This document shows positions 1-50,088 of a stretch of 50,088 bases of DNA, in pieces. The notes beneath the pieces were generated by a model. That model made no database searches, was not told the origin of the DNA, and was given only the letters and a program-made list of their open reading frames with translations. Origin of the DNA: an uncultured Eubacteriales bacterium (GTDB taxonomy: Bacteria; Bacillota; Clostridia; Peptostreptococcales; Anaerovoracaceae). The position numbers and the translations under genes were made by a program. The stretch covers positions 1 through 50,088 of the forward strand of contig CADADV010000015.1 in the NCBI GenBank assembly GCA_902786815.1, read 5' to 3'. The stretch's first letter is position 1. Every line of letters starts with the position of its first letter.

Positions 1-522
1 TTCGACATCTTAATGAACCTCCGATCTCTTACTGATAATGATACCAAAGTTCATTAAGAATTGACTGAAAAACTGTCTTAATTTACGAGACCACTATATG
101 TTTTTCATCCCATATTTTTCCAACCATTAATTGTGCCTTAAATCCGAACAACTTGATGTAATAATCACATATTCTGATGTGAGAATTCATCACATTGCAA
201 GCGTGTTTTACATTATGGTACAATTCGTCTGGAAGAATTTAGAAATATTTTCCAATTGATAGACGCTTTGATACTTCACGGGCTTCAAACAGTGAGAGTT
301 TGATGAAAAACAGCTCATAATTACACCCAAATTACATCAGAGGCACGCGTCTGTGGGCTCTGCAAAGGTATGTGGACCCTGCAAACCTCCGGCAGACCCC
401 GTAAATCTTCCGCAAGCCCCCCTGTGTCAGTGGGGCATAGGTGATAGTCGTACAACAGATAGTACATTTTCACATGCTGATTAATAATTGTAAATAATTG
501 TAAATTCTTACATTGACTTTGC
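1..522. other. Gene-poor left flank
   Basis: No convincing gene lies here. The stretch is AT-rich apart from a C-rich patch at about 350-440. The only coding-like signal is a decayed minus-strand frame at 83-331, listed separately. Long antisense frames in the region come from the repeat of the downstream gene read in the wrong direction. Confidence 0.5.
83..331 (-). pseudogene. Possible decayed reading-frame remnant
   Basis: Read on the minus strand, one frame stays open from about 331 to the stop at 83-85, interrupted only by a stop at 239-241. The two halves read as plausible protein (for example AREVSKRLSIGKYF before the stop and LPDELYHNVKHACNVMNSHI after it). No start codon or ribosome binding site is visible, and another stop lies just upstream at 332-334. 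I do not recognise a family. It may be the tail of a degraded mobile-element or phage gene, or chance. Confidence 0.2.
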
Positions 523-550
523 TTCTTTTGCCAGTATAATAAAAGAAACA
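523..550 (+). promoter_or_regulatory. Strong sigma-A type promoter
   Basis: TTGACT at 523-528 and a perfect TATAAT at 545-550 are separated by 16 bp. Transcription would start near 557, about 33 nt ahead of the ATG at 590, which has an AAAGGAG ribosome binding site. The promoter of the broken repeat gene is therefore intact. Confidence 0.7.
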
Positions 551-589
551 TAATGAAGGGGCAGATTGGTATCCGAAAGGAGATAAGAG

Positions 590-996
590 ATGTTGGATCA
601 TAATGATAAGGAATGGGTAGAAGACCTGATTGACAGAAAGCTGGAAGAAACGAAGTCTGACCTGCGAAGCGAGATGCAGGAGATGAAAACAGACCTGCGA
701 AGCGAGATGCAGGAGATGAAAACAGACCTGCGAAGCGAGATGCAGGAGATGAAAACAGCGAGATGCAGGAGATGAGCGCTGATATTATCACGCAGGTCAC
801 TGCAGTTTTTGAAAACACATACGAAGATTACATTAAGTTGATTTCTGAGATTGTTCCGGACAAAGCTCGTTCTTATGACAGAGTAGAGGAGAATCAATAT
901 CGCCAGCAAGGAGAAATCGACCTTTTCAAAGGCATCGCAGCAAATCACGAAAAACGAATCACCAAACTAGAGGCAGCAGCGGTACAAGAAGGTTAA
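590..996 (+). pseudogene. Small coiled-coil repeat protein, frameshifted in its repeat
   Basis: Two overlapping frames form one gene. Frame 1 starts at ATG 590 with a good AAAGGAG site, encodes MLDHNDKEWVEDLIDRKLEE and then three copies of the 11-residue unit SDLRSEMQEMK/T, and stops at 773-775. Frame 2 continues the repeat (MQEM) and reads on to 996 with a charged helical tail (for example ITKLEAAAVQ). The fourth DNA repeat lacks its first 10 bases; restoring them would join the two frames into one protein of about 138 residues. The heptad-like charged pattern suggests a coiled coil. The function is unknown. The gene is either a recent pseudogene or a phase-variable gene caught in the OFF state; the intact promoter and ribosome site fit both. 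Confidence 0.65.
659..774 (+). repeat. 33-bp tandem repeat, 3 full copies plus a truncated fourth
   Basis: Identical 33-bp units occupy 659-691, 692-724 and 725-757. The fourth, 758-774, starts at base 11 of the unit. The full units keep the reading frame; the 10-bp loss at 757/758 breaks it. This arrangement is typical of slipped-strand mispairing. Confidence 0.85.
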
Positions 997-1031
997 GAGA
1001 AGGGTGCCGCGCAGGAATACTCCATAATAAA

Positions 1032-1061
1032 ACGACCGCCGGGTTTGAACCCAGCGGTCGT
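1032..1061. terminator. Bidirectional Rho-independent terminator
   Basis: An 8-bp stem, ACGACCGC (1032-1039) with GCGGTCGT (1054-1061), is extended inward by GGGTT/AACCC. T-rich sequence follows on the plus strand (TACTTTGTT) and on the minus strand (TTTTATTATGG). It sits between the convergent repeat gene and pilin gene and can end both transcripts. Confidence 0.8.
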
Positions 1062-1113
1062 ACTTTGTTAAGTTTGCGTTTTACTTATCGTTCGATTTCT
1101 CGGACTGATCTTT

Positions 1114-2406
1114 TCACTCAGCTTCGTTGTGAGCCTTTCTTCTTCTCATCAGTACCAGGAGTACGATTGCAGCACCCAGGATGAAGAGGTAAGGAGCAAA
1201 TCTCATGACAACGTTGGTCGGGGATACTTCATCAAGCGTGTTGGTGAATGTGGTTGTTCCAAGTGATGCGTCCGGCTTGGTTGTCATGTTGTTGGCGTAC
1301 GCTGATACTGCATTTGCAGCTGTTTTAGCTGTTTTGCCATTCTGAACTACTGTATCCTCTACAAGTACTTTTTCTGTTGTACCGAGTGCATCCACGGCTC
1401 CTACCGTATATGCATCAGGAGCATTGTTTGTCTCTGTTACTTCTACTGTTGTATTTGCCGGGAGACCTTTGATTGCTAATTCATTGCCATCAGCGAGGTT
1501 TGCTGTGACAGCTGTTCCGATAGCTGCTTTGCCTCCTGTAATTCCGCCGAGTGTCGTGCCTGTTGTGGATGCTGTGAAGTTCTGGCCTTCTACAGCGCCT
1601 GCTGTTGCAACGGAGAATGGGAACGCATGAGTTTTGTCAGCAAGGGATCCTGCAATGGTCTTGTTGATGGTGTAGTTATAAGTATAGTACTTATCGCCCA
1701 TACCTGTTCCTTCGGTTCCAGCCTCACCGTCGATATCCTTATCATAGTTATCTACGAAACCAGTGGTCTTTCCGGTAATCTGATTAGAGGCAGCTGTTCT
1801 ACCATTAATGTTCATAGTAGCATCATCTGCGAGGAACAAAACATATCCACTGATCTTCAAACCATCCCCATCGTTTGCAATATATACATCAAGGAATCTT
1901 GTGTCTTTATATCCCTCTGGACGAGTGAGCCCGACTGGCACAAAGTCGCTCGGTTTCTGTTCTGTGATCTTATAGCGATACACACCAGCTGCTGTGAATT
2001 TGTCAAGAACAACTGTTGCTGTGATAGTATCGGTTATTGATGCCGGGTTGTTTGCTGTCACATTAATTGGTTTATTCTTTTCAAACTCTGCTTTGGAATC
2101 GGCAGTGAGGTTTACTCCGTCGGCAACACCAGGTTTGACTGTGATGGACTTACCTTCTGTGTCAGTTACAGTCGCTGCTTCGTCTAGGGTTGCGGGTTCG
2201 ATTCCGTAGTTGAAGGTGACACCAGGGCCATATACGGTGATATTCTCATCGTTGTAAACCAGGATTTCCTTCGTAATTTTTAACGTGTTGCCTTCAGCTG
2301 GGGTTATTACACCTGTGTCCGCCGCAAACGCTGCGGTTCCCATTGTCAGTGATACTGCTACTGCGAGTGCGACGGCGCCTATGCGTTTCAGTAAATTTCT
2401 TTTCAT
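1114..2406 (-). CDS. Isopeptide-type pilin-like surface protein (Spy0128/FctA family)
   Basis: The protein is a predicted secreted, wall- or membrane-anchored surface protein of 430 residues. It has a Sec signal peptide with likely cleavage after AAFA (about residue 28), then Thr/Asp-rich beta-sandwich modules with pilin-type phrases such as GVYRYKITE and TFTNTL near the ends of modules. The C-terminus carries SPTNVVMRFAPY, a hydrophobic helix and RRRK. That layout matches a sortase substrate, but the pentapeptide is not LPXTG; it recalls the EVPTG/QVPTG class of FctA pilins. The start is set by AAGGAGG eight bases before the ATG. The gene is last in the minus-strand module, 80 bp after the preceding pilin-domain gene, and is followed by the terminator at 1032-1061. 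No sortase gene lies in the window, so polymerisation into a pilus is inference. Confidence 0.7.
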   Translation of the reverse strand: MKRNLLKRIGAVALAVAVSLTMGTAAFAADTGVITPAEGNTLKITKEILVYNDENITVYGPGVTFNYGIEPATLDEAATVTDTEGKSITVKPGVADGVNLTADSKAEFEKNKPINVTANNPASITDTITATVVLDKFTAAGVYRYKITEQKPSDFVPVGLTRPEGYKDTRFLDVYIANDGDGLKISGYVLFLADDATMNINGRTAASNQITGKTTGFVDNYDKDIDGEAGTEGTGMGDKYYTYNYTINKTIAGSLADKTHAFPFSVATAGAVEGQNFTASTTGTTLGGITGGKAAIGTAVTANLADGNELAIKGLPANTTVEVTETNNAPDAYTVGAVDALGTTEKVLVEDTVVQNGKTAKTAANAVSAYANNMTTKPDASLGTTTFTNTLDEVSPTNVVMRFAPYLFILGAAIVLLVLMRRRKAHNEAE

Positions 2407-2486
2407 CTTTTTCTTGCCTCCTTGTTGATTCCGTGTCCCTTCCGGGTGGTTTCAGCTGTTGATTAGTTGTATATGATTTCGATGTT

Positions 2487-3653
2487 TTAACTTGTTTCTG
2501 TTCCCGCTGTGGGTTCTTGTTCATCGTCAGGCTCTTCTGTGACTTTCCTGGTGATCAGGGCCAGTACCAGAGCGATGACTAGCAGGATGATCATCCAGAT
2601 GGTCCATTCGTCGATGAGCTCCATCGGGAGCCGCATGTCCTCGGTGAGGATGAACAGGATCAGCGAGATGATGGCTACTATGATGATCAGGACTCTTCCG
2701 ATGCCTTTGCGTTTGAGCTTGTCCGGCTCTTCTGTCTCTTCGAGGTCTGCCGGTGTTCCCGCAGCGGCCGCTTCCTTCAGGGCTTCTTCATTCTGATCTT
2801 CCAGCTTGGATGCCTGGTTGCGTCTTCTGATGTAGAAGATCAGTCCGAGGATTGCTGTGATCCATGTGAGGATCATGCAGATCAGGTTGACCAGTGCCCA
2901 GTAGTCTTCTCCATGTTCGACTCCTGCGAGCGGTGGTTCCGGATCATCGATCGTTGTCTGTGGGGGAGCCGGCGGGTTTCCGTCATCGGGAGTTCCTGCG
3001 ACTGCTCCTGCGCCTCCGCCGTTTCCGCCTCCGCCACCGTTAGGATCAGGTGTCGGGTTCGGGTCCGGGTCGGGATCTGGATCCGGGTCAGGATCTGGAT
3101 CCGGGTCAGGATTTGGTCTCTTCTGGTAGTAACTCGGCTCGAACAGCATCTTGTCGTACTTCTCCAGGTTGGCGTCCTGAATGGTGAGAGCACCTTGCTG
3201 CAGACCATCCGATCCGTTGACGATCATTACCATGACTTTGTAGGCCTTCGATTCGTAAGTGTATCCCTTCTTAGATGATTTCTCGTGGCTCTTGACTGTG
3301 TAGTAGTAGTAGCCGGGTTTCGCGTACGGGATGTCCAGTTTGAGAACTCCCTTTGTATTGCCGGCAAGACTGAAGTCGTATGAGCCGCCGGAGGATCCTT
3401 CAGGCATCGGTGCGGAATCATCTGCAGTGAGCCTGTAGTTGAAGGAATCTGCTACCGAAGGTTTTGCAGAGTCGTTGGTGAAGTCCTGTTCGTAGGGGAT
3501 GTCGACCTCCATTGCCATGGCCGCTGCCGGGATTGCCAGAGCTGCTACAGCAATTACTGTCAAGATCGTCCTCCGTAGTTTCACCCACGCCCTGCCTTTG
3601 AGCCGAAGTTTGATTCGAGCTCGCTTATTCTGTTGTAAGTTTTTCTTGCGCAT
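2487..3653 (-). CDS. Pilin-domain protein with Pro-Asp linker and three C-terminal membrane segments
   Basis: The 388-residue protein has a basic N-terminus and a signal/anchor helix at about 28-47 (TVIAVAALAIPAAAMA). A single FctA-like beta domain follows (motif PGYYYYTVKSHE, then YESKAYKVMVMIVN). Next come a (Pro-Asp)n linker at about 179-203, a Gly-rich stretch, and three hydrophobic helices near 253-275, 319-335 and 349-365. The domain resembles Spy0128 pilin modules, but the multi-helix C-terminus is not a sortase signal, so the protein is probably an integral-membrane base or anchor. It is read in the same direction as the downstream pilin gene. The ribosome site (AGAAAG) is weak. Its function as a pilus base is inferred from domain and neighbourhood only. 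Confidence 0.6.
   Translation of the reverse strand: MRKKNLQQNKRARIKLRLKGRAWVKLRRTILTVIAVAALAIPAAAMAMEVDIPYEQDFTNDSAKPSVADSFNYRLTADDSAPMPEGSSGGSYDFSLAGNTKGVLKLDIPYAKPGYYYYTVKSHEKSSKKGYTYESKAYKVMVMIVNGSDGLQQGALTIQDANLEKYDKMLFEPSYYQKRPNPDPDPDPDPDPDPDPDPNPTPDPNGGGGGNGGGAGAVAGTPDDGNPPAPPQTTIDDPEPPLAGVEHGEDYWALVNLICMILTWITAILGLIFYIRRRNQASKLEDQNEEALKEAAAAGTPADLEETEEPDKLKRKGIGRVLIIIVAIISLILFILTEDMRLPMELIDEWTIWMIILLVIALVLALITRKVTEEPDDEQEPTAGTETS
3055..3114 (-). repeat. Pro-Asp coding microrepeat
   Basis: This DNA encodes the (Pro-Asp)n linker of the pilin-domain protein. Two perfect 18-bp units lie at 3073-3090 and 3091-3108, flanked by degenerate copies. The linker length could vary by recombination in 6-bp steps without breaking the frame. 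Confidence 0.7.
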
Positions 3654-3704
3654 ATCTTTCTAGCTCTTTATGTTTCCATGAGGACACATCTATTTTATGG
3701 TCTT

Positions 3705-3738
3705 ATCTTAGCAGATGCAGAGTCAATGAAAGTGTCAA
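3705..3738 (-). promoter_or_regulatory. Candidate activator-dependent promoter with SARP-type direct repeats
   Basis: On the minus strand, TTGACAC (3738-3732) and TTGACTC (3726-3720) form a direct repeat with 12-bp periodicity. A TAAGAT -10-like element lies nine bases further on (3710-3705). SARP regulators are known to bind heptameric direct repeats about 11 bp apart and about 8 bp upstream of the -10. This site precedes the pilin-domain gene, next to a SARP gene. The match is suggestive only, and the repeat spacing is one base longer than classical sites. Confidence 0.35.
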
Positions 3739-3833
3739 AGATCCGCAAATTAGAAATATTTTTTGATTTTTTTTGACAGCCGTGTTTTCTCATGGGTTTC
3801 AAACATTTTTTCCTGAAACAGGAGAAGGGAAGG

Positions 3834-4364
3834 TTATTCTTCCCAGTGCGGGGTATCCTCCTCCGCGAGCAGCTCAGGATGTTCGGCAAGCATACCGTCT
3901 TCGATGAGCTTGATCATCTCCAGGACAGAGCGGAAATGCACTGTCTTGTTCCGGTCGGCCCAAGTGATGCGGCCCTGCCAGGTGCCGCCTTGCCTTTGCT
4001 GTACTCGTATGATGAAGGTTCCGTAATCTCCATGCATGTTCAAAAGTTCTTTATCAGACATTACGATTTCTCTCTCTTTGCTATCATTCCTAAACGCTTT
4101 TGGCGTCGTCCCCTTTAACTGTTGATGTGCTTCCCCTGGAGGGGGGTCCTTAGTGAAACTTCTGTCACGGGTTCCCGCCCGTGGAAACTGTATCTCGTTG
4201 AACAGGTTCTCCATCTCTCTGACCAGTTCCCAGAAAGATGAGACCTGTATCGCTTCCTTACTGTATTTATGGTACAGCCTGCCTCGAAAGGTGTCGTGTT
4301 CCAGTACCTCGTCTGCGCAGAGCACAACTCCGTTGGGCATCCCGATGTACAATTCATTGCTCAT
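3834..4364 (-). CDS. Small protein with an internally duplicated domain, coupled to the SARP gene
   Basis: The 176-residue protein has no signal peptide or membrane helix. Its two halves align without gaps over about 28 residues: TFRGRLYHKYSKEAI...SSFWELVREME near residues 25-52 and TWQGRITWADRNKTV...RSVLEMIKLIE in the C-terminal third. The shared pattern is T-aromatic-x-GR-hydrophobic, then S-x-x-E and an amphipathic helix. A charged, Pro-containing linker separates them (around TKDPPPGEAHQQ). I recall similar single TWQGR-type domains as hypothetical proteins of Clostridia but cannot name a family. The start overlaps the end of the SARP gene by four bases, which implies translational coupling and a shared role, perhaps as a partner or modulator of the regulator. 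Confidence 0.7.
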   Translation of the reverse strand: MSNELYIGMPNGVVLCADEVLEHDTFRGRLYHKYSKEAIQVSSFWELVREMENLFNEIQFPRAGTRDRSFTKDPPPGEAHQQLKGTTPKAFRNDSKEREIVMSDKELLNMHGDYGTFIIRVQQRQGGTWQGRITWADRNKTVHFRSVLEMIKLIEDGMLAEHPELLAEEDTPHWEE

Positions 4365-5554
4365 AAGAATTTACCTTCCACGTTGCTTATGTTGTATCGC
4401 AGACCGGTTCGCTGTCCCTCTGTCTTGAATTTCCTGTTGATACGGTCTTCTACGATGCTGCAGTCTTCTCTTGTCGTATTGATCAGCATGATCAGGTACT
4501 GACTCTTGTTATAACGGCAGACGATGTCGCTGTGACGGACAGATGTGATGATCGCTTCCGAAAGTCTTTCGGAAAGCCGGTTCAGCACAGCACCGTCTTT
4601 CATCGGGTTGCCTTTGCCTGTCACGATGGTGCAGAGAATCAGGTACACGGATTGACCGCCTCTGCCGATCATTCGCTCCATCGCCTGGTAGATTCCCTGG
4701 AAGACCGGCAGGCTGCACATGTAGCCGCCTTTGATCTCTGTGTTTTCTTCTCCGGACAGGAACGGCTGTATTTCGTCCATGAGACTGTAGTCGTTCTCCA
4801 TCTGCGAGGCGATCTGCTCGAGGACGCTGGTCCCCGTGAAAGCAGGTTTGACGCCCAGTTCCTCCATGTAGTAGTCTACTGTATTATCGTAGAGATCCCG
4901 GGCTTCTTCGTATTGATTCAGGCCCATGAGCGCTTCCATGGTGACGGTCTCCCAGTCTGAGAGAGGAGAGACCATTGACGCGTATTTGCCGACTTTGCGC
5001 ATGGAGCGGAAATCGTTGCTGCCTCTGTAGTAGTCCACCATTTCTTCCATACAGTTGACAAACATCTGACGGTAGCGGCGGTCCTCCTGCATGACCCAGA
5101 TATGCCGGGTCTGATCCGGGAGGAATTCGCCGTGATAGTTGCAGACGGCGTGGAGGTAGAGATCCATGCGTTTGGCCGGGTCATCTTCCAAGTCCGCTTC
5201 CTGCACCATCCGTTCAAATTCACGGGCGTCTTCTACGACGGTAATATCTTTTGTCCAGCCGTACACGCCGTTGCGGAATTCGATGCATCCAGACGGCAGG
5301 CCGGCTTTTTCGAGTTTTTTCTTCGCATTGTAAATGACAGTACGCAGCATGTGGTGAGGATCCATAGAACTGCTGTCTTCAAACAGCATGTCCTCGAGTC
5401 TGCCGCGTTCAACGCCTGTTTCGCTGTAATGAAGGAGGATTCCCATCAGTCTTGCAAACTGCGAGTCTCTCGATCCTCCGCTGATCTGGTGGCCCTGCCA
5501 GGTGATCGTGAAATCGCCCAGCGTCCGCACAATCAGTTCGTGCTTTTCTGTCAT
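4361..5554 (-). CDS. SARP-family transcriptional regulator with degenerate GGDEF-like C-terminal domain
   Basis: The protein has 397 residues. About 1-100 form an OmpR-type winged helix (VRTLGDFTITWQG... then MLRTVIYNAKKKLEKAGL). About 105-245 form a bacterial transcriptional activation domain of TPR-like helices (DAREFERMVQEA..., RYRQMFVNCMEEMVDYY). About 275-390 read like a diguanylate cyclase fold (LSEAIITSVRHSDIVCRY..., then LIMLINTT and IVEDRINRKF), but the signature GG[D/E]EF is replaced by YNKSQY near 348-353, so cyclase activity is unlikely. SARPs activate nearby operons by binding direct repeats. The adjacent pilin genes, preceded by such repeats, are the likely targets. The start has an AAAGAGG site, and its own promoter lies at 5604-5632. 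Confidence 0.75.
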   Translation of the reverse strand: MTEKHELIVRTLGDFTITWQGHQISGGSRDSQFARLMGILLHYSETGVERGRLEDMLFEDSSSMDPHHMLRTVIYNAKKKLEKAGLPSGCIEFRNGVYGWTKDITVVEDAREFERMVQEADLEDDPAKRMDLYLHAVCNYHGEFLPDQTRHIWVMQEDRRYRQMFVNCMEEMVDYYRGSNDFRSMRKVGKYASMVSPLSDWETVTMEALMGLNQYEEARDLYDNTVDYYMEELGVKPAFTGTSVLEQIASQMENDYSLMDEIQPFLSGEENTEIKGGYMCSLPVFQGIYQAMERMIGRGGQSVYLILCTIVTGKGNPMKDGAVLNRLSERLSEAIITSVRHSDIVCRYNKSQYLIMLINTTREDCSIVEDRINRKFKTEGQRTGLRYNISNVEGKFL

Positions 5555-5603
5555 TTTCGCGCCTCTTTGTTAACGCCTTTTATAATCATACAAATACATA
5601 TTC

Positions 5604-5632
5604 ACAATAACACAAAAACCGCGAAAATTCAA
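5604..5632 (-). promoter_or_regulatory. Promoter of the SARP operon
   Basis: On the minus strand, TTGAAT (5632-5627) and TATTGT (5609-5604) are separated by exactly 17 bp, about 50 bases upstream of the SARP start codon. Confidence 0.6.
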
Positions 5633-5659
5633 TGTGTACGCACGTTTTATAACGCAAAA

Positions 5660-5687
5660 ACAGGCAGAATTTCTTCATCCTGCCTGT
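5660..5687 (-). terminator. Rho-independent terminator (second of a tandem pair)
   Basis: An 8-bp stem ACAGGCAG/CTGCCTGT encloses a 12-base loop. On the minus strand it is followed by TTTTTGCGTT. It lies behind the XRE gene and ahead of the SARP promoter, insulating the latter. Confidence 0.65.
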
Positions 5688-5697
5688 AGTATAAAGA

Positions 5698-5729
5698 ACC
5701 GCCAGTCAACAGATGCGTCAACTGGCGGT
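5698..5729 (-). terminator. Rho-independent terminator of the XRE gene
   Basis: A perfect 9-bp stem, ACCGCCAGT (5698-5706) with ACTGGCGGT (5721-5729), starts nine bases after the stop codon. On the minus strand it is followed by TCTTTATA. Confidence 0.75.
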
Positions 5730-5737
5730 AGAGTTTG

Positions 5738-6253
5738 CTATTTTCCGGATTCAGCTTTTCGGTAGGCTGCTTCGTAGGCTTTTGCAGAAATCTCTCCTTT
5801 ATCGATCTTACGTTCGACGCAGAGCTGCAGCGCCTCGATCATAATGGACAATCGTTCCAGTGTGTACTGGGCGTGGGCGAGGTCATCCACTTCGGATTCG
5901 TCGATCATATCGTCGGCCGTGATCCTGACCAGGATCTTCTCGATATCCTGCACGGCGTAGACAGAATCCAGCAGGCGGAGAATAATGCCCGGCAGCTGGG
6001 CCTTAGGCACCTCCGGAACATACTGGCGGCCGATCTCACAATCACGGTGGCAGTAGTAATTGCAAAGCTCCGGAGCCTGATAGACGTTGGACATGATCAG
6101 TACATCCTGCGGATTGGGGAGCTGTTTCTCGTTTTCGATTCTCTCCAGCTTATCGTCTGAAATGCCGATCTGTTCTGCAGCGTATTCTCTGGACCAGCCC
6201 ATTTCCTTTCTTTTTATAAGGTATAAGTTGGTCGTTTCTTTTGGTTCTGCCAT
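5738..6253 (-). CDS. XRE-family helix-turn-helix regulator
   Basis: The 171-residue cytoplasmic DNA-binding protein has a Cro/CI-type HTH at about 8-60: LYLIKRKEMGWSREYAAEQI, then GISDDKLERIENEKQLPNP. The remaining 110 residues are helical, with a CNYYCHRDCEIG cluster of three Cys and one His that could bind metal, and a predicted helical bundle to the C-terminus. Single-domain XRE proteins with such an effector region usually repress or activate local genes. The divergent membrane-protein genes at 6412-7670 are the obvious candidates. The direct target and ligand are unknown. Confidence 0.8.
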   Translation of the reverse strand: MAEPKETTNLYLIKRKEMGWSREYAAEQIGISDDKLERIENEKQLPNPQDVLIMSNVYQAPELCNYYCHRDCEIGRQYVPEVPKAQLPGIILRLLDSVYAVQDIEKILVRITADDMIDESEVDDLAHAQYTLERLSIMIEALQLCVERKIDKGEISAKAYEAAYRKAESGK

Positions 6254-6354
6254 ATTGCACCTCGATTTCGCGGATTTTGCGGTAAAACATATGCCGGCTG
6301 CGCAGGTTTTGCGATGTCTGCCGGTCCATGGAGATTATATCATATATTCGCAAG

Positions 6355-6393
6355 AGGGGCATTCATATATCACAACAAAAGGGGTATTAACAT
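6355..6393 (+). promoter_or_regulatory. Direct repeats in the XRE/membrane-gene divergent region
   Basis: AGGGGCATTCATAT (6355-6368) and AGGGGTATTAACAT (6380-6393) are similar 14-mers 25 bp apart, in the 158-bp divergent region. They could be operator sites for the XRE protein. A minus-strand TATAAT-like element sits at about 6334-6339. No strong -35 box is visible for either direction. Confidence 0.3.
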
Positions 6394-6411
6394 ACAAAAG
6401 GAGGGTTAAAA

Positions 6412-6714
6412 ATGTACAACAACTCAAGAACAGTGGCTGTGGTCTCATATATCACATGGATCGGATGGATCATCGCGTTTCTGATCAGGGATAAGACGGA
6501 CAGATTTGTCGCACACCACCTGAATCAGGCGCTGGTCATCAATCTGCTGAAGATCGCAGGAGGACTGTGCGCAGCCCTGCCGCATGTCGGTCACAGCATT
6601 TCGGGCGTCGTGGGCGTTGGTGCCTTTGTCCTGATCATCATGGGCATTTACCGGGCAGCACATTGGAACTCAGACCCGCTGCCGCTCGTCGGTGAACTCC
6701 ATCTGATGGGATAG
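6412..6714 (+). CDS. Small membrane protein (DUF4870/Tic20-like)
   Basis: The 100-residue protein has about three hydrophobic helices. The N-terminal signature SYITWIGWIIAFLIRDKTD, then VAHHLNQAL, is typical of the DUF4870/Tic20-like family, in which a W-I-G-W-hydrophobic helix is followed by a charged turn and an H-x-N-Q-A-L helix. The role of bacterial members is not established. An excellent AAAGGAGGG ribosome site lies before the ATG. It is the first of two co-directional genes encoding membrane proteins (65 bp gap), divergent from the XRE regulator, which may control it. Confidence 0.7.
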   Translation: MYNNSRTVAVVSYITWIGWIIAFLIRDKTDRFVAHHLNQALVINLLKIAGGLCAALPHVGHSISGVVGVGAFVLIIMGIYRAAHWNSDPLPLVGELHLMG

Positions 6715-6779
6715 CCGCAGCAGGCATTTGATGCAAAAGCAATCGCAACTGGATAATAAAAACAGAAAGGAGGTCAGAC

Positions 6780-7670
6780 ATGGAAAGAACAATAAGAATG
6801 AAAAAAGTCGAACGTCGGACCACTGTGATCATTATTGCGATCCTTGTCGCGATCGCCTTCATTTCTCTGCTCTGGATCTCGGGGATCGCTTCTTCGGAGG
6901 ACAGCTTCGAGGGAACATACAACGCGCTGGATGAAAAGCGGACCAATGTCACAGAACTGATGGGCGTGACGGCGGCTTCATCGACAGCGATTTCCCTGCT
7001 TCCGGGAGACGCGGGAACGCCGATCGCGGAACAGCTGGCGGATCTGAGCGGATACTTCATGTTCATTCTCGCGGCGATCTATCTGGAAAAATGGATGGTC
7101 ACCATCACAGGCATGCTGGCCTTCAAGATTCTGATCCCCATCGCGTGCGGCATACTGATCCTGGCGCAGATCATCGCCTACAGGGCAGGGGGAAGCATCA
7201 ATGAGGCGGATGAGCGTTCTTTATTCGCCATCTCAGACAAGTGGAAAGAAGTCGGGGTCAAACTGATCCTGTTCGGGCTGATGATCTTCGCGGTCATACC
7301 GGTCAGCGGCATCGTGACCGAAAAGATCGACGCCAGTTACCAGCAGTCTGTGCAGCAGACCATCGAAGACACGCGCAACGATGCGAAGCAGATCCAGGAC
7401 ACAGTCGGACAGGAGAAGGATGACAATGTCGTCGAGAAACTGTTCAACAAAGTAAAAGGCGGCGTTGCAGGGCAGCTCGATAAGTTCGAGAACACCTTGA
7501 ACCGCATCACAGAAGCCATCGCAGTTCTCATCGTCACATCCTGCGCGATCCCGCTCGCAGTACTCGCGTTCTTCATCTGGCTGATCAAGCTCCTGACAGG
7601 GGTCAACATAACCATTCCGCGGTTCCGGGCGTCCAAGCTTATCGGCAAGATGAAAATGGGATTTGACTAA
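6780..7670 (+). CDS. Membrane protein of unknown function
   Basis: The 296-residue protein has an N-terminal helix at about 15-37 (VIIIAILVAIAFISLLWISG), a short extracytoplasmic segment, paired helices near 85-135 (YFMFILAAIYLEKW... and AFKILIPIACGILILAQIIA), and a helix near 160-182. A charged, coiled-coil-like stretch follows (SYQQSVQQTIEDTRNDAKQI), with a final helix near 245-275. AAAGGAGG precedes the start. I do not recognise a family. It follows the small DUF4870-like gene and ends at a strong terminator, so the two probably form a bicistronic unit. Confidence 0.65.
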   Translation: MERTIRMKKVERRTTVIIIAILVAIAFISLLWISGIASSEDSFEGTYNALDEKRTNVTELMGVTAASSTAISLLPGDAGTPIAEQLADLSGYFMFILAAIYLEKWMVTITGMLAFKILIPIACGILILAQIIAYRAGGSINEADERSLFAISDKWKEVGVKLILFGLMIFAVIPVSGIVTEKIDASYQQSVQQTIEDTRNDAKQIQDTVGQEKDDNVVEKLFNKVKGGVAGQLDKFENTLNRITEAIAVLIVTSCAIPLAVLAFFIWLIKLLTGVNITIPRFRASKLIGKMKMGFD

Positions 7671-7708
7671 AACAATACAGACCATAACAAGATCACCTTC
7701 TAATTTGG

Positions 7709-7748
7709 AGCACCAAAGGCATAACCAGTACCTTTGGTGCTTCTTTTT
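7709..7748 (+). terminator. Rho-independent terminator
   Basis: A perfect 11-bp stem, AGCACCAAAGG (7709-7719) with CCTTTGGTGCT (7731-7741), is followed by TCTTTTTG. It ends the membrane-protein unit. Confidence 0.9.
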
Positions 7749-7779
7749 GTGGTAGAATCAAGGCGGGAGGTGTGAGGTC

Positions 7780-8346
7780 ATGTTCGACCTTCAGTCAGTA
7801 ACAGGAAAAATCATTACAGGGAATCTGCTGTTCGCTGCCTGCTGCATCGTGTATCTGATTTGGTGGAGCGTGGCGTTCCGGCCGGGATATACTGCGGCCA
7901 TGGGCGTCAAAGGTTTTTTGTTTCTGGCGACGGCAGTGCTCGGCGTGGCGGGACTGGCTGTGATCATCCAGGGATGCAGCATGACCAGCGGCGGGGTGCG
8001 GTACGTCGGCATCATCGCGGCCGGCGCGGCTGTGTACATCGTGCTTTTGATCCTGACGAACGTCCTCATGCACCGGCAGGTCACCACGGAGCTGATGCTG
8101 ATCGTGTTCTGGGCCTGCATGCAGATCTGCGCCTGCGATGCGCTGTATGGTTTCGGCGCCATCGGCAGAGCTGCGTTCATAGTCATGGCAGTCATAGTAC
8201 TCGTCTTTGCAGCCGCCGGCATGATCTGCTACTTGAAGTACTACGACCTGCCCCCGATGACAGCATTTTACGACGGCATGGTGCCGCTGATCCTGTTCGC
8301 GGTATGCATGATCGGCGAGGCGGTATATCTGATGGTGAGCAAATGA
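7780..8346 (+). CDS. Polytopic membrane protein of unknown function
   Basis: The 188-residue protein is almost entirely hydrophobic, with about six helices; clear ones include NLLFAACCIVYLIWWSVAF, GFLFLATAVLGVAGLAVII and AAFIVMAVIVLVFAAAGMI. No catalytic motif or known transporter signature is apparent. GGGAGG lies upstream of the ATG. Its stop codon overlaps the start of thpR (ATGA), so the two are translationally coupled. It looks like a conserved membrane protein of the YhhN kind by overall pattern, but I cannot support that name from motifs. Confidence 0.6.
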   Translation: MFDLQSVTGKIITGNLLFAACCIVYLIWWSVAFRPGYTAAMGVKGFLFLATAVLGVAGLAVIIQGCSMTSGGVRYVGIIAAGAAVYIVLLILTNVLMHRQVTTELMLIVFWACMQICACDALYGFGAIGRAAFIVMAVIVLVFAAAGMICYLKYYDLPPMTAFYDGMVPLILFAVCMIGEAVYLMVSK

Positions 8347-8861
8347 GACTGTTTATTTCGATCCAACTGAATGATGAGATGCGGGACGCCCTCACGCGGA
8401 TACAGCATTCCATGCAAAGGCAGGGCGTGCGCGGCAATTTCACGCGGGAGGAGAATCTGCATCTGACCCTGGCCTTTATCGGGGAGTATCCGGATCCCTA
8501 TGATGTGAAGGATATCATCGATCAGATAGAATTTGATGATTTTGCGATAAAACTGGAAGGGCTCGGGTCCTTCGGGAGCCTTTGGTGGGCCGGCGTCAGC
8601 GGAAGTGACGAGCTGAAGGCCTTGGCCAAGCAGCTGCGGCGCGGGCTGGCAGACGCGGGGATCCCGTTCGACCGGAAGAAGTTTTCGCCCCACATCACCC
8701 TGGTGCGGAAGCCGGAAGTCAACGGCCGCGGTGTGGAAGGGCGACGCGGCATCCCGGAAGGCGTGCTGTCGGATCTGCCGACCGCGGAGATGACGGTGGA
8801 CCACATTTCGCTGATGCGGTCTGAGCGGGGCCGGCACGGGATGGTTTATACAGAATTGTAA
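8343..8861 (+). CDS. thpR: RNA 2',3'-cyclic phosphodiesterase (2H family)
   Basis: The 172-residue protein belongs to the LigT/2H phosphoesterase superfamily, which opens 2',3'-cyclic phosphates on RNA ends. The paired catalytic motifs are present: HLTL with His at 40 and HITL with His at 117, in the usual spacing. The N-terminus MRLFISIQLNDEM is the canonical first strand, which fixes the start at the ATG overlapping the previous stop codon; the frame remains open far upstream but that part is only antisense-like filler. The C-terminal strand (HISLMRSERG) also fits. The gene is followed 18 bp later by a VOC-family gene. Confidence 0.9.
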   Translation: MRLFISIQLNDEMRDALTRIQHSMQRQGVRGNFTREENLHLTLAFIGEYPDPYDVKDIIDQIEFDDFAIKLEGLGSFGSLWWAGVSGSDELKALAKQLRRGLADAGIPFDRKKFSPHITLVRKPEVNGRGVEGRRGIPEGVLSDLPTAEMTVDHISLMRSERGRHGMVYTEL

Positions 8862-8879
8862 CGGAGAGGAGAATATACG

Positions 8880-9254
8880 ATGAAATTCAAAATGATCCAC
8901 GAGAATTACAACGTCAGCGACCTGCAGGCGTCGCTGGACTTTTATGAAAAGGCCCTCGGCCTGACAGAGGTCCGGCGCAAAACGGCTTCAGACGGCTCGT
9001 TCATCATTGTCTATGTGGCGAATGAAGAGGCGGATTTTGAACTGGAACTGACGTGGCTCAGGGAGCATCCTCAGAAGTATGATATCGGAGAGGAAGAGTT
9101 TCATCTGGCGTTCTACACAGATGATTATGAGGCAGCACACAAGCTGCATGAGGAGATGGGGTGCATCTGTTTCGAGAACCATGAGATGGGGCTTTATTTC
9201 ATCAAGGATCCGGACGGGTACTGGTTGGAGATCGTCCCGCGTGCAGGAGGTTGA
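8880..9254 (+). CDS. VOC-family protein, glyoxalase I-like
   Basis: The 124-residue protein has two beta-alpha-beta-beta-beta modules: HENYNVSDLQASLDFYEKAL at the start, and EFHLAFYTDDYEAAHKLHEE in the second half, ending with DPDGYWLEIV. The pattern matches lactoylglutathione lyase (glyoxalase I), including His7 and the terminal Glu of WLEIV as expected metal ligands. Substrate specificity within the VOC superfamily cannot be read from sequence. GGAGAGGAG lies just upstream. It is one base from the HD-domain gene, so the two are cotranscribed. Confidence 0.8.
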   Translation: MKFKMIHENYNVSDLQASLDFYEKALGLTEVRRKTASDGSFIIVYVANEEADFELELTWLREHPQKYDIGEEEFHLAFYTDDYEAAHKLHEEMGCICFENHEMGLYFIKDPDGYWLEIVPRAGG

Positions 9255-9255
9255 T

Positions 9256-9870
9256 ATGGACAAGGAAAGACTTAGACAGCAGATGGACTTCTGCAGGGAA
9301 ATCGATAAAGAAAAAGAAGTGTTCCGGCAGTCCTATCTGTGCTCCGGAAATCGCAGGGAGAACGATGCGGAGCACGCATGGCACGCGGCGCTGATGGCGG
9401 TGATTTTGGAGGAATACGCAAACGAGAAGGTCGATCTGCTCAAGACGATAACGATGCTCCTCATCCATGACGTCGTGGAGATCGACGCCGGCGACACCTA
9501 CGCCTACGATGTGGAAGGGCTGAAGTCCCAGGCGGAGCGGGAAGCGAAGGCGGCGGACAGGATCTACGGCCTTCTGCCGGAGGACCAGCGGGAGCGCATG
9601 CTCGCGCTCTTCCGCGAGTTTGAGGAAGGGGAGAGCCCGGAAGCCAGATTCGCAAAGGCACTGGACAACGTGCAGCCGGTGATGCAGAACGATGCCTCCG
9701 GCGGCAAAGACTGGCGTGAGAAGGGCATCCACCTGTCCCAGGCCATCGAGCGTCAAAAACGCACGGCGCGGGGATCACAGATCCTTTGGGACGAAGTCTC
9801 CAAACCGATGATCCAGAAGAATATCGACGCGGGGAATATCATTGGGGATGTTTCGCTGGAGGAAGTGTAG
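9256..9870 (+). CDS. HD-domain hydrolase (YfbR/HDDC2-like)
   Basis: The 204-residue protein has the HD phosphohydrolase metal-binding layout: NDAEHAWHAALMAVIL (first His), LLIHDVVEIDAGDTYAYD (HD pair followed by E and D), and a later Asp in FAKALDNVQPV. This arrangement matches the YfbR/HDDC2 group, which dephosphorylates 5'-deoxynucleotides. The start at 9256 is chosen because CAGGAGG precedes it by five bases and because the family begins with a short helix; the frame extends upstream over the VOC gene only by chance. Confidence 0.85.
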   Translation: MDKERLRQQMDFCREIDKEKEVFRQSYLCSGNRRENDAEHAWHAALMAVILEEYANEKVDLLKTITMLLIHDVVEIDAGDTYAYDVEGLKSQAEREAKAADRIYGLLPEDQRERMLALFREFEEGESPEARFAKALDNVQPVMQNDASGGKDWREKGIHLSQAIERQKRTARGSQILWDEVSKPMIQKNIDAGNIIGDVSLEEV

Positions 9871-9958
9871 TCCCGCTGCAGCGCAGATGTAGCGAAACAC
9901 CGTAGTTTTTGGTAGACTATAAGAAGAATAATTCGTTGAATATATTAGGAGGTATGCG

Positions 9959-11233
9959 ATGAAGCAGTTCCAATTTGATGTACAGAAATTCAGAAGCAGA
10001 TTCCCGGCTTGCCAGCTGCAGGTAGCAGGCGCGCCGATCGCGTATTTGGACGGCCCGGGAGGGACCCAGGTGCCCCAGAGCGTGGTGGACGCCATCACTG
10101 GATATCTGATCAACGACAACGCCAATGAGGGCGGCAACTTCAAGGCCAGCGACAAGACAGATGAAGTCGAGCAGGCGGCCTTTGCGGCGGCGGCGGATTT
10201 CCTGGGGTGCTCCCCGCAGGAGGTCGGGTTCAGCGTGGGTTCCACACAGCACAGCTACAACTTCTCCGTCAATATCGCGAAGACGCTCCAGCCGGGCGAT
10301 GAGCTGATCATCACGGAGATCGATCACCGCTGCAACAGCCAACCGTGGAGAAGACTGGGCAAGCTGGGCTTTGAAGTGAAGCAGGTGCGTCTGGATCTGG
10401 AGACCCAGCAGCTGGACTGGGAGGACTATATGTCCAAGCTGTCCGACCGCACGAAGGTGGTCGCCGTCAACTGGGCCAGCAATGCGCTGGGAACCATCAC
10501 AGATGTCAAGAAATACATTGACGCCGCCCACGAAGTCGGCGCCGTGACCGTTGTGGACGCGGTACACTACGCAGCGCATCTGCCGATGGATGTCAAGGCG
10601 ATCGGCACGGACGTCCTGCTCTGCTCCCCATACAAGTTCTTCGGACCGCATATGGGTCTTTGCTACATGGATGAGAAACTGCTGGAAAGTCTGGAGTTCA
10701 ACAATGCGGGCGCTGAGGATATTTCCGAAGGCAGCCGTAAATTCCACATGGCCACCCCGCAGTACGAGTTCCTCGCCGGCATGACAGCGGCAATCAACAT
10801 GATCGCCGAGGTCGGTGCGGAGTACGCTTACTACTTCGAGGAGGAACTGGAAGGACTGAGCGGACGCCGCAGGGATGTTGTCGCCGGCATGATGGCCTTT
10901 GATGCTTATGAAGCGCCGCTGGCAACGCGTATCCGCAAAGGCCTGCGTAGGCTGCCGGGTGTCCATGTTTACGGCCCGGCGGAAGGACAGCCTCGTACCC
11001 CGACCGTCGCGTTCACCATGGAAGGCTATGCGCCGGAAGAAGTCACGAAAGTCTTGGGTGACAAAGGCATCAATGCATGGCACGGTGATTTCTACGCCAT
11101 CGAAGTCATTTCGGCCCTCGGTTTGGAAGACAAGGGCGGCCTGATCCGCGTCGGCCTGGCGCCGTACTGCACAGAAGGCGATATCGACCGCCTGCTGGCC
11201 ACGGTTGCCGAGCTCGCCTATGCAAAGGCATAA
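9959..11233 (+). CDS. Cysteine desulfurase-like class V aminotransferase
   Basis: The 424-residue protein is a PLP-dependent fold type I enzyme of the class V (NifS/SufS-like) family. It contains AYLDGPGGTQVP near the N-terminus, EIDHRCNSQPWRRL, the PLP-contacting VVDAVHYAAH, and the Schiff-base lysine in LCSPYKFFGPHMG. It matches the cysteine desulfurase-like subgroup that has an SPYKF active site and no obvious catalytic Cys loop; no Cys-containing R-x-G-x-x-C motif is visible, so true desulfurase activity is doubtful. GGAGG lies upstream of the ATG. It stands alone, with no Fe-S scaffold gene nearby. Confidence 0.85.
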   Translation: MKQFQFDVQKFRSRFPACQLQVAGAPIAYLDGPGGTQVPQSVVDAITGYLINDNANEGGNFKASDKTDEVEQAAFAAAADFLGCSPQEVGFSVGSTQHSYNFSVNIAKTLQPGDELIITEIDHRCNSQPWRRLGKLGFEVKQVRLDLETQQLDWEDYMSKLSDRTKVVAVNWASNALGTITDVKKYIDAAHEVGAVTVVDAVHYAAHLPMDVKAIGTDVLLCSPYKFFGPHMGLCYMDEKLLESLEFNNAGAEDISEGSRKFHMATPQYEFLAGMTAAINMIAEVGAEYAYYFEEELEGLSGRRRDVVAGMMAFDAYEAPLATRIRKGLRRLPGVHVYGPAEGQPRTPTVAFTMEGYAPEEVTKVLGDKGINAWHGDFYAIEVISALGLEDKGGLIRVGLAPYCTEGDIDRLLATVAELAYAKA

Positions 11234-11280
11234 GCAAAAGCATAAGCATAAGCATAAGAACTCCGGGTGTACCTTCTCAG

Positions 11281-11400
11281 AAAAAAGCATGTACCTATAG
11301 GACCATAGTTTTAAGGAATAAGGGGTACGTTTTCTGCCGGTTTGGTGGAAAATGTATCCCTTTTCGTAGAAAAATGTATGCCTATAGGTACATGTTTATT
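11281..11400. repeat. Nested inverted-repeat element
   Basis: CATGTACCTATAGG (11288-11301) and CCTATAGGTACATG (11381-11394) are perfect 14-bp inverted repeats. Inside them AAGGGGTACGTTTTC pairs with GAAAATGTATCCCTT, allowing two G-U pairs. The whole 120-bp stretch can fold into one long interrupted hairpin bounded by A-rich and T-rich ends. It could be a MITE-like element or a complex terminator behind the PLP enzyme gene. Confidence 0.6.
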
Positions 11401-11544
11401 TGTCAAAAGGGACACAGTTCTCATTCGACTCAGTTTGTCAACTCCTTATCAACTCCACGTGTTCAACAAAAAAGCTTCATCCTCCTGCCACTTGTCCTGA
11501 TTAATATGTGGATGAAGAAATATAATCAGGAAGGGAGATAAAGT

Positions 11545-13491
11545 TTGAAAAAGACCAATATGATAACAAAAAGAATTGCAGCAATCATCATGACCGTGAT
11601 GCTGACAGCATTCACGCTGATGATGTCCGGCTGCGGAGCGGATACGGCATCAGATGATGCAGACGCATCCGGCAGCAGCGCCTCCGCCGGCACCGTGGCA
11701 TGGGAATACGTTTCCCCGTCAGAACTGAAAGGGAACACCGCGAAGGCAGAGGATCAGAAAGATTCGGACGCGGATAAGGATGCGGATCAGGATGCGTCTG
11801 CGGACGCGAAGGATGACAATAGCGCGGCAGGGAAGTCGGACAGCGATTCGTCAAACGGAGATGCAGAAAACGGTGACGCCTCGAACGGACAGCCGCCGGA
11901 GAAGCCGGATGGTGAAGCGCCGAACGGCGAAGCACCGAGCGGACAGCCGCCGGAGAAGGCGGATGGTGAAGCGCCGAATGACGAAGCACCAAGCGGACAG
12001 CCGCCGGAAAAACCGGATGGCGAAGCACCGAACGGTAACGCCCCAAGCGGAGAGGCACCGAGCGGACAGCCGCCGGCCATGCCAAACGGAGGAGCTCCGG
12101 GCGGCGGACCGAATACCGCGTCTTATGATTACAACGGGAAGCTGAGCGGCAAGTTAGCTGCAGATGGAAGTGATAGTGAAAGTAAGGAAGTCACCTCCGA
12201 CGGCGAAAAGGTTGAATCTACAACGGCCGATGAGAACGCGCTCCTCGCGGAAAACGGCGGCGTGCTGAAAGTGACCAATGCGGAGATCACCAAGTCAGGA
12301 GATGACAGCAACGGCGATAACTGCAACTTCTACGGAATCAACTCCAGCGTGCTGAGCACAGGTGAGAAATCCGAGGTATACCTCTCCGACAGCAAGATCA
12401 GCTCTACAGGAGAAGGAAACAATGGGGTTTTTGCAACAGACAGCGGAACGGCGTACGTGAATAACGTGGAAATCACCACTGCCAAGGGCGGCAACTCCAG
12501 AGGCCTTGACGCCACCTACGGCGGCGTCATCTACGGAAATGACCTGACGATCAGCACCGCCAAGGACCACTGCGCGGCGCTGGCAACCGACAGAGGCGGC
12601 GGGTACATCTCCGTCACCAACAGCAAACTTGCGACAGCAGGAAACGGATCCCCGCTGATCTATTCGACAGGGGATATCGAAGTGGACAACGTTACAGGCA
12701 CTTCCTCCGGAAGCCAGATCGCAGGCATGGAAGGACTGAACCGCATCGTGATCAATAATTCAACCTTGGAAAGCACCCATGACGGGACTTCCGGAAGCGA
12801 TCCAATCAAGAACGGGGTGATTTTGTATCAGTCGACGTCAGGCGATGCTGACACGGCTTCGGCAGAATCCTGCGAGTTTGAAGCAGTCGATTCCACCCTG
12901 AAGACAGCCATCACAGACGGCGCCATGTTCTACGTGACCAACACGAAAGCCAACGTGGTGCTGCAGAACACGCCCCTCGATTTCGACAGCGAGAAGGTCG
13001 ACCTGATCAACGCCTCCGGCAACAGCTCCAACAACTGGGGCACAGAAGGCAAGAACGGCGGGACCGCGACCTTCACAGGTATTGCACAGACCCTGGCAGG
13101 CAACATCAGCACCGACAAGATCAGCAGCGTCGATCTGAACCTGACTGAAGGATCTACCTGGACCGGCGCATCGGAAGGTTCGAACAATCTGAACATCACT
13201 GTTGATGAAACATCCACATGGGTAGTGACAGAAGATACTACCATTGCAGACCTGAACGCAGCAGAAGGCGCAAAAATCGTCGACGCAGACGGTAAGACAG
13301 TGACAGTCAAAGCAGACGGCAAGACTGTAGTGGAAGGCGACAGCGCGATCACAGTCACAGTCAGCGGCGAGTACAGCACCGAAGTGCAGCTGTCTGACGA
13401 TGCTGGCCTTGACACCAAGGTCCTCGACAGAACCGCATTCGATAAATACTACAAGACATCCACCCAGTACGGGACGAATGGTGACAAATAG
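11545..13491 (+). CDS. Pro-rich repeat lipoprotein with beta-helix-like domain
   Basis: The 648-residue protein begins at a TTG codon, supported by AAGGGAG seven bases upstream; the next ATG is 15 bases further in and too far from it. It has a lipoprotein signal ending LMMSGC with Cys30. An Asp/Ser-rich stretch follows, then three 18-residue units of the type GQPPEKPDGEAPNGEAPS and a Gly-Pro tail. From about residue 200 there is a repetitive beta-helix-like region (for example NGVFATDSGTAYVNNVEIT). The overall layout matches Clostridial surface proteins annotated as carbohydrate-binding or adhesin-like, but the ligand is unknown. The gene is monocistronic, with no recognisable terminator immediately after it. 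Confidence 0.7.
   Translation: MKKTNMITKRIAAIIMTVMLTAFTLMMSGCGADTASDDADASGSSASAGTVAWEYVSPSELKGNTAKAEDQKDSDADKDADQDASADAKDDNSAAGKSDSDSSNGDAENGDASNGQPPEKPDGEAPNGEAPSGQPPEKADGEAPNDEAPSGQPPEKPDGEAPNGNAPSGEAPSGQPPAMPNGGAPGGGPNTASYDYNGKLSGKLAADGSDSESKEVTSDGEKVESTTADENALLAENGGVLKVTNAEITKSGDDSNGDNCNFYGINSSVLSTGEKSEVYLSDSKISSTGEGNNGVFATDSGTAYVNNVEITTAKGGNSRGLDATYGGVIYGNDLTISTAKDHCAALATDRGGGYISVTNSKLATAGNGSPLIYSTGDIEVDNVTGTSSGSQIAGMEGLNRIVINNSTLESTHDGTSGSDPIKNGVILYQSTSGDADTASAESCEFEAVDSTLKTAITDGAMFYVTNTKANVVLQNTPLDFDSEKVDLINASGNSSNNWGTEGKNGGTATFTGIAQTLAGNISTDKISSVDLNLTEGSTWTGASEGSNNLNITVDETSTWVVTEDTTIADLNAAEGAKIVDADGKTVTVKADGKTVVEGDSAITVTVSGEYSTEVQLSDDAGLDTKVLDRTAFDKYYKTSTQYGTNGDK
11887..12078 (+). repeat. 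54-bp tandem repeat encoding a Pro/Glu/Gly linker
   Basis: Units at 11887-11940, 11941-11994 and 11995-12048 are followed by a 15-bp insertion and a partial fourth unit from 12064. All lengths are multiples of three, so changes in copy number would alter linker length without frameshift. The spacer probably pushes the adhesin-like domain away from the membrane. Confidence 0.8.
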
Positions 13492-13870
13492 GACTGCAAC
13501 GGTGCTGCTCAGCTAGTGGTCCGCCGGTGGTACGCCTGTTCCGGTGTAATAATCGCTTCAGTCAAGTGCGTTTTTCATCATGACTATCTGTGATCAGTTG
13601 AAATGACAGCAAAAATGGAAATATCTGTCAATTACTGGAAACCAAAAGAGGAATATATTGGGAGGAATAGGAAATGTATTACAAATTCTGCATTATACTG
13701 CAATGTATTGTCAGCCATATACTCTCGATCCTCAACTAGAGGTGAAAAATGGCTCTCGAATGACTCGTTTTTACACCAGTAGCATCAAGGGAGATTGAAC
13801 AGACCGCTGCGGAACGCTACGGACTGCTGCAGAACGCTCGTTGAGAAACCCAGAATACAAAAAATACAAT
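13492..13870. other. Intergenic region between lipoprotein gene and tRNA-Val
   Basis: No family-recognisable gene is present. The stretch holds several imperfect GC-rich hairpins just after the lipoprotein gene, a very short hydrophobic frame with a strong ribosome site (13674-13739), and a 19-20-bp imperfect direct repeat at about 13801-13842 (CCGCTGCGGAACGCTAC and GACTGCTGCAGAACGCTCG). Confidence 0.5.
13674..13739 (+). CDS. Possible hydrophobic micropeptide
   Basis: A 21-codon frame encodes MYYKFCIILQCIVSHILSIL plus Asn, a single hydrophobic helix. GGGAGGAATAGGAA immediately precedes the ATG, a better ribosome site than most genes here possess. Small membrane peptides of this kind occur as type I toxins or membrane-protein modulators, but there is no visible antisense RNA partner or clear promoter. 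An overlapping 59-codon frame (13603-13782) lacks a ribosome site. Confidence 0.2.
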   Translation: MYYKFCIILQCIVSHILSILN

Positions 13871-13893
13871 CGAGCCGGCATTTTGCCGGCTCG
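13871..13893. terminator. Terminator of tRNA-Val
   Basis: A 9-bp stem, CGAGCCGGC (13871-13879) with GCCGGCTCG (13885-13893), is followed on the minus strand by ATTGTATTTTTT. It lies five bases beyond the tRNA 3' end. Confidence 0.85.
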
Positions 13894-13898
13894 TCTTT

Positions 13899-13974
13899 TG
13901 GTGACCCGTATTGGACTTGAACCAATGACCTTCTGGTTGTCACCCAGACGCTCTCCCAGCTGAGCTAACGGATC
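13899..13974 (-). tRNA. tRNA-Val (anticodon GAC)
   Basis: The 76-nt gene folds into a full cloverleaf. The acceptor pairs GATCCGT with ACGGGTC (one G-U), the D arm is AGCTCAGCTGGGAGAGC, the anticodon stem TCTGG/CCAGA has loop GTGACAA, and the T arm is ATTGG-TTCAAGT-CCAAT. Discriminator A and CCA are encoded. The loop places GAC at positions 34-36, reading GUC and GUU. Confidence 0.93.
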
Positions 13975-13985
13975 TCGTAGGTGAT

Positions 13986-14014
13986 ATTATAAGCATTGAA
14001 AGCTATTTCGTCAA
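13986..14014 (-). promoter_or_regulatory. tRNA-Val promoter inside the tetR 3' end
   Basis: On the minus strand, TTGACG (14014-14009) and a perfect TATAAT (13991-13986) are separated by 17 bp. The -35 box lies within the last sense codons of the TetR gene, so the tRNA has its own promoter and need not depend on tetR transcription. Confidence 0.75.
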
Positions 14015-14608
14015 CCCCGCGATGAACAAAGGCAGCATTTTTTCTGAATACTGGCAGAGAGAGTAGTTGCCGCTTGAGATGCACCAGTCATACATCATGC
14101 CGCGCTCGAAGAGGGCGTAGGATTTGGTGATGTCGTTGACGGAAAGGTCGTCGCGAAAGAGCCCCTGACTCTGTCCTTCGATGGCGATCTGGCGCAGGAG
14201 TTTGTAGTAGGTCCGGTCCGGATCGAGCAGGTGTTTCTCGCTCATGGTCGTCAGCTGCGCCGCGAACAGCTGGGACAGCATGGACACGGACACGGTGTTT
14301 TCGATCATGAGGAAGAGCTCCCGGTTCATCAGGATGAGCTTTTCCACAGGGGAGAGGGCGGGATCCATGGTCTCCGCCAGTTCCTCATATTTCTCATCGA
14401 ACAGGTAGGAGAGCGAACCCATCAGATCATCCTTAGAACTGAAGTAGTGGTAGAAGGAGCCTTTGGATGTGTTGGATTCTTCTACGATATCATCGATGGT
14501 CGTGTTGTTGTAGCCATACTGGTAGAACAATTTCCAGGCGGCGGCGACGATGCGGCCTTTGGTTTCATTTGTAACTCTCTTTGAAGTCTTTTTTGTTGCT
14601 TTTGCCAT
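14003..14608 (-). CDS. TetR/AcrR-family transcriptional regulator
   Basis: The 201-residue protein has a classical TetR HTH at about 15-62: GRIVAAAWKLFYQYGYNNTT, IDDIVEESNTSKGSFYHYFS and SKDDLMGSL. The C-terminal helical ligand domain is divergent, as usual. It is transcribed away from the PutP-type symporter gene across a 227-bp region holding three TAGTCT motifs, so it probably autoregulates and controls that transporter. The inducing ligand is unknown. Confidence 0.9.
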   Translation of the reverse strand: MAKATKKTSKRVTNETKGRIVAAAWKLFYQYGYNNTTIDDIVEESNTSKGSFYHYFSSKDDLMGSLSYLFDEKYEELAETMDPALSPVEKLILMNRELFLMIENTVSVSMLSQLFAAQLTTMSEKHLLDPDRTYYKLLRQIAIEGQSQGLFRDDLSVNDITKSYALFERGMMYDWCISSGNYSLCQYSEKMLPLFIAGLTK

Positions 14609-14835
14609 GATTTTTCTGTAAATAGTCTGTAATTTAATCAGATTCCCATCTTTAGTATATTGTTTAGTCTAATTTATAATCATTGAAATTTCAACAGTTT
14701 TTTGCAAAATCAATAAATAATAGTCTAAAAAGTATAGAATTCAGTTGGTATTTGATTCACACATATGTTCTGTTAGAATCGTCACGTGCGGAAAACGCAC
14801 GGAATTTATATTATAGAAACAAGAGGTTATTATTT
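14609..14835. promoter_or_regulatory. tetR-putP divergent control region
   Basis: For the symporter, TTGATT (14752-14757) and TAGAAT (14774-14779) are spaced 16 bp. Its 5' leader forms a short hairpin CGTGCG-GAAAA-CGCACG (14785-14801). The motif TAGTCT recurs at 14623, 14665 and 14721, in the same orientation, with TAGTCTA in the last two. GAAATTTC at about 14685-14692 is a small palindrome. These are candidate TetR operators. Confidence 0.5.
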
Positions 14836-16341
14836 ATGGCTGAAATTATTGTATTTATAGGGTATTTTGCCATCCTGTTCATTGTGGCGCTGATCTTCTT
14901 CTTCAACGGAAGCAACCAGAATGACAAGGACTACTTCCTCGGAGGAAGAACGATGGGACCGTGGGTCGCTGCTATGTCAGCCCAGGCGTCGGACATGTCG
15001 GCGTGGCTGCTCATGGGTCTTCCGGGATCGGTACTGGCATTTGGATTCGGGCAGATATGGATTGGTATCGGGCTGGCGATGGGAACGGCAGCCAACTGGA
15101 TCTTCTGTGCCAAGAGGCTGAGAAAATTCAGTAAGGTATCCAACGACTCCATCACACTGCCCCAGTATCTGACCAACCGGTTTGTGACGAGCAATAAGTC
15201 TCTGCAGGTGATATGCGCGGTCATCTTCCTGATTGCATTCACAGTTTACGTTGCGTCAGCGTTCGTTGCGGGAACATCCGTATTCACCATGCTCTTCCCG
15301 GCTATGCCGGAGAGCACAGCGATGATCCTCTTCGCGCTGATCATCGTAGGGTATACCTTCCTGGGCGGATTCAGGGCGGTCTGCTGGACAGACTTCTTCC
15401 AGGGCATCCTGATGCTGCTTGCACTGCTCGCCATTCCAATCATCGTAGTGGCTACCCAGAATCTGGACACTGCAGCACTGCAGGCTTCCTACAGTTACGT
15501 GGACGCTGACGGATCCACCGTTGTCTGCGACTTTGGAGCGGGACTGTTCAGCGCATCCTGGCAGGATGTGGTTTCCGGTCTCGCGTGGGGTCTTGGCTAC
15601 TTCGGTATGCCGCACATCCTCGTAAGATTCATGTCCATCGAAAAGCCTTCCATGATGAATAAATCCGCTGCAGTTGCGATCATCTGGGTCGTGCTCGCCA
15701 TCGGCGGCGCATGCCTGGTTGCTTACCTGGCCAGAATGGTCATGGCGGAAGAACTGCTGACAGTAGGCGCGCAGAAGACCGTATTTATCGCTATGGCAAG
15801 AAGATTCTTCCCGCCTGCCATCGCAGGCTTCCTGCTGGCGGCGATCATGGCGGCGTCTGTTTCCACAGCGGACTCGCAGCTGCTCGTAGCGTCCAGCTCC
15901 TTCACAGCGGATATGTATAAGCCGATCATCAGAAAGAACGCCACCGACTGGGAGACACTGATGGTCGGAAGAATCGCCGTTGTCATCGTAGCGATCATCG
16001 CGTTCCTGCTGGCCTCATCAAAGGGCTCCGGAGCCCAGGCGATCATGAACCTGGTTGAGAATGCGTGGGGCATCTTCGGCGCGGCCTTCGGACCGGTCGT
16101 GATTCTGTCCCTCTTCTGGAGGCGGTTCAACTATGCCGGCGCTTGCGTGGGCGTTATCGTCGGCGCTGCCGTGGACATCATCTGGCTCTTCTGCCTGTCC
16201 TCCACGGGCGTTTACGAACTGGCTCCTGGCTTCATCGCCGGCGCCATCGCAGCGATCGTCGCAACGCTGGCCACAAAGGAACCGGCGAAAGAAGTCACAG
16301 ACATTTACGACACAGCCACAGCACCGGGCTTCGACGAATAA
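14836..16341 (+). CDS. putP: Sodium/proline symporter (SSS family)
   Basis: The 501-residue integral membrane protein has about 13 helices. Sodium:solute symporter hallmarks are present: GGRTMGPWVAAMSAQASDMS near the N-terminus, VGYTFLGGFRAVCWTDFFQG in the middle, and the Na+-site helix MAASVSTADSQLLVASSSF. The match to PutP is strong in the first and third motifs. The start at 14836 is chosen because AAGAGG lies nine bases upstream and the length then fits PutP (about 500); the frame opens earlier but overlaps the promoter. Divergent TetR probably controls expression. The substrate could also be another small amino acid. Confidence 0.88.
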   Translation: MAEIIVFIGYFAILFIVALIFFFNGSNQNDKDYFLGGRTMGPWVAAMSAQASDMSAWLLMGLPGSVLAFGFGQIWIGIGLAMGTAANWIFCAKRLRKFSKVSNDSITLPQYLTNRFVTSNKSLQVICAVIFLIAFTVYVASAFVAGTSVFTMLFPAMPESTAMILFALIIVGYTFLGGFRAVCWTDFFQGILMLLALLAIPIIVVATQNLDTAALQASYSYVDADGSTVVCDFGAGLFSASWQDVVSGLAWGLGYFGMPHILVRFMSIEKPSMMNKSAAVAIIWVVLAIGGACLVAYLARMVMAEELLTVGAQKTVFIAMARRFFPPAIAGFLLAAIMAASVSTADSQLLVASSSFTADMYKPIIRKNATDWETLMVGRIAVVIVAIIAFLLASSKGSGAQAIMNLVENAWGIFGAAFGPVVILSLFWRRFNYAGACVGVIVGAAVDIIWLFCLSSTGVYELAPGFIAGAIAAIVATLATKEPAKEVTDIYDTATAPGFDE

Positions 16342-16344
16342 GAA

Positions 16345-16413
16345 GCAAAAGCAATATAAACATAAGCAACACAAATGGGCTGCCGGATGGCAGCCCTCTT
16401 ATATTGCTTTTGC
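16345..16413. terminator. Nested bidirectional terminator built on the 12-mer repeat
   Basis: GCAAAAGCAATATAA (16345-16359) and TTATATTGCTTTTGC (16399-16413) are a perfect 15-bp inverted repeat. They enclose a second perfect hairpin, GGGCTGCC-GGAT-GGCAGCCC (16377-16396), followed by TCTT. The element occupies the gap between convergent putP and the alarmone synthetase gene and can stop both. Confidence 0.8.
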
Positions 16414-16418
16414 ATGAT

Positions 16419-17162
16419 CTACATCCACTGCTGGAGGTCGACGGCGTCGTCGATGTGGGATGTGTCGCCGGTGATCTGGCGGCGGATGTTCTGCATTTTC
16501 ATGTCCAGTTCGGCGCCGGTGGTGGCGCACTCGAGGAGTTCTTCGACGAGGCGGTCGTTGATGTCCGCCGGGAGCTCTTTTTTGTATTTGAGCTTGTGCT
16601 CCAGGCTGGCCCAGAAGTCCATGGCGATGGTGCGCAGCTGGACTTCGACTTTCATGTCGCGTTTTTCGTGCTCGAGGAAGATCGGCACGGAAATGATCAG
16701 GTGGAGACTGCGGTAGCCGTTCGGCTTCGGGTTCTTGATATAGTCTTTGCAGTCGATGAGCTGGATGTCGTCCTGCTGCAGGATGCAGTCGGCGACGGTG
16801 TAGATGTCCTCCGGGAAGCCGCAGATGACACGGATCCCGGCGATGTCTTCGATTTTATCCTGGATGTCCTCAAAGGTAGGTTTGACGTTGTACAGATGGG
16901 ACTTCGCCACAAGACTGTCGAGGGACTTGAGCCTTGATTTGATGGTCTCGATGGGGCTGTATTCACGGGTCAGTTCAAACTCGGCGTTCAGCACCTTAAG
17001 TTTTGTCTCGATCTCCATCAGGGCGCACTCATAGTAAGTCATGAGCGTCTCAAGATCTTTGCCGTTCTTTTCAAATAGCTTGATGTATTTGTCGGAATGC
17101 AGCTGTTCAAACTGCATTTTTTTCTTTTTGTCTTCAATGAAATCGCGAATGTTCATGTTCAT
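16419..17162 (-). CDS. Small alarmone synthetase, RelQ/YjbM-like GTP pyrophosphokinase
   Basis: The 247-residue protein carries only the RelA/SpoT synthetase domain, which makes (p)ppGpp from ATP and GTP or GDP. Recognisable elements are IKSRLKSLDSLVAK, DIAGIRVICGFPEDIY, PKPNGYRSLHLI, and VEVQLRTIAMDFWASLEHKL with the catalytic Glu and conserved Gln. No hydrolase, TGS or ACT domains are present, so it belongs to the small alarmone synthetases (SAS1/RelQ type by length). AAGAGGT precedes the ATG. It is preceded on the same strand by a signal peptidase-like gene read toward 17285. Confidence 0.9.
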   Translation of the reverse strand: MNMNIRDFIEDKKKKMQFEQLHSDKYIKLFEKNGKDLETLMTYYECALMEIETKLKVLNAEFELTREYSPIETIKSRLKSLDSLVAKSHLYNVKPTFEDIQDKIEDIAGIRVICGFPEDIYTVADCILQQDDIQLIDCKDYIKNPKPNGYRSLHLIISVPIFLEHEKRDMKVEVQLRTIAMDFWASLEHKLKYKKELPADINDRLVEELLECATTGAELDMKMQNIRRQITGDTSHIDDAVDLQQWM

Positions 17163-17284
17163 AGTGTTACCTCTTACTGCTCTCTTCTCCCAAGTTATCT
17201 CTTCTTCCCAATACCATATTTCCGGTCACAGTATATCACAAACAGAAATGTTCATATGTTGGAATGGTAAAAACCTTCCGAAAA

Positions 17285-17761
17285 CTATTGCCGCATGCGC
17301 CGCGCCACCTCACAGAGCAGGAATCCGCCCAGTATGAATGCCAGAACAGCGGCTTTTCCCGCCAGGGAACCCAGCAGCGCCAGCAGGCGTCCCAGTACAG
17401 GAAGGTGCAGAACGACCTTGCCGATAACATTCGGGTAAGGGATCGGTGCGAGATCAGCGGAATCATTGGCGTCGCCCTTTGTGATGAGCTGGCCGTTTTC
17501 TGTCTGATTCTCGACGATCCGGTGGGTTACAGGAAGGTCACTCCTGCCGTCATAAAACACAGCAATATCGCCTGTTTCGAGCGTCGAAGGCTCAACAGCC
17601 TTGGCATAAACGACGGAACCTACAGGAACCGAAGGTTCCATGCTGCCGGTCAGGACCGTGTATGAAGAAATGCCGAACACCCTCGGAATGATGAGGGACA
17701 GGCAAAGCACGATCACGATGATAATGATCGCTGTGCCGATAAAATTGAGTACTTTAGCCAT
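17285..17761 (-). CDS. Signal peptidase I, SipW/ER type
   Basis: The 158-residue protein has an N-terminal membrane helix (FIGTAIIIIVIVLCLSLIIP), the catalytic Ser40 in VLTGSMEPSVPVG, then VTHRIV with His80 in place of the bacterial Lys, and TKGDANDSAD with the conserved Asp residues. A second helix pair lies at the C-terminus. The Ser-His type is shared with B. subtilis SipW and the eukaryotic ER enzyme. SipW-type peptidases often process fibre or pilin proteins, so the pilin-like proteins at 1.1-3.7 kb are plausible clients, though distant. The start at 17761 is set by AGGAGG five bases upstream; an earlier ATG at 17782 lacks a ribosome site. Confidence 0.85.
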   Translation of the reverse strand: MAKVLNFIGTAIIIIVIVLCLSLIIPRVFGISSYTVLTGSMEPSVPVGSVVYAKAVEPSTLETGDIAVFYDGRSDLPVTHRIVENQTENGQLITKGDANDSADLAPIPYPNVIGKVVLHLPVLGRLLALLGSLAGKAAVLAFILGGFLLCEVARRMRQ

Positions 17762-17887
17762 AACGCCTCCTGTCAGTTTCATGATACAGCAATTTTGCCC
17801 GGACTTCCATACGTTATCTGAATATTAACTGTTTTTTAAGATTGCTACAGCAGATCAAACCTGACGCAATCTATGCGTTCTGTCCTG

Positions 17888-17917
17888 TTGCGGGCGCGGC
17901 TGCTTTAGTTATATAAT
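17888..17917 (+). promoter_or_regulatory. Promoter of the fthC operon
   Basis: TTGCGG (17888-17893) and a perfect TATAAT (17912-17917) are spaced 18 bp, about 35 bases ahead of the first gene of the four-gene unit. Confidence 0.6.
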
Positions 17918-17951
17918 AACAGTGCCGTGTGAAGAAAGGGTGAAGTAAACA

Positions 17952-18554
17952 ATGCAGACAAACAAGCTTACAAAAAAAGAGATACGAAAGGCGGTCCTGG
18001 CGGAGCGCAGCGCGCTGGATGAAGAGACGGTGGCGCTGGCGTCCCAGGTGATCTGCCGCAAAATCATGGAAATAGATGCCTATGAAGAGGCGACGGACGT
18101 GTGCCTGTACATGCCCATGCGGAACGAAGTGGATGTGCTGCTTTTGGCAGAGGCGGCGGAGGCAGAAGGCAAGCGTGTCTGGGTGCCGAAGGTCATTGAG
18201 AAGACGACGGGACAGGGCACGGACAAGAAGGCCGGCGTCATGGTGTTCAACCGGTTCACGGGACTGGGCGAGGAGGACATCATCACGGGCGCCTACGACA
18301 TCCGCGAGTCCAGCTCGGAGGAGATCCTCGAGCCGAACGACACGACCCTGATCATCATGCCGGGGGCGGTGTTCACGCCCTGGAAGGACCGGATCGGATA
18401 CGGCGGCGGATTTTACGATAAGTTCCTGGACGATCACCCCCAGTGCAAAACCATCGCACCCTGTTATGATCTGCAGGTGGTGGACGAACTGCCGGTGGAA
18501 GCCCATGACAGAAAGCCGGATTATGTAGTGAGCGAAACGAGCATTTACAGATGA
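17952..18554 (+). CDS. 5-formyltetrahydrofolate cyclo-ligase
   Basis: The 200-residue enzyme converts 5-formyl-THF to 5,10-methenyl-THF with ATP. Family signatures are the N-terminal KKEIRKAVLAERSAL, VCLYMPMRNEVDV, and the C-terminal MPGAVFTPWKDRIGYGGGFYDKFL, which contains the ATP and folate site. The stop overlaps the start of the dynamin-like gene by four bases (ATGA). AAAGGGTGAAG lies upstream of the start. Grouping with LarB and a GTPase has no obvious metabolic logic and may simply be operonic housekeeping. Confidence 0.92.
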   Translation: MQTNKLTKKEIRKAVLAERSALDEETVALASQVICRKIMEIDAYEEATDVCLYMPMRNEVDVLLLAEAAEAEGKRVWVPKVIEKTTGQGTDKKAGVMVFNRFTGLGEEDIITGAYDIRESSSEEILEPNDTTLIIMPGAVFTPWKDRIGYGGGFYDKFLDDHPQCKTIAPCYDLQVVDELPVEAHDRKPDYVVSETSIYR

Positions 18555-19825
18555 ACATACTGGAAACGACAATCAAAGCAAGAGAGCTGTTCGGCGGATT
18601 CGAGCTCTGCAGGCTCCAGGAAGAGGAGACCCGCAAGCTGCAGGAACGGCTTGAGAACAAGAAAATCACCATTGCGGTGATCGGGCAGTTCAAGCGCGGC
18701 AAGACGACGCTGATCAATACGATATTGGGACGGCCGCTGCTGCCTGTGGGCATCGTGCCCATCACGGCCGCCATCACCCGGATCGAGTATGCGGAGGACG
18801 CCGGTGACCATGCCACGGTCTACTTCAGCAACGGTCTCAGCGAGGCGGTTCCCGCGGAGGACCTGCACGCCTACATCAGCGAGCAGGAAAACCACGACAA
18901 CGAGCGCGGCGTGGCGGAAGTGGAGCTGCTGACGGATGCGGACTTCCTGAAGGACGGCCTCACGCTGGTCGACACGCCGGGAGTGGGATCCGTCCATGAG
19001 AACAATTCCAAGTCCGCGGTGGATTTTGCGCGGGAAAGCGACGGCGTGGTGTTCATGCTGTCGGTGGACAGTCCCATAAACCAGATCGAAGTGGACTTCC
19101 TGCGGAAGGTGAAGCAGTTCGCCGGCAAGTTCTACTTCGTGGTGAACAAGATCGACCGGGTGGACGAGGAGGAACTGGCCGAGTACCTGGACTACTGCAG
19201 CGCCCTGATCTGCCGCATCATGGATCTGGAGGGCGACGAGGCAAAAGCATTAAAGCTCGTTCCGGTCAGCGCCAGGAAGGGCACGGGCGTGCAGGAACTG
19301 ACAGAAATGATCCGGACGGATCTGCTTGTGAAAGGCCCTGAGATCATGGAACGATCCGTGGGGCTGAAGCTTTTGCAGATCCTGAATCAGACCCGCAGCC
19401 AGATCGCGTCCTACCGGGAAGTGCTGAAGATGGCGCCGAACGTGTTCAACCGGCGCTTCGAGGAGATGAAGCAACTCATGGAGGAGCAAAGGCAGCAGGT
19501 GCAGCATCTGGAAGACCGTAAGTTTCTGCGGGCTGAACTCAACGAGGAAAAAGCCTTCCTCACCCGGAAGGTGCGGGAGCTGTTTGGCATCGAATACTAC
19601 TACTTCGTCGACCGGGAGGACGCGGCGGAGCTCATGGATCGGGAGACGTACGCGGCGGAGCTTACAGCAGTCTATGACGAACTGGAAAATACGGTCAACA
19701 GCATCTTTATGTACAAAGAAGAAAACGCTTACACAGTGGCCCGGCGCATCGAGGATCTGAACATCCTCATGCAGCAGATGCGGAAACTGTCGCGGCAGAT
19801 CGAAAGGGAGATACAGACAACATGA
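18551..19825 (+). CDS. Dynamin-like GTPase
   Basis: The 424-residue protein has a large-GTPase domain: P-loop IGQFKRGKTTLIN near 44-56, a switch-I Thr-rich region (PVGIVPITAAITRIE), G3 LVDTPGVGS and G4 VVNKIDR. The C-terminal 170 residues are helical and charged (for example FEEMKQLMEEQRQQVQHLED), like a stalk. Bacterial dynamins usually exceed 550 residues and have a membrane paddle; none is visible here, so this is a short form. It is tightly coupled by 4-bp overlaps to the genes on both sides. A role in membrane remodelling or stress is inferred only. Confidence 0.8.
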   Translation: MNILETTIKARELFGGFELCRLQEEETRKLQERLENKKITIAVIGQFKRGKTTLINTILGRPLLPVGIVPITAAITRIEYAEDAGDHATVYFSNGLSEAVPAEDLHAYISEQENHDNERGVAEVELLTDADFLKDGLTLVDTPGVGSVHENNSKSAVDFARESDGVVFMLSVDSPINQIEVDFLRKVKQFAGKFYFVVNKIDRVDEEELAEYLDYCSALICRIMDLEGDEAKALKLVPVSARKGTGVQELTEMIRTDLLVKGPEIMERSVGLKLLQILNQTRSQIASYREVLKMAPNVFNRRFEEMKQLMEEQRQQVQHLEDRKFLRAELNEEKAFLTRKVRELFGIEYYYFVDREDAAELMDRETYAAELTAVYDELENTVNSIFMYKEENAYTVARRIEDLNILMQQMRKLSRQIEREIQTT

Positions 19826-20586
19826 GAGAAGATTACATCAGACAGCTTTTGAGAGATGTGAAAGAAGGCGCGGTCTCCGAGGAGGACGCCTACGAACAGC
19901 TGAAGGAACTGCCGTATAAGGAAATGGACTTCGCCAATCTGGACAATCACCGGCGGATCCGGACGGGATTCCCGGAGGTGGTCTATTGTGAAGGCAAGAC
20001 GCCGCGGCAGATCCGGGACATCTTCGCGGAACTGGCAAAGCACGGGACCGTCATGGGGACAAGAGCCACCGAGAGAGATTTTGCGGCCGTAAAGCAAAAG
20101 CTTCCTGACGCGGAGTATCATGAAGCGGCGAGGATCATCGTCAGCAAAAGCAGCATCGACGCGGCGGATGAGCCGATCGGCAATGTCGCCGTGGTGAGCG
20201 CCGGTACGGCGGATATTCCTGTGGCAGAAGAAGCGGCAGTGACAGCAGAGACACTGGGCAATGAAGTCTCAAGAATCTATGACGTGGGCGTATCGGGAAT
20301 CCACAGACTGTTTGCCAGGCTGGAGGACATCCGCAAGGCTGACGTGGTGATCGTTGTGGCGGGAATGGAAGGCGCCCTGGCCAGCGTGCTGGGCGGACTG
20401 GTGGCAGCGCCCGTCATCGCTGTGCCGACCAGCGTCGGTTACGGCGCCAACTTCGGCGGACTGTCAGCACTGCTTTCCATGCTCAACAGCTGTGCCAACG
20501 GCGTCAGCATCGTGAACATCGACAATGGATTCGGCGCAGGATATACGGCGTCGGTCATCAATAAAAGACAGAAAAACAATGATTAA
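19822..20586 (+). CDS. larB: LarB, nickel-pincer cofactor biosynthesis carboxylase/hydrolase
   Basis: The 254-residue protein has the LarB N-terminal helical region (YIRQLLRDVKEGAVSEEDAY), then the PurE-like core: VAVVSAGTADIPVAEEAAVT, RIYDVGVSGIHRLF, VVAGMEGALASVLGGL, PVIAVPTSVGYGANFGG. LarB carboxylates and cleaves nicotinate adenine dinucleotide in making the cofactor of lactate racemase. LarC and LarE, its partners, are not seen in this window. The start overlaps the dynamin-like gene stop (ATGA). Confidence 0.9.
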   Translation: MREDYIRQLLRDVKEGAVSEEDAYEQLKELPYKEMDFANLDNHRRIRTGFPEVVYCEGKTPRQIRDIFAELAKHGTVMGTRATERDFAAVKQKLPDAEYHEAARIIVSKSSIDAADEPIGNVAVVSAGTADIPVAEEAAVTAETLGNEVSRIYDVGVSGIHRLFARLEDIRKADVVIVVAGMEGALASVLGGLVAAPVIAVPTSVGYGANFGGLSALLSMLNSCANGVSIVNIDNGFGAGYTASVINKRQKNND

Positions 20587-20610
20587 CAGGAAACTACAGG
20601 AGGAACTAAA

Positions 20611-21171
20611 ATGGCAAGAAAGAATTTTGGACCGAATTCATTTATCACACCGGAACCGGTACTGATGATCGCGGCCTATGACGAAGAAGGCACGCCGGAT
20701 ATCATGAATGCTGCATGGGGAGGCGTTTCAGGCGCAAATCAGATTTCCATGTGCATCAGCCCGGGACACAAGACAGTCAAGAATATTCTGATCAAAAAGG
20801 CGTTTACAGTCAGTTTCGCGACGGCAGATAAAGTGATCGAATCAGACTATGTCGGAATCGTTTCCGCAAACGATGTGCCGGACAAATTCGCCCGCGCAGG
20901 ATTCACAGCGACAAAGAGTGAATTTGTTGATGCTCCGCTGGTCGACCAGTATCCGGTGGCGCTGGAATGCGAGATGGTAAGCTATGATGCGGACACCCAC
21001 ATCATGATCGGCAAAATCGTGAACGTCAGCGCAGATGAGTGCGTGCTGACAGACGGCGCGATCGATTTGGGCAAACTGCAGCCGATCGTTTACGACGGCA
21101 TGAACCACAACTACAATGTGCTTGGCGCGATCGTCGGAGCCGCATTCGAAGATGGAAAGAAGATGAAGTGA
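20611..21171 (+). CDS. Flavin reductase-like FMN-binding protein
   Basis: The 186-residue protein has a split-barrel flavin fold. Key stretches are PVLMIAAYDEEGTPDIMNAA, MCISPGHKTVKNIL and FTVSFATADKVIESDYVGIV, followed by DKFARAGFTATKS, all typical of the flavin reductase-like family that binds FMN and often reduces it with NAD(P)H. The precise electron partner is unknown. ACAGGAGG lies ahead of the ATG. It is the last gene of the fthC operon, 24 bp after larB. Confidence 0.85.
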   Translation: MARKNFGPNSFITPEPVLMIAAYDEEGTPDIMNAAWGGVSGANQISMCISPGHKTVKNILIKKAFTVSFATADKVIESDYVGIVSANDVPDKFARAGFTATKSEFVDAPLVDQYPVALECEMVSYDADTHIMIGKIVNVSADECVLTDGAIDLGKLQPIVYDGMNHNYNVLGAIVGAAFEDGKKMK

Positions 21172-21206
21172 AGTGGTGTATTCCTGTAGCATACACGTAG
21201 CACATA

Positions 21207-21215
21207 TGGTATAAT
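21207..21215 (+). promoter_or_regulatory. Extended -10 promoter of pyrH
   Basis: TGGTATAAT is a perfect extended -10 element (TGnTATAAT). No good -35 box is present, as is common for extended -10 promoters. Transcription would start about 50 bases ahead of pyrH. Confidence 0.6.
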
Positions 21216-21274
21216 ATCCGAGTAAATATACGAAAAAAACACAAAAGAGAAGGCAGAAAAAAGGAAAATCAGAT

Positions 21275-21979
21275 ATGAAACCAAAATACAAGAGAGTTCT
21301 GATCAAGGTGAGCGGAGAAGCGATGGCCGGAGATCAGAAATTCGGCATCAACGAAGATATGACTGCCGAAACAGCCAGGATGCTGAAGGAGGTCGTGGAC
21401 GCAGGCGTGCAGGTGGCTGTCGTTGTGGGCGGCGGCAACTTCTGGAGAGGGAGAAGCTCCGAGAAGATGAACCGTGCTTCCGCAGATTATATCGGCATGA
21501 TGGCAACGATCATGAATGCACTGGCGCTGCAGGAAGCATTGGAAGCCGAAGGCGTTTCCACAGTCGTTCAGACAGCGATCCAGATGCCGCAGCTTGCGGA
21601 AGTGTATAACCGCAGAAGGGCGCTGTTCCACCTGGCTAAGGGTCGCATCGTCATTTTCGGAGGCGGTACGGGAAGTCCGTTCTTCTCAACGGATACCACA
21701 GCTTCATTAAGAGCTGCCGAGGTAGAGGCGGAGGTCATCCTGATGGCCAAGAACATCGACGCTGTGTATTCAGACGACCCGAAGAAGAATCCGGACGCTG
21801 TCAGATATACGCATCTGACGCATGCGGAAGTGCTGGAAAAGGATCTGAAAGTCATGGACGCGACAGCGGCAGCCATGTGCAGAGACAATAGTATCGCCAT
21901 CCATGTGTTCGGACTGGCAGAGGAAGGCGGCATGATGAAAGCCATCTGCGGCGAAGAAATCGGTACAATCGTAGAATAG
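21275..21979 (+). CDS. pyrH: UMP kinase
   Basis: The 234-residue enzyme phosphorylates UMP to UDP. It has the amino-acid-kinase fold: [56 protein letters not shown] and [17 protein letters not shown]. Length matches bacterial PyrH. It starts the conserved run pyrH-frr-uppS-cdsA-dxr-rseP-ispG-polC. In many Bacillota rpsB and tsf come just upstream; here the flavin reductase gene stands there instead and pyrH has its own promoter. Confidence 0.97.
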
Positions 21980-22020
21980 GTACGATTAATGAATAGCGAG
22001 TAAACCCGGGAGGTAACAAA

Positions 22021-22578
22021 ATGAGCGATTTTTCAATGGAACAGTTAGAGGAGAAAATACAGAAGAGTGAAAATCTCCTGAGAGAAGACCTGGCTACGGT
22101 CAGAGCGGGCAGAGCCAACGCGGCGCTGGTCGACAAGGTCATGGTCGATTATTACGGCAGCCCGACGCCGCTGAAGTCGCTGGCGAACATCAGCGTCCCT
22201 GAACCGAGGACACTCCTGATCACGCCGTTTGATCCGAAGAGCATCGCCGAGATCGAGAAGGGCATCAACATTGCCAACATCGGCATCAATCCGATCAACG
22301 ACGGCAAGGTCGTCAGACTGCAGATCCCGCAGGTTACGGAAGAGCGCAGAAAAGAGCTCACCAAGACCGTCAAGAAGATGGGCGAGGAGACTAAGGTCGC
22401 TGTCAGAAATCTCAGAAGAGACGCCAATGACAAAGTCAAGAAACTGGAAAAATCCGGCGACTACACAGAGGACGATGTGAAGGACACCCTCAAGGAGATC
22501 CAGGAACTGACGGACAAGTCCATCAAGGAAATCGATGAAATCGTCGAAGCCAAAGAAAAGGAAATCATGGAAGTATAA
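22021..22578 (+). CDS. frr: Ribosome recycling factor
   Basis: The 185-residue protein dissociates post-termination ribosomes together with EF-G. Signatures include LREDLATVRAGRANAALVDK, VDYYGSPTPLKSLANISVPE and RTLLITPFDPKSI, followed by the long three-helix-bundle segments with RKELTKTVKKMGEETKVAVR. GGGAGG precedes the ATG. It lies 41 bp after pyrH and 6 bp before uppS. Confidence 0.97.
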   Translation: MSDFSMEQLEEKIQKSENLLREDLATVRAGRANAALVDKVMVDYYGSPTPLKSLANISVPEPRTLLITPFDPKSIAEIEKGINIANIGINPINDGKVVRLQIPQVTEERRKELTKTVKKMGEETKVAVRNLRRDANDKVKKLEKSGDYTEDDVKDTLKEIQELTDKSIKEIDEIVEAKEKEIMEV

Positions 22579-22584
22579 ACGGAT

Positions 22585-23313
22585 ATGACGGAACTGATAA
22601 AAGAACTTATGCCGCAGCACGTTGCCATCATCATGGATGGCAACGGCCGCTGGGCGAAATCAAGAGGCGTACCAAGGGTCGCAGGTCACAGAGCCGGAAT
22701 GGAAGCCATGAAGAAGATCGTGGACCATTCGGATAAACTCGGCATCAAATACCTGACCGTGTACGCTTTTTCTACTGAAAACTGGAAACGGTCCATGGAG
22801 GAAGTCTCAGGCATATTCGGACTTCTGGTCGCGTTCGTAAAGCGTGACCTGAAGGAACTGATCGAAAACAACGTGCGCGTGGAGGTGCTTGGAGACTATT
22901 CTTCCATTCCGGAAGACGCACGCAGATCTCTGCAGAAGACCCTCGATGATACGAAGGAGGATACGGGCCTGCAGTTCAATATCGCGCTGAACTACGGCGC
23001 CCGTGACGAGATACGGCGTTCGGTGGAGTCGATCGCCGAAAAGGTCAAGGCAGGCGAGATCCAGCCGTCCGATGTTACGGAGGAACTGATTGCAGAGGGC
23101 CTTTGGACGGGCAAAAGCCACTCCTACACGCCGGATCCGGAGCTGATCATCCGGACCAGCGGGGAAGAGCGGCTGTCCAACTTCCTGCTCTGGCAGGGAG
23201 CCTACAGCGAGTTCGTGTTCACAGATGTGCTGTGGCCGGACTTCACGCCGGAGGAGTACGAGAAGTGCATCGCCGAGTACCAGTCGAGAGACCGCAGGTT
23301 CGGCGGAAGGTAA
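22585..23313 (+). CDS. uppS: Isoprenyl transferase (undecaprenyl diphosphate synthase)
   Basis: The 242-residue cis-prenyltransferase makes the lipid carrier for cell-wall synthesis. It has HVAIIMDGNGRWAKSRGVPR with the catalytic Asp, GHRAGMEAMKKI, YAFSTENWKR and the C-terminal LIIRTSGEERLSNFLLWQGA followed by YSEFVFTDVLWPDF. The ribosome site is weak, probably because the start lies six bases after frr and translation is coupled. Confidence 0.96.
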   Translation: MTELIKELMPQHVAIIMDGNGRWAKSRGVPRVAGHRAGMEAMKKIVDHSDKLGIKYLTVYAFSTENWKRSMEEVSGIFGLLVAFVKRDLKELIENNVRVEVLGDYSSIPEDARRSLQKTLDDTKEDTGLQFNIALNYGARDEIRRSVESIAEKVKAGEIQPSDVTEELIAEGLWTGKSHSYTPDPELIIRTSGEERLSNFLLWQGAYSEFVFTDVLWPDFTPEEYEKCIAEYQSRDRRFGGR

Positions 23314-23338
23314 ACCGGGACCGGGAGGATTTTGCATT

Positions 23339-24178
23339 ATGAAAACAAGAGTGTTGTCGGGGCTGATCATGCTCCCGCTTCTGATCATTATTATTCTGCG
23401 GGGATGGGTCCTGTTCGCGGGGTGCTTCGCGCTGAGCCTGCTGGCCGTGTATGAGTTTTTCCGCGGATTCAAGGAACTGAACATCAAACCAAGCTATCCG
23501 ATCGCAGTGGGATCAACGGTCCTGCTCTATGTGATGGGGATGCTGTGCTTCATAGGGACGCCGTTCAGCAAGAGCATGTTCTCGACGCAGTTCATCTTCA
23601 TGCTGTGGGCGTTTATCACAGTGCTGGCTTGCCTGCTCTATCTGTTCAAGATCGAGGAGAGAAGGCTGGAGGACGCTATGGTCACCTTGGTGGGGATCTT
23701 CTATGTAGTGTTCTTCTGCTACCATCTGGCGCTGCTCGGCATGGATGAATTCCTGGGCCTCGCGGTGTGGCTCGTAGTCATCACGGCGTTCGGAACGGAC
23801 ATCTGCGCTTATTTCGCGGGCGTGACCATGGGCAAGCACAAGCTGTGTCCTGTCATCAGCCCGAAGAAGACCTGGGAGGGAGCGATCGGCGGGGTGCTCG
23901 GATGTATGATTCTCTGTCTGATCTTCGGCCTGATATTTATGCGGCACGCGATTGCACTTTGCCTGATTGTCGGATTCCTGGGGAGCATCATTTCCATGTT
24001 CGGCGATCTGACAGCATCGATCTTCAAGCGGAAGATGGGCATCAAGGACTACGGCAATCTGATCCCCGGACACGGCGGGATCCTGGACCGGTTCGACAGC
24101 ATCCTGTTCACTGCGCCGCTGGTCTACTATGTAGTCAATCTTCTTTCAACGATCGGCACAACAGGAACATGGAGTTAA
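23339..24178 (+). CDS. cdsA: Phosphatidate cytidylyltransferase
   Basis: The 279-residue integral membrane enzyme makes CDP-diacylglycerol from phosphatidate and CTP. The family signature lies near the C-terminus: GDLTASIFKRKMGIKDYGNL, then IPGHGGILDRFDSI. About seven to eight hydrophobic helices precede it. The start at 23339 is chosen because GGGAGG lies about 12 bases upstream and KTRVLSGLIMLPLL is the usual family start; the longer frame merely overlaps uppS. The stop is followed immediately by two copies of the GCAAAAGCAATA repeat. Confidence 0.95.
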   Translation: MKTRVLSGLIMLPLLIIIILRGWVLFAGCFALSLLAVYEFFRGFKELNIKPSYPIAVGSTVLLYVMGMLCFIGTPFSKSMFSTQFIFMLWAFITVLACLLYLFKIEERRLEDAMVTLVGIFYVVFFCYHLALLGMDEFLGLAVWLVVITAFGTDICAYFAGVTMGKHKLCPVISPKKTWEGAIGGVLGCMILCLIFGLIFMRHAIALCLIVGFLGSIISMFGDLTASIFKRKMGIKDYGNLIPGHGGILDRFDSILFTAPLVYYVVNLLSTIGTTGTWS

Positions 24179-24180
24179 AA

Positions 24181-24210
24181 GCAAAAGCAATACTAGGAGC
24201 AAAAGCAATA
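24181..24210 (+). repeat. Two copies of a 12-mer, GCAAAAGCAATA
   Basis: Copies at 24181-24192 and 24199-24210 lie in the 34-bp gap between cdsA and dxr; the second ends two bases before the dxr ATG. The AGGAGC ribosome site of dxr sits between them. Further exact copies occur at 16345, 16402 (inverted) and 40457. Confidence 0.75.
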
Positions 24211-24212
24211 CA

Positions 24213-25346
24213 ATGAAACGAATCGCAATTCTCGGGAGCACCGGTTCCATCGGGACTCAGGCGCTCGAAATCATCAGACAGAACCCAGGAATATTCAAGG
24301 CAGTAGCGCTCAGCTGCGGCAAGAACACCGAACTTCTGAAGGAACAGATCGAGGAGTTCAAGCCGGAAATGGTCTACTGCGAGGCGGACAGCAGTCTGAA
24401 CAAGAACGCGGACAGCATCATCGACATCGCCACCATGGACGACGCTGACATGGTTCTCAATTCGATGATGGGCATGCGGGGACTGGAGCCGACACTGGCA
24501 GCTATTGAAGCAGGCAAGGATATCGCCTTTGCGAACAAGGAGACGCTTGTGGTCGGCGGCGAGCTGGTCATGGACGCGGTCAGAAAAAAAGGCGTAAAGC
24601 TCCTGCCGGTCGACAGTGAACACAGTGCGATCTTCCAGGCTCTTCAGGGAAGCGCAGGAAACACGATCCGGCGCATCCTGCTGACAGCTTCCGGCGGACC
24701 TTTCAGAGGGTATTCCAGGTCGAAACTGGAAAAGGTGACGCTGGCGCAGGCGCTCAAACACCCGAACTGGTCCATGGGAGACAAGATCACTGTGGACTCC
24801 GCAACCATGATGAACAAGGGGCTGGAGATCATCGAAGCCAAGTGGCTCTTCGATGTGCCTTTGGAACAGATACAGGTCCTCATCCACCCGCAGAGCATTC
24901 TGCATTCAGCGGTGGAATTCGAGGACGGATCCGTGATCGGACAGATGGGAAACCCTGACATGAAGGTGCCCATCGCCTATGCATTCTCTTATCCGGAGAG
25001 GATCAACCTGCTGCTGGACGGAACGGCGGAGCCGCTCAATCTGTTCGCGCTGGAAGAGGGAATGACATTCTATCCTGCGGATGAAAGCGTATTCAAGACC
25101 ATCGCGCTGGCACGGCAGGCAAGCAAACGTGGCGGGACTGTCCCGGTCGTGCTCAACGGAGCCAATGAGGTTCTGGTCGATATGTTTTTGCATAAGAAGA
25201 TCAGGTTTACGGATATCCAGGACACGCTGGAGAGGGTCCTGGACGATTACATCGGCAAGTTCGGACTTGATCTTGAGGGGATTCTGGAAGAAGACAAGTG
25301 GATTAGAGAACACGTGAGTGATTATTTAGAGGGGAGTAAGGGATGA
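24213..25346 (+). CDS. dxr: 1-deoxy-D-xylulose 5-phosphate reductoisomerase
   Basis: The 377-residue enzyme (IspC) makes 2-C-methyl-D-erythritol 4-phosphate with NADPH in the MEP isoprenoid pathway. It has the Rossmann motif ILGSTGSIGTQALEIIR, ANKETLVVGGELV, LPVDSEHSAIFQAL with the metal-binding Asp and Glu, TASGGPFR, and KITVDSATMMNKGLE. The stop codon overlaps the rseP start (ATGA). It feeds precursors to IspG and UppS in the same operon. Confidence 0.96.
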   Translation: MKRIAILGSTGSIGTQALEIIRQNPGIFKAVALSCGKNTELLKEQIEEFKPEMVYCEADSSLNKNADSIIDIATMDDADMVLNSMMGMRGLEPTLAAIEAGKDIAFANKETLVVGGELVMDAVRKKGVKLLPVDSEHSAIFQALQGSAGNTIRRILLTASGGPFRGYSRSKLEKVTLAQALKHPNWSMGDKITVDSATMMNKGLEIIEAKWLFDVPLEQIQVLIHPQSILHSAVEFEDGSVIGQMGNPDMKVPIAYAFSYPERINLLLDGTAEPLNLFALEEGMTFYPADESVFKTIALARQASKRGGTVPVVLNGANEVLVDMFLHKKIRFTDIQDTLERVLDDYIGKFGLDLEGILEEDKWIREHVSDYLEGSKG

Positions 25347-26353
25347 CAATCATCTATGCGCTGATTATTTTCTGTCTGCTCATCTTTGTGCATGAGCTGG
25401 GGCATTTTATTGTCGCGAAAGCGTGCGGCGTCAAAGTCAACGAGTTCGCCATCGGCATGGGCCCGGCTATCTTCAGTAAGCAGAAGGGTGAGACCAAATA
25501 TTCGATCCGCATCTTTCCCATCGGCGGCTACTGCGCGATGGAGGGAGAAGACGAGGACTCTGAAGAGCCGCGGGCGCTGAACAACCAGCCGGCCTGGCAG
25601 AGGGCATGCATTCTGGCGGCGGGATCTGTGATGAACTTCATCACGTGCGTTGTCCTGCTCATTATCATCGCGTTCTGGATGGGAACGGCGACGACCACCA
25701 TCGATCAGGTGACAGAGGGGTCGCCTGCAGAGCGGGCAGGCATCGTCAGCGGCGATACGATCGTCAGCATCGACGGGCAGGAAATCAGCGAGTGGGACGA
25801 TCTCATCCAGTCAATTGGATACAGCAAGGAAAAAACAGCAGAGATCACAGTCGAACGTGACGGCCGGCAGGAGACACTGACGGCAGAGCTGGAATACGAC
25901 AAGGAAGCAGGACGCAACATGATCGGCATTACACCGACCATGGAGCACAGCGTCGGCAAATCAATTACGGGCGGCATCAAGAATACAGGCTCCATGACGG
26001 TGATGATGTATCAGGTCCTGAAGCAGCTGTTTACGGGCGAGGTGTCGGTCAAGGAACTGTCGGGGCCGGTGGGGATCGTCTACGCCACCAGTGAAGCGGC
26101 CAAGTCGGGGATCATGTACGTGATCTATCTGGCGGCGCTTCTGTCCCTGAACCTGGCCATCATCAACATGCTCCCGTTCCCGGCGCTGGACGGCGGGCGG
26201 CTGCTGTTCCTGGTGATCCGAATCTTCACGGGCAAGCGGGTCTCAGACGAGACAGAAGGCAAGATCCACTTCATCGGGATCTGTCTGCTCTTCGCGCTGA
26301 TGATCTATGTTACGTTTAACGATGTGATCCGGTTTATCATACCGATTTTTTAG
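25343..26353 (+). CDS. rseP: Site-2 protease RseP/RasP
   Basis: The 336-residue membrane zinc metalloprotease cleaves transmembrane anti-sigma factors and signal-peptide remnants. The first helix carries HELGHF with the zinc ligands and Glu. The conserved GGYCAMEGEDED loop follows, then a single PDZ domain at about 115-180 (VTEGSPAERAGIVSGDTIVS). The third-helix motif NMLPFPALDGGRLLF supplies the last zinc ligand. The start overlaps the dxr stop, so the two are coupled. Confidence 0.95.
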   Translation: MTIIYALIIFCLLIFVHELGHFIVAKACGVKVNEFAIGMGPAIFSKQKGETKYSIRIFPIGGYCAMEGEDEDSEEPRALNNQPAWQRACILAAGSVMNFITCVVLLIIIAFWMGTATTTIDQVTEGSPAERAGIVSGDTIVSIDGQEISEWDDLIQSIGYSKEKTAEITVERDGRQETLTAELEYDKEAGRNMIGITPTMEHSVGKSITGGIKNTGSMTVMMYQVLKQLFTGEVSVKELSGPVGIVYATSEAAKSGIMYVIYLAALLSLNLAIINMLPFPALDGGRLLFLVIRIFTGKRVSDETEGKIHFIGICLLFALMIYVTFNDVIRFIIPIF

Positions 26354-26391
26354 ACGGTTTATTCAGACGGATTGTTGAGATATTTTGAGAT

Positions 26392-27438
26392 ATGAAGAAA
26401 CAAGTCAAAGTTGGAGACATTTACATAGGGGGCGGAGCATCCATCAGCATCCAGTCCATGTGCAATACCAGGACTTCTGATGCAAAGGCAAGTCTGGCCC
26501 AGGTGCGGCGCCTGGAGGAAGCCGGCTGCGAGATCATTCGCCTGACGGTGCCGGATCAGGACGCAGTCGAAGGCTTCCGTGAGGTCAAGCGTCATGCGCG
26601 CGTGCCGCTGGTCGCGGACATCCATTTCGACTACCGCATGGCCATCGCGGCGATGGATGCTGGCGCCGACAAGATCCGGATCAATCCGGGCAACATCGGA
26701 TCCGAGGAGAAAGTGAAGGCGGTCGTGGATAAGGCAAAGGCCTGTCATGTTCCCATCCGCGTCGGTGTCAACGGAGGATCTCTGGAGAAGGATATTCTCG
26801 CTAAATATGGCAAAGTGACCGCGGAAGGACTGGCAGAAAGCGCGCTCCGCAATGTGGCGCTGCTGGAGAAATACGATTTTGAGGATATCGTGATCTCCCT
26901 CAAGTCCTCGGATGTGCAGATGAACTACGATGCGTACAGGATCGTTCATGAGAAGTCGGACTATCCGCTGCACATCGGCGTGACAGAAGCGGGCACGCCT
27001 TCCAGAGGACGGATCAAATCCGCGGCGGGCGTCGGCGCGCTGCTTTTGGCAGGAATCGGCGATACCATGCGGATCTCGCTGACGGCGGACCCTGTGGAGG
27101 AAGTCTACTTCGCCAGAGAGCTGCTGGCCGCTGTAGGGCTTCGCAGAAACGGACCGAATGTGGTCTCATGCCCGACTTGCGGCAGGACGGAGGTGGATCT
27201 GGAGAAGATCGCCACGGAAGTGGAACGGCGCCTGGCTGACATGAAGGAAACAGACGACGACCTCACTGTGGCTGTCATGGGATGCGCCGTGAACGGGCCC
27301 GGAGAGGCCAGGGAAGCCGATTTCGGCGTTGCCTGCGGCAAGGGTGAGGGATTGCTTTTCCAAAAGGGCGAAATCGTGAAAAAAGTCAAAGAAGAGGATA
27401 TTGTGGACGAGTTAATGAGACTGATTAGGGGGAACTGA
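26392..27438 (+). CDS. ispG: 4-hydroxy-3-methylbut-2-enyl diphosphate synthase
   Basis: The 348-residue [4Fe-4S] enzyme catalyses the penultimate MEP-pathway step. It has the TIM-barrel region (SIQSMCNTRTSD, PLVADIHFDYRMAI, DKIRINPGNIG) and the cluster ligands in VVSCPTCGRTEVDL and AVMGCAVNGPGEA. The short form lacks the extra domain of plant and some bacterial versions, as in other Bacillota. The ribosome site before ATG 26392 is poor. The gene ends six bases before polC. Confidence 0.95.
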   Translation: MKKQVKVGDIYIGGGASISIQSMCNTRTSDAKASLAQVRRLEEAGCEIIRLTVPDQDAVEGFREVKRHARVPLVADIHFDYRMAIAAMDAGADKIRINPGNIGSEEKVKAVVDKAKACHVPIRVGVNGGSLEKDILAKYGKVTAEGLAESALRNVALLEKYDFEDIVISLKSSDVQMNYDAYRIVHEKSDYPLHIGVTEAGTPSRGRIKSAAGVGALLLAGIGDTMRISLTADPVEEVYFARELLAAVGLRRNGPNVVSCPTCGRTEVDLEKIATEVERRLADMKETDDDLTVAVMGCAVNGPGEAREADFGVACGKGEGLLFQKGEIVKKVKEEDIVDELMRLIRGN

Positions 27439-27444
27439 CCATCT

Positions 27445-30400
27445 ATGGACACGATCATCAGAGAATCGATCGATTTTTCGAAGACACCGGGGTTTGACCC
27501 GGATAATCTTAAAGCAGCTGTTACAAAGGCTTCCATCGACAGGGACACGCATGTGCTGAGTCTGTCGATGGAGCTTAATTTTGTCGTGAGCGAAGAAACA
27601 GCGGAACATATCAGAACGAATATCAAGCGTTCCATGCCCGGCATCCGGGACGTGGAGCTCGCTATCGAATACAAGAACGTGCTTGGGACCGAAGTGCCCG
27701 CGCCGGTGAAGAAGGCGCAGGGGGATGCGGGAAACGGCAGTGCTGAAGCAGGCGGATCCGGCGAAAAGAAAAACTACCATAAAGGCGGTAAACGCCGCAG
27801 GCGCCAGGGATACCAGCCGGTCAAAGGCAACATCATCATGGGCAGCGCCATCAGCAAAGAATGCATGCCCCTTGATCAGATCGATTCCGAAAGCGGCAGC
27901 GTCGCATTCGAAGGAGAACTGTTCAACAAAGAAGCCAGAACCATCAGCGAAGAGCGCAAGCTGGCCAGTCTTTATGTGACAAACAAGAAGACCAGCATCT
28001 GCGTGAAAGCTTTTGTACATGATAAGAAATGGGATGATTTTGAAACTTACCTGCCCGGCGGAACGCAGGTGAAAATCGAGGGAAACGCCCAGTGGGATCG
28101 GTACGACAATGAAGTGACCGTCATGGCGGACAGCATCGAGCTGACAGAGAAGAAGGAACGCCGCGACGAAGCATCCGTGAAGAGGGTGGAGCTCCACTGC
28201 CATACGAAGATGAGCGCCATGGATGGAGTCATCGTCACCAAGGACCTGGTGAAGAAGGTCGAAGGCTGGGGGCATAAGGCCCTTGCCATCACGGACCACG
28301 GCGTCGTCCAGTCATTCCCGGACGCAGCAGGCGCAGCGAAAGACATCAAGATCATCTACGGCTGCGAAGGTTACCTGCTGGATGATGAAGGCCTCATCCG
28401 CGCGGACGGCTCCATCGATTACAAAAGCCGTAAAACGAATCACATCATCATTCTGGTGAAGGATCTGACCGGGCTGAAGAATCTGTACAAGCTCGTGTCA
28501 AAATCACATATCGATTATTTCTACTACAGGCCGCGCATCCCCAGATCTGTGCTGAACGAGCACAGGGAAGGGCTCATCCTCGGTTCCGCCTGCGAGGCGG
28601 GAGAACTCTATCGGGCCATCCGTGATGGAGAGCCGGAGGAAAAGATCGAGAAGATCGCGTCCTACTATGACTATCTGGAGATCCAGCCGCTGATCAACAA
28701 CTGGTTCATGATCGCAAACGGCATGGTGGACAGCGATGAGGATCTGAAGGAAATCAACCGCAAAATCGTCGCGCTCGGAGAGAAGCTGGGCAAGCCTGTC
28801 GCAGCAACCTGTGACGCCCACTACTTCGACGAGGAGGAAGCGCTGTACAGGCGGATCCTCCTGGCAGGACAGGACTTCAAGGACGCGGAGAGCGGCCAGG
28901 GACTGTACTTCCGGACCACAGAGGAGATGCTGGATGAATTCTCCTACCTGGGCGAGGAAAAGGCATACGAAGTCGTCGTCACGAATACGAATCTGATTGC
29001 AGACATGACGGAGCCCATCCGACCGGTGCCGAAGGGCAAGTTCCCGCCGCACATCGAGGGTGCGGAGGAATATCTCAGGGAGGCCTGTGAAACCAGAGCG
29101 GCCGCCATGTACGGCAGCCCGCTTCCGGATGTTATCAGACAAAGGCTGGATAAGGAACTCAACTCCATCATCGACAATGGCTATGCGGTCATGTACCGGT
29201 CCGCGGAAATGCTTGTCAACAAATCCATGGAAGCCGGGTATCTTGTCGGCTCCCGGGGATCTGTCGGATCCTCTTTCGCAGCGACCATGTCGGGCATCAC
29301 GGAGGTCAACCCGCTGCCCGCCCACTACCTGTGCCCGAAATGCAAAAACATCGAGTGGGACGAAACAGGCGAATACGACTGCGGCGTGGATATGCCGGAC
29401 AAGGTATGTCCTGTCTGCGGCACTCCTTACAGCAAAGAGGGCTTCACGATCCCGTTCGAAACCTTCCTGGGCTTCGAAGCCAACAAGGAACCGGATATCG
29501 ACCTGAATTTCGCGAACGAGTATCAGGGCATTGCCCAGAAATACGTAGAAGAAATCTTCGGCGCGGAGAATGTATATAAGGCAGGTACTATCTCGACTGT
29601 CGCGGAGAAGAAGGCGTTCGGCTATGTTGCGAAGTACTTTGAGGATCTGGGACAGCAGGTGAGCAAGTACGAAATGGACAGGCTGGCGAAGTGCTGCGAG
29701 GGCGTCAAGGCCACCACGGGACAGCATCCGGGCGGCGTTGTTGTCGTGCCGAGAGATCACGAGATCTTCGAATTCTGTCCGGTGCAGCGGCCGGCCAACA
29801 ATATGAAATCAGATGTGGTGACGACCCACTATGATTACCACTCTATCGACCAGAACCTGCTGAAACTGGACATCCTGGGACACGATATCCCGTCCATGTG
29901 CAAGAACCTCAAAGACCTGACAGGTGTGGATCCGTTGGACGTTCCCATCAAGGATGACAAAGTCATGTCCATCTTCATCGGGACAGAGGGACTGGATATC
30001 AAGGATCCGGACTATAAGTTCACCCACGGAAGCTACGGCATCCATGAGTTCGGAACGTCTTTCGTCCGGCAGATGCTGGATGACATCCACCCTGAAACCG
30101 TAGAGGAACTGGTCCGGATCTCCGGACTTTCCCACGGGACTGACGTATGGTTGGGGAACGCCCAGGACCTGGTCGTGAACGGCATAACGACCATGCGCGA
30201 GGCCATTGCCACCCGTGACGACATCATGAACTATCTGCGGAAGAAGGGACTTGATAACGGTGACGCCTTCACCATCATGGAAAAAGTCAGGAAAGGCAAA
30301 GGCCTCACAGAGGAGCAGGAAATGCTCATGATCGAGCACGACGTACCGGACTGGTACATCGGTTCCTGCAAGAAGATCAAGTACATGTTCCCTCGCGCCC

Positions 30401-30912
30401 ATGCGGTGGCATATGTCATGATGTCTCTGCGTGAGGCTTATTACAAGGTCTATCATCCGCTGGAGTTCTACGCTGTTTACTTTACGACTAAGGTGGCGGC
30501 CTTTGATGAAAGCGTGATCTTACGGGGACAGAAGGCGGTAGAGGACAGGATGGATGAGATCGACCGTCTGGGCAAAGCCGCAACGAAAAAGGAAGAGAGC
30601 GAATACACTGTTCTGGAGGTCGCCTACGAGATGTACGCCCGCGGTTATGAGTTCGCGCCGGCAAGGCTGGGCGTCTCTGACGCATTGAAATTCCGTGTTG
30701 CCGACGGCAAAGTCGTGCTTCCTTTCGTCGCCATCACAGGCATGGGAGAAGGAGCCGCGACTGCTTTTGCAGACGGATACAATCATCGTCCTTATGAAAC
30801 CGTTGAGGATGTGATGGAACGGGGCCATGTGAACAAGACTGTGATCGAGCAGCTCCGCGCCGACGGCGTTCTGGAAGGTCTGCCGGAAACAGCCCAGATC
30901 AGTTTCTTCTAA
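27445..30912 (+). CDS. polC: PolC-type DNA polymerase III alpha subunit lacking the exonuclease domain
   Basis: The 1155-residue replicative polymerase has an N-terminal domain, a basic linker at about 85-130 (NYHKGGKRRRRQGYQP), an OB fold, and a PHP domain from about 248 (VELHCHTKMSAMDGV). The four-Cys zinc site lies near 629-660 (CPKCKN and CPVCG). The polymerase core has the catalytic PDIDLNF at about 683 and LLKLDILGHD at about 805, and a C-terminal domain follows. Typical PolC is about 1430 residues and has a DEDDh proofreading exonuclease inserted in the PHP domain after the YGVEGYLVDD-like strand. Here that strand (IIYGCEGYLLDDEG) runs within about 20 residues into NHIIILVKDLTGLKNLYKL. 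No DxExTG or later exonuclease motif exists anywhere. The frame is intact, so this is a domain loss, not a broken gene. Confidence 0.95.
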   Translation: MDTIIRESIDFSKTPGFDPDNLKAAVTKASIDRDTHVLSLSMELNFVVSEETAEHIRTNIKRSMPGIRDVELAIEYKNVLGTEVPAPVKKAQGDAGNGSAEAGGSGEKKNYHKGGKRRRRQGYQPVKGNIIMGSAISKECMPLDQIDSESGSVAFEGELFNKEARTISEERKLASLYVTNKKTSICVKAFVHDKKWDDFETYLPGGTQVKIEGNAQWDRYDNEVTVMADSIELTEKKERRDEASVKRVELHCHTKMSAMDGVIVTKDLVKKVEGWGHKALAITDHGVVQSFPDAAGAAKDIKIIYGCEGYLLDDEGLIRADGSIDYKSRKTNHIIILVKDLTGLKNLYKLVSKSHIDYFYYRPRIPRSVLNEHREGLILGSACEAGELYRAIRDGEPEEKIEKIASYYDYLEIQPLINNWFMIANGMVDSDEDLKEINRKIVALGEKLGKPVAATCDAHYFDEEEALYRRILLAGQDFKDAESGQGLYFRTTEEMLDEFSYLGEEKAYEVVVTNTNLIADMTEPIRPVPKGKFPPHIEGAEEYLREACETRAAAMYGSPLPDVIRQRLDKELNSIIDNGYAVMYRSAEMLVNKSMEAGYLVGSRGSVGSSFAATMSGITEVNPLPAHYLCPKCKNIEWDETGEYDCGVDMPDKVCPVCGTPYSKEGFTIPFETFLGFEANKEPDIDLNFANEYQGIAQKYVEEIFGAENVYKAGTISTVAEKKAFGYVAKYFEDLGQQVSKYEMDRLAKCCEGVKATTGQHPGGVVVVPRDHEIFEFCPVQRPANNMKSDVVTTHYDYHSIDQNLLKLDILGHDIPSMCKNLKDLTGVDPLDVPIKDDKVMSIFIGTEGLDIKDPDYKFTHGSYGIHEFGTSFVRQMLDDIHPETVEELVRISGLSHGTDVWLGNAQDLVVNGITTMREAIATRDDIMNYLRKKGLDNGDAFTIMEKVRKGKGLTEEQEMLMIEHDVPDWYIGSCKKIKYMFPRAHAVAYVMMSLREAYYKVYHPLEFYAVYFTTKVAAFDESVILRGQKAVEDRMDEIDRLGKAATKKEESEYTVLEVAYEMYARGYEFAPARLGVSDALKFRVADGKVVLPFVAITGMGEGAATAFADGYNHRPYETVEDVMERGHVNKTVIEQLRADGVLEGLPETAQISFF

Positions 30913-30932
30913 ATGAGAAGCAGAAAGGATCT

Positions 30933-31997
30933 ATGATGGATAAACCGATAACGGATGACAGTGTGCTGCTGTCGATTGTTATACCGGCTTACAATGTGGA
31001 AGAGTATATCGGTGAATGTTTGGAATCGGTGATCGGTCAGGATATCGATAACTATGAAATCATATGTGTCGAGGACCATTCGGAGGACAGAACAGCTGAG
31101 ATCATCACACAGTATATGCAGGAATACCCATTTATCAGGATGTACCAAAAAGACCAGAGGGGTCTGGGAGGATGCAGAAATCTGGGTGTATCGAAAGCGC
31201 AGGGCAAATACATCCAGTTTTTGGATAGTGACGATGTGTTGATGCCTGATACTTTGGGTATGCTGACTCGTCATATGGAGGATGGGCAGCTTGACGTCAT
31301 ATTCTATTCGTTTGAGAATTTCCTGCACCAGGGGTCGACCATAGACGATAAAAAGCTCAAACTCAACCAGCGGTATCATAAAGGGGAGTATGACAGCGAC
31401 GCTACACTCAGCGGTGTTGAATTGCTGAAGGAGTTTCATGCAAACGCCGACTATATCATCGCTGCCTGGAATTGTATGATACGAAAAAGCTATCTTACTG
31501 ACCATGACATTACGTTCAACCCTGTGATCATTTACGAAGACTGGCCGTTCTACATGGAAGTGCTGTTAAAAGCGGAAAAAGTCAGATGTCTCAATGATGT
31601 CTGCATAAGGAGAAGAATACGAAGAAACGCTATAACACGAAATACGGGCAGAGCGTTCCATATCTATTCAAAAATCATTTCAGTAAAAGAAATGTATCAG
31701 GTCGCACTGAAGAACCAGGCTGTTTGGGAAGACTGCTATGAAGCTGTTGCAGGTGCGATGCATATAAGGGCATACAGTCTCTGTAAGGATTTTCGCCTGG
31801 CGGACGAGGAAACGCGCAATAAAGTATTATCCATGTGTTCTGCAGAAGATGCGATGTTTGTGAAATCGATCATCATTCCCTGGAGTGAAACGAGAAACAG
31901 TGAACTCAAGGCAAAGCGCAAATGCAAAAAGCTGAAACAAAAGTGTGAAGAACTTCAGAAGCAGCTCGATAAGATCAACAGCGAAATTCATCAATAA
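30933..31997 (+). CDS. Family 2 glycosyltransferase
   Basis: The 354-residue protein has the GT-A nucleotide-sugar fold: SIVIPAYNVEEYIGECLESV at the start, IICVEDHSEDRT, GLGGCRNLGVSKAQGKYIQF followed by LDSDD, the metal-binding DxD. IIYEDWPFYMEVLL carries the expected ED catalytic motif. A Lys/Glu-rich coiled tail ends the protein (KKLKQKCEELQKQLDKINSE). Base composition is clearly more AT-rich than polC or rimP, suggesting acquisition. It interrupts the usual polC-rimP adjacency. It probably makes a surface polysaccharide, but the acceptor is unknown and no partner glycan genes are nearby. Confidence 0.85.
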   Translation: MMDKPITDDSVLLSIVIPAYNVEEYIGECLESVIGQDIDNYEIICVEDHSEDRTAEIITQYMQEYPFIRMYQKDQRGLGGCRNLGVSKAQGKYIQFLDSDDVLMPDTLGMLTRHMEDGQLDVIFYSFENFLHQGSTIDDKKLKLNQRYHKGEYDSDATLSGVELLKEFHANADYIIAAWNCMIRKSYLTDHDITFNPVIIYEDWPFYMEVLLKAEKVRCLNDVCIRRRIRRNAITRNTGRAFHIYSKIISVKEMYQVALKNQAVWEDCYEAVAGAMHIRAYSLCKDFRLADEETRNKVLSMCSAEDAMFVKSIIIPWSETRNSELKAKRKCKKLKQKCEELQKQLDKINSEIHQ

Positions 31998-32006
31998 GCT
32001 GCAGGA

Positions 32007-33146
32007 CTACTTCAGCTGCTCGAGCTGTTCGTCCGTGATATAGATGACTTTGCCGGTTTTCGGTTCGATTTTCTCATCGCCGTAGACGAGCCACACCACG
32101 TCGAGAGGATTCTCCGGCATAGGCGCTTTGCCGTCGGTGAAGATGATCTTATTGTCGACGCGAAGGGAGAATGCAGACATGGCGACATTGAAATCGGTGC
32201 CGCCTCCGCCCATAAATACCATATTGTCGATGTCTTTCAGGGATCGTATATCCCGGAATCCGTAGAAGCAGGTATCGAAGCAGCCGACTTTGAGCTTCGA
32301 CAGCTGCAGGATGTTTTTGCACTCCCGCAGGAAGTTCCTGAGGAGGGAGTCTTCGACAGACCAGCTGGTGTCGAGAACGATCTCCGTTTCCGGCATCGGC
32401 CACGCGTCGAGGACCGGCCGTACGATACCGTCTTCGATCTCAGCATGGGCAAGAGACCAGTCCACACCGTAATTGATCGTATCCCGGAGAATGAGTCTCC
32501 AGTCAAGGATAGGCTTAGACCAGCCAATGTCATCGATCGGCCGTTCGTCCCTGACGATGTCATTGCCGGCTTTGGATGCCCGTTTCGGAATGAGATCCTC
32601 GAATTCTTCCGGCAGTTCGATTTCTTCGTCCCAGAGCAGATGCTCATCATCAAAGATGATCTCGTCGCCTTCTTCAAAGTCGGCGTCATTTCCGGTTTCC
32701 GTCTGATTGCCATCCAGCTGTCCTTCCATGAGGTCGATCTCGAGTTTCTCCGCCAGAAGGAGCTCATAGTAACTGTCAGCGTCATAGTCGATCGCTTCCG
32801 GATAATCGATCCCGCCCCGGATGATCTTCATGCCGTCCCGTTTCAGGAGCTGGTTGATGACTGCGTCTGTCGCGTTTTTCCAGATTTCCGGGTCCTTGCC
32901 GCGGCCTCTTCTGATATGGTCGAAAGCAATGTGACAGATCTCATGAGTCAGCGCAAAAGTCCGCTCCTCATCTGTCAGCATGTCAAAATACCCGGGATTA
33001 TAAAAGATGGTTTTCCCGTTGCTGCCGATGGTGCGGACCTCTGTTGTTTCCACGTATTCCACGCTAGCGGCCAGGCTGCCGAAGAAAGGGTATCTGGCGA
33101 GCATGTCTTTTTTTGCTGCTGCTATATGCTCGTTGATCATTCCCAT
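32007..33146 (-). CDS. DUF2201-type protein: putative metallopeptidase domain plus VWA-like domain
   Basis: The 379-residue protein has a zincin-like N-terminal half with FALTHEICHIAFDH (HEICH at 68-72). An acidic linker follows (for example NDADFEEGDEIIFDDEH). The C-terminal VWA-like domain has a MIDAS-type DTSWS at about 261 and a GGGGTDFN loop. This matches DUF2201 proteins, usually encoded beside a MoxR ATPase. The start lies within the last 10 bases of the ATPase gene, so the two are coupled. Such pairs are thought to act as chaperone or metal-insertion machines, but this one has no assigned substrate. It converges on the glycosyltransferase gene with only a 9-bp gap. Confidence 0.82.
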   Translation of the reverse strand: MGMINEHIAAAKKDMLARYPFFGSLAASVEYVETTEVRTIGSNGKTIFYNPGYFDMLTDEERTFALTHEICHIAFDHIRRGRGKDPEIWKNATDAVINQLLKRDGMKIIRGGIDYPEAIDYDADSYYELLLAEKLEIDLMEGQLDGNQTETGNDADFEEGDEIIFDDEHLLWDEEIELPEEFEDLIPKRASKAGNDIVRDERPIDDIGWSKPILDWRLILRDTINYGVDWSLAHAEIEDGIVRPVLDAWPMPETEIVLDTSWSVEDSLLRNFLRECKNILQLSKLKVGCFDTCFYGFRDIRSLKDIDNMVFMGGGGTDFNVAMSAFSLRVDNKIIFTDGKAPMPENPLDVVWLVYGDEKIEPKTGKVIYITDEQLEQLK

Positions 33147-34825
33147 CTGTCCGGTGCGCCGTGTGCGCGCAATGAGTCAAAAACTGCCAGGAATTCCGGC
33201 CCCAGTTTGCTGATAAAGGCCGTGACGGTACCGGCGTCCTCATCGGAGACCTGCGAAAGGCCCATCGTTGTGGCATACCGTTCAGCAGTATCCAGTTCTT
33301 CGATGTCCCTGTCTGTATAATCACCGCGCAGGACTCTATCAAGGGTAATGACAGGTCTCGCGCAGAACTGTACGAACTCTTCTGTGATCTCTTCTCCGAT
33401 CAGAGAACGGAGCATCTCAGGGTGTCCCGTCGCATAGAGCATCTTCGAGGCCATTTCCCACTTCCGCGGATCGGCGTTCGGCTTCTCGCCGTCATAGGTG
33501 CTCCGCAGAGTCTCCCCGCGTTTATATGCGATAAAGGAGTAGATGGCGGGGTGGATATCGTATTCCCGGGCCCATGCGAGCCACTTTTCGGTCGTTGTGT
33601 TGATGTATACGTGGGCGAACCGGTTGAAGAAGGGCGCAGCCAGCTGATTTGCGGCGAGGGAATCCTGCATATCGTTTCCCGCGGCCACGACCCTGGCGTT
33701 GTCCGGCAGTCTCCAGAGCCCGTTGACTTCCTTGTCCAGCACGATGTTGAAGGCCATACCCTGGATGCTTGGCAGGGCGTTGTTGATCTCATCGAAGAAC
33801 ACCACATGCAGTTTGTCAGGCTCTGCCTCGCACTTGGCGACGACCTTCTTGTACCAGGTCGGCGGCAGATCGATCATTTCGCCGGTGGACTGATTGTAGA
33901 CACTCCGGCCGTTGAGGCTGTCCGGCGTGGCGTTCCGCAGGTAGATGATCTCACAGGTCGGGTCGATCTGGCGGATCCTGGCACTCTTGCCCTCCGAGGA
34001 AGGCCCGTGCAGGAACACCGCGATGTCGCTTTCGATGGCGCCTCGGATGATATCCTCCTCGGTGACCTGGCCGAATGTCAGGTCGTATGGGTTTCTTCTC
34101 GCCTCGGCGCGGCGGATGTACGCATCGTATTCTGCCTGTTCCTCCGCAGTCAGCTCGCGGAGAACGCTGGGGACGATATCTTCTGCAAACGTGCCGTTCA
34201 GGAACCGGCAGACCTCTGTCTTGCTGAAATCCCCTTCATAAACAGTGTCCAGACAGTATTCCCTGACATAGGCAATGATGCTTTTGCACAAAAGCAGTCC
34301 GGCGGTTTCGTCGTAATACCATTTCAGCGGCGCCACCTCGAACCACTTGGCTCGTTCTTCTTCGGGCTTGACTCTGACGTATTTGGTGCCTTTGTATTCG
34401 TATTCCTCATAGACATCCAGATACACCTTGCCGGTCTTGCGCAGCATGCCGGACCGGTGCTCGTCCTCCAGGAAGCGCGCAAGCATTTTCTCTGCAGCGT
34501 CCTGGGGATACTCGCCGTATTCCGCCAGCAGATGCCCGCTGATATCCTTCACGACCTTCTCCGAAACCCGGCTTATGTCTTCGCATGCAAAGGCAGGACG
34601 GACTCCGCCGCCACCGCTGGCGTAACCCACGGCGCGCTCTCCGTTTCCCTTGACAATGCAGACGTCTCCGTAACCGGCCGCAGACGAGAGCAGCCAGCTG
34701 CCGTCTGCGCCCAAAGCTTCCGCGAACGCTGTCTGAGCACACTTCGTTCCGATGGTCTTAAAAATATCCAGCCGCTGCTCGCCGAACACCTGCTCGACGG
34801 AGGGCAATGTGTAGTTGATGTTCAT
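33137..34825 (-). CDS. MoxR-type AAA+ ATPase with an extra N-terminal domain
   Basis: The protein has about 562 residues. The AAA+ module lies in the second half: Walker A FLHGPSSEGKSA near 273, Walker B HVVFFDEINNA, sensor AAGNDMQDS and the arginine-finger region FFNRFAHVYIN. The first half is unusual: a segment with KWFEVAPLKWYYDETAGLLL and SKTEVCRFLNGTF recalls, from memory, DUF6273-like modules normally found in secreted proteins. Start 34825 is preferred over ATG 34858: AAGGAAC sits eight bases before it, and a TATAAT at 34872-34867 would start transcription close to 34860. It is coupled to the DUF2201 gene downstream. Confidence 0.8.
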   Translation of the reverse strand: MNINYTLPSVEQVFGEQRLDIFKTIGTKCAQTAFAEALGADGSWLLSSAAGYGDVCIVKGNGERAVGYASGGGGVRPAFACEDISRVSEKVVKDISGHLLAEYGEYPQDAAEKMLARFLEDEHRSGMLRKTGKVYLDVYEEYEYKGTKYVRVKPEEERAKWFEVAPLKWYYDETAGLLLCKSIIAYVREYCLDTVYEGDFSKTEVCRFLNGTFAEDIVPSVLRELTAEEQAEYDAYIRRAEARRNPYDLTFGQVTEEDIIRGAIESDIAVFLHGPSSEGKSARIRQIDPTCEIIYLRNATPDSLNGRSVYNQSTGEMIDLPPTWYKKVVAKCEAEPDKLHVVFFDEINNALPSIQGMAFNIVLDKEVNGLWRLPDNARVVAAGNDMQDSLAANQLAAPFFNRFAHVYINTTTEKWLAWAREYDIHPAIYSFIAYKRGETLRSTYDGEKPNADPRKWEMASKMLYATGHPEMLRSLIGEEITEEFVQFCARPVITLDRVLRGDYTDRDIEELDTAERYATTMGLSQVSDEDAGTVTAFISKLGPEFLAVFDSLRAHGAPDRWE

Positions 34826-34866
34826 ATTCTGTTCCTTGTTCACCGAGTGTTGTTTCATGCTTCACC

Positions 34867-34872
34867 ATTATA
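34867..34872 (-). promoter_or_regulatory. -10 element of the AAA+/DUF2201 operon
   Basis: A perfect TATAAT on the minus strand lies about 42 bases upstream of the preferred start codon. No good -35 box is seen, which may mean an activator is needed. Confidence 0.4.
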
Positions 34873-34915
34873 TAGTATTTTCTATTGTTTGTGTGCCCCA
34901 TTTTTTGGAAAACCC

Positions 34916-34944
34916 TTGCATATCATGCGTTTGTGTGTTATTGT
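34916..34944 (+). promoter_or_regulatory. Promoter of the rimP-infB operon
   Basis: TTGCAT (34916-34921) and TATTGT (34939-34944) are spaced exactly 17 bp. The transcript would start near 34951, ahead of the leader hairpin. Confidence 0.65.
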
Positions 34945-34972
34945 AGTCACTGTCAATATGTAAGTTATCACT

Positions 34973-35000
34973 GGAGTGGGCAAGAGGCCCACTCCTGTTT
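34973..35000 (+). terminator. Leader hairpin/attenuator upstream of rimP
   Basis: A 9-bp stem, GGAGTGGGC (34973-34981) with GCCCACTCC (34987-34995), is followed by TGTTTTG and lies inside the 5' leader, 20 bases before the rimP ATG. Its shape is that of an intrinsic terminator. Similar GAGTGGG...CCCACTC hairpins precede rimP in other Bacillota, from memory, so it is likely a conserved attenuator of the operon. Confidence 0.65.
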
Positions 35001-35016
35001 TGTGGAAGTAAGGACG

Positions 35017-35535
35017 ATGGCAAAGAAAAAGATCACAGAGGTCGTGGCCGAACTGGCGGGTGAATTCCTCGCAGAGAACGGCTACGAACTGTACAATACA
35101 GAGTATGTGAAGGAAGGCCGCGACTGGTTCCTGCGGGTGTACATCGACAAAGTGCAGGACGCAGAGCAGGAAGAGCAGACCTACATCAGCACAGAGGACT
35201 GCGAGAAGGTGAGCCGGTTCCTGAGCGAGAAGCTGGACGAAGCGGATCCGATCGAGCAGAACTACTATCTGGAGGTCAGCTCGCCGGGAATGGACCGGCC
35301 GCTGGTAAGACCGGAACACTACGAACGCTATGTGGGCGAGGAAGTGGAGATCCGGCTCTACAAAGCCATGGACGGCGTCAAGAACATCCAGGGAGTCCTG
35401 GAAGGCTTTGACCGGGAAAACGGCGTCGCCACTGTGAAAGCGCAGATCCCGCGCAAAGGCGGCAAGACGGAAGAAATCGTGTACGAGCTTTCGCTCAGCG
35501 ATATCGCCAAAGCCAACCTGGCCGTCGTATTCTAG
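35017..35535 (+). CDS. rimP: Ribosome maturation factor RimP
   Basis: The 172-residue protein is needed for late 30S assembly. Typical features are the N-terminal alpha-beta domain (ELYNTEYVKEGRDWFLRVYI), CEKVSRFLSEKLDEADPIEQ, and YYLEVSSPGMDRPLVRPEHY, the RimP signature, followed by an SH3-like C-terminal domain. The start at 35017 follows AAGGACG; the frame extends upstream only through the promoter and leader. It is the first gene of the translation operon. Confidence 0.95.
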   Translation: MAKKKITEVVAELAGEFLAENGYELYNTEYVKEGRDWFLRVYIDKVQDAEQEEQTYISTEDCEKVSRFLSEKLDEADPIEQNYYLEVSSPGMDRPLVRPEHYERYVGEEVEIRLYKAMDGVKNIQGVLEGFDRENGVATVKAQIPRKGGKTEEIVYELSLSDIAKANLAVVF

Positions 35536-35597
35536 ACAAAACAGTTCAAACATAGTTAACACTATTGGAGATATATTAAAGATATGAGGGAAACAAA

Positions 35598-36860
35598 ATG
35601 AGTGATTTTATGGACGCAATCAATGATCTGGTGAAGGAAAAAGGCATCACGAAGGATGTGATCATGGAGGCGATCGAGTCGGCGCTGGTTTCTGCCTACA
35701 AGAAGAACTACGGCACAGCAGCCAATGTCCGCGCGGAGATGAACGAAGAGACCGGGGACGTTGAAGTGCTCATGCAGAAGGAAGTCGTAGAAGAGGTAGA
35801 AGACGACGCGACCCAGATTTCACTGGAGGAAGCACAGGAGATCGATCCGAGATACCAGGTGGAAGATATCGTTGAATATCAGGTCACGCCGAAAGACTTC
35901 GGACGGATCGCTGCGCAGACAGCCAAGCAGGTCGTTGTACAGAGACTCAGAGAAGCTGAACGCGGCATGGTCTATGACAATTACATCAAGCGCCAGGGAG
36001 AGCTTGTGACCGGCGTCGTACAGAGAATCAGCAATGATACTATTTTTGTCAATATCGGCAATACTGAGGGTATCCTCGTCAAGGGCGAGCGTGCCTCAGG
36101 TGAAAGATACAGGGTCAACGACAGGATCAAGGCGTACATCATGGACGTCAGAAAGAGCAACAAAGGTCCGCAGATCTTCCTGAGCAGAACACACCCGGGA
36201 TTCGTCGAAAAGCTGTTCGAACTGGAAGTTCCTGAAATCGAAGACGGCGATGTTGTCATCAAGAGCATTGCCAGAGAAGCAGGCTCCAGAACGAAGATTG
36301 CAGTATATACAGAGGATGAGGATATCGATCCGGTAGGCGCATGCGTCGGCCAGAACGGCAACAGAGTCAGAAACATCGTGGATGAACTCTGGGGCGAGAA
36401 AATCGACATCACGACATGGGATGATGATCCGGCGATTCTTATCAGCAACGTGCTCAGCCCGGCCAAGGTCGAAGCTGTTGCCATCGACGAAGAGGAGAAG
36501 GCTGCCATCGCAGTCGTTCCGGACTATCAGCTTTCACTGGCCATCGGCAAGGAAGGACAGAATGTCAGACTGGCTGCCAGACTCTGCGGCTGGAAGATCG
36601 ACATCAAGAGCCATTCCCAGTACTTCGGAGACGGCGAGGACGAGGATGAGTACGAAGATGACGCGGAATACGCCGATGAAGCTGTCTATGAAGAAGAGGC
36701 AGTAGAGGAAGAACTCGAAGCCGAAGAGACAGAAGAGACAGAAGAATCAGAGGAAACTCTTGAAGAAGAGACGGAAGAGGCTGAAGCGGCTCCTGAAGCA
36801 GAGGCCGAAGAAGCCGAAGCATCGGATGATGCGATGTACGCAAAAGAAGATGAAGAATAA
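35598..36860 (+). CDS. nusA: Transcription termination/antitermination factor NusA
   Basis: The 420-residue protein binds RNA polymerase and nascent RNA. The N-terminal domain (about 1-125) is followed by an S1 domain (GELVTGVVQRISNDTIFVNI), then KH1 and KH2 (VGACVGQNGNRVRNIVDEL and LAIGKEGQNVRLAARLCGW). From about residue 344 there is an extra, strongly acidic tail of Glu, Asp and Ala. The E. coli AR repeats are absent, as in other Bacillota. Its last codons overlap the start of rnpM. Confidence 0.95.
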   Translation: MSDFMDAINDLVKEKGITKDVIMEAIESALVSAYKKNYGTAANVRAEMNEETGDVEVLMQKEVVEEVEDDATQISLEEAQEIDPRYQVEDIVEYQVTPKDFGRIAAQTAKQVVVQRLREAERGMVYDNYIKRQGELVTGVVQRISNDTIFVNIGNTEGILVKGERASGERYRVNDRIKAYIMDVRKSNKGPQIFLSRTHPGFVEKLFELEVPEIEDGDVVIKSIAREAGSRTKIAVYTEDEDIDPVGACVGQNGNRVRNIVDELWGEKIDITTWDDDPAILISNVLSPAKVEAVAIDEEEKAAIAVVPDYQLSLAIGKEGQNVRLAARLCGWKIDIKSHSQYFGDGEDEDEYEDDAEYADEAVYEEEAVEEELEAEETEETEESEETLEEETEEAEAAPEAEAEEAEASDDAMYAKEDEE

Positions 36861-37152
36861 GAAACCGCCGATGCGCAGGTGCATCGGATGCATGCAGTCA
36901 AAACCAAAAGAGGAGCTCATCAGGCTCGCCTGGTACGAGGAAACACTGTCGCTGGATCCCACGGGGAAAGCCAAGGGAAGAGGTGTTTACATCTGCAAAA
37001 GCCAGGACTGCCTGCAAAAGGCCGTGAAAAAGGGCGCCTTCGCGAGGAGCCTTCACGAAAACCCGGGAAGCGACCAGATCCAGCGGGTCGCCGGGCAGCT
37101 TGAAGCAGAGCTCATAAGGCAGCATCAAGAGGGTGACGATCATGCGGAGTAA
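36850..37152 (+). CDS. rnpM: RNase P modulator RnpM (YlxR family)
   Basis: The 100-residue nucleic-acid-binding protein has the YlxR signature PMRRCIGCMQSKPKEELIRL, and GRGVYICKSQDCLQKAVKKG. B. subtilis RnpM binds the RNase P RNA and modulates the enzyme. The start at ATG 36850 overlaps the end of nusA by 11 bases, and its first residues (MKNKKPPMRRC) match the family's Lys-rich N-terminus. Downstream it overlaps the L7Ae-like gene. Confidence 0.9.
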   Translation: MKNKKPPMRRCIGCMQSKPKEELIRLAWYEETLSLDPTGKAKGRGVYICKSQDCLQKAVKKGAFARSLHENPGSDQIQRVAGQLEAELIRQHQEGDDHAE

Positions 37153-37456
37153 AGCAATGAGCCTTCTTGGTTTTGCGAAAAAATCCGGAAATCTGGTTTC
37201 CGGAGTCAATACATGCACCTTCGCCATCAGCAAAGGCAAGGCAAAGCTCGTGATACTGGCGGAAGACATCTCCGCAGGCAGCGAGAAGAAGATAATGAAG
37301 GAAATAAGGAAGAAGGGCATTCCTTACATAAAGTACGGCACCATCGATGAGCTTTCCCACATAGCGGGAGAAAGCGGGAGAAGCGTCTTCGCGGTGCTGG
37401 ACGAAAATTTCGCCCGGAGTATAGCGTATGAAACAGACAAAAGACAACAATCATAG
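37142..37456 (+). CDS. L7Ae-family K-turn-binding protein (YlxQ-like)
   Basis: The 104-residue protein has the L7Ae/L30e fold: LLGFAKKSGNLVSGVNTCTF, AKLVILAEDISAGSEKKIM and IPYIKYGTIDELSHIAG. It is the ribosomal-L7Ae-like protein always found between ylxR and infB in Bacillota and binds kink-turn RNA. The start at 37142 is supported by AGAGGG eight bases upstream; a GTG at 37133 lies on top of that site. Its end reaches close to the infB start. Confidence 0.88.
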   Translation: MRSKAMSLLGFAKKSGNLVSGVNTCTFAISKGKAKLVILAEDISAGSEKKIMKEIRKKGIPYIKYGTIDELSHIAGESGRSVFAVLDENFARSIAYETDKRQQS

Positions 37457-37475
37457 CATAAAGGAGGATGTGCGT

Positions 37476-40436
37476 ATGAAGATAACAGAATTAGCGAAAG
37501 AACTGAAGATGACCGGCGAGGAAGTGCTGGAAAAGGCCAAGGCAATGGGAGTGCCTGTGGCGAAAACCAGCGACGATATGTCGGACATGGACACAGTTGC
37601 AGTAAGGAATACTCTGACAAGAGGCAGCGGAAAGGCTGAGACGAAGGTCGCCAGGAAGACTGTTACGAAAAAGACTGTAGCAGAGAAAAAGAACGAGCCT
37701 AAGACGACCAAGCAGGCCAATCTTAAGATGCCCGAAAAACGGACGACGAAGAAGGCCGCAGGTCTTGGACCGGTACCGACGAAACCGTCGGCTGCGCCAA
37801 AGACCAAACCGGCAGCCACGCCGACAGGCAAGGCGAAACCTCCTGTAGGTCTGCCGAAGGTCAACAAGGCGAAGCTTGAAGAGCGCATCGCCAAGGAAAA
37901 AGCAGAAGCCAAGGCAGCAGCAGAGGCCGCAAAGGCTGAAAAAGCCGCGAAGGCGGAAGCTGCAAAGGCAGAAAAAGAAAAAGCCAAGGCAGCAAAGGCC
38001 GAGGAAAAGGCAGCAGCCGGCATTGCAAAGGCAGAAAAGGCAGCAGCCAAAGCGGAAGATGCGATCGCAAAGGCTGAAGAGAAGGCTGCAAAGGCTGAAG
38101 AAGCCAAGGCAGCAGCAGAAGCCGCTAAGGCAGAAGCAGCAGAAGCAGCTAAGGCAACAGCTAAGGCTGAAGAAAAGCCGGCAGCAGAAGCCGAGAAGCC
38201 TGAAACTCCCACTAAGGCTGAAGAACCTGCAAAGAAGGCTGAAGAAAAGAAGGCCGAAGAAAAGCCGAGAAGCAGAATCAAAATCATCAAGAGAGCTGAA
38301 GACATCCGCCGCGAGGAAAAAGAAGCCGCGGCCAGAAGAGCAGCGCTCAAGAAAGAGAAAGAAAAAGAAGCAGAGAAAGAAGCAAAATCCTCCAAGAAAT
38401 CTGCGAAATCATCAGACAAGGCGAAAGACTCCCGCAAAAAACAGCCTGGCGATAAGACATCTGCTCCTTCCGCTGTGAAGACCTCCACCCACGGCAAGAA
38501 GGGCAAAGAAAGAGACAGAGATAAAGAAAGAGATAAATTCTCGAAGCTCGAGAGAGGATCCCGCAAGTCAGGGAAACCTGAAAGCCCGGCATCCCTTGAG
38601 AAGCAGGCAAGACCGAAGCGGCATCAGAACAAGCCGAAGGTCGAACACGAAGAACCGGAAATGGAACTGGAAGCCGGCACCGTTCTGATCAACTGCCCGA
38701 TCACAGTTGCGGGATTCGTTGAGCAGACGAAGACGACCCTGTCCAAGGCCATCATGACCCTGATGAAGATGGGCGTTATGGCGAACCAGAACCAGAATCT
38801 GGACGAAGACACAGTTCAGCTTCTCGCTGACGAGATGGGAATCCAGATTGCCATCGGCAAAGTTGACGAGGAAGAGGAATACCTGGAAGAAGAGGGCATC
38901 GAGACATTCGAAGATAAAGAAGAAGACCTGAAGCCGCGTGCACCGATCATCACGGTCATGGGACACGTTGACCACGGTAAGACTTCACTGCTCGACGCCA
39001 TCAGAAATACAAACGTTACAGCCGGCGAGTCCGGCGGTATCACCCAGCACATCGGTGCATCCGAGGTCGAGATCAACGGACAGAAGATCGTATTCCTGGA
39101 CACACCGGGACACGAAGCGTTTACTGCCATGAGAGCCAGAGGCGCACACGCCACGGACATCGCTGTACTGGTCGTTGCTGCTGACGACAGTGTCAAGCCG
39201 CAGACCATCGAGTCCATCAGCCATGCGAAGGCTGCCGGCGTGCCGATCATCGTCGCCATCAACAAGATGGATAAACCGGGCGCCAATCCGGAAATCGTCA
39301 AGAAAGACCTGGCGGAAAACGGCGTGCTCGTCGAAGACTGGGGCGGAGACGTTATCAGCGTTCCTGTATCCGCGAAGACCGGCGAAGGCATCACCAACCT
39401 GCTGGAGATGATTTTGCTGCAGGCTGAGGTGCTGGAACTGAAGGCCAACCCGGACAGACTGGCCATGGGTACTGTACTCGAAGCCAGACTGGACAAGGCC
39501 AAGGGCCCGATCGCGTCCCTGCTGGTGCTCAACGGTACACTGAAGTCCGACATGAGCGTGGTCGCAGGTACTTGCTCCGGCAAGATCCGTCTGATGACCA
39601 ACAGCAAGGGCGAGAAACTGAAGAAGGCAGGCCCGGCAACTGCTGTTGAGATCCTGGGACTTTCCGACGTACCGGTGGCAGGCGACCAGTTCAATGCGGT
39701 CAAGAAGTCCAGCCAGGCGAAGGAAATCGCATACCACAGACAGCAGAAGGTCAGACAGGAGATCCTGGCCAGAAACTCCAGCACAACGCTGGAAGAACTC
39801 TTCAGCCAGATCCAGGAGGGCGAGGTCAAGGAACTCAACCTCATCATCAAGGCGGACGTACAGGGTTCTGTCGGCGCGATCGTTACATCGCTTGAGAAAC
39901 TGTCCAATGACGAAGTCAAAGTCAATATCGTACACACAGGCGTCGGCGCCATCAACGAATCCGACGTCATGCTGGCGGGCACATCCGGATCCATCATCAT
40001 CGGATTCAACGTCAGACCGAGCGTAGCGGTAACAGGCATGGCGGAGAGAGACGGCATCCAGATCAGAACATACAACGTCATTTACAACATCATCGACGAC
40101 GTTGAGAACGCAATGAAGGGTATGCTCGATCCGGAATACAAGGAAGTCGTACTGGGAACAGTCGAGATCAGAGAGACCTTCAAGGTGCCGAACGTGGGCA
40201 TCATCGGCGGTGCATACGTTACAGACGGCAAGGTCGTCCGCAACGAGTCCGTCAGACTGGTGCGTGACGGTATCGTCATCCACGAAGGCAAGATCTCGTC
40301 CCTCAAGAGATACAAAGACGACGCCAAGGAAGTCGCACAGGGTTATGAGTGCGGTATCGGCATCGAAAACTACAATGACATCAAGCAGGGCGACATCATC
40401 GAGTGTTACACGATGGAAGAAGTCGCCAGAAACTAG
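37476..40436 (+). CDS. infB: Translation initiation factor IF-2
   Basis: The 986-residue GTPase places initiator tRNA on the 30S subunit. It has an IF2_N domain ([20 protein letters not shown]) and a very long Ala/Lys/Glu-rich helical linker up to about residue 400 (repeats of the [18 protein letters not shown] type). A second IF2_N-like segment follows, then the G domain with [14 protein letters not shown] at about 494, [11 protein letters not shown] and [11 protein letters not shown], then domains II-IV. The start at 37476 is preferred because AAAGGAGG lies nine bases upstream. The linker DNA is highly repetitive. Confidence 0.96.
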
Positions 40437-40456
40437 ACTGAAGGCAAAAGCTTCAT

Positions 40457-40468
40457 GCAAAAGCAATA
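40457..40468 (+). repeat. GCAAAAGCAATA dispersed 12-mer
   Basis: This copy lies in the 53-bp infB-rbfA gap, preceded by a second octamer core, GCAAAAGC, at 40444-40451. It is the same sequence as the copies after cdsA and putP. Confidence 0.7.
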
Positions 40469-40489
40469 TAGAGAGGTTGGGATAAGACT

Positions 40490-40852
40490 ATGACAAAAGG
40501 CTACAGACAAGGCCGTATCGGCGAAGAAATCCGCAGGATCATCAGCGAGATGCTCCTGTCGGATCTGAAGGATCCGCGCCTGGATTCCATGATCAGCATC
40601 ACGGACGTGGAAGTTACAAAAGACAACAGCTACGCCACCGTGTACTTTTCGCCGCTGGGGGTGACCGGCAGCGAAGAGGAACTGCAGGCCAAACAGGAAG
40701 AGGTCCTGGAGGCGTTCAACAAGGCCAAAGGCTTCATCAGAAGCCGGATCGGCCATGAAATGAAACTGCGGCATGTGCCGGAGCTGATCTTCAAGGTGGA
40801 TCATTCCATGGAGTATTCACGGCATATTGAGGATATCATCAGGACATTATGA
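40490..40852 (+). CDS. rbfA: Ribosome-binding factor A
   Basis: The 120-residue KH-like protein helps 16S rRNA 5'-end maturation in the 30S subunit. Signatures are YRQGRIGEEIRRIISEMLLS, DLKDPRLDSMISITDVEVTK, DNSYATVYFSPLG and the C-terminal RHVPELIFKVDHSMEYSRHI. The stop overlaps the next gene's start (ATGA). Confidence 0.95.
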   Translation: MTKGYRQGRIGEEIRRIISEMLLSDLKDPRLDSMISITDVEVTKDNSYATVYFSPLGVTGSEEELQAKQEEVLEAFNKAKGFIRSRIGHEMKLRHVPELIFKVDHSMEYSRHIEDIIRTL

Positions 40853-41811
40853 AGAAAAACACAGACATCAGAACCTTAAGCGACAAACTGTTTTCGGCGA
40901 AGCGGGTCGTATTGTTTCCTCACGAGAATCCGGACGGGGACAGTACAGGCGCCTGCATAGCTCTCAGTCTCGCGCTGCGCGAAGCAGGCGTGGAATGTTT
41001 CGTATGTTCCGAACGGCCTCCGAAGTATCTGGATTTCCTCAATACGGAGATGTTCACAGATGATTGTGAGGCACTGCAGCCGCCGTACATCAGCGCGGCC
41101 ATTGACTGCAGTGAGACGAAAAGGCTGGACAAACGTGCGGATGCATTTGAAAAGGGCAGCGAGAAGTTATGCATCGACCATCACTTGAATGACGTAGGAT
41201 TCGGAGATTTGTATTACATCGATGAAGAAGCAGCTGCTGCCTGCGAAATCATTTACGAGGTGATAAAAGAAGCGGCAATTCCTATGACACGGGATATCGC
41301 GAATGCTCTTTATACGGGAATCGTGACGGATACGGGCGGTTTCAGGTACTCTAATACGACCGCACATACCCATCTTCTGGCTGCAGATTTAATGAAAACA
41401 GGAGTTGACCATGTAGATATTATGGTCAACCTCTATAACAACAAAGACAGGATCAAAGTGTTCTGCGAGGCCAAGGCGATTGATAAAATGCTGTTCTTCG
41501 CAGAGGGCAGGGGCGTGATCAGTTATCTGACAAGCGGTGAAATGGCCGAAATGAACGCCCATTCGCAGCACGCGGACGAGATCATCGACCGCCTCCGTGA
41601 CATCGACGGCGTCGAAATGGCGGCTTATCTCGAGGAACGCGAGAATGGCATCAAGGTCAGCATGCGGGCAAAGACCACATCCAATGTGGCGGATATCTGC
41701 ATCAGAAACGGCGGCGGAGGCCATGCAAAGGCAGCCGGCTGCACGATCGATGACACGATGGAGAATGTCTTTGCGCTGATCAAGCATGAAATGGAAGATG
41801 CGCTGAGCTGA
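40849..41811 (+). CDS. nrnA: DHH-family oligoribonuclease/pAp phosphatase NrnA
   Basis: The 320-residue phosphoesterase degrades nanoRNA and 3',5'-adenosine bisphosphate. The DHH domain has FPHENPDGDSTGACIALSLA, AAIDCSETKRLDKR and the hallmark LCIDHHLNDVGFGD; the DHHA1 domain has RNGGGGHAKAAGC. It overlaps rbfA and truB by four and one bases, so translation is coupled through rbfA-nrnA-truB. Confidence 0.92.
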   Translation: MKKNTDIRTLSDKLFSAKRVVLFPHENPDGDSTGACIALSLALREAGVECFVCSERPPKYLDFLNTEMFTDDCEALQPPYISAAIDCSETKRLDKRADAFEKGSEKLCIDHHLNDVGFGDLYYIDEEAAAACEIIYEVIKEAAIPMTRDIANALYTGIVTDTGGFRYSNTTAHTHLLAADLMKTGVDHVDIMVNLYNNKDRIKVFCEAKAIDKMLFFAEGRGVISYLTSGEMAEMNAHSQHADEIIDRLRDIDGVEMAAYLEERENGIKVSMRAKTTSNVADICIRNGGGGHAKAAGCTIDDTMENVFALIKHEMEDALS

Positions 41812-42818
41812 TGAAAGACGGCATTCTCGTATTGTACAAACCCCAGAACTGGACTTCCAGCGACTGCGTGGCTGTGTGCCGCAGGGCCCTTGGAATCAAG
41901 GGGGTTCACGGCGGCCGCAAGGTCGGACACGGCGGCACGCTGGACCCGATGGCAACAGGCGTTCTGCCTGTTTTTGTCGGTCAGGCCACCCGCATCATGG
42001 AATACATGGAACTGGACACGAAGACCTATGTCTGCTGCGCCAAACTGGGGATGACGACGGACACCCTGGATATCTGGGGTCAGGTCGTATCGGAGACCCC
42101 CTGGGAGGAGGCACGGAAGTCCTTTGGCATCGACAGATCCGCGCTTTTGGATGCGGTCGCATCCTTTGAAGGGGAAATCGAGCAGATCCCGCCCAAGTAT
42201 TCCGCTGTAAGGGTAAACGGCAAACGCCTCTATGATTACGCGTACAAAGGCAAGGAAGTCGATTTTGAGATCAAGCCGCGAAGGGCTTTTGTCGACCGCA
42301 TCTGCGTGATCGACATGGACCTCGAAACGGGCCAGTTTGCCTTTGAAATAGAGTGTTCCAAGGGAACCTACGTGCGGACCATCTGCAGCGATATCGGGGA
42401 GAAACTCGGGTGCGGCTGTGTGATGACCGCCCTGGAGCGGACCGCCGTCGGCAATATCAGCATCGAGCAGGCTGCTGTTTCCGCGGAAGACGTGAAAAAC
42501 ATGGAACTTGGACAGCTGGATGGAATGCTTTTGCCTGCTGATTACCCGCTAGTGCACTTCGGGAAGGCAGTGATGCCTGCAGCGCGCGCCGATTACTTCC
42601 GCATGGGCAACAGCATCTGGCTGAGTCAGGTGAACATCGCGGAAACGCCGGATCCGGACGTCACGGGCCTTGTAAACGCCCGGGGCAGGGATTACAGCCT
42701 GATTTACAAGGTTTATGAAGAAGAGACAGGGGAGTTTCTGGGAACGGGATTTTTGGATCAGAAAGAAGGAAGACTCAAAGCCGACAAGGTATTTGCGGCG
42801 CGCGAGCAACAGCGATAG
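41811..42818 (+). CDS. truB: tRNA pseudouridine(55) synthase TruB
   Basis: The 335-residue enzyme makes pseudouridine 55 in the tRNA T loop. It has GILVLYKPQNWTSSD at the start, HGGTLDPMATGVLPVFVGQA with the catalytic Asp45, IEQIPPKYSAVRVNGKRLYD, and FEIECSKGTYVRTICSDIG. The C-terminal part beyond residue 240 looks like a PUA-type domain, making it a little longer than the minimal family. It shares one base with nrnA. Confidence 0.95.
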   Translation: MKDGILVLYKPQNWTSSDCVAVCRRALGIKGVHGGRKVGHGGTLDPMATGVLPVFVGQATRIMEYMELDTKTYVCCAKLGMTTDTLDIWGQVVSETPWEEARKSFGIDRSALLDAVASFEGEIEQIPPKYSAVRVNGKRLYDYAYKGKEVDFEIKPRRAFVDRICVIDMDLETGQFAFEIECSKGTYVRTICSDIGEKLGCGCVMTALERTAVGNISIEQAAVSAEDVKNMELGQLDGMLLPADYPLVHFGKAVMPAARADYFRMGNSIWLSQVNIAETPDPDVTGLVNARGRDYSLIYKVYEEETGEFLGTGFLDQKEGRLKADKVFAAREQQR

Positions 42819-42864
42819 AGTAACTGCGACAGAGAATTTGCGATAGAGTTTTTTCGATTGAAGT

Positions 42865-43794
42865 ATGAAGACATTTGAAAGACTGGAAGACATTACGAAT
42901 ATAGAACCGACGGTCGTGGCGCTGGGTAATTTCGACGGCATCCACAAGGGCCATCAGGAGATCATCGGCCGCAGCGTCAAGGAGGCAGAAGCGGCCGGTC
43001 TGAAGAGCGCGGTGTTCACGTTCTCGAACCACACGAGTTCGATCCTGAAAAACGTACCGCAGGTAAAGAATATCCTCTATCCGGAAGAGAAGATGGAGAT
43101 TCTCGAGAGCATGGGCGTGGATTACGTCTTCAACATTCCGTTTACAGAAGAAATCCTCCGCATGTCGCCGGAAGAATTCATCGAGGAGATCCTTGTGAAG
43201 CGGTTCAACATCCGTGAGGCGTACTGCGGTTTCAATTACAGCTTCGGATACAAAGCGTCCGGCACGCCGGAGATTCTTATGCACGAAGGCCTCAGGCACG
43301 GATTCGGCATCCATGTGCAGGAGCCTTATATGATCGACGGGGTTGTTGTCAGCAGCACCTACATCCGCAAGCTCATCGAGGAAGGCCGCATGGAGGAATG
43401 CACCAAGTTCATGGGCAGGATGTACGCCATCAGCGGCGAGATCGTCATGGGCAACAAACTGGGGAGAACCATCGGATTCCCGACCTGCAACACTTTCGTG
43501 GACGATACGATGATCACTCCGCCCAACGGCGTCTACATCACCACCTGCACCATCGACGGAATCACCCGTCCGAGCGTCACCAACGTGGGCGTCAAGCCGA
43601 CCATCGGCACATACGAGAAGAACATCGAGACCCACATCTTCGATTTCAATGAAGATGTCTACGGCAAGAAGATCCGCGTCGACTTCATCCGCCACACCCG
43701 CGGGGAGAAGAAGTTTGACGGTTTGGACGATCTGAAGAAACAGATCGAAAGCGACTGCATCGAAGCCCGCGTCTACCACAGGCAGAACCGGTGA
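42865..43794 (+). CDS. ribF: Bifunctional riboflavin kinase / FAD synthetase
   Basis: The 309-residue enzyme converts riboflavin to FMN and FAD. The N-terminal adenylyltransferase domain has VVALGNFDGIHKGHQEII and CGFNYSFGYKASGTPEIL; the C-terminal flavokinase has GNKLGRTIGFPTCNTF and GVYITTCTIDG, and the HIFDFNEDVYGKKIRVDF segment. The ribosome site before ATG 42865 is weak. It closes the rimP operon in this window. Confidence 0.95.
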   Translation: MKTFERLEDITNIEPTVVALGNFDGIHKGHQEIIGRSVKEAEAAGLKSAVFTFSNHTSSILKNVPQVKNILYPEEKMEILESMGVDYVFNIPFTEEILRMSPEEFIEEILVKRFNIREAYCGFNYSFGYKASGTPEILMHEGLRHGFGIHVQEPYMIDGVVVSSTYIRKLIEEGRMEECTKFMGRMYAISGEIVMGNKLGRTIGFPTCNTFVDDTMITPPNGVYITTCTIDGITRPSVTNVGVKPTIGTYEKNIETHIFDFNEDVYGKKIRVDFIRHTRGEKKFDGLDDLKKQIESDCIEARVYHRQNR

Positions 43795-43850
43795 TGCAGG
43801 CCGGCTGGCCGGACCGGCTGCCGATTGGAGTACCAACCGGCAAAAACCAT

Positions 43851-43879
43851 TTGCTTAAATCACCGGATGGTGTTACAAT
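43851..43879 (+). promoter_or_regulatory. Promoter of the first tRNA-Pro
   Basis: TTGCTT (43851-43856) and TACAAT (43874-43879) are spaced 17 bp. The GTGTTACAAT context is repeated before the second tRNA-Pro copy. Confidence 0.75.
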
Positions 43880-43912
43880 ACAACACGCACGGGTCGTTCA
43901 AGACCCACTTAT

Positions 43913-43989
<77 letters not shown>

Positions 43990-43997
43990 ATTAGAAA

Positions 43998-44034
43998 CGC
44001 CGGGATCCTCATCATTGAGGGCCCCGGCGCTTTT
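43998..44034 (+). terminator. Terminator of tRNA-Pro copy 1
   Basis: CGCCGGG (43998-44004) pairs with CCCGGCG (44023-44029), with an inner CCTC/GAGG helix, followed by CTTTTG. Confidence 0.8.
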
Positions 44035-44464
44035 GTTTGCGCTTATGTGCGGCGAACTTCGGAATGTACAAGTTATTACCCGTTAAAAGCACAAAAACTA
44101 CGACTTTTTCTTTTACATAAAGAATATAAGGCCCACAGCAAAAGCCGGGAGGCGGCAAATCGTAGTTCCATAATCGATTCGCAACAAAAACTACGATTCC
44201 GTTCTTCTGTTATGACTTCAAGCTTGTCCTGATTCTGCTATGAACGTGGCAACATAGAAAAAGTCGTAAATATTACCTCTTTTCGATGGAAAAACTACGA
44301 CAGTCCGTTTTTTGCCACGAAGGCATCCATGCCGCGCTTGATAGAAACCGCCGAAACCCATATAATGAACCTATCGTAGACGATCTCATAGCAGATGATC
44401 GCAAGGCGGGTAGACCGCACCGCACCACCGGATAATCACCACCGCATATCCAAGGAGAGAAATC
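44035..44464. repeat. Intergenic region with ACTACGA repeat cluster
   Basis: The 430-bp gene-free region holds AAAACTACGA at about 44093, 44187 and 44292. An inverted TCGTAGTT lies at 44160-44167, pairing with the second copy as a 10-bp stem with a 19-base loop, and a related AAAAAGTCGTAAAT lies at about 44258. A 61-codon frame at 44047-44232 has no ribosome site and looks spurious. GGAGAG at about 44454 serves the next gene. Confidence 0.5.
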
Positions 44465-45187
44465 ATGAAGAAGAAACTCATCCCACTGCTGACTATCATA
44501 CTGTGCCTCGCCTTTGGCACGTTCACAGGCTGCGGCGACAAGGCGGAGGAGGATGTGGTGCTGAATCCGGATGCGGACGCAGAGAATCTGACGGACACGG
44601 ACTGGGCGAAGGATATATGGAACAGCGCCATCCAGGGTCTGGTCGATAAGGGATACGCCAAGCGGAGCGAGGAAGAGGGGATCCTTCTCCAGTGCATGGA
44701 TAGCGGCATGATTGACCTGAGTCCCGAGGGCAGATCCCTGGCTTCGGAAGACTTCAAGATCGACGGAAAGGTGATTTGGGGCTCGGCTCACGCGGACCGA
44801 ACGGAAAATGCAAGTCTGTCTATCGACACGTATTCCCCTGGCAGCGAGGAAGAGGTGGACCAGGATATTCCGCACTATGCATCTCCCTATGCAGTGGCGC
44901 CGACCAAAGCGGAAGCTTTTGCAAAAAGCAGAGGACGCTGCAAGTATCTGATGCTGGTCACCGGACTTTGCTATCACATCGCGAAGGATTACTACTTCGG
45001 CCCCGTTGACCGCAAGGACGTGTCGACCCATGTCTTTGTTATCGACGCAGTCAACAAGGAGGTCGTCTACATCAATCATATCAACAGCAATGTCCCCGGC
45101 ATGTCCACGACTGACCCGGTGGGCATTACCTACGATGAAGCCGCCCGCGGGGTGATGAATAGACTGGTACAGGAGGCGTATCAATAA
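44465..45187 (+). CDS. Lipoprotein of unknown function
   Basis: The 240-residue protein has a lipoprotein signal ending FGTFTGC with Cys23, then an acidic stretch and a globular domain without recognisable motifs. Visible elements include DWAKDIWNSAIQGLVDKGY near the start, AFAKSRGRCKYLMLVTGLCY in the middle, and HVFVIDAVNKEVVYINHINS near the end. GGAGAG precedes the ATG. It is followed 22 bp later by a VOC gene, and the pair is bracketed by the two tRNA-Pro genes. I do not recognise the family. Confidence 0.7.
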   Translation: MKKKLIPLLTIILCLAFGTFTGCGDKAEEDVVLNPDADAENLTDTDWAKDIWNSAIQGLVDKGYAKRSEEEGILLQCMDSGMIDLSPEGRSLASEDFKIDGKVIWGSAHADRTENASLSIDTYSPGSEEEVDQDIPHYASPYAVAPTKAEAFAKSRGRCKYLMLVTGLCYHIAKDYYFGPVDRKDVSTHVFVIDAVNKEVVYINHINSNVPGMSTTDPVGITYDEAARGVMNRLVQEAYQ

Positions 45188-45209
45188 CCATGAAACAGGA
45201 GGAACCACT

Positions 45210-45557
45210 ATGAAAATGCTGCATGTAACGATTCAGACGAACAAGTTTGAAGAAGAGATGGATTTCTATGAAAAAGAGGTCGGGTTGACCTTGCAGCGCG
45301 ATCTGCGGCCGGCAAAGGATCTGGTCTTTTTCGCGAATGCGGAGGGGGAGACGTGCGTGGAGATCATCAAGGTCCCCGATGCGGACAACGCCGGCAATCC
45401 GTACCTTTCGATTGGCTTCAAGGCGGAGGATGTGGAGCAAAAGCGTGAACGCCTGATGGAAGCGGGCTATGAGGTCACGCCGATGATCTCACCTATGCCG
45501 GACGTGAAGTTTTTCTTCGCGACCGATCCGGCCGGCGTCAAAGTGCAGTTTATGTAG
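45210..45557 (+). CDS. VOC-family protein (glyoxalase/bleomycin-resistance fold)
   Basis: The 115-residue protein has LHVTIQTNKFEEEMDFYEKE followed by VGLTLQRDL, then YLSIGFKAEDVEQKRERLME and KFFFATDPAGVKVQF, the paired beta-alpha-beta-beta-beta modules of the VOC superfamily. Metal ligands (His4 or His5 region, a central Glu) are plausible, but the terminal Glu of glyoxalase I is replaced by KVQF, so the function is open. ACAGGAGG precedes the start. It shares little sequence with the VOC protein at 8880. Confidence 0.75.
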   Translation: MKMLHVTIQTNKFEEEMDFYEKEVGLTLQRDLRPAKDLVFFANAEGETCVEIIKVPDADNAGNPYLSIGFKAEDVEQKRERLMEAGYEVTPMISPMPDVKFFFATDPAGVKVQFM

Positions 45558-45620
45558 GCGATTTGGATTGCGTTCAGACAGCCTTTTGACTGCCTTTGGA
45601 CTCCAAATTAAAAAAAGTAT

Positions 45621-45649
45621 TTGCGTTCATCTCCATTCAGTGTTACAAT
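45621..45649 (+). promoter_or_regulatory. Promoter of the second tRNA-Pro
   Basis: TTGCGT (45621-45626) and TACAAT (45644-45649) are spaced 17 bp, in the same GTGTTACAAT context as copy 1. Confidence 0.7.
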
Positions 45650-45682
45650 GCTTTTCGCACGGGTCTTTAAGGGCCCGGGTAT

Positions 45683-45759
<77 letters not shown>

Positions 45760-45766
45760 ATCAATA

Positions 45767-45803
45767 AACGCCGGGATCCCGCATAGAGGTCCCGGCGTTT
45801 TGT
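45767..45803 (+). terminator. Terminator of tRNA-Pro copy 2
   Basis: A perfect 10-bp stem, AACGCCGGGA (45767-45776) with TCCCGGCGTT (45790-45799), is followed by TTGT. Confidence 0.8.
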
Positions 45804-45848
45804 CATCGCCGATGAGAGCACAAGAGGTTGCACGTAAGAGGTCACATA

Positions 45849-46529
45849 ATGGAACAGATCTTACTGACAAAATCCAACGGACAGGAAGTTCCCTGCATCG
45901 CCGAGTTCCCGCAGAATCTGCGCAAGCTGGTTCTCGTGATCCACGGTTATGACAGCAGCAAGGAGAGCGAGAACGCCGCCAATCTCATGCGGATGCTCCC
46001 GGGGAAGGGTTTCGGCGTGATCGCCTACGACCAGCCGAATCATGGAAGCGCCCAGGCTGCGGCAGAGGAACTGACCATCGAGAACTGTCTGGACAGCCTC
46101 GCATGTGTAGAGAATTACTTGGCGGACCGCTTTCCGGGCGTTGAGATCTGCTACTTCGGATCAAGCTTCGGCGCCTATATCCTCGGCATCTACCTGATCC
46201 GCAGAGCGCACCGCGGCCATAAAGCCTTCATGCGCTGCGCGGCGGTGAACTTCCCGCAGCTTGAGATCGACGAACGTGCAAAAGCCCTCGAGCCGGTTGA
46301 CCTGTTCAGATTATTCGAACAGAGCAGACCCGAAGATGTACAATTTGCCTTTGCGCATGGGGAGTGCGACAGTTCCGTACCCGTCAGCGCAGCGGTAGAT
46401 TTTGCAGAACGGTTCGGGTACCCGCTGACCATCTTCCCGGGAGAGGAGCACCCGATCTGCACCGACCCCGCATCACCGATCCGCGTTGCGCAGCTCGCCG
46501 CAGAGCTGTTTGACAGCGACAGTCACTAA
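45849..46529 (+). CDS. Alpha/beta hydrolase
   Basis: The 226-residue protein has LVLVIHGYDSSKES (oxyanion region), GFGVIAYDQPNHGSAQAA, the nucleophile elbow CYFGSSFGAYILG with Ser near 104, an Asp-containing strand (HGECDSSVPVSAAV) and the catalytic His in GEEHPIC. The triad order Ser-Asp-His is complete. The substrate is unknown; it could be an esterase or peptidase. The start at 45849 follows AAGAGGT; the frame opens further upstream over the tRNA terminator by chance. Confidence 0.82.
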   Translation: MEQILLTKSNGQEVPCIAEFPQNLRKLVLVIHGYDSSKESENAANLMRMLPGKGFGVIAYDQPNHGSAQAAAEELTIENCLDSLACVENYLADRFPGVEICYFGSSFGAYILGIYLIRRAHRGHKAFMRCAAVNFPQLEIDERAKALEPVDLFRLFEQSRPEDVQFAFAHGECDSSVPVSAAVDFAERFGYPLTIFPGEEHPICTDPASPIRVAQLAAELFDSDSH

Positions 46530-46537
46530 AAAAACTT

Positions 46538-46566
46538 TTGATATTGCAGGCGAAATAGGGTAGAAT
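46538..46566 (+). promoter_or_regulatory. tRNA-Gly promoter
   Basis: TTGATA (46538-46543) and TAGAAT (46561-46566) are spaced 17 bp, just after the hydrolase stop. Confidence 0.7.
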
Positions 46567-46606
46567 AGTCCCTGCAGGAAAAGCGCAGAACGCGCCGACA
46601 TAACCC

Positions 46607-46680
46607 GCGGATGTAGTTTAGTGGTAAAATATCAGCTTCCCAAGCTGAGGTTGGGGGTTCGATTCCCCTCATCCGCTCCA
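46607..46680 (+). tRNA. tRNA-Gly (anticodon CCC)
   Basis: The 74-nt cloverleaf has acceptor GCGGATG paired with CATCCGC, D arm AGTTTAGTGGTAAAAT, anticodon stem TCAGC/GCTGA with loop TTCCCAA, a T arm with loop TTCGATT, and encoded CCA. The anticodon CCC reads GGG. Confidence 0.93.
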
Positions 46681-46681
46681 T

Positions 46682-46715
46682 GAACGAAAAGAGGCCATCG
46701 GCCTCTTTTTCGTTC
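46682..46715 (+). terminator. Terminator of tRNA-Gly
   Basis: GAGGCC-ATC-GGCCTC followed by TTTTT forms a compact intrinsic terminator. Flanking GAACGAAAA and TTTTCGTTC can extend the stem, with one bulged T. Confidence 0.85.
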
Positions 46716-46839
46716 GTACAGCGAAGGGAATCGAACCCGAACGGGCCGCGCTGATTTTGTAATGGATTTTGCTTTAGCACGGTAATATAATATAAATAAG
46801 GAGTTGCAGGCAAATAAGGAGTTGCACGGGGAGGATCTC

Positions 46840-49773
46840 ATGATGATGAAAAAAAGAATCATACCGATATTCGTAACAGTGCTGATGGTGTTCACCATGA
46901 TGCCAATGACGGCAGGGATTGTATATGCGGAGGGAGCCTCTATCTTACACGAAGGATTCTACTACCAGCTTGAAAATGCAAACAATATTGACAGGACGAC
47001 GGGGGAACGAACAATTCACACGGACATTCGTGGTGATCTGGTTAAGAAAACCGGGAAGCCTTCCATCGAGCTTGTGGATTTCCGCGATACTCCTGTTTCC
47101 CATACGCATCAGGGGACTGAATCGGAGCAGGAAATAAACTTCCAGCCATGGAGCGACACCAACAGTCTGCCTGATACTGCGGGCGACTACTGTCTGACGC
47201 AGGATGTGACGTTATCCGACGCATGGATTGCTCCTGGCGGCACGACCAGACTTTGTCTGAACGGGCACAGTATTATACGTTCAGGGAACGGTTCAAACGA
47301 AAGTGATCCCGCTGTAATAAGCGTAGAGCAAGGGGCAACACTTTGCTTGTATGACTGCGGAACAAACGAGCATACATTTTCCATCGCGGAGAACAACCCC
47401 GCAATAGTGGATCCTTCTTCCGGAACTGCGACAGGAACCTTCACCGGAGGCTATATTACCAGCAAAGACGCGAATATAAGTGGCGTTCGGGTAGAGGGAA
47501 CCTTCGAAATGAATGGCGGCACAATTATTGGAAATAAAAACAGCGGAGTAAGAGTCCATAATAGCGGTCGGTTTAATCTGCACAGCGGAAATATCATTGG
47601 AAATACTGCTGATATTGGTGGCGGAGTTAGGTTGATCGGCGGATCGTCCACACACACCGCATTTGATATGACCGGAGGAAAGATCAGCTATAATACCGCC
47701 AACGGTGTCAGTAATACTGCTCATGGCGGCGGAGTGTTTATGCAGCGTGCAGATTTCTCCATGAGCGGAGGGAGCGTTACTAATAATAGCGTGATCAATG
47801 AAAAAGGCGCTATATGCGGAGGCGGTGTTTGTTCGCTCGATGATGTAGATACAGATCGCAATGTGATTAGTATAGGCAACAATCCAGTCATCAAAGACAA
47901 TACTGTGGTCGGAACCAATGGAACTGCACCGTCAAATTTATCTCTGCTGCAGAATAGCAATATAACCAGTGATTTTACCAATAAGATCAATATCCTTTCT
48001 ACGAATGGAGGGCTGAGTGGTACTATTGGTGTCACATATGGATCGACAGATGGAAAAGGTGTGTTCACTACCCACATGGGCGGTTACCTCGCAGCGGATA
48101 AACTTGCAGAAGATATCTTTTTCAGTGATAATGAAGAACTCGGCGTAATAGGTTTAAAACATGATGGTCACTTTGTAGCGGAGCTGGTAGATAAAACGGC
48201 AGCTCCTAACTTCAGTCCTGCCGGAGGGAAGTATAATGCGGCGCAGAATGTTACGTTAAACTGTGCGACAGAAGGCGCAAAAATCTACTATACGACAGAT
48301 GGCACAGAGCCGAGTAGATTCAGCACTGTGTATAGCACCCCGATTGTTGTTTCCTCAACGACCACGATCAAGGCGATTGCCGGAAAGGGAGGTATGTTGC
48401 TTAGTGATGTTGCCGACGCCACATACAAGTTCCCATATCGGGTCGTCTTTGACCCGGGTGACGGCGGCTCCGGTGACATGAATCCGCAAGAAGTTTATGA
48501 TGGTGATATGTTCACTTTCCCGGGATGTGGCTTTACCGCAACGGAGGGTAAGACTTTTGATTACTGGGAGATGAGCGGCGTTGACGGAGTATTCGATCCC
48601 AAGGATGAAGTTAAAATAACCAGCAATTGCTTGGCAACAGGAGGTGTCATTACTGTTACAGCGCATTGGAAAGACAACGCGATCATAACAAATGCCCCCA
48701 CAGCAAATAATCTGACTTATAACGGGGCAGATCAGCAGCTGGTCAGCGAAGGGACGGCGCAAGGCGGTGTCATGTACTATGCGATTGGTAATGATAACAC
48801 TACCGCGCCGACTTCCGGCTGGAGCGAGAGTATTCCCCGGAAGACCAAGGCCGACATTTATTATGTCTGGTACAAAGCAGTCGGTGATAGTTCCCACAGT
48901 AATAGTGATGCTAAATGCTGCAAAACAGAGATCAAAAGAGCATCCATCACGATCAGTGCGGACAGCAAAAGCAGCAAATACGGCGCTGACCTGAAGAAAC
49001 TGACCTACAAGGTCAGCGGCGCCTATGTCAAAGGCGACGGCCTTGGCGTCAAACTGAGCACCGCCGCGAAGAAGAACAACCCCGGGACCTATAAGATCAA
49101 AGTGAGCTGGAACGATAACCCGAACTACAAAGCCACGCTGAAGGAAGGCAAGTATACAGTAGGAAAGAAACCGGCCATCAATAAGGCTGCAGCTAAGGTC
49201 ACCCTCGACGCAGGCGTTATTGCAAAATCCTCCGGAAGCAAAGTCACCGCATCCTGGGGAGCCGTCAAGGGCGCGAGCAGCTACGTAATCTATGCCAATT
49301 ACTGCGACCAGAAGAAGTGTAAGAAGATCAGGACCGTCAGCGGCAAGACGACTTCCATCGACATCACGAAGCTGAACGGCAAGAAGTTCAACCCGAAGAA
49401 GAACCTGAAGTTCTACGTCGTGGCGTACCAGAAAGTGAACGGAAAGAAGGTGAAACTGGCCAGAAGCATAATGGCCCATGCGCCGGGCAGCAAGAACTCC
49501 AAGCGCACGAACGTCACAGGGGTCAAGGTCAAGAAGGCATCCTTCACTCTGAAGAAGGGCAAGACCGTCAAGATCAAGGCCAAGCTCATTCTCCAGGAGA
49601 AGAGCAAGAAGCCGCTGAAGCACGAAGCGAAGTTCCGCTATGCTTCGAGCAATAAGAAGGTCGCCAAAGTCAGCAAGAAGGGCAAGATCACAGCCGTCGG
49701 CAAAGGCAAATGCACCGTTTACGTCTACGCCGTAAGCGGAGTATCGAAGAAAATCAAAGTGACGATACGATAA
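46840..49773 (+). CDS. Large secreted multidomain surface protein
   Basis: The 977-residue protein begins at ATG 46840, after GGGGAGG. It has a Sec signal peptide (IFVTVLMVFTMMPMTAGIVY-A). About 100-400 form a beta-helix-like region with short repeats (GGTIIGNKNSGVRVHNSG and similar). Next is a chitobiase C-terminal-like module (ATEGAKIYYTTDGTEPS), an InlB B-repeat-like module (YRVVFDPGDGGSGDMNPQEV), an MBG-like module (NLTYNGADQQLVSEG, then KYGADLKKLTYKVSGAY), a fibronectin-like segment, and a Lys-rich bacterial Ig-like domain at the end (VAKVSKKGKITAVGKG). No LPXTG or membrane anchor is present, so it is probably released or held by charge. It looks like an adhesin. Confidence 0.82.
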   Translation: MMMKKRIIPIFVTVLMVFTMMPMTAGIVYAEGASILHEGFYYQLENANNIDRTTGERTIHTDIRGDLVKKTGKPSIELVDFRDTPVSHTHQGTESEQEINFQPWSDTNSLPDTAGDYCLTQDVTLSDAWIAPGGTTRLCLNGHSIIRSGNGSNESDPAVISVEQGATLCLYDCGTNEHTFSIAENNPAIVDPSSGTATGTFTGGYITSKDANISGVRVEGTFEMNGGTIIGNKNSGVRVHNSGRFNLHSGNIIGNTADIGGGVRLIGGSSTHTAFDMTGGKISYNTANGVSNTAHGGGVFMQRADFSMSGGSVTNNSVINEKGAICGGGVCSLDDVDTDRNVISIGNNPVIKDNTVVGTNGTAPSNLSLLQNSNITSDFTNKINILSTNGGLSGTIGVTYGSTDGKGVFTTHMGGYLAADKLAEDIFFSDNEELGVIGLKHDGHFVAELVDKTAAPNFSPAGGKYNAAQNVTLNCATEGAKIYYTTDGTEPSRFSTVYSTPIVVSSTTTIKAIAGKGGMLLSDVADATYKFPYRVVFDPGDGGSGDMNPQEVYDGDMFTFPGCGFTATEGKTFDYWEMSGVDGVFDPKDEVKITSNCLATGGVITVTAHWKDNAIITNAPTANNLTYNGADQQLVSEGTAQGGVMYYAIGNDNTTAPTSGWSESIPRKTKADIYYVWYKAVGDSSHSNSDAKCCKTEIKRASITISADSKSSKYGADLKKLTYKVSGAYVKGDGLGVKLSTAAKKNNPGTYKIKVSWNDNPNYKATLKEGKYTVGKKPAINKAAAKVTLDAGVIAKSSGSKVTASWGAVKGASSYVIYANYCDQKKCKKIRTVSGKTTSIDITKLNGKKFNPKKNLKFYVVAYQKVNGKKVKLARSIMAHAPGSKNSKRTNVTGVKVKKASFTLKKGKTVKIKAKLILQEKSKKPLKHEAKFRYASSNKKVAKVSKKGKITAVGKGKCTVYVYAVSGVSKKIKVTIR

Positions 49774-49794
49774 GAGACGTTCCTTTCCAAGGAG

Positions 49795-49827
49795 AACAGA
49801 CCCTGTTATGGGTCTGTTTCTGTTTTA
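49795..49827 (+). terminator. Terminator of the surface-protein gene
   Basis: A perfect 9-bp stem, AACAGACCC (49795-49803) with GGGTCTGTT (49810-49818), is followed by TCTGTTTTA. Confidence 0.85.
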
Positions 49828-49848
49828 TCATAAAACAGCAGAGAAAAC

Positions 49849-49871
49849 TCCCGCTTCTTAAGCGGCGGGAT
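49849..49871. repeat. Hairpin resembling an IS200/IS605 end
   Basis: TCCCGCTTCTTAAGCGGCGGGA can fold through CCGCTT/AAGCGG. CCCGC...GCGGG hairpins followed by ATGAATC are common at the subterminal ends of IS200/IS605 elements. Its position 135 bp ahead of a tnpB start would suit the left end, but the true boundary cannot be fixed here. Confidence 0.4.
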
Positions 49872-49932
49872 GAATCTGCTGCAGCGGCATGAAAAAGAAA
49901 TCATAAGGGACGGAGAAAAAACGGAACAGCCG

Positions 49933-49988
49933 TAGACTTTCCGGCTCTCCTGTGGTATGATACCCACAGAGATTAGAACGTTTGTTCT
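49933..49988 (+). promoter_or_regulatory. tnpB promoter with a LexA-like box
   Basis: TAGACT (49933-49938) and TATGAT (49956-49961) are spaced 17 bp. Downstream, GAAC-GTTT-GTTC at 49976-49987, extended to AGAAC...GTTCT, fits the Bacillota LexA consensus GAAC-N4-GTTC. It lies between the promoter and the AAAAGGGG ribosome site, where a bound repressor would block transcription. Confidence 0.5.
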
Positions 49989-50005
49989 TAAAAGGGGTGC
50001 CTATC

Positions 50006-50088
50006 ATGGATCGAGCCTACGAATTCCGGATCTATCCGGACCGGCAGCAGCGTCAGCTCATCGCAAAGACTTTCGGCTGCTGCCGCCT
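50006..50088 (+). CDS. tnpB: TnpB/OrfB-type IS200/IS605 protein, N-terminal part (runs off the window)
   Basis: Only the first 27 codons are present. They begin MDRAYEFRIYPDRQQRQLIA and continue KTFGCCR. This is the canonical TnpB/OrfB N-terminus (RAYKFRIYPN..Q...I..TFGCCRFVYN). TnpB is an RNA-guided nuclease of IS200/IS605 and IS607 elements and the ancestor of Cas12. AAAAGGGG lies upstream of the ATG. No tnpA is seen in the 230 bp before it, so the element may be a tnpB-only form or have tnpA elsewhere. Confidence 0.85.
   Translation, partial: MDRAYEFRIYPDRQQRQLIAKTFGCCR

What the first reader, a model, noticed from the sequence alone, without database searches (positions are those of the whole stretch)
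27445..30912. PolC without a proofreading exonuclease domain
The frame is intact from OB fold to C-terminus and keeps the PHP, zinc-binding and catalytic Asp motifs. It is only 1155 residues long, against about 1430 for typical PolC. The DEDDh exonuclease normally inserted within the PHP domain is absent: the strand IIYGCEGYLLDDEG passes within about 20 residues to NHIIILVKDLTG. Because PolC is the main replicase of Bacillota, this organism must proofread in another way, for instance with a stand-alone DnaQ-like subunit or DnaE, or tolerate a raised mutation rate.
Basis: partly seen in the sequence, partly recalled or inferred. Interest (0 to 1): 0.82.

Follow-up and report, generated by a model that had tools for sequence, protein, structure and literature searches.

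The report
Replicative polymerase missing its proofreading domain
An uncultured relative of the Clostridia copies its DNA with a PolC polymerase that has cleanly lost its usual error-correcting nuclease domain and probably corrects errors with an older metal-dependent nuclease site in the same protein; this layout was already known, but here it marks a whole lineage in which the enzyme seems to be on the way out.

Summary
The ORF at 27445-30912 (+), 1155 aa, is an intact PolC in which the DEDDh exonuclease is replaced by a 24-residue loop; it is the only PolC over cut-off in its genome. It is no assembly accident: 34 of 37 genomes of the genus show the same junction, 3 could not be judged. Exo-less PolC has been in print since 2013 (PMC3919608), so the architecture is known. 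What the tools add: (1) each complete exo-less PolC read (59 distinct) keeps all nine PHP metal ligands, as does DnaE1 in 119 of 119 readable rows; (2) no PF00929 exonuclease is found in the window's genome or in 24 of 32 chosen near-complete exo-less relatives, while MutS1 is in 48 of 48 tested; (3) the exo state changed many times among clostridial PolCs; (4) in the window's family the trees fit one exo loss, then loss of the whole polC gene inside the exo-less clade. Best reading: proofreading has passed to the PHP sites of PolC and DnaE1, and PolC is a replicase in decline. Nuclease activity and mutation rate are untested.

The parts
27445..30912 (+). polC, PolC-type DNA polymerase III alpha subunit without the DEDDh exonuclease (1155 aa, stop codon included in the coordinates)
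27445..27684 (+). N-terminal alpha/beta subdomain (residues 1-80); a second N-terminal segment of about 100 aa present in longer relatives is missing
   Evidence: predicted strands and helices; N-terminal alignment
27892..28149 (+). OB-fold region (residues 150-235)
   Evidence: strands in the model; Pfam tRNA_anti-codon match below its cut-off
28183..28368 (+). PHP domain, first part, with metal ligands H251 H253 D284 H285 E308
   Evidence: Pfam PHP
28369..28440 (+). 24-residue loop (309-332) where the exonuclease sits in other PolCs; linker LIRADGS between flanks still shared with exo-bearing family members
28441..28830 (+). PHP domain, second part, with metal ligands H333 C383 D457 H459
   Evidence: 3f2b and 9qpc read Asn at the position of D457
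29062..30474 (+). polymerase core (residues 540-1010)
   Evidence: Pfam DNA_pol3_alpha and DNA_pol3_finger; alignment to 3f2b
29332..29418 (+). four-cysteine zinc motif C630 C633 C655 C658
29494..29502 (+). catalytic D684-I685-D686
29869..29871 (+). third catalytic Asp, D809
30895..30909 (+). C-terminal QISFF, in the place of the PolC clamp-binding motif (motif recalled, binding not tested)
   Evidence: sequence; consensus of 19 exo-less PolCs ends QxSLF

Best explanation
This is a clostridial PolC that lost its inserted DEDDh exonuclease by a clean, in-frame, domain-sized deletion in a distant ancestor. Polymerisation uses the unchanged PolC core. Proofreading has most likely passed to the nuclease that was there already: a frayed 3' end enters the PHP domain of the same polypeptide, where nine residues (H251 H253 D284 H285 E308 H333 C383 D457 H459) would hold a three-metal centre, as in M. 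tuberculosis DnaE1. The partner DnaE1, also with an intact PHP site, would proofread its own synthesis, and MutS1 would remove what remains. With two PHP nucleases in the cell the DEDDh domain became dispensable; in sister genera PolC itself followed. Shown: absence of the domain, its recurrence, ligand conservation, no detectable DnaQ, presence of MutS1, order of losses on the DnaE tree. Inferred: that PHP is an active proofreader here, and how the two polymerases share the fork.
For: Nine of nine PHP ligands in the window's PolC and in each complete exo-less PolC read, 60 of 60 rows (59 distinct; the window is in twice), plus 2 PolCs with a degenerate exonuclease. The partner DnaE (genome C4:90022-93597, 1716.5 bits, over the NF005298 cut-off) has the same nine, as do 119 of 119 readable DnaE rows of 121 fetched. 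Two PolCs of solved structure, 3f2b (G. kaustophilus) and 9qpc, read Asn at the position of D457. PMC5636811 (passages) says that G. kaustophilus PolC has one ligand mutated and shows no exonuclease activity there, that the DEDD domain of PolC is inserted in a loop that in Mtb DnaE1 lines the PHP groove, and that PHP is the essential replicative exonuclease in mycobacteria. The window's loop is 24 residues, close to the 20 of DnaE. No PF00929 match in the genome, in 27 of 37 genus genomes, window included, or in 24 of 32 chosen exo-less family genomes of 96% completeness or more. MutS1 in 48 of 48 genomes tested. The 3f2b crystal, which lacks the exonuclease (PMC3919608 figure legend), still holds DNA and dGTP (entry title), so the core keeps its fold and substrate binding without it.
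Against: No activity was measured. PHP ligands are also intact in 123 of 125 exo-bearing PolCs sampled, so retention alone does not show a new role, and PHP drift relative to the polymerase core is only slightly lower in exo-less pairs in most distance bins, and not in the two nearest (pairs not independent). Some exo-less genomes do carry stand-alone DEDDh proteins: 10 of 37 in the genus, 8 of 32 in the family set, 6 of 19 in other exo-less families and 4 of 4 in f45; 4 of 16 genomes have strong PolC-type matches and 2 more weak ones. The window's genome is 91.9% complete. The structure model is middling (mean pLDDT 76; residues 256-261 beside the PHP site under 50) and says nothing on metal binding. 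The PolC sample is not random.
Confidence: 0.64

Rival explanations
1. PolC here is a secondary polymerase without need of proofreading: DnaE1 replicates most of the chromosome with its own PHP nuclease, and exo-less PolC does short or special synthesis, so selection on its fidelity is relaxed. Unlike the best explanation, PolC's PHP site need not proofread.
For: In the window's family all 28 PolC-less DnaE rows lie in a 38-row set that otherwise holds 8 exo-less and 2 unjudged rows; holding the exo-less rows apart from the PolC-less ones is rejected (p-AU 0.0016). The window and three relatives have also lost an N-terminal segment. PMC3919608 (passages) raises the same possibility.
Against: Polymerase and zinc motifs are invariant in the 19 aligned and the nine PHP ligands are intact in all complete exo-less PolCs read, which relaxed selection does not predict; PolC is kept in most of the family draw (88 exo-less plus 13 exo-bearing of 139).
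Confidence: 0.22
2. Proofreading is done in trans by a separate exonuclease that the searches missed: a diverged DEDDh protein, another nuclease fold, or a gene in the missing 8% of the assembly.
For: Other exo-less species carry stand-alone PolC-type exonucleases of 235-243 aa: Heliobacterium mobile, Cuneatibacter sp. NSJ-177, an Epulopiscium MAG and a Lachnospiraceae MAG. Ten of 37 genus genomes have some PF00929 match, three of them strong.
Against: No PF00929 match in 9 of the 11 genus genomes of 94% completeness or more. The three strong genus matches lie beside serine recombinases or an integrase, and two carry a BRCT-like tail (recognised by eye), so they look mobile; G020 is also 7% contaminated.
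Confidence: 0.11
3. The lineage tolerates a raised error rate, corrected only by MutS.
For: MutS1 present in 48 of 48 tested; small genomes (1.1-2.8 Mb in the genus).
Against: Both replicases keep a complete PHP nuclease site. No mutation-rate data were found or made.
Confidence: 0.06
4. Assembly or binning artefact: the exonuclease was dropped by misassembly.
For: The genome is in 45 contigs.
Against: Same junction in 34 of 37 genus genomes and the domain in none; also in named isolates of other families; frame open, flanks conserved.
Confidence: 0.005

Closest known systems
Exo-less clostridial PolC (Timinskas et al. 2013, PMC3919608; passages seen)
   Same: PolC without the Exo insertion in PHP, nearly all in Clostridia and Negativicutes, paired with DnaE1; given as 6% of PolCs and 16% of those in PolC+DnaE1 systems
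   Different: The passages seen do not give the PHP state of exo-less PolCs apart from others, a count of losses, or an order of exo loss and polC loss
Typical PolC (G. kaustophilus 3f2b; 9qpc)
   Same: OB, PHP, polymerase core, zinc motif, catalytic Asp; best sequence and fold matches
   Different: Those enzymes bear a DEDDh exonuclease (absent from the 3f2b crystal) and read Asn at one PHP ligand; the window's lacks the exonuclease and has the ligand
Mycobacterial DnaE1 with PHP proofreading (PMC5636811; abstract and passages seen)
   Same: Nine PHP ligands, and a loop, not a domain, between ligands 5 and 6
   Different: A DnaE, not a PolC; its exonuclease is measured, the window's is not
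Engineered exonuclease-deficient S. aureus PolC (PMC3656037; listing only)
   Same: PolC studied without exonuclease activity
   Different: Laboratory construct versus natural, old loss

Membership tests
PolC-type DNA polymerase III | match over the curated cut-offs of TIGR01405 and NF001688 | tested here: met
   1289.9 and 1404.2 bits
PolC-type DNA polymerase III | DEDDh exonuclease inserted in the PHP domain | tested here: not met
   24 residues between PHP ligands 5 and 6; no RNase_T match
PolC-type DNA polymerase III | zinc motif and three catalytic Asp | tested here: met
PolC-type DNA polymerase III | OB fold N-terminal to PHP | tested here: met
   model strands and alignment to 3f2b from residue 143; Pfam OB match is below cut-off
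PolC-type DNA polymerase III | pair of N-terminal subdomains | tested here: not met
   one only in the window and 3 other rows; the second segment present in 5 other rows of or near the genus. PMC3919608 notes that these domains vary
Exo-less clostridial PolC (PMC3919608) | PolC lacking the Exo insertion | tested here: met
Exo-less clostridial PolC (PMC3919608) | co-occurs with DnaE1 with an intact PHP site | tested here: met
   DnaE at C4, 1716.5 bits to NF005298, HHDHEHCDH; DnaE1 rather than DnaE3 is inferred from the intact site and the model, not from a DnaE1/DnaE3 tree
PHP-proofreading polymerase (Mtb DnaE1 type) | nine metal ligands | tested here: met
PHP-proofreading polymerase (Mtb DnaE1 type) | measured 3'-5' exonuclease | not testable with these tools
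   needs purified enzyme
Polymerase with a DnaQ/epsilon subunit | stand-alone DEDDh exonuclease in the genome | tested here: not met
   no PF00929 match in G000; genome 91.9% complete

The most novel reading that the evidence does not exclude
A clade of Clostridia replicates with two C-family polymerases and, in its core genome, no DEDDh proofreader at all, relying on PHP nucleases in both; the loss of PolC's exonuclease was the first step of a replicase takeover that ends, in sister genera, with DnaE1 alone.
Probability: 0.45. Interest if true: 0.62.

Novelty: new member of a known kind. Interest (0 to 1): 0.42.

Why it matters
The DEDDh domain is usually treated as the hallmark and proofreader of PolC. 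[quoted passage not shown] The data here show the other path in Clostridia: repeated whole loss of the exonuclease, and in one family (f45) a degenerate exonuclease, with PHP intact in every complete case read. This gives natural test cases for PHP proofreading in PolC, bears on how PolC and DnaE1 share work in the clostridial replisome, which PMC3919608 called experimentally uncharacterised, and offers an ordered series (exo-bearing PolC, exo-less PolC, no PolC) within one family.

Tried and rejected
Hidden exonuclease elsewhere in the frame: no RNase_T match. Second polC: none over cut-off. A 738-aa ORF on C5 that matched the PolC profile in pieces is a DnaB-PolC-fragment fusion, not a replicase. 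The exo-less state as primitive: rejected because exo-less PolCs are scattered among exo-bearing ones and a family member that keeps the domain shares its flanks with the window. PHP retention as proof of a new role: not accepted as proof, since exo-bearing clostridial PolCs keep it too. A slower PHP clock in exo-less PolCs: the difference is slight and not consistent at short distances, so it is not used. Papers on GC content (PMC3774996, parts 1 and 2 of 3 read) and strand asymmetry (PMC5291525, passages) bear only indirectly. tRNA, Rfam and composition scans of the window gave nothing on the question. A second helicase-PolC fusion in G034 was suspected and not found. A viral-contig scan for the fusion found no relative.

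Rows dropped before counts: 5 partial PolCs (L029, L045, L061, L098, L113), of which L045 comes from a frame with two in-frame TGA; 2 DnaE rows with unreadable ligands; 4 unjudged DnaE rows (G131, G200, G102, G095) were kept in the tree but left out of the clade tests. Counts of exo-bearing, exo-less and PolC-less genomes were made by hand from the listings; that the sets add up to 139 without overlap was checked. The PolC loci are best-scoring matches, not a random sample. The count of label changes cannot tell loss from regain.
Full report
CHECK OF THE OBSERVATION. The ORF at 27445-30912 on the + strand has 1155 codons and no stop; the stop-to-stop frame is only two codons longer. It is PolC by two curated equivalog models, far over their cut-offs. 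Pfam shows PHP, DNA_pol3_alpha, fingers and HHH_6, and no RNase_T domain. In the six-frame search of the window's own genome the PolC model matches at 27877-28392 (profile 2-175) and 28414-30909 (profile 373-1211): the exonuclease positions are not there. Nine PHP metal ligands were located (H251 H253 D284 H285 E308 H333 C383 D457 H459). Between the fifth and sixth lie 24 residues, against 208-219 (once 243) in 125 exo-bearing PolCs and 13-25 (once 38) in the exo-less ones. The four zinc cysteines and D684, D686, D809 are invariant in 19 aligned exo-less PolCs and align to the same residues of 3f2b.

NOT AN ARTEFACT. Of 37 genomes of the genus (window included), 34 show the same junction (a piece ending near profile 175 and a piece starting near 373 in one frame or on one contig); G001, G027 and G032 could not be judged; none shows the domain inside PolC. 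Of 24 other genomes of the order, 22 carry the exonuclease in PolC and 2 are fragments (counted by hand). Among named records, Heliobacterium mobile DSM 6151, Cuneatibacter sp. NSJ-177, an Epulopiscium MAG and a Thermosyntropha MAG have exo-less PolC. Each of 16 exo-less genomes searched whole has a single PolC over cut-off; one of them (L045) has two TGA inside the frame.

HOW IT WAS LOST. In a family member that keeps the domain (L151) the text reads EGYLLDDEG, exonuclease, IDYKTKGTNHIILL; in the window it reads EGYLLDDEG, LIRADGS, IDYKSRKTNHIIIL. The flanks survive and the domain is gone, so this looks like a loss, not a primitive absence. On a PolC tree of 186 rows built without the insert columns, the exo-less label needs 12 changes, at least 10 forced by well-supported branches (11 and 9 for the exo-bearing label; quick tree, LG+G4); such counts cannot tell loss from regain. 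Cuneatibacter sp. NSJ-177 (exo-less) pairs with Cuneatibacter caecimuris (exo-bearing), a young case. In an even draw of 142 near-complete genomes of the class, 23 are exo-less, in 7 families (f1, f16, f19, f21, f53, f54, f57); 4 more (f45) have a long frame in which the exonuclease part of the model is not matched; 8 show no PolC; the remaining 107 are by subtraction (by hand). In the two f45 sequences read, the insert is 327-347 aa and lacks the three DEDDh patterns that I searched for.

WHO PROOFREADS. In the window's genome no protein matches PF00929, and 27 of 37 genus genomes have no match; among the 11 genus genomes of 94% completeness or more, 9 have none. In a chosen set, 24 of 32 exo-less family genomes of 96% completeness or more have none, all 13 exo-bearing ones have one within PolC, 8 of 11 PolC-less ones have a stand-alone protein, and so do 6 of 19 exo-less genomes of other families and 4 of 4 of f45. 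So some exo-less and most of the tested PolC-less genomes do have a DEDDh protein of unknown role; the window's lineage mostly has not. Three strong stand-alone hits in the genus (G020, G027, G032) sit beside recombinase or integrase genes (recognised by eye). By contrast the PHP site is complete in each complete exo-less PolC read: 60 of 60 rows, 59 distinct, plus the two f45 rows. Exo-bearing PolCs keep it in 123 of 125; the exceptions are L028 and the long-branched L030. DnaE keeps all nine ligands in 119 of 119 readable rows out of 121. The two PolCs of solved structure read Asn where the window has D457, and PMC5636811 (passages) reports a mutated ligand and no such exonuclease activity for G. 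kaustophilus PolC, and PHP as the essential replicative exonuclease in mycobacteria. The same paper places the DEDD insertion of PolC in the loop that lines the PHP groove of Mtb DnaE1; the window's loop is 24 residues, that of DnaE 20. MutS1 is present in 48 of 48 genomes tested. The simplest reading is that redundancy (PMC12926913 notes three 'active' proofreaders in most Clostridia, passage) let the DEDDh domain go, and PHP carries the function. That PHP is active here is inference.

POLC IN DECLINE. In a draw of 139 genomes of the window's family, 13 have exo-bearing PolC, 88 exo-less, 3 could not be judged, and 35 show no PolC piece stronger than E 1e-50 (one of them, G131, may hold a fragment); 11 of those 35 are 90% complete or more, and several are pairs from one genus (by hand; sums checked). 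A tree of 121 DnaE proteins puts 9 of 12 exo-bearing rows at the base of the family and all 28 PolC-less rows inside a 38-row set that otherwise holds 8 exo-less and 2 unjudged rows (support 86; a 19-row subset with 15 PolC-less, 3 exo-less and 1 unjudged row has 96). The other 3 exo-bearing rows (G163, G084, G194) fall beside exo-less rows in that tree (support 83), which taken alone speaks against a single loss. Holding exo-less rows together without the PolC-less ones is rejected (p-AU 0.0016). Holding exo-less and PolC-less together against exo-bearing and outgroup rows gives a better likelihood than the free search found (p-AU 0.886), which fits a single exo loss in the family. So the order exo loss, then polC loss, is supported. 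It rests on one gene, a simple model and incomplete genomes, and the PolC-less groups elsewhere in the class (f15, f41, f42) were not placed on a tree. The window and three relatives have lost an N-terminal segment too, still present in five others of or near the genus.

WHAT IS KNOWN. Timinskas et al. 2013 (PMC3919608; passages) reported PolCs lacking Exo as 6% of PolCs, nearly all in Clostridia and Negativicutes (16% of PolC+DnaE1 systems), and wondered whether DnaE1 does the main work there. The finding is therefore a new member of a known kind. In the listings and the passages read I saw no statement of the PHP state of exo-less PolCs or of the order of losses; subscription journals are mostly not held, and supplements were not read. 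A structure model (mean pLDDT 76) matches 3f2b best and adds little beyond the fold.

VERDICT. Observation right; the need for another proofreader is a fair inference, but the proposed stand-alone subunit is not found, and the PHP site is the better candidate. Interest is moderate: known architecture, sharpened into a testable case of PHP-only proofreading and stepwise loss of a replicase.

Noticed in passing
own genome, not in the window: G000 contig C5:7784-10000 (-), locus L410: 738-aa ORF joins a DnaB-type helicase domain (Pfam 1.4e-86) to a PolC-like fragment without the catalytic DxD segment (by eye). Matched at full length in 1 of 81 genomes searched. Neighbours include a PvuRts1I-like restriction enzyme, a DUF2779 protein, a PD-(D/E)XK candidate defence nuclease and an AAA plus M41-like protein: possibly a defence island with mimics of replication proteins.
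   Followed up: partly
L387 and L388 (family f45 PolC): PolC frames of about 1650-1700 aa whose insert between PHP ligands 5 and 6 is 327-347 aa and lacks the DEDDh patterns: apparently a degenerate, enlarged exonuclease with an intact PHP site.
   Followed up: partly
L030 (G048, family f2) PolC: The reverse case: DEDDh motifs present but most PHP ligands changed, on a very long branch.
   Followed up: no
G020:C127, G027:C23, G032:C5 (L211-L213): Stand-alone DEDDh exonucleases, two with a BRCT-like tail, beside serine recombinases or an integrase in 3 of 37 genus genomes (names recognised by eye).
   Followed up: partly
window 27445-27684, with L032, L035, L036: An N-terminal segment of PolC of about 100 aa is missing in part of the genus (4 rows aligned); complete frames fall in two groups, 1149-1197 and 1263-1287 aa.
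   Followed up: partly
DnaE of PolC-less genomes such as G082, G088, G139, G172 and G207 (loci L240, L241, L250, L258, L266): The DnaE match stops near profile position 1074-1085 of 1151 in these, while others (G113, G114, G122, G143) run to 1146-1148; exo-less G127, G130 and G196 stop early too. The C-terminal region looks shorter or diverged. G139 has two DnaE proteins.
   Followed up: no
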